Position numbers and translations under genes: made by a program. From Gallionella sp. (GTDB lineage: Bacteria > Pseudomonadota > Gammaproteobacteria > Burkholderiales > Gallionellaceae), in contig SCPW01000353.1 of assembly GCA_004298605.1 (NCBI GenBank), positions 1 to 19,687 of the forward strand: 19,687 nt of DNA, written 5' to 3'. The notes under the pieces are model-generated. The model saw only the letters and a program-made list of their open reading frames with translations, was not told the DNA's origin and ran no database searches. This document shows positions 1-19,687 of this stretch, piece by piece (positions within the stretch are counted from its first letter, which is position 1; the number at the start of each line of letters is the position of its first letter).

Positions 1-339
1 ATGTGTTTTTATCTCCTGTTGCTGCTCAGCAGTTTTTCCCTTGCCGCCTTTGCGGGCCAGCCCGTCCCCGCCAATCTTGAGCCGTTGCCGCCGCCGCCCG
101 CATTCGATGCCGCGCCGGATGCGTCCCCCGGTGATGAGCCGGAGGTGACCATTACCAGGCAGACCGAGCAGACGATCGAGGAATTTCGCGCCGGTGGCAG
201 GCTGTACATGATAAAGGTGACGCCTAAGGTCGGCCCGCCTTATTACCTGGTGGACGACAGGGGCGACGGCAAGTTTTCGCGCCAGGAAAGCCTCGATTCC
301 GGCCTGCGCCCGCCGCGCTGGATCATCCGCAGCTTCTGA
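1..339 (+). CDS. DUF2782 family exported protein
   Basis: A small exported protein of 112 residues. A hydrophobic leader (residues about 3-18, ending near AFAG) is followed by a proline-rich linker (PLPPPPAF) and a compact C-terminal domain. That domain holds the family's conserved stretch EEFRAGGRLYMIKVTPKVG, then PPYYLVDDRGDGKF and a closing RPPRW. I recognise this as the DUF2782 family of betaproteobacteria; its molecular role is unknown. The gene stops 3 bases before thrB, an order common in this class and probably an operon. The window begins exactly at this ATG, and the visible leader has no positive charge near its N-terminus. The true start may therefore lie upstream, outside the window. 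Confidence 0.8.
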   Translation: MCFYLLLLLSSFSLAAFAGQPVPANLEPLPPPPAFDAAPDASPGDEPEVTITRQTEQTIEEFRAGGRLYMIKVTPKVGPPYYLVDDRGDGKFSRQESLDSGLRPPRWIIRSF

Positions 340-342
340 AGC

Positions 343-1284
343 ATGTCGGTTTTTACTGCGGTTTCCGAGGCGGAGCTCACCGCCTGGCTGCGCGATTATT
401 CCCTGGGCCAATTGCTGGATTTGCAGGGCATCGCGTCCGGCATCGAGAACACCAATTATTTCGTCACCACTAGCAATGGCCGCTTCGTGCTCACGCTGTT
501 CGAAAAACTCACCGCCGACGAGTTGCCGTTTTATTTGAATTTGATGGCGCATCTGGCGCGACACGGCATCCCGTGCCCCAGCCCGGTGGCGAACCGTCAC
601 AACCAGTTTCTGGGCGTGCTGAATGGCAAACCGGCCTGCATCGTCAGCCGTTTGAGAGGCAAATCCACGACCGCGCCGAGCAGCGCACAATGCGCCGCGA
701 TCGGCGCGATGCTCGGGCAGATGCATGTTGCCGGGCAAAGCTTCAGCCAGATCATGCCCAACCCGAGAGGCGGCGCATGGCGCGCGGCAACCGCTCCACG
801 GGTGCGACCATTTCTGGACGCGGCGCAGGCGGCATTGCTGGATGACGAAGTCGCGCTGCACGCGCAGCGAAACTGGGCATCCTTGCCGCAAGGCGTCATC
901 CACGCCGACCTGTTCCGCGACAATGTGCTGATGGAAGAAAACCGCGTCGGCGGGCTAATCGATTTTTATTTTGCGTGCAGCGACGCGCTGCTGTACGACG
1001 TGGCGATTACCGTCAACGATTGGTGCATGGGCGAAGAGAGCAAGCTTGATGCGGCATGCACACAGACGTTTTTGCGCGCTTATCACGCGGTGCGCCCGCT
1101 GCTGGGGAGCGAATGTCACGCCTGGCCGCTGATGTTGCGTGCCGCCGCGCTGCGCTTCTGGCTGTCGCGCCTGTTCGACATGTACCTGCCGCGCGATGGC
1201 GAATTGATCCACGCGCATGATCCGCGCCACTTCGAGCGCATCCTGAAAAATCACATCGCAACGGCGCAGGCCGTCTGGCTGTAA
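343..1284 (+). CDS. thrB: Homoserine kinase, aminoglycoside-phosphotransferase fold
   Basis: Phosphorylates L-homoserine to O-phospho-L-homoserine using ATP, the step before threonine synthase; cytoplasmic. The 313-residue protein has the choline-kinase/aminoglycoside-phosphotransferase fold used by beta- and pseudomonad ThrB, not the GHMP-kinase fold of the enterobacterial enzyme. Visible motifs are the N-terminal GIENTNYFV nucleotide loop, the catalytic loop HADLFRDN (residues 187-194, catalytic Asp 189) and the metal-binding LIDFYFA with Asp 207. Length is normal for the family (about 310-320). It starts 3 bases after the DUF2782 stop codon and is followed 8 bases later by a membrane-protein gene, so the three are probably co-transcribed. 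Confidence in the assignment is high, from motifs and neighbours. Confidence 0.93.
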   Translation: MSVFTAVSEAELTAWLRDYSLGQLLDLQGIASGIENTNYFVTTSNGRFVLTLFEKLTADELPFYLNLMAHLARHGIPCPSPVANRHNQFLGVLNGKPACIVSRLRGKSTTAPSSAQCAAIGAMLGQMHVAGQSFSQIMPNPRGGAWRAATAPRVRPFLDAAQAALLDDEVALHAQRNWASLPQGVIHADLFRDNVLMEENRVGGLIDFYFACSDALLYDVAITVNDWCMGEESKLDAACTQTFLRAYHAVRPLLGSECHAWPLMLRAAALRFWLSRLFDMYLPRDGELIHAHDPRHFERILKNHIATAQAVWL

Positions 1285-1292
1285 AGGGCAAC

Positions 1293-2027
1293 ATGGAACC
1301 GAAACGATTGAATGCCGGACAAGGCTGGGTGTGGATCAAACAGGGCTACGCGCTGTTTGTGAAAGCGCCGCTGTTGTGGATCGTATTGCTGCTGATCTGC
1401 TTCATCGCGGTGGCCGCGTTATCCGCCGTACCGGTGGTCGGCGAGCCGCTCGCCAGCCTGCTGTTGCCTGCGGTATTGGCCGGGCTGATGGTTGGCTGCC
1501 GTGCGCTGGAAGAAGGCGAAGAGCTGGAATTGGCGCACCTGTTCAGCGGCTTTCAGCATCGCACCGCGCATCTGGTCACGGTGGGCGGCATCGCGCTGGT
1601 CGGGCAGTATCTGATTTTCGGCGTGATGATCATGGTCGGCGGAGCTACGCTGGTCAATATTTTGATGAGCGGACAACCGGTGGAAGACCCCGAAATCATC
1701 AGGCAAGCTGTCACCGGGGCGGGGCTGTCTGTGTTGCTGGGCATCACGTTGTTCAGCGCGCTGGTCATGGCCATGCAATTCGCCCCGATGCTGGTGTTCT
1801 TCAATAATGTCGCGCCGCTGGAGGCGATGAAACTCAGCCTGCGCGCTTTCACCAACAACGTCGGCCCGATGCTGGTGTATGGCGCGACATTCATATTCCT
1901 GGCGATATTGGCCACCATGCCGATGATGCTCGGCTGGCTGGTGTTGATGCCCGTCGTATTCACTTCGCTGTATGCCAGCTATTGCGATATTTTCCCGGAG
2001 CCGGAAGAGGTTGGTACGCCGCCGTAG
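1293..2027 (+). CDS. BPSS1780-family polytopic membrane protein
   Basis: An inner-membrane protein of 244 residues and unknown function, of the family named after Burkholderia BPSS1780. Five or six hydrophobic segments are visible: about 27-45 (PLLWIVLLLICFIAVAAL), 50-66, 93-118, 143-168, 188-205 and 210-228. The N-terminus (GQGWVWIKQGYALFVKAPLLW) and the segment after EEGEELELAHLFSGF are typical of the family. An AAAGGGC ribosome site lies just ahead of the ATG. The gene follows thrB by 8 bases. Its stop codon TAG is formed by the GTAG of a REP repeat that begins here, so the last codons (PP-stop) coincide with the edge of the mobile repeat. Confidence 0.75.
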   Translation: MEPKRLNAGQGWVWIKQGYALFVKAPLLWIVLLLICFIAVAALSAVPVVGEPLASLLLPAVLAGLMVGCRALEEGEELELAHLFSGFQHRTAHLVTVGGIALVGQYLIFGVMIMVGGATLVNILMSGQPVEDPEIIRQAVTGAGLSVLLGITLFSALVMAMQFAPMLVFFNNVAPLEAMKLSLRAFTNNVGPMLVYGATFIFLAILATMPMMLGWLVLMPVVFTSLYASYCDIFPEPEEVGTPP

Positions 2028-2096
2028 GGGCGCGATTCATCGCGCCCTGATTACCCATGTACGGAAGAAGGGCGCGATGAATCGCGCCCCTACGGC
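2021..2096. repeat. Perfect inverted REP pair (BIME-like) between convergent genes
   Basis: Two 27-base arms (2021-2047 and 2070-2096) are exact reverse complements around a 22-base spacer. Each arm contains one REP unit (2024-2047 plus, 2070-2093 minus): GTAG, stem arm GGGCGCGA, loop TTCA, stem arm TCGCGCCC. Thus each unit folds alone into an 8-bp hairpin, and the pair can fold into one 27-bp hairpin. A 5' GTAG at the hairpin foot is the known hallmark of REP sequences mobilised by RAYT transposases. The element lies between two convergent genes and carries the stop codons of both. It may act as a bidirectional transcription barrier or 3'-end stabiliser (inference); there is no T-tract for a classical intrinsic terminator. 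Confidence 0.93.
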
Positions 2097-4372
2097 GCTG
2101 TCAGCTTCGCATACTCCAACGCCAGCCACTTCACCCCGGCCTTGCGGAAATTGACCTGTACACGCGCATCCGCACCGCTGCCCTCTACGCCGGTAATGAC
2201 ACCCTCGCCGAATTTCTGGTGGAGTACGCGCTGGCCGGTACGCCAACTGGATGTGCTTGCGGAACGCTGTATTGGTGCGGCAACCGGTGCATTACGCTGT
2301 GGCGTAAACGGGGAGGCGAACGGGCTGCGCTGCGCCATGCGCGGCGAGAGCCAATGCAACAAGTTGTCCGGCAGCTCGCGCAGGAAGCTCGATGCGCGGC
2401 CATAGCTCACCTGACCGTGCAGCATACGGCTCTGCGCGAAGCTCAGGTACAGCCTGCGCCGCGCGCGCGTAATCGCCACATACATCAGGCGGCGCTCTTC
2501 ATCCAGCCCGCCATCCACATTCTGGCTGTTCTGGTGCGGGAACAAGCCCTCTTCCAAACCAGTAATGAATACCGTATGAAATTCCAATCCCTTGGCGGCA
2601 TGCACGGTCATCAGGTGCAGCGCATCATCCTGGTCGCCGGCCTGATGCTCGCCCGCTTCCAGCGAGGCGTGGGTGAGAAACGCGGTCAGGCTGTCGTCTT
2701 CGTTTTCATGCACGAACAGCGTCGCCGCGTTAATCAGTTCGTTCAGGTTTTCCAGCCGCTCCTCGGCCTCGCGCTTCTTCGCGCCGGTTTCATTCTGGTA
2801 ATGCGCGATCAAGCCGCTGTGGTGCAGTACATGATCCATGATTTCCGGGAGCGGCAATTCGCGTGTTGCACCGCGCAGCGACTCGATCAGCGCGACGAAT
2901 GCCGAGACTTTGCCGCCCGCGCGCGCCGCCGTATCCCATAGCGTAGTGGTATTTATTTTCGCTGACTCTTGCAACTGCTCGATGCTGCGCGCGCCGATGC
3001 CGCGCGTGGGGAAATTGATGATGCGCAGCAGCGCGTTGTCGTCATCGGTGTTTTCCATCAGGCGCAGATAGGCCAGCGCGTGCTTGATTTCCTGCCGCTC
3101 GAAAAAGCGCAGCCCGCCATACACGCGATACGATAATCCGGCGGAAACCAGCGCGTGTTCCAGCACCCGCGACTGCGCGTTGGAGCGGTACAGCAGCGCG
3201 ATTTCCTTGAGGTTGATTCCCTCGGATTTCAGTTGTTGAATCTCGCCGACGATGAAGCCGGCCTCTTCCACGTCGGTCGGCGCCTCGTACACGCGCAGCG
3301 GCTCGCCGCCGTTTTCCGAAGTCCACAGATTTTTGCCGAGGCGGTTGCGGTTGTTGCTGATTAGGACGTTGGCTGCTTCCAGGATGTTGCCGTGCGAGCG
3401 GTAGTTCTGCTCCAGTTTGATGACGTTCTCGACGTGAAAATCGCGCGTCAGCGCCTGCATGTTGCCGACATTCGCACCGCGAAACGCATAGATAGATTGG
3501 TCGTCGTCACCGACAGCAAAAAGCGCCGCAGGCGCGGCGTTCGCCCCCTCTCCCAAAAATTGAAGATTGCCTTTCACGTTTGTCCTTTCTCCCGCTTGCG
3601 GGAGAGAGTTAGAGAGAGGGGCTTCAAGCGGGAGAGGGTTGGGGAGAGGGCGTTTTTCGCCAACCCCCGCCAGCAACTTCAGCCACTGATATTGCAGCTT
3701 ATTCGTATCCTGAAATTCGTCCACCAGAATATGCTTAAACCGTTCCTGGTAATGCTCGCGAATAGACGCGTTGCGCGACAGCAGCTCATAGCAGCGCAAC
3801 AACAGCTCGGAAAAATCCACCACCCCTTCGCGCTGGCATTGCGCATCGTATTCGGCGAACACTTCCACCTTGCGCCGCGTGAACGGATCGTAGGCTTCCA
3901 CCTCATGCGCGCGCAAGCCCTGCTCTTTGCTGCTGCTGATGAAATTCTGCACATCGCGCGGCGGGAATTTTTCGTCATCGACATTCATCGCCTTCATCAG
4001 CCGCTTGATCGCGGAAAGCTGGTCGCCGCTGTCGAGAATCTGGAAAGCCTGCGGCAGGTTCGCCTCGCGGTAATGCGCGCGCAACATGCGGTTGCACAGC
4101 CCGTGAAACGTGCCGATCCACATGCCGCGCGTGTTGATCGGCAGCATTGCCGACAGGCGCGTAACCATCTCTTTCGCCGCCTTGTTGGTGAAGGTCACGG
4201 CCAGAATGCCGTGCGGGCTGACCGCGCCGGTGCTGATGAGATACGCGATGCGCGTGGTTAACACACGCGTTTTGCCGCTGCCCGCGCCCGCGAGGATCAG
4301 CGCGGACTGGTGCGGCAGCGTGACAGCTTGGCGTTGTTCGGGATTGAGACCGGAAAGCAGGGAAGAATTCAT
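2090..4372 (-). CDS. uvrD: DNA helicase II (UvrD) with in-frame repeat insertion
   Basis: An ATP-dependent 3'-5' superfamily 1 helicase acting in nucleotide-excision and mismatch repair. Walker A is GAGSGKT (29-35) and motif II is VDEFQDT (217-223). Motif III is GDDDQSIYAFRGA (from 288), followed by EQNYRS, the YGGLRFFERQEIKHALAYLRL block, TVHAAKGLEF and VAITRARRRL. The C-terminal Tudor-like tail GQRVLHQKFGEG...VKWLALEYAKL separates UvrD from Rep. At 760 residues it is about 40 longer than the E. coli protein. The excess is a proline-rich stretch (242-278, PLPNPLP to GEGAN) encoded by a repeat element and placed just before motif III. All catalytic motifs are intact, so activity is probably kept. 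The stop codon TAG belongs to a REP sequence, yet the C-terminus is full length. Confidence 0.95.
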   Translation of the reverse strand: MNSSLLSGLNPEQRQAVTLPHQSALILAGAGSGKTRVLTTRIAYLISTGAVSPHGILAVTFTNKAAKEMVTRLSAMLPINTRGMWIGTFHGLCNRMLRAHYREANLPQAFQILDSGDQLSAIKRLMKAMNVDDEKFPPRDVQNFISSSKEQGLRAHEVEAYDPFTRRKVEVFAEYDAQCQREGVVDFSELLLRCYELLSRNASIREHYQERFKHILVDEFQDTNKLQYQWLKLLAGVGEKRPLPNPLPLEAPLSNSLPQAGERTNVKGNLQFLGEGANAAPAALFAVGDDDQSIYAFRGANVGNMQALTRDFHVENVIKLEQNYRSHGNILEAANVLISNNRNRLGKNLWTSENGGEPLRVYEAPTDVEEAGFIVGEIQQLKSEGINLKEIALLYRSNAQSRVLEHALVSAGLSYRVYGGLRFFERQEIKHALAYLRLMENTDDDNALLRIINFPTRGIGARSIEQLQESAKINTTTLWDTAARAGGKVSAFVALIESLRGATRELPLPEIMDHVLHHSGLIAHYQNETGAKKREAEERLENLNELINAATLFVHENEDDSLTAFLTHASLEAGEHQAGDQDDALHLMTVHAAKGLEFHTVFITGLEEGLFPHQNSQNVDGGLDEERRLMYVAITRARRRLYLSFAQSRMLHGQVSYGRASSFLRELPDNLLHWLSPRMAQRSPFASPFTPQRNAPVAAPIQRSASTSSWRTGQRVLHQKFGEGVITGVEGSGADARVQVNFRKAGVKWLALEYAKLTAP
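3539..3649 (-). repeat. In-frame hairpin-rich repeat inside uvrD
   Basis: A 111-base (37-codon) element inside uvrD. It shares long identical blocks with the element inside leuS, written here on the plus strand: CGTTCGCCCCCTCTCCC, ATTGAAGATTGC, TCTCCCGCTTGCGGGAGAG and CGGGAGAGGGTTGGGG, in that order. The third block is a hairpin with almost no loop. Edges are set by comparison with the leuS copy and with normal UvrD, where LLAG is followed within about ten residues by the VGDDDQ motif; they are uncertain by a few bases. The element has no stop codon in the uvrD frame, nor in one of the opposite-strand frames. Confidence 0.85.
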
Positions 4373-4493
4373 GGCGGGATTATCCCACAGGATTCCGCTT
4401 CGCCATATCGGACGCCATAGCGCCTACTTTTAAGGGCATCTCTATAAATAGAGGCGCCCTCAACTTGAGCCAATCCAGTGCAACACACTAAAG

Positions 4494-4522
4494 TTGAGTA
4501 ATGTTGGCAATCCACGTAAAAT
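4494..4522 (+). promoter_or_regulatory. Sigma70-type promoter for tRNA-Gly
   Basis: The -35 box TTGAGT (4494-4499) and -10 box TAAAAT (4517-4522) are separated by exactly 17 bases. Transcription would begin near 4529, only a few bases before the mature tRNA 5' end at 4533. The discriminator after the -10 (TGCTGCGCTC) is GC-rich, as in stringently controlled stable-RNA promoters. An 8-bp inverted repeat (CTCAACTT 4459-4466, AAGTTGAG 4491-4498) overlaps the -35 box and could be an operator, but this is speculative. Confidence 0.65.
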
Positions 4523-4532
4523 TGCTGCGCTC

Positions 4533-4606
4533 GCGGGTGTAGTTCAATGGTAGAACGGCAGCTTCCCAAGCTGCATACGACGGTTCGATCCCGTTCACCC
4601 GCTCCA
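4533..4606 (+). tRNA. tRNA-Gly, anticodon CCC
   Basis: Full cloverleaf by eye. The acceptor stem GCGGGTG/CACCCGC pairs in all 7 positions. The D arm is GTTC-AATGGTA-GAAC. The anticodon arm is GCAGC-TTCCCAA-GCTGC with anticodon CCC, and the T arm is GACGG-TTCGATC-CCGTT with one G-U pair. The discriminator is T and the CCA tail is genome-encoded (4604-4606). It reads the glycine codon GGG. It lies alone between uvrD and an unrecognised gene and points towards the 3' end of the latter, 20 bases away. No T-tract terminator follows. Confidence 0.97.
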
Positions 4607-4626
4607 CTCTCACCACCGACAGACTG

Positions 4627-5526
4627 CTAGTCGAAAATCGGCACCCCGGCGCGGCGCACGGCACGCTTGTAGATGGAAGTGGAGTCGCCCAATCTTTTCG
4701 ATGCTTCTTCATAGCGTTTTTTCTCGCCCGAGGCCAGGCCTTCCTTGCGTATCTCACTGGCCAACCTCACGTCGTTGAGGAAATCCGTGTCCGATGCGAT
4801 AGCCATTTTCTTGCGCTCATCCATGAACATCTCGACCAGGCTCAGGTAGGTATCGTTGCGGAACGCTTCGTATTCGTATATTCCTTTGGGACTGTTGTCT
4901 TTCTGGGCAGTGACTGTGGTGCCTTGCTTGATGGATTCGATGGCGACCTTGAGTGCCAGGAATGCCTTGTCCAGCAACTTGCGACCGTCAACATGCTTCT
5001 TCTCCGCCGCCAGGTTGTTGGCGTTCTTCACCAGCCCATGAATATTTTTCAGCGCGGCATCGGAATTCTTGCCAGATTCCTTGGCGGTTCGTTCCAGGGC
5101 GCCGGTCAAGGCATTAACGCTGTCCAGCATATGTTTGAAATCGCCCTCTTCCTTGCTGGCAAGCGCCACCCCCGGCTCTGCCTGTTGCGCGGCGGCAAAG
5201 AAGGCTTTCTTGGCTTCATTGGAAAGATGGATGGCCTCCGCGTAATTTTTGCTTTCCAGCGCCTCGTGGGCCTCATGGCGTATGTTCTCCGCGTCATGCA
5301 TGAGGGTGGAAACTGCCCCGGACTTGCTGTTACCCACCTGCTTGGCGGCCGATGAACCCGAAAACAGTTTTTCCATTTCATTGACAGAGTTTTCGGCACG
5401 TTCCGGGGTGGCGGGCTGTTGTGCCAGCTTGGCCGCCGAGGAATGCGTCAGGTCATTGGCATAAGCGGCGCAGGAAGCGGAAGCAAGCAGCACGGCCAAG
5501 GCAGTACCCATTGCATGTTTGTTCAT
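4627..5526 (-). CDS. Unrecognised exported helical protein
   Basis: I do not recognise a family. The 299-residue product has a clear signal peptide (MNKHAMGTALAVLLASASCAAYA, cleavage after AYA), so it should be periplasmic or secreted. The mature part is charged and predicted mostly helical, with no cysteines. Two stretches look like relatives of each other: EALESKNYAEAIHLSNEAKKAFF (about 88-110) and NLAAEKKHVDGRKLLDKAFLALKVAI (about 172-197). Both have the spacing of TPR-like helix pairs, so an internal duplication is possible. The C-terminal third (EYEAFRNDTYLSLVEMFMDERKKM onward) is distinct. A GGGAGA ribosome site precedes the ATG. The gene has its own likely promoter and stands alone between the tRNA and a lipoprotein gene. 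Confidence 0.75.
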   Translation of the reverse strand: MNKHAMGTALAVLLASASCAAYANDLTHSSAAKLAQQPATPERAENSVNEMEKLFSGSSAAKQVGNSKSGAVSTLMHDAENIRHEAHEALESKNYAEAIHLSNEAKKAFFAAAQQAEPGVALASKEEGDFKHMLDSVNALTGALERTAKESGKNSDAALKNIHGLVKNANNLAAEKKHVDGRKLLDKAFLALKVAIESIKQGTTVTAQKDNSPKGIYEYEAFRNDTYLSLVEMFMDERKKMAIASDTDFLNDVRLASEIRKEGLASGEKKRYEEASKRLGDSTSIYKRAVRRAGVPIFD

Positions 5527-5849
5527 CTTCAGTATCTCCCTTTACGGTTTAGGGCAATGTCTCGCAAGCAGCCAGCCGTGATGGAACCGATGATTTTCCT
5601 GCAAGACAAGGGGTTGCAGCGCAGCAGGACGGGGAAAAATACGGTTCATGGCGGGTTATTTGCGGGGCGCTGCACGGGGGTTTTTAAAATCGATGGGCAA
5701 TTGTAAGCAATTAGGGGCGCGAGTTGGGAAGTAATTGAATAATCGGATCAATTTTTGGGCGGAGCCACATTTGTTTTTCTTCGTGAAAACTTCGGCGGAA
5801 AACATGGCTCGATCCCTTGAGAATATCCGGCGCAACAAGAGCCCCACCT
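5527..5849. other. Intergenic region between two minus-strand genes
   Basis: A 323-base stretch without a convincing gene. On the minus strand it holds the ribosome site and a possible promoter of the downstream exported-protein gene. Part of it (about 5680-5800) is more AT-rich than the surrounding genes. I see no REP copy, tRNA or classical terminator here, and no short reading frame with a believable start. Confidence 0.6.
5682..5710 (-). promoter_or_regulatory. Possible promoter of the exported helical protein gene
   Basis: On the minus strand, TTGCTT (plus 5705-5710) and TTAAAA (plus 5682-5687) are 17 bases apart, in an AT-rich island. This would leave a 5' leader of about 150 bases before the ATG at 5526. 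Boxes match the sigma70 consensus only partly. Confidence 0.4.
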
Positions 5850-6404
5850 TCATTTCACATCGGGGCAATTTGCTACGCACCGCACCCCGCTGGTCCGCCT
5901 GCCGCCGCACGCGAGGAAACAGGCGTCGGAGACAGTCTGGCAGCCGCAATCCACCTCGCATTTTTCCTGGCGCAGCCGGTTAACTTCTTCGTCGCGAACG
6001 GGTTTTCCCGGCGGCTCGGGCGGAAAATAGTGCGGGTCGGGCCATGCGGGGTAATACCCGTAACCGTACCAGGGCGGGCGGTTCCAACTCATGGACAGGT
6101 ACAACTGGTAACGCTCCAGCTCCCCGCGGTAGCGGTCCAGATCGGCTTCATAGCGCTTGAGCGCTTCGCCGTAGCGCCCATCCGCCTGCGGCTCGATGAG
6201 CTTCAGGCAGGACTGGTAATTTGCCGTGCAGCGCTGCTGGCAGGCTTCTATCTTCTGCCCGCATTTTTCCAGGCAGACAAGCCCCTCCGAATCCGTGGGC
6301 AACTCATAACGGTATGCGGTCTGGTAGCGGGGGGACGGGCTGGCGCAGGCGGCCAGTACGGCGGCTGCAATAACGGGAAGCGAGGTGCGCAGCGGTAGAA
6401 TCAT
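5850..6404 (-). CDS. Cysteine-rich putative lipoprotein
   Basis: No family recognised. The 184-residue product begins with a lipoprotein signal, LPVIAAAVLAAC, whose lipobox LAAC puts the lipidated cysteine at about residue 20. The mature part has two cysteine clusters. The N-terminal cluster (about 43-66) has the pattern CLEKC-x6-C-x3-C-x6-C. The C-terminal one (about 149-180) has CEVDCGC, CFLAC, CVANC. Between them lie a charged helical segment (YGEALKRYEADLDRYRGELERYQLYL) and a Trp/Tyr/Pro-rich loop (WNRPPWYGYGYYPAW). The even spacing of cysteines suggests disulfides or metal binding outside the cytoplasm (inference). It is co-directional with dsbD just upstream, a gene that maintains periplasmic thiols, so a functional link is conceivable. 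No clear ribosome site is visible. Confidence 0.7.
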   Translation of the reverse strand: MILPLRTSLPVIAAAVLAACASPSPRYQTAYRYELPTDSEGLVCLEKCGQKIEACQQRCTANYQSCLKLIEPQADGRYGEALKRYEADLDRYRGELERYQLYLSMSWNRPPWYGYGYYPAWPDPHYFPPEPPGKPVRDEEVNRLRQEKCEVDCGCQTVSDACFLACGGRRTSGVRCVANCPDVK

Positions 6405-6418
6405 GGTGGATTCGCAGT

Positions 6419-6436
6419 GGCGCGATTCGTCGCGCC
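6419..6436. repeat. Decayed REP hairpin
   Basis: GGCGCGA-TTCG-TCGCGCC forms a 7-bp hairpin matching the REP core elsewhere in the window, but the flanking GTAG is missing. It lies between dsbD and the lipoprotein gene. On the minus strand the hairpin comes about 30 bases after the dsbD stop and is not followed by a T-tract. Confidence 0.7.
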
Positions 6437-6466
6437 TTTCTCATGATGCATGAAAAGACCAGATTT

Positions 6467-8293
6467 TTAAAGCCCGACACCTTGTAGCGTTTTCAGAAAA
6501 TTGGCGGCATCCTGATAGCCCGTCACGCGGGAATCGCCCAGTTCATTGCCACGTGCATCAAAAAACAGGATAACGGGCGGGCCGTACAAACCATAGCGTT
6601 TGAGCAACGCTTTGTCGGCATCGCTGTTGGCGGTCAAATCCGCTTGCAGCACTAGCACCGGCTTGAGTTTGGCCTGCACGGCGGGATCGCTGAAAGTGTT
6701 GTGCTCCATCTCTTTGCAGGATACGCACCAGTCCGCATAAAAGTCCAGCATCACCATCTTGCCGCGCGCCCCGGCGAGGCGCTGATCGAGTTCGGCCAGG
6801 TCTTTGACGCGGGAGAATTGCAAGCCGGCGGAAGCTTGCGCCTCGGCTCTGACGAGGGCGCCCAGCGGGCGCAGGAGGTCGCGCGCGCCGGACAGCGCGC
6901 CGATCAAATAAGCCGCACCCAGCAGAAAAGTAAATATGCCGATGCCTTTGAGCAGCTTGTGCCAGCCGTGCGCGTTGTGCGGCAAGGCATCCAGCGCGCG
7001 CAGGTAAACCGCCGAGAAAATCAGCAATGCCGCCCACAGCAGCATCTGCACGCCGATGGGCAGCAGCGATTGGACGATCCAGATCGCCAGCCCCAGCAGC
7101 ATCACGCCGAAGACGCTCTTCACCGATTCCATCCACGCGCCCGCCTTGGGCAGCAACACGCCCGCCGAGGAACCGATCAGCAGCAGCGGCGCGCCCATGC
7201 CGAGCGCCAGCGCGAACAGGGCGACACCGCCCAGCACCGCATCGTGGGTCTGGCCGATGTAGAGCAGCGCACCGGCCAGCGGCGCGGCGACGCACGGGCC
7301 GACGATGATGGCGGACAGCGCGCCCATCATGAACACCCCGCCGAGATGCCCGCCGTGCAGTTTGTTGCTGGTATCGGACAGCTTGCTCTGCAACGCGGTC
7401 GGCAGTTGCAGCTCATAAAAGCCGAACATCGACAGCGACAGCAGCACGAATATCCCGGCGAAGCTGCCCAGCACCCACGGCGTTTGCAGCGCGTTGGAAA
7501 TCAGGTTGCCGGAAAGCCCCGCCGCCACACCCGCCGCAGCATAGGTGATCGCCATGCCCAGCACATAGGCCAGCGACAGAATGAAGGCGTGCATGTGAGT
7601 GATCTTGTGGCCGCGCCCGACGATGATGCCGGACAAAATCGGGATCATCGGGAATACGCACGGGGTGAACGCCAGCAACAATCCGGCGCCGAAGAAGAAG
7701 GTGACGATCAGCCAGAAATTGCCCTTTTTGAACAATTTGGAAATTTGCGCATTTTCGGATTGCTCTGCGGTATCGGCTGAACGGCTTGCCACCGGCTCTG
7801 CGCGGGGAAGAGGATTCGCGCTGGCGCCGGCGTCAGGCAGGCTGATTTGCAGGGTCGGCGTGATCGGCGGATAGCACAAGCCCTGCTCGCTGCAACCGAT
7901 ATATTTCGCGTTCAGCGCGATAGTCTCGGCGGCAGCCGCACCGCGCTCCAGCACGATTTCGGCCTGGAACGAGTTATGGAACACCTCGATGGCGCCGAAG
8001 TTGGGGTCTTGTTTTATTTCGCCCTTGGGCAAATTGACCGCCGTTATTTTGGCCGTGCCGCCAGTGGTCGAGAAGCTGATTTTGTCGCGGTACAAATAAT
8101 AGCCGGGCGTTATCCTGAAATTGGCCTGCAAGGTATGCCCATCGCGGGCGCTGACCTCCAGCCCGAAGGCTTGCTCGGGAGGCAAAAAAGTCGGCTGCTT
8201 GGTTCCGCCCAGCGCGGGCAAACGATCCAGGAAACCCGAAGCATTCGAGGCGGGAGCGATGAAACAAAGCAGCAACAGCAAAATAAAACGCAT
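6467..8293 (-). CDS. dsbD: Thiol:disulfide interchange protein DsbD
   Basis: Carries electrons from cytoplasmic thioredoxin across the inner membrane to periplasmic partners such as DsbC and cytochrome c maturation factors. All three domains are present in 608 residues. A signal peptide (1-19) leads into the periplasmic alpha domain with the redox pair Cys134/Cys140 (GCSEQGLCYPP). The membrane beta domain spans about 195-475, with its two essential cysteines in TPCVFPMIP (Cys212) and GPCVAAPLAGAL (Cys334). The gamma thioredoxin-like domain has WCVSC (Cys523/Cys526). Length and order match the family. The start lies 2 bases after the cutA stop, with GAGGA in the cutA end as ribosome site, so translation is probably coupled. 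Confidence 0.96.
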   Translation of the reverse strand: MRFILLLLLCFIAPASNASGFLDRLPALGGTKQPTFLPPEQAFGLEVSARDGHTLQANFRITPGYYLYRDKISFSTTGGTAKITAVNLPKGEIKQDPNFGAIEVFHNSFQAEIVLERGAAAAETIALNAKYIGCSEQGLCYPPITPTLQISLPDAGASANPLPRAEPVASRSADTAEQSENAQISKLFKKGNFWLIVTFFFGAGLLLAFTPCVFPMIPILSGIIVGRGHKITHMHAFILSLAYVLGMAITYAAAGVAAGLSGNLISNALQTPWVLGSFAGIFVLLSLSMFGFYELQLPTALQSKLSDTSNKLHGGHLGGVFMMGALSAIIVGPCVAAPLAGALLYIGQTHDAVLGGVALFALALGMGAPLLLIGSSAGVLLPKAGAWMESVKSVFGVMLLGLAIWIVQSLLPIGVQMLLWAALLIFSAVYLRALDALPHNAHGWHKLLKGIGIFTFLLGAAYLIGALSGARDLLRPLGALVRAEAQASAGLQFSRVKDLAELDQRLAGARGKMVMLDFYADWCVSCKEMEHNTFSDPAVQAKLKPVLVLQADLTANSDADKALLKRYGLYGPPVILFFDARGNELGDSRVTGYQDAANFLKTLQGVGL

Positions 8294-8295
8294 GT

Positions 8296-8625
8296 TCAGT
8301 CCTCAGAGGTGGTGGTTTGCCCGTTCACCCAATCCAGATAAGCGGGCAGACCCGCTGTCACAGGGACAGCGATAATTTCGGGAAGTTCGTAAGGGTGTGC
8401 CGCGCGGATCAATTTTTCGAGGCGCGGATAGGCATCCGGCGTAGTTTTAATCAGCAGCGGCACTTCCGTGGCGGTTTCGATATTGCCCTGCCAGCGGTAA
8501 GTCGAAGTGCAGGGCGCGAGCTGGTTCACGCAAGCGGCGGCACGCGCCTCGACCAGTTGGCGCGCCAGTTTTTCTGCGGAGGGCGCGTCGGGTAAATTGG
8601 TGATCACTAGCAATATTTCATTCAT
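8296..8625 (-). CDS. cutA: Divalent-cation tolerance protein CutA
   Basis: A small cytoplasmic protein of 109 residues, known as a very stable trimer and linked to copper/divalent-ion tolerance; its precise role is unsettled. Recognisable blocks are LLVITNLPD at the N-terminus, AACVNQLAPCTSTYRWQG, EVPLLIKT, and the closing HPYELPEIIAVPV...YLDWV. I chose the ATG at 8625 because MNEILLVI matches the family start; the longer frame runs into the repeat element. The repeat ends only 10 bases upstream of this ATG and no Shine-Dalgarno sequence is visible. Translation may therefore depend on the structured leader or be weak. dsbD follows after 2 bases, a common pairing. Confidence 0.93.
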   Translation of the reverse strand: MNEILLVITNLPDAPSAEKLARQLVEARAAACVNQLAPCTSTYRWQGNIETATEVPLLIKTTPDAYPRLEKLIRAAHPYELPEIIAVPVTAGLPAYLDWVNGQTTTSED

Positions 8626-8635
8626 TTCTATAACC

Positions 8636-8785
8636 GTAGGGGTGCGATTCATCGCGCCCAAGCTTGTTCGCACATCAGAAAAAGGGCGCCAGCCCTCTAT
8701 CCAACTTTCCCCCAGAGGGGGAAAGGGCGATTGTTCCCTCTCCCTCCGGGAGAGGGTTTGGGTGAGGGGCGAATCGCGCCCCTAC
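8636..8785. repeat. Composite REP-bounded multi-hairpin element, copy 1
   Basis: A 150-base element with five hairpins in series. A REP (8636-8659; GTAG foot, one G-T pair in the stem) comes first. Then AGGGC-GCCA-GCCCT (8683-8696), TTTCCCCC-AGA-GGGGGAAA (8706-8724) and CCCTCTCCC-TCC-GGGAGAGGG (8736-8756). Last is an inverted, shortened REP (8766-8785). The outer ends are inverted copies of GTAGGGGCGCGATTC or nearly so, as in a MITE. The last 103 bases match copy 2 at 10357-10459 in all but three positions by eye. The element fills the holA-cutA gap. Confidence 0.92.
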
Positions 8786-8801
8786 GGGGCATTTCCCATA
8801 T

Positions 8802-9806
8802 TCAAGCCTTGGCAAAACGCAACCCGAGTTGCAGCAGCTCATCCCACACATCGCCCTGCCGCAGCCCTTTGATGGTTTTATCCAAGCGTGCGGCCTGTTG
8901 TATGCCGCGTTCGATGTGCGGCAATTTCACGCGGCGCACCGCATTTTCGATCAGCCCTTGGCGCGGCCCCCACACTCTGGCATCGCGCAGCGCGTTGCCG
9001 ATGTTGGCGCCGCGTTGCGTGGCTTGCAGCACTTTGCCCAAGGTGCGGATTTCTTCGCTGATCGCCCACAGCACCAGCACCGTGGCGGTCCCTTCGGCGC
9101 GCAGCCCGTCGAGGATGCGCGCGAAGCGCGCCGCATTGCCGTTCAGCATGGCTTCCGAAAGCTTGAAAATATCGTAGCGCGCCACGTCCATCACCGCGTC
9201 TTTGACCTGCTCGAAAGACAGCGGCCCGGCCGGAAACAGCAGCGCGAGTTTCTGTATTTCCTGGAAGGCCGCGAGCAAATTGCCTTCGCTCCGATCCGCG
9301 ATAAATTCCAGCGTGGCATTGTCCGCGCTTTGCTCCTGCCGCTTGAGGCGACCGGCGATCCAGCGCGGCAGCGCGCTGCGCGGAATATCGTCGGCGGAAA
9401 TCATCACGCCGCGTTGCGCCAACGCGCCGAACCACTGGCTCTTCTGCGCGGTCTTGTCGAGTTTGGGCAAGGAGATCAGCGTGAGTACATCTTCACTCAG
9501 GTTGGCGCAGTAATCCTGCAACGCCTGCCCGCCCTCCACGCCGGGCTTGCCGGACGGGATGCGCAAATCCACCACTTTGCGCGATGCGAACAGCGACAGG
9601 CTCTGCGCGCTGTTGCGCAACTCGCTCCATTTGAAATGCGTTTCGGCAATGAATGTTTCGCGTTCGGCATACCCGGCAGCGCGCGCCGCCGCGCGTATGC
9701 TGTCCGCCGCTTCGATCACCAGCAACAGCGCGTCGCCGTACACCACATACAGCGGCTTGAGGCCGGAAGCGAGGTGGCGCGGCAGGTCTTCGCTGGTGAT
9801 GGTCAT
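8802..9806 (-). CDS. holA: DNA polymerase III delta subunit
   Basis: The clamp-loader subunit that opens the beta sliding clamp during replication; cytoplasmic. The 334-residue protein is close to the usual length of about 340. Typical features are the N-terminal LKPLYVVYGDALLLVIEAADSIR, the SLFASRKVVDLRIPSGKPG segment, and the middle block ADRSEGNLLAAFQEIQKLALL. The collar domain follows (RFARILDGLRAEGTATVLVLWAISEEIRTL). Delta lacks a working Walker A loop, as here. The gene starts 1 base after the lptE stop, so it is coupled to lptE. The leuS-lptE-holA order is standard in proteobacteria. The composite repeat element begins 16 bases after the stop codon. Confidence 0.95.
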   Translation of the reverse strand: MTITSEDLPRHLASGLKPLYVVYGDALLLVIEAADSIRAAARAAGYAERETFIAETHFKWSELRNSAQSLSLFASRKVVDLRIPSGKPGVEGGQALQDYCANLSEDVLTLISLPKLDKTAQKSQWFGALAQRGVMISADDIPRSALPRWIAGRLKRQEQSADNATLEFIADRSEGNLLAAFQEIQKLALLFPAGPLSFEQVKDAVMDVARYDIFKLSEAMLNGNAARFARILDGLRAEGTATVLVLWAISEEIRTLGKVLQATQRGANIGNALRDARVWGPRQGLIENAVRRVKLPHIERGIQQAARLDKTIKGLRQGDVWDELLQLGLRFAKA

Positions 9807-9807
9807 G

Positions 9808-10296
9808 CTATTGCTGCAATTGGGGTTTGGCGCGGCTCAAGCGCCGCACGATCTGCTGCACCATGTCCTGGCGCATGCTTTGGACGAGCAAGGCTTCCTC
9901 GGCCTCCTTGGCGAGAATCCGGGTGTCGTCGTAAGAATAATCGCGGCGCAAGGTGATTTCCTCGGCGGGTATCCAGTCGCGCTGCTTGAGGTCGTAGGCG
10001 CGCAGTGAAACGCGGTAGAGCAGTTTGAATTCATTCACGCGTCCGCTTCCGCCCAGCGTCAAAATCTGCTTGTCTGGAATTTCAAAAACGATGTTGAGCA
10101 CTACGTCGGCCTGTTCGGCGGCATTCACCAGCCTCACCCCATTGGACTCCAGGCTGCGCCGCAAATCGCCAATGAAGGGCGTATTGGGGTTGGCCGCATC
10201 CAGATACAGCGCGGCGAACGGCATCCCCACCTGGCCGCGCAGATGGAAGCCGCATGCGGTCAGCAGCAGGACGGTCAACATTACAAACAAGCGCAT
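9808..10296 (-). CDS. lptE: LPS-assembly lipoprotein LptE
   Basis: The outer-membrane lipoprotein that plugs the LptD barrel and helps insert lipopolysaccharide into the outer leaflet. The 162-residue product has a lipoprotein signal MRLFVMLTVLLLTAC with Cys15 as lipid site, followed by GFHLRG, the family's hallmark. Later blocks ADVVLNIVFEIPDKQILTL, RVNEFKLLYRVSLRAYD and the C-terminal MRQDMVQQIVRRL also fit. AGGATGG lies 8-10 bases ahead of the ATG as ribosome site. It sits between leuS and holA, the usual location, but is separated from leuS by a composite REP element whose edge is only 14 bases upstream of this start. Confidence 0.94.
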   Translation of the reverse strand: MRLFVMLTVLLLTACGFHLRGQVGMPFAALYLDAANPNTPFIGDLRRSLESNGVRLVNAAEQADVVLNIVFEIPDKQILTLGGSGRVNEFKLLYRVSLRAYDLKQRDWIPAEEITLRRDYSYDDTRILAKEAEEALLVQSMRQDMVQQIVRRLSRAKPQLQQ

Positions 10297-10310
10297 TACG
10301 CCATCCTTTT

Positions 10311-13488
<3,178 letters not shown>

Positions 13489-13512
13489 TCATTCTTCCCA
13501 GGAGAGAACACC

Positions 13513-14403
13513 ATGTCGTCCAAGCACCCCGTCATCGCTGTTACCGGCTCATCCGGCGCAGGCACCACCACGGTAAAACGAGCTTTTGAAAACATCTTCC
13601 GCCGCGAGAAAATTCACGCGGCGGTCATCGAAGGCGACAGCCTGCACAGCTTGGATCGCATGGCGTTCCGCGCGGCGGCAGCCGAAGCGGCCAAGGCCGG
13701 CAACAACTCGTTCAGCCACTTCGGCCCGGAAGCCAACCACTTCGACAAGATCGAAGAAATGTTCAAGGTCTACGGCGAAACCGGCACATGCAAGCGCCGC
13801 TACTACGTGCATAGCGACGATGAAGCCGCGCAACACAACAAGCATTTCAACACGGTTGACCTGAAGCCCGGCGTATTCACCCCGTGGGAAGACATCGAAG
13901 CTGATTCCGACCTGCTGTTCTACGAAGGCCTGCACGGCCTGGCCGCCAATGGCGATATTGATGCGGCCCGGTACGTCGATCTGGGCATCGGTGTGGTGCC
14001 GGTGGTCAACCTGGAGTGGATACAGAAAATCCACCGCGACGGCGCCGAACGCGGCTACTCGGCGGAAGCGACGGTGGACACCATCCTGCGCCGCATGCCG
14101 GACTACATCAAATTCATCACCCCACAATTTTCTCGCACCCACATCAACTTTCAGCGCGTGGCCACGGTGGACACCTCCAACCCGTTCATCGCACGCGACA
14201 TCCCGACACCGGATGAAAGCTTCGTGGTGGTCCGCTTCCGCAACCCCAGGGGCGTTGATTTCCCGTACATGCTGGCCATGATTCCCGGCTCATTCATGTC
14301 ACGCGCCAACACTCTGGTCGTGCCAGGCGGAAAGATGAGCCATACGATGGAAATCATCCTCGCGCCGATCATGCACGAGATGATCGAAAACAAGAAAAAA
14401 TAA
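13513..14403 (+). CDS. prkB: Phosphoribulokinase
   Basis: Phosphorylates ribulose 5-phosphate to ribulose 1,5-bisphosphate with ATP, providing the Rubisco substrate in the Calvin cycle; cytoplasmic. The 296-residue length and sequence are those of the proteobacterial octameric class. The P-loop is GSSGAGTT (12-19). The catalytic acidic residues are Asp42 (VIEGDSLHSLDRM) and Glu138 (YEGLHG). Other blocks are FGPEANHFD and SFMSRANTLVVPGGKM. The start at 13513 is fixed by AGGAGAG five to six bases upstream; the longer frame from 13393 overlaps the promoter region. The gene stands alone, divergent from leuS, and ends in a strong terminator. No other carbon-fixation gene lies in the window. Confidence 0.96.
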   Translation: MSSKHPVIAVTGSSGAGTTTVKRAFENIFRREKIHAAVIEGDSLHSLDRMAFRAAAAEAAKAGNNSFSHFGPEANHFDKIEEMFKVYGETGTCKRRYYVHSDDEAAQHNKHFNTVDLKPGVFTPWEDIEADSDLLFYEGLHGLAANGDIDAARYVDLGIGVVPVVNLEWIQKIHRDGAERGYSAEATVDTILRRMPDYIKFITPQFSRTHINFQRVATVDTSNPFIARDIPTPDESFVVVRFRNPRGVDFPYMLAMIPGSFMSRANTLVVPGGKMSHTMEIILAPIMHEMIENKKK

Positions 14404-14422
14404 GATTTTCCGGGCAGGATGG

Positions 14423-14459
14423 CGGGGAAGCGGACGATCAGCCCGCTTCCCCGTTTTTA
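14423..14459 (+). terminator. Rho-independent terminator of prkB
   Basis: An 11-bp stem, CGGGGAAGCGG (14423-14433) with CCGCTTCCCCG (14443-14453), encloses a 9-base loop and is followed by TTTTTA. It lies 20 bases after the prkB stop codon. Confidence 0.92.
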
Positions 14460-14507
14460 TTTGCGCGCCTCGCCCACCCTGATTCCATTTTTCTACCAAT
14501 ATCGCAT

Positions 14508-14531
14508 GGGCGTGATGGATCGCGACCCTAC
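14508..14531 (-). repeat. Diverged REP sequence
   Basis: On the minus strand the 24 bases read GTAG, GGTCGCGA, TCCA, TCACGCCC: the REP layout with two mismatched stem positions. It is a solitary, older-looking copy downstream of prkB in the prkB-xth convergent gap (14404-14610). Apart from the prkB terminator, that gap shows nothing else. Confidence 0.75.
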
Positions 14532-14610
14532 CGGGTTGTTTTATCTCTGAAATTGAATTGAAACGGGAGGCTGGCGCCGGAATTGGCCTTTGAAATCGAG
14601 TTGGAAAAAA

Positions 14611-15372
14611 CTATATATCCACCACGACCGGCGCATGATCCGAGGGGCGCTCCAGTTTGCGCGGCGCCTTGTCGATCGCGCAGCTTTTGCACCGCGCGGC
14701 GAGCGGTTCGCTGATCAGGATATGGTCGATGCGCAGCCCCAGGTTGCGGCGGAACGCCATCATGCGGTAATCCCACCAGGAATAAGATTTTTCGGCCTGC
14801 TCGAACAAGCGGAAGCTGTCGCGCAAACCGAGCCGCAACAGATTTTTGAACTGCCGCCGCTCCGGCTCGCTGACCAGCACATTGCCTTGCCACGCCAGCG
14901 GGTCGTAGACATCGCGGTCTTCCGGCGCGATGTTGTAGTCGCCCAGCAGCACCAGTTCAGGATAGCGGATCAACTCTTGTTTCAGCCAGTCGTGCAGCGC
15001 GTTGAGCCAACCGAGTTTGTACTGATACTTGTCGGAATCCACGCTCTGCCCGTTCGGCACATACACGCATACCACGCGAACGCCATCGAATGTGGCGGCA
15101 ATGACGCGCTTCTGTTCATCGGCAAAATCCGGTATGCCGAACTGCACATCGCTGGCCGGTATGCGGCTCAGGATCGCCACGCCGTTGTAGGTTTTTTGCC
15201 CGCTGAATATGCTGTGATAACCCGCCGCCATTAATTCGGCTTGCGGGAAATCGCCGTCCTGCTGTTTGGTTTCCTGCAAGCACAGCACATCGACCGGATT
15301 GGCGCCAAGCCAGTCCAGCACATGCGGCAGGCGCACCTTCAACGAATTGACGTTCCAGGTTGCGATTTTCAT
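14611..15372 (-). CDS. xth: Exodeoxyribonuclease III / AP endonuclease
   Basis: A Mg-dependent enzyme of base-excision repair that cuts at abasic sites and trims 3' ends. The 253-residue product shows the full exonuclease-endonuclease-phosphatase fold. Asn7 lies in ATWNVNSL and the metal ligand Glu34 in CLQETK. The catalytic Tyr lies in VYVPNGQ, and Asp145/Asn147 in GDYNIAPED. The C-terminal pairs are RIDHIL (Asp216/His217) and PSDHAPV (Asp244/His245). I start at 15372 (MKIATWNVNSL), the universal family start, not at the upstream in-frame ATG. The gene is 75 bases downstream of hsdR in the same direction, which may be chance. It converges on prkB. Confidence 0.94.
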   Translation of the reverse strand: MKIATWNVNSLKVRLPHVLDWLGANPVDVLCLQETKQQDGDFPQAELMAAGYHSIFSGQKTYNGVAILSRIPASDVQFGIPDFADEQKRVIAATFDGVRVVCVYVPNGQSVDSDKYQYKLGWLNALHDWLKQELIRYPELVLLGDYNIAPEDRDVYDPLAWQGNVLVSEPERRQFKNLLRLGLRDSFRLFEQAEKSYSWWDYRMMAFRRNLGLRIDHILISEPLAARCKSCAIDKAPRKLERPSDHAPVVVDI

Positions 15373-15447
15373 ATTGAGTAAACCCAATTATCGTTATTCC
15401 TTCTGTCTGATTGCAGTGGTTCTGATGTGACTATTTGTGTTGTTGCT

Positions 15448-18400
15448 TCATACAGCCTTGTCGCTATGAATTGCCTCAAAAATTTCCCGTGCGAGAATTG
15501 GAAAGGCCGTGCGTTGAAACTCACCATCATCCATATAGCGCGTCACGATCTTGTCGTTTTCGTCCATGCGCTGAATCATCAGGTCTTCGACCAGTTTGCG
15601 CACGCCCAACTGAAATTTGTCCAGCGGATTAGCCATGGCGGTTTGAATAACCTGGGCGTTGCCCACCGCACGCGCCTTGATTTGCTCGAAGAATAAGCGG
15701 TCTTCTTCGGTAAATGCCGTGCCGAAACGCTCGTTCAACACCTGAATGATTTCTGAAAGTGGCGCCTTCTCTTCCTTCGCCTTGCCGGTACCCACATCCG
15801 TTGGGCTGTAAACGCCCTCCGGTTCGCCAACTTTCAAGTCAATCGACCCGCTGGAAACGCGTTGCAGCCGGTAATACTGCAACTCCACTTCGTTGCCGAT
15901 CCTGACTACCGTGTTATCGCGATCCAGCGGCAGGTGCGGCAACAGAAAGCGTCCGTAACTGTAGAGCATTTCCAGATCCGGGTCGCCGTAAGGCAGTATC
16001 TGGCTCAGGAAAGAATACATCCGCACATAGCCGCCCAGTTTGTCGCGGAAAGCACTGCGTATCTGGTTATCTTCGATGGCCTTGAAGCGATCCACCGCCG
16101 GTTGCAAATGCCGCTGCATGTGGGCGTGATCGGCCTGGTTTTGCCGGTCTGGGGTGCGGTAGAAAATCCGGGCATAGGCCTCGACCTCGCTCCAGTGGTA
16201 TACCTGCATCTGATCCAGCTCGTGCTTGATGCCCATCAACATCTCGGGGTTGGCCGACTCCTGCAAACTGGTGGAATCAAAATAGGGCTTGAAGGCGGCG
16301 TAAATGTCTTCAGGCTTGTTCACGAAATCGAGCACAAAGGGCTCATCCTTGCCAGCGATCTTCCGGTTCAGGCGCGACAGCGTCTGCACCGCCTGCACAC
16401 CATCCAGCCGCTTATCGACATACATCGCCACCAGCAAGGGCTGGTCGAAACCGGTCTGGTATTTATTGGCGACGAGCAACAGTTGATAGTCGCTGGAAGC
16501 AAAACGCTCGGACAACAAACTTTCCGGTATCGGTTTGCCGGTCACCACATCGGTATTCATTCCCGGTTCGGTGTATTCGATGCCCGTGTCCGGGTCTTTC
16601 ACCGTGCCGCTAAAAGCCACCAGCGGCCTGATGTCAGTGTAGCCGTTTTCCGCCAGATAGCGCTCGAAGGCCAGCTTGTAGCGCACCGCCTGAATGCGGC
16701 TGGATGTCACCACCATCGCCTTGGCGCGACCGCCGAGCTGATGGCGCGCGTGGCTGCGGAAATGCTCGATCATCACTTCCGTTTTTTGCTCGATGTTGTG
16801 CGGGTGCAGTTCCTTGAACTTGGCCAGCGCCCGCGCGCCCTTCTTTTTCGGGATAGTCGGGTCGTCTTCGACAGTCTTTACGAACTTGAACCAGGTGCTG
16901 TAGGTCGTGTAGTTGCGCAGCACATCGAGGATGAAGCCCTCCTCGATGGCCTGGCGCATCGAGTAAGTATGGAAAGCTTCCCCGTTGCGGCCAAACAGTT
17001 CCAGCGTCTTGCCCTTGGGCGTCGCGGTAAACGCAAAGAAACTTAAGTTCTTCTGCTGGCCGCGCGAGGCCATGATCTGGTTCATGCGGTCTTCCCAGTC
17101 CGGCTCGTCCTCGCCGTTGTCAGAGGGAGCTGCTTGGGTATCGCTCATCCCAAGGATCGCCTTCAACTCCCGCGACGTTTCCCCCGACTGGCTGGAATGC
17201 GCCTCATCCACGATCACCGCATAGCGCCGCGCCGCAATCGCCGCCGCCCAGTCTCGGGCTTGCTGCTGCTCTTCCGCGCTGGCCTTTGCCTGACTCTCCG
17301 CACCTGCCGCATGCAACAGACCGCGCAGCACGAACGGAAATTTCTGCAAGGTGGTAATCACGATCTTCGTGCCGTCGATCAGCGCGGCAGCCAGTTGCTT
17401 CGCATCCTGGTCTATCGCCTTCACCACGCCCTGCGCGTGCTCGATCTGGTAGATCGCATCCTGCAACTGGCGGTCCAATACGCGCCGGTCGGTGATCACG
17501 ATCACGCAATCGAACACCTTCTGGTCCTGCGCATTGTGCAAACTGGCCAGCCGGTGCGACAACCACGAAATGCTGTTGGTCTTGCCGCTGCCCGCCGAGT
17601 GCTGGATCAGGTAGTTGTGCCCCGCGCCTTCCTCGCTGCTGGTGGCGATCAGCGCGCGCACCGCATCGAGCTGGTGATAGCGCGGAAATACCATCTTCTC
17701 GGTCGTGACCAGCTTCTTGCCGCCGCGACCGTCATCCACCTTCTGCTCGTCCTTCTCGATGAACAGGAAGTGCCCGAGGATGCCGAGAAAACTGTCGCGG
17801 TGCAGCGTCTCTTCCCAGAAATAGCCGGTGCGGTATCCGCTCTTGTGCTGCGGGTTGCCCGCGCCGCACTGCACCAGCCCCGGATGGCTGCCCCGGTTGA
17901 ACGGCAGGAAGAAAGTCTTGTCCTTCGCCAGCCGCGTGGTCATATGCACCTCGTCCGGGTCGGCGGCGAAATGCACCAGCGCGCGCTTCTTGAAATCGAA
18001 CAACGGCGCGCGCGGATCGCGGTCGGCCTGATACTGCCGCACCGCGTGCCGCCAGCTTTGTCCGGTGCCGGGGTTCTTCAGCTCGATGGTCGCCACCGGC
18101 AAGCCGTTCACCGCCAGCACCATATCCACCGTGCTGTGGTCGCCAGGGTGGCAAGGCACCTGCCGCGTCACCGTGAGCTGGTTCTGCGCGTAGAGCGCCA
18201 GCACATCCGGCGACAGCCCGTGCGCCGGTTTGAAATAAGCCAGACGAAATAGCTTGCCGTAAAACTTGAAACCGTGGCGCAACACATGCAGCGCGCCCTT
18301 GATCTCCAGCTCTTTCACCAGCGCGTCCAGCAGCATCGGCTGGAGATTGCTGCCGTGCAGCACAGCCATCTCGGCCCACAGCTTCGGCTGTGTGGCTTCG

Positions 18401-18540
18401 ATGAAAGCGAACACCCGCGCCGGGAACAGCGCCCGCGCCTTGTCCCATTCGGCATTGGTACCCGGTTGCCAGCCACCTTGCTTGAACAGCAAGTCCTCAA
18501 CGTGAGATTCGAAGGCGCGTTCGCTGGTTTGTCCGGACAT
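15448..18540 (-). CDS. hsdR: Type I restriction enzyme R subunit
   Basis: The motor and nuclease subunit of a type I restriction-modification complex: it translocates DNA by ATP hydrolysis and cleaves far from the recognition site. The N-terminal PD-(D/E)xK nuclease has Asp139 (VDMVLAVNG), Glu153 and Lys155 in IELKNPGTG, then the QYQADRD element. The superfamily 2 helicase follows, with Walker A HSAGSGKT (ending 321), DEAH at 445-448 (DEAHSSQSG), FAFTATPKG, and motif VI QTLSRLNRK. The C-terminal helical domain binds the rest of the complex. The length of 1030 residues is normal and all key residues are intact. GAGGGAG precedes the ATG. It lies 11 bases downstream of the FRG-domain gene, in the same operon. 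The methyltransferase hsdM is not in the window and is expected beyond the right end. Confidence 0.96.
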   Translation of the reverse strand: MSGQTSERAFESHVEDLLFKQGGWQPGTNAEWDKARALFPARVFAFIEATQPKLWAEMAVLHGSNLQPMLLDALVKELEIKGALHVLRHGFKFYGKLFRLAYFKPAHGLSPDVLALYAQNQLTVTRQVPCHPGDHSTVDMVLAVNGLPVATIELKNPGTGQSWRHAVRQYQADRDPRAPLFDFKKRALVHFAADPDEVHMTTRLAKDKTFFLPFNRGSHPGLVQCGAGNPQHKSGYRTGYFWEETLHRDSFLGILGHFLFIEKDEQKVDDGRGGKKLVTTEKMVFPRYHQLDAVRALIATSSEEGAGHNYLIQHSAGSGKTNSISWLSHRLASLHNAQDQKVFDCVIVITDRRVLDRQLQDAIYQIEHAQGVVKAIDQDAKQLAAALIDGTKIVITTLQKFPFVLRGLLHAAGAESQAKASAEEQQQARDWAAAIAARRYAVIVDEAHSSQSGETSRELKAILGMSDTQAAPSDNGEDEPDWEDRMNQIMASRGQQKNLSFFAFTATPKGKTLELFGRNGEAFHTYSMRQAIEEGFILDVLRNYTTYSTWFKFVKTVEDDPTIPKKKGARALAKFKELHPHNIEQKTEVMIEHFRSHARHQLGGRAKAMVVTSSRIQAVRYKLAFERYLAENGYTDIRPLVAFSGTVKDPDTGIEYTEPGMNTDVVTGKPIPESLLSERFASSDYQLLLVANKYQTGFDQPLLVAMYVDKRLDGVQAVQTLSRLNRKIAGKDEPFVLDFVNKPEDIYAAFKPYFDSTSLQESANPEMLMGIKHELDQMQVYHWSEVEAYARIFYRTPDRQNQADHAHMQRHLQPAVDRFKAIEDNQIRSAFRDKLGGYVRMYSFLSQILPYGDPDLEMLYSYGRFLLPHLPLDRDNTVVRIGNEVELQYYRLQRVSSGSIDLKVGEPEGVYSPTDVGTGKAKEEKAPLSEIIQVLNERFGTAFTEEDRLFFEQIKARAVGNAQVIQTAMANPLDKFQLGVRKLVEDLMIQRMDENDKIVTRYMDDGEFQRTAFPILAREIFEAIHSDKAV

Positions 18541-18551
18541 GGCAGGCTCCC

Positions 18552-19493
18552 TCAGATCGCCCCGTTGATCTCAAAGGCGCGGTACTTCAGCCACTTGGCA
18601 ATACCGTCGAGATCGGGGAATAGTTGCTTGTCGAATACGCCGTACTGATCCAAACGACGGCGAATTTCATCATGCGCGCTCTGTTTGATGACGATCTCAA
18701 GGTAATCTTTATCATCAAGCTCCTGCATAGGCTGAAAGCATGCCATCAGCACGCCGTCCTGCGCACGTATGCGCGGCGAGACATGCGGCGGGTCATAAAT
18801 AATGTTTTCGGTTATCTTGAATGGACTCGGTATGTCGTATGTGATCGCTTGTGCCGGTTGCGGCTTCGCCGTCATTTCGCTGAGCCAATCGACACCGGAC
18901 GGGCGCAGAACAGCTTCGTAGCCGTCTTCCGTTTTTTCATCGACGTTTGCCTCGAAATCCTCATAGGCATCTTCTGCTAATTCGGCTGCTGGTTCAGTTG
19001 CAACATCGCCGATGGGTTTGACTTGTTCTTCTTGGCCGCGCTTGAGATCGGCATAACGCTTGGGGTTGGAGATAAGCACGTACACTGCACTGTCAACCGC
19101 TTGGCCGTCATTGTCCTGTGCGCTTTGACGCACTGCAAAATAAAGAGCGACCAGCGGATTGGTCGACCAATCCATGAAACGCGTCGGCAAACCGTGATGT
19201 TGGGCAATCGCCAGTTTCTCCCAATCATTCTCCGGGCGGTGCTGCACGTAAGTCAGCAGATGATTGCTGAAGATATCCAATACCTCGCATTCCTTCTGTT
19301 CGCGTTCGGCCAGCGTCAACGTATTCAGATGCGGGTAGCGTGCTACCGAGGGCGTTAGCGGATAACCTTCAGTTGCCCGTTTGCTCTGGCCGCGAAAATA
19401 GAGACGGCTCTTCTGCTCGCCATTGGCGGCCAGCTCCTTGTGGATGGTGTTGAGATAATCATCGAAGCGTTCGATAGTTGCCAGCACACTCAT
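18552..19493 (-). CDS. FRG-domain protein in type I R-M operon
   Basis: A 313-residue protein with an N-terminal FRG domain, named after its Phe-Arg-Gly motif. That motif is LYFRGQSKR here (Phe33-Arg34-Gly35), followed by PSVARYPHL and the second hallmark, QHHGLPTRFMDWSTNP then LVALYFAV (98-121). A third block, AQDGVLMACFQP, comes late in the domain. The middle (about 150-215) is acidic and variable. The biochemical activity is not established as far as I know. FRG genes occur in defence loci, and the arrangement of FRGQ, DWSTNP and QDGVL is faintly like ADP-ribosyltransferase motifs (hypothesis). I start at 19493 because this ATG overlaps the hsdS stop (ATGA), implying coupled translation. 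Base composition looks less GC-rich than hsdR, by eye. Confidence 0.82.
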   Translation of the reverse strand: MSVLATIERFDDYLNTIHKELAANGEQKSRLYFRGQSKRATEGYPLTPSVARYPHLNTLTLAEREQKECEVLDIFSNHLLTYVQHRPENDWEKLAIAQHHGLPTRFMDWSTNPLVALYFAVRQSAQDNDGQAVDSAVYVLISNPKRYADLKRGQEEQVKPIGDVATEPAAELAEDAYEDFEANVDEKTEDGYEAVLRPSGVDWLSEMTAKPQPAQAITYDIPSPFKITENIIYDPPHVSPRIRAQDGVLMACFQPMQELDDKDYLEIVIKQSAHDEIRRRLDQYGVFDKQLFPDLDGIAKWLKYRAFEINGAI

Positions 19494-19687
19494 GTCATAG
19501 TCTCCCGCACGTCGATCTTGCCCGTCACGGCAGAAGTAATGAGCGCCTGGCGGTATTCGGTGAGGCACGCGATCGCGGCTTCCACCTTGGAGGTAAGCTG
19601 GTCGATGCGGGTGGTTTTGCGGTCGAGGTAGGCGGCGATGGCTTGTTGTTCTTCATGTGGAGGTACAGCAAGCGGTAGTGTTGCTTG
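19490..19687 (-). CDS. hsdS: Type I restriction specificity subunit, C-terminal fragment
   Basis: The last 65 residues of a gene that continues beyond the right edge. The frame is open from the edge to the TGA at 19490-19492. It reads LAVPPHEEQQAIAAYLDRKT, then TRIDQLTSKVEAAIACLTEY and RQALITSAVTGKIDVRE. This is the standard end of an HsdS protein: the PP-EEQ-I--YLD entry into the second conserved helix, then the coiled-coil spacer and the T-ITSAVTGKIDVR tail. HsdS determines which DNA sequence is methylated and cut. Target-recognition domains are outside the window. Its stop overlaps the FRG gene start by 4 bases. Confidence 0.93.
   Translation of the reverse strand, partial: QATLPLAVPPHEEQQAIAAYLDRKTTRIDQLTSKVEAAIACLTEYRQALITSAVTGKIDVRETMT

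Follow-up and report, generated by a model that had tools for sequence, protein, structure and literature searches.

The best-known palindromic repeats within protein-coding genes are those of Rickettsia, for which genome decay offers a possible cause, and repetitive extragenic palindromic sequences (REPs) mobilised by RAYT, also called REPtrons, are clustered hairpins with a head and a tail. The Rickettsia palindromic elements (RPEs; Ogata et al. 2000) are palindromes of 105-146 bp that occur both intergenically and, in frame, inside numerous unrelated conserved genes, and their insertion can be tolerated, Gmk remaining active with a changed substrate affinity, according to the portions of PMC2229807 and PMC10969869 consulted. 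Intragenic REPs of the GTAG and CGTC superfamilies were described by Di Nocera et al. (2013); in the sections covered of that paper, many of these lie in UvrD/Rep helicases, UvrABC, RecBCD, DNA polymerase I and tRNA synthetases, and flexible linkers or loops were proposed to tolerate them (PMC3733652). The same sections characterise the CGTC superfamily by a CGTC (or TGTC/CCTC) tag, an 8-9 bp stem starting with A-T pairs and a CCA tail, and include S. lithotrophicus among the CGTC-positive species (PMC3733652). Additionally, ORFs of MITEs (ERIC/RU-1 and the 107-bp Correia element) have been found fused in frame to host ORFs, as the consulted part of PMC2229807 relates.

We analysed a 19,687-nt stretch of a Gallionella contig (the window), which belongs to an assembly of 2.30 Mb in 462 contigs that is 85.8% complete. 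The first-pass annotation had noted two related repeats inside uvrD and leuS. Both are present, 77% identical over 113 nt by blastn and in the same orientation, and the features that we assign are as follows.

2090..4372, minus strand: uvrD host gene, with the Pfam UvrD-helicase and UvrD_C matches flanking the insert
3535..3651, plus strand: repeat inserted in uvrD, the host gene on the minus strand reading PLPNPLP-LEAPLSNSLPQAGERTNVKGNLQFL-GEGAN (sequence comparison, empty sites in relatives, low-pLDDT model loop)
3546..3554, plus strand: outer REP left arm CCCTCTCCC, uvrD copy (sequence)
3573..3620, plus strand: inner unit in the outer REP loop, uvrD subtype AGTTAGAGAGAGGG (aligned copies)
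3630..3650, plus strand: outer REP right arm and tail GGGAGAGGGTTGGGGAGAGGG, uvrD copy (sequence, pattern search)
8747..8768, plus strand: intergenic relative (the unit's tail part) within a 104-bp repeat at 8683-8786
10420..10443, plus strand: intergenic relative (the unit's tail part) within a 104-bp repeat at 10357-10460
10456..13476, minus strand: leuS host gene, the sole strong LeuRS editing-domain match in the assembly
11394..11507, plus strand: repeat inserted in leuS, the host gene being on the minus strand (sequence comparison, relatives, PDB chain alignment)
11405..11413, plus strand: outer REP left arm, leuS copy (sequence)
11434..11481, plus strand: inner unit in the outer REP loop, leuS subtype GGATTGAGGAGAGGG (aligned copies)
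11486..11506, plus strand: outer REP right arm and tail, leuS copy (sequence, pattern search)

The window also holds a separate GTAG-tagged REP family, GTAGGGGCGCGATTCATCGCGCCC, at 2020-2097, 6414-6438, 8634-8660 and 10311-10336, one copy of which is a perfect 29-nt inverted pair. The two 104-bp repeats are 97% alike and adjoin copies of this family.

The two inserts had been described as sharing one frame. This holds at both ends, where they are entered as PNPLP and left as GEGAN, but the middles are in different registers, that of uvrD reading PLSNSLPQAGERTN. The lengths first given, 37 and 36 codons, are too short when empty sites are taken as reference: in uvrD 52 codons separate KLLA from GDDDQ, versus 9 in empty relatives, and leuS has about 48 codons (counted by eye) more than the empty-site relative L106. 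Several frames had been said to lack stop codons, which is so for the leuS element, with four of six frames open (three antisense, one sense); in the uvrD element two of six are open. The best segment of leuS is 83% identical to Gallionella and 78% to Ferrigenium records, which puts the window within the Gallionellaceae or close to them. A second, weak LeuRS editing-domain match was found on contig C294. The uvrD insert maps between residues 239 and 243 of 2is1 (DNA helicase II), the best PDB chain for UvrD, and the leuS insert between residues 568 and 570 of 6q89, the best for LeuRS. In an AlphaFold2 model of the interrupted UvrD (mean pLDDT 80.9, pTM 0.54), residues 241-276, which have a helix of the helicase core on one side and a strand on the other, fall below a pLDDT of 50.

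The element is a REP-like palindrome with the hairpin CTCTCCC-loop-GGGAGAG and a tail like GATTGAGGAGAGGG or GGTTGGGGAGAGGG, often preceded by a left module, TTGAAGATTGCTTTTCTCGTTCGC. Aligned copies have outer REP arms, CCCTCTCCC and GGGAGAGGG, followed by the tail TTGGGGAGAGGG, and in the outer loop an inner unit made of TTGAAGATTGCTTTTCTCGTTCGC and a second REP whose tail is GATTGAGGAGAGGG (leuS type) or AGTTAGAGAGAGGG (uvrD type). Each window insert folds as a hairpin within a hairpin, and outer arms are found on both sides in 35 of 79 units under a one-mismatch rule, with L250 doubtful. The length of the composite is a multiple of three in 13 of 15 composites called in-gene, 6 of 10 not so called and 9 of 10 in a mixed set from the window's own genome. 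Multiples of three in the 6 of 10 are not demanded by selection on genes alone; such lengths may arise by design, or composites may be copied as units. Some intergenic copies (L056:3192-3243, L083:2849-2900 and similar ones) lie inside larger arms, GAAACTCGC...GCGAGTTTC and then AACGGGCATGGC...GCCATGCCCGTT.

The exact 20-nt core palindrome occurs at 32 places in the window's genome, with none for the reversed control. For the leuS element blastn gives 51 matches in the same genome, two of which, on contig C433, were left out of the fetched copies. A looser 21-nt pattern with three mismatches gave 70 places versus 27 for its reversed control, so that single short matches of that kind are unsafe. 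Copies were taken with their flanks and grouped into 67 clusters, and 32 open frames around them were scanned with Pfam; coding scores gave a first look only, and Pfam matches decided the in-gene calls. We found 20 conserved genes in which a copy lies in frame and is either flanked on both sides by Pfam matches or spanned by one: ppc, a lysA-like decarboxylase, murD, an APH-family kinase, glnE, cobB, cobT, a Methyltransf_28 protein, two cheA, cheR-TPR, MmeI, hrpA (two copies), pelB, a further Mur ligase, ugd, recG, cysH, uvrD and leuS. In the APH kinase and in glnE, the match beyond the insert is inferred from a second stretch reported by Pfam, and the copies in ugd and recG are diverged relatives of the repeat. 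Weaker cases, with a one-sided Pfam match or a position near the gene end, are 3HCDH, an RNB nuclease, nuoC, an N6_N4 methylase, an Eco57I-like protein, a Mur ligase with two tandem copies, a VWA protein, mnmA, Memo, a radical SAM protein and a Spermine_synth protein. In ddl a sense copy at the gene end runs past it, two of the scanned frames (L097 and L050) had no Pfam family, and the remaining copies lie between predicted genes.

One unit type, sought in 100 genomes of the family, was found at 77 places in 29 genomes, 13 of these places being in the window's own genome. Among the 64 copies in the 28 other genomes, 34 lie within the open frame of a Pfam-matched gene, a sample that favours in-frame copies because in-gene status was first recognised by an open frame. 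The hosts in relatives are radical SAM proteins, thiC, RNB nucleases, Cu-ATPases, acyl-CoA dehydrogenase, nuoC, lysA, lgt, APH kinases, ABC-F proteins, priA, gpsA, hypD, an FAD protein, glnE, a UvrD_C protein, tilS, AMP-binding ligases, cobB, metG, cusB, a DEAD helicase and acrB, where names beyond the Pfam titles are our own assignments. The Pfam match is one-sided in 11 of the 34 (L227, L229, L235, L246, L251, L252, L253, L262, L277, L278 and L288), the other side being called from the open frame and coding score, and the hypD copy (L252) is doubtful, as it is close to the N terminus and may reflect a start-site effect. For the other 30 copies, 10 same-strand neighbour pairs were tested and all 10 belong to different Pfam families, two of these pairs being families also known as fusions (POR alpha/beta subunit, response regulator/CheA). 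Three such pairs tested in the window's genome are likewise different genes (YCII/IspA, Fe-S_biosyn/NifU and Ppnp/DUF520). No broken genes were seen, all 13 same-strand pairs tested by Pfam being unlike and the remainder being judged by gene prediction. In three genomes a copy adjoins a 180-aa gene (IspA by Pfam in the own-genome L075) and a 100-aa gene (L075; L263 in G090; L264 in G088), which has the look of a single old insertion between genes that was inherited by all three.

The register in which in-gene copies are read is far from random. We entered 48 copies by an exact anchor (34 from relatives and 14 from the own genome) and dropped ppc and 3HCDH, where the anchor was unmatched, and tilS, which is in sense; automatic labels from the own-genome survey were unreliable because of a fuzzy anchor, and registers there were read from the peptides instead. 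The 45 antisense copies use register f1 in 29 cases, f2 in 16 and f3 in none, where 16 were expected; 38 of the 45 have f3 open across the unit. After collapsing to gene family and frame the chance of zero f3 is 1e-7, and where all three registers are open f1 is used in 13 of 14. The f1 peptide is characterised by Pro/Ser/Gly/Glu and that of f2 by Pro/Asn/Gly/Ala, both hydrophilic; f3 is strongly basic, with a net charge of +7 over the leuS element, and reads as LSRKRER. In the uvrD subtype a stop is usual in f1, and f2 is used there. Readings of the f3 type are rare and present in other unit types (murD, a Mur ligase, one of two ppc REPs, and polA in G062). A side sample with another pattern gave 35 places in three genomes, of which 30 were fetched and 10 frames scanned; eight frames match a gene family, including the polA read in f3, and two match none. 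Sense insertions in genes were found in tilS (one of the 34 in relatives), in cheR and in the diverged ugd copy. Register use is thus strongly selected, which is most simply explained if the peptide it encodes must be tolerated. The first-pass annotation had proposed a genome-wide search, in which in-gene copies with consistent frame use would count for its reading and nearly exclusively intergenic copies with no frame preference against it. The 20 genes of the own genome, the 34 copies in relatives and the strong preference for f1 and f2 bear its reading out.

Orthologues show the same sites empty, occupied and nested. Ahead of EPF, the leuS loop is short in relatives such as L106, L107, L115, L117 and L121, holds a simple REP peptide in L105, L108, L109 and L156, is in another register in L111 and L119, and carries a nested insert in the window and L113. 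Among 30 relatives the uvrD site is empty in 12 (GxxNALFAV or alike) and occupied in 18 (own included), a ratio biased towards occupied sites, since the query was itself occupied and the 30 were the top scorers of 100. At the occupied sites the stretch that carries the insert measures 81-156 nt and is read in f1 or f2, and no clean target duplication could be read from occupied versus empty relatives. Within the f2 REP of uvrD we observe unrelated inner sequences, namely PLSNSLPQAGERTN in the window, LHPSPLRGGGAG in L294 (with a variant in L309) and DETISHSTKPASG in P0115, and P0124 has two inner kinds together; the f1 REP contains GETTSHSTKPASG or alike (L293, L305). The chance level for such nesting was judged by reasoning. 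A protein search gave mostly UvrD orthologues, instead of other hosts, among the 120 of 2336 matches listed. The APH-family kinase P0277 contains a three-level nest of repeats. The loops of CTCTCCC repeats also receive a third coding repeat, DETTSHSTKPASGQVAGYP and alike, which is nested in the uvrD of L293 and L305 and in P0051, P0058, P0070, P0071, P0083, P0092, P0270 and P0277. The APH-kinase site (P0215-P0334) holds different subtypes (PLPNPLP..GEGAN, PLLNPLP..GEEAN, PLSNSLP..GERTN), as if in-gene copies there had been converted by other copies.

The family is common in the Gallionellaceae, of which we take S. lithotrophicus to be a member, and patchy elsewhere. At one mismatch or fewer the core is present in 76 of 100 family genomes, with 0 to 131 copies each and none for the reversed control. 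The exact core, a more stringent search than that in the family, is present in 14 of 273 other genomes of the class (15 of 274 with the own genome), four of which are rich with 49, 27, 15 and 11 copies. In a set of 5.8 billion proteins the f1 peptide was found in 94 of 124 candidates, in at least 30 Pfam architectures by our own count, and the proteins with a named organism are mostly from Gallionella or its kin and one from Thiobacillus. The suggestion of a broad, poorly described phenomenon is to be limited in both respects, the spread outside the family being patchy and both intragenic REPs (PMC3733652) and RPEs having been reported already.

The repeat had also been proposed to be a mobile or spreading element. 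Occupied and empty sites argue for mobility, but a mobiliser was not found. Y1_Tnp (PF01797) is present in 78 of the 100 family genomes, and its count does not correlate with the core count across them (both counts transcribed by hand; Spearman 0.12, p 0.24); four genomes with at least 20 core copies are without any Y1_Tnp. The only Y1_Tnp of the window's genome (RAYT-like; contig C35, L104 at about 698-1480) is flanked and invaded by a different repeat, GGAGCGCGGGCGTCCCGCCCGC, with one copy of the CTCTCCC family about 750 nt downstream, past the next gene, and 12 other RAYT loci have no core within the fetched flanks. A RAYT as mobiliser thus receives no support. The GGAGCGCGGGCGTCCCGCCCGC repeats code GARASRP/RDARAP, and the same peptide starts an ORF at L104 2819 (citrate-synthase-like by eye).

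With in-frame copies, selected registers, occupied and empty sites, and nesting all observed, we consider it likely that a dispersing palindrome is kept only where its translation is tolerated and then becomes a landing site for further repeats. The REP-like repeat would disperse through Gallionellaceae genomes, presumably by transposition, and enter intergenic DNA and genes alike. In-gene copies would survive mostly when antisense, with a total length that is a multiple of three and in f1 or f2, the LSRKRER register and the sense registers being mostly purged. The translated insert would then form a flexible Pro/Ser/Gly-rich loop between intact folded parts, with a near-neutral effect on the host. 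The hairpin loop of a settled copy could serve as a safe landing place that the same or unrelated repeats enter in frame, so that the protein insert would grow like Russian dolls; stray DNA seems in this way to be turned stepwise into new protein sequence. More speculatively, and with rather low confidence, the repeats may be a selfish DNA family adapted to coding DNA, with as many as three antisense registers open, two of which would encode harmless linkers, with composites tending to multiples of three even outside genes and a loop as landing pad, for which the inside of essential proteins would be a niche and nesting a ratchet that builds disordered segments.

The strong preference for f1 and f2 could also be expected if the inserted peptide were useful, that is, a domesticated linker selected for its role in the host proteins. 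The APH kinase agrees with this, since the insert is at the same place in all 114 parsed of the 120 relatives listed, and in the commonest length class, 84, its conservation is 0.68, compared with 0.74 for the left flank and 0.95 for the right. However, the kinase search was made with the insert as query, insert-free relatives being outside its reach, and different repeat subtypes occupy that one site. The hosts are, moreover, unrelated enzymes, and the uvrD loop is in f1 in some relatives, in f2 in others and empty in 12 of 30, so that we regard a useful linker as improbable.

Tolerance of a translated insert is also favoured over its removal from the mature product, whether skipped or excised as RNA or protein (bypass, intron or intein-like). 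The inserts as single-stranded DNA do form nested hairpins that beat most shuffles (z -2.1 to -2.6), but neither has an Rfam family match, and all 45 in-gene copies are open in one of two registers where skipped DNA would need none; these copies were chosen by open frame, their register bias was not. Removal is accordingly very unlikely. An assembly or binning artefact of repeat-rich metagenome contigs might be suspected from the 462 contigs and 85.8% completeness of the own genome, but in-frame copies occur in many independent assemblies, including the one-contig genomes G050 and G069, and we give this explanation almost no weight.

Besides Rickettsia, the Gallionellaceae are thus a further bacterial group with coding palindromes in dozens of conserved genes, and with a series from empty through simple to nested at one site. 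This amounts to a natural insertion-tolerance experiment for proteins such as LeuRS, UvrD, MetG, PheT and PEP carboxylase, and it becomes possible to test in living cultures whether new protein segments are built by mobile DNA.

The analogy with RPEs first drawn from the window is sound as a likeness of behaviour, and we extend it no further. As with RPEs, the palindromes of the family measure about 100-150 bp and sit in frame in many genes that are unrelated; in this sense the family works like RPEs. Unlike RPEs, its hosts are not obligate intracellular, and it has a modular REP, in-frame nesting of several families and measured register selection. With the intragenic REPs of PMC3733652 it shares hairpins inside the ORFs of helicases and tRNA synthetases, as far as the covered sections of that paper go; it differs in that copies nest in each other's loops, and register statistics are absent from those sections. 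By eye, no GTAG tag is conserved at either hairpin end in 24 aligned copies, which sets the family apart from the GTAG superfamily, and the stem CTCTCCC/GGGAGAG with the tail GATTGAGGAGAGGG or similar departs from the CGTC pattern as given in the same sections. It resembles REPtrons in its hairpin with head and tail and its clustered copies, and is unlike them in having no link to Y1_Tnp that we could find. The MITE ORFs, in the part of PMC2229807 consulted, are likewise short non-autonomous repeats whose open frames are joined to host ORFs. The outer arms of the Gallionellaceae repeat are inverted repeats, with no target duplication readable at the uvrD site. Our literature search found nothing that joins Gallionella with repetitive extragenic palindromic sequences, nor the peptide motifs of the repeat. 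Overlap with the intragenic lists of PMC3733652 is possible; as far as we searched, the family with its scale, its measured register selection and its ordered in-frame nesting are new.
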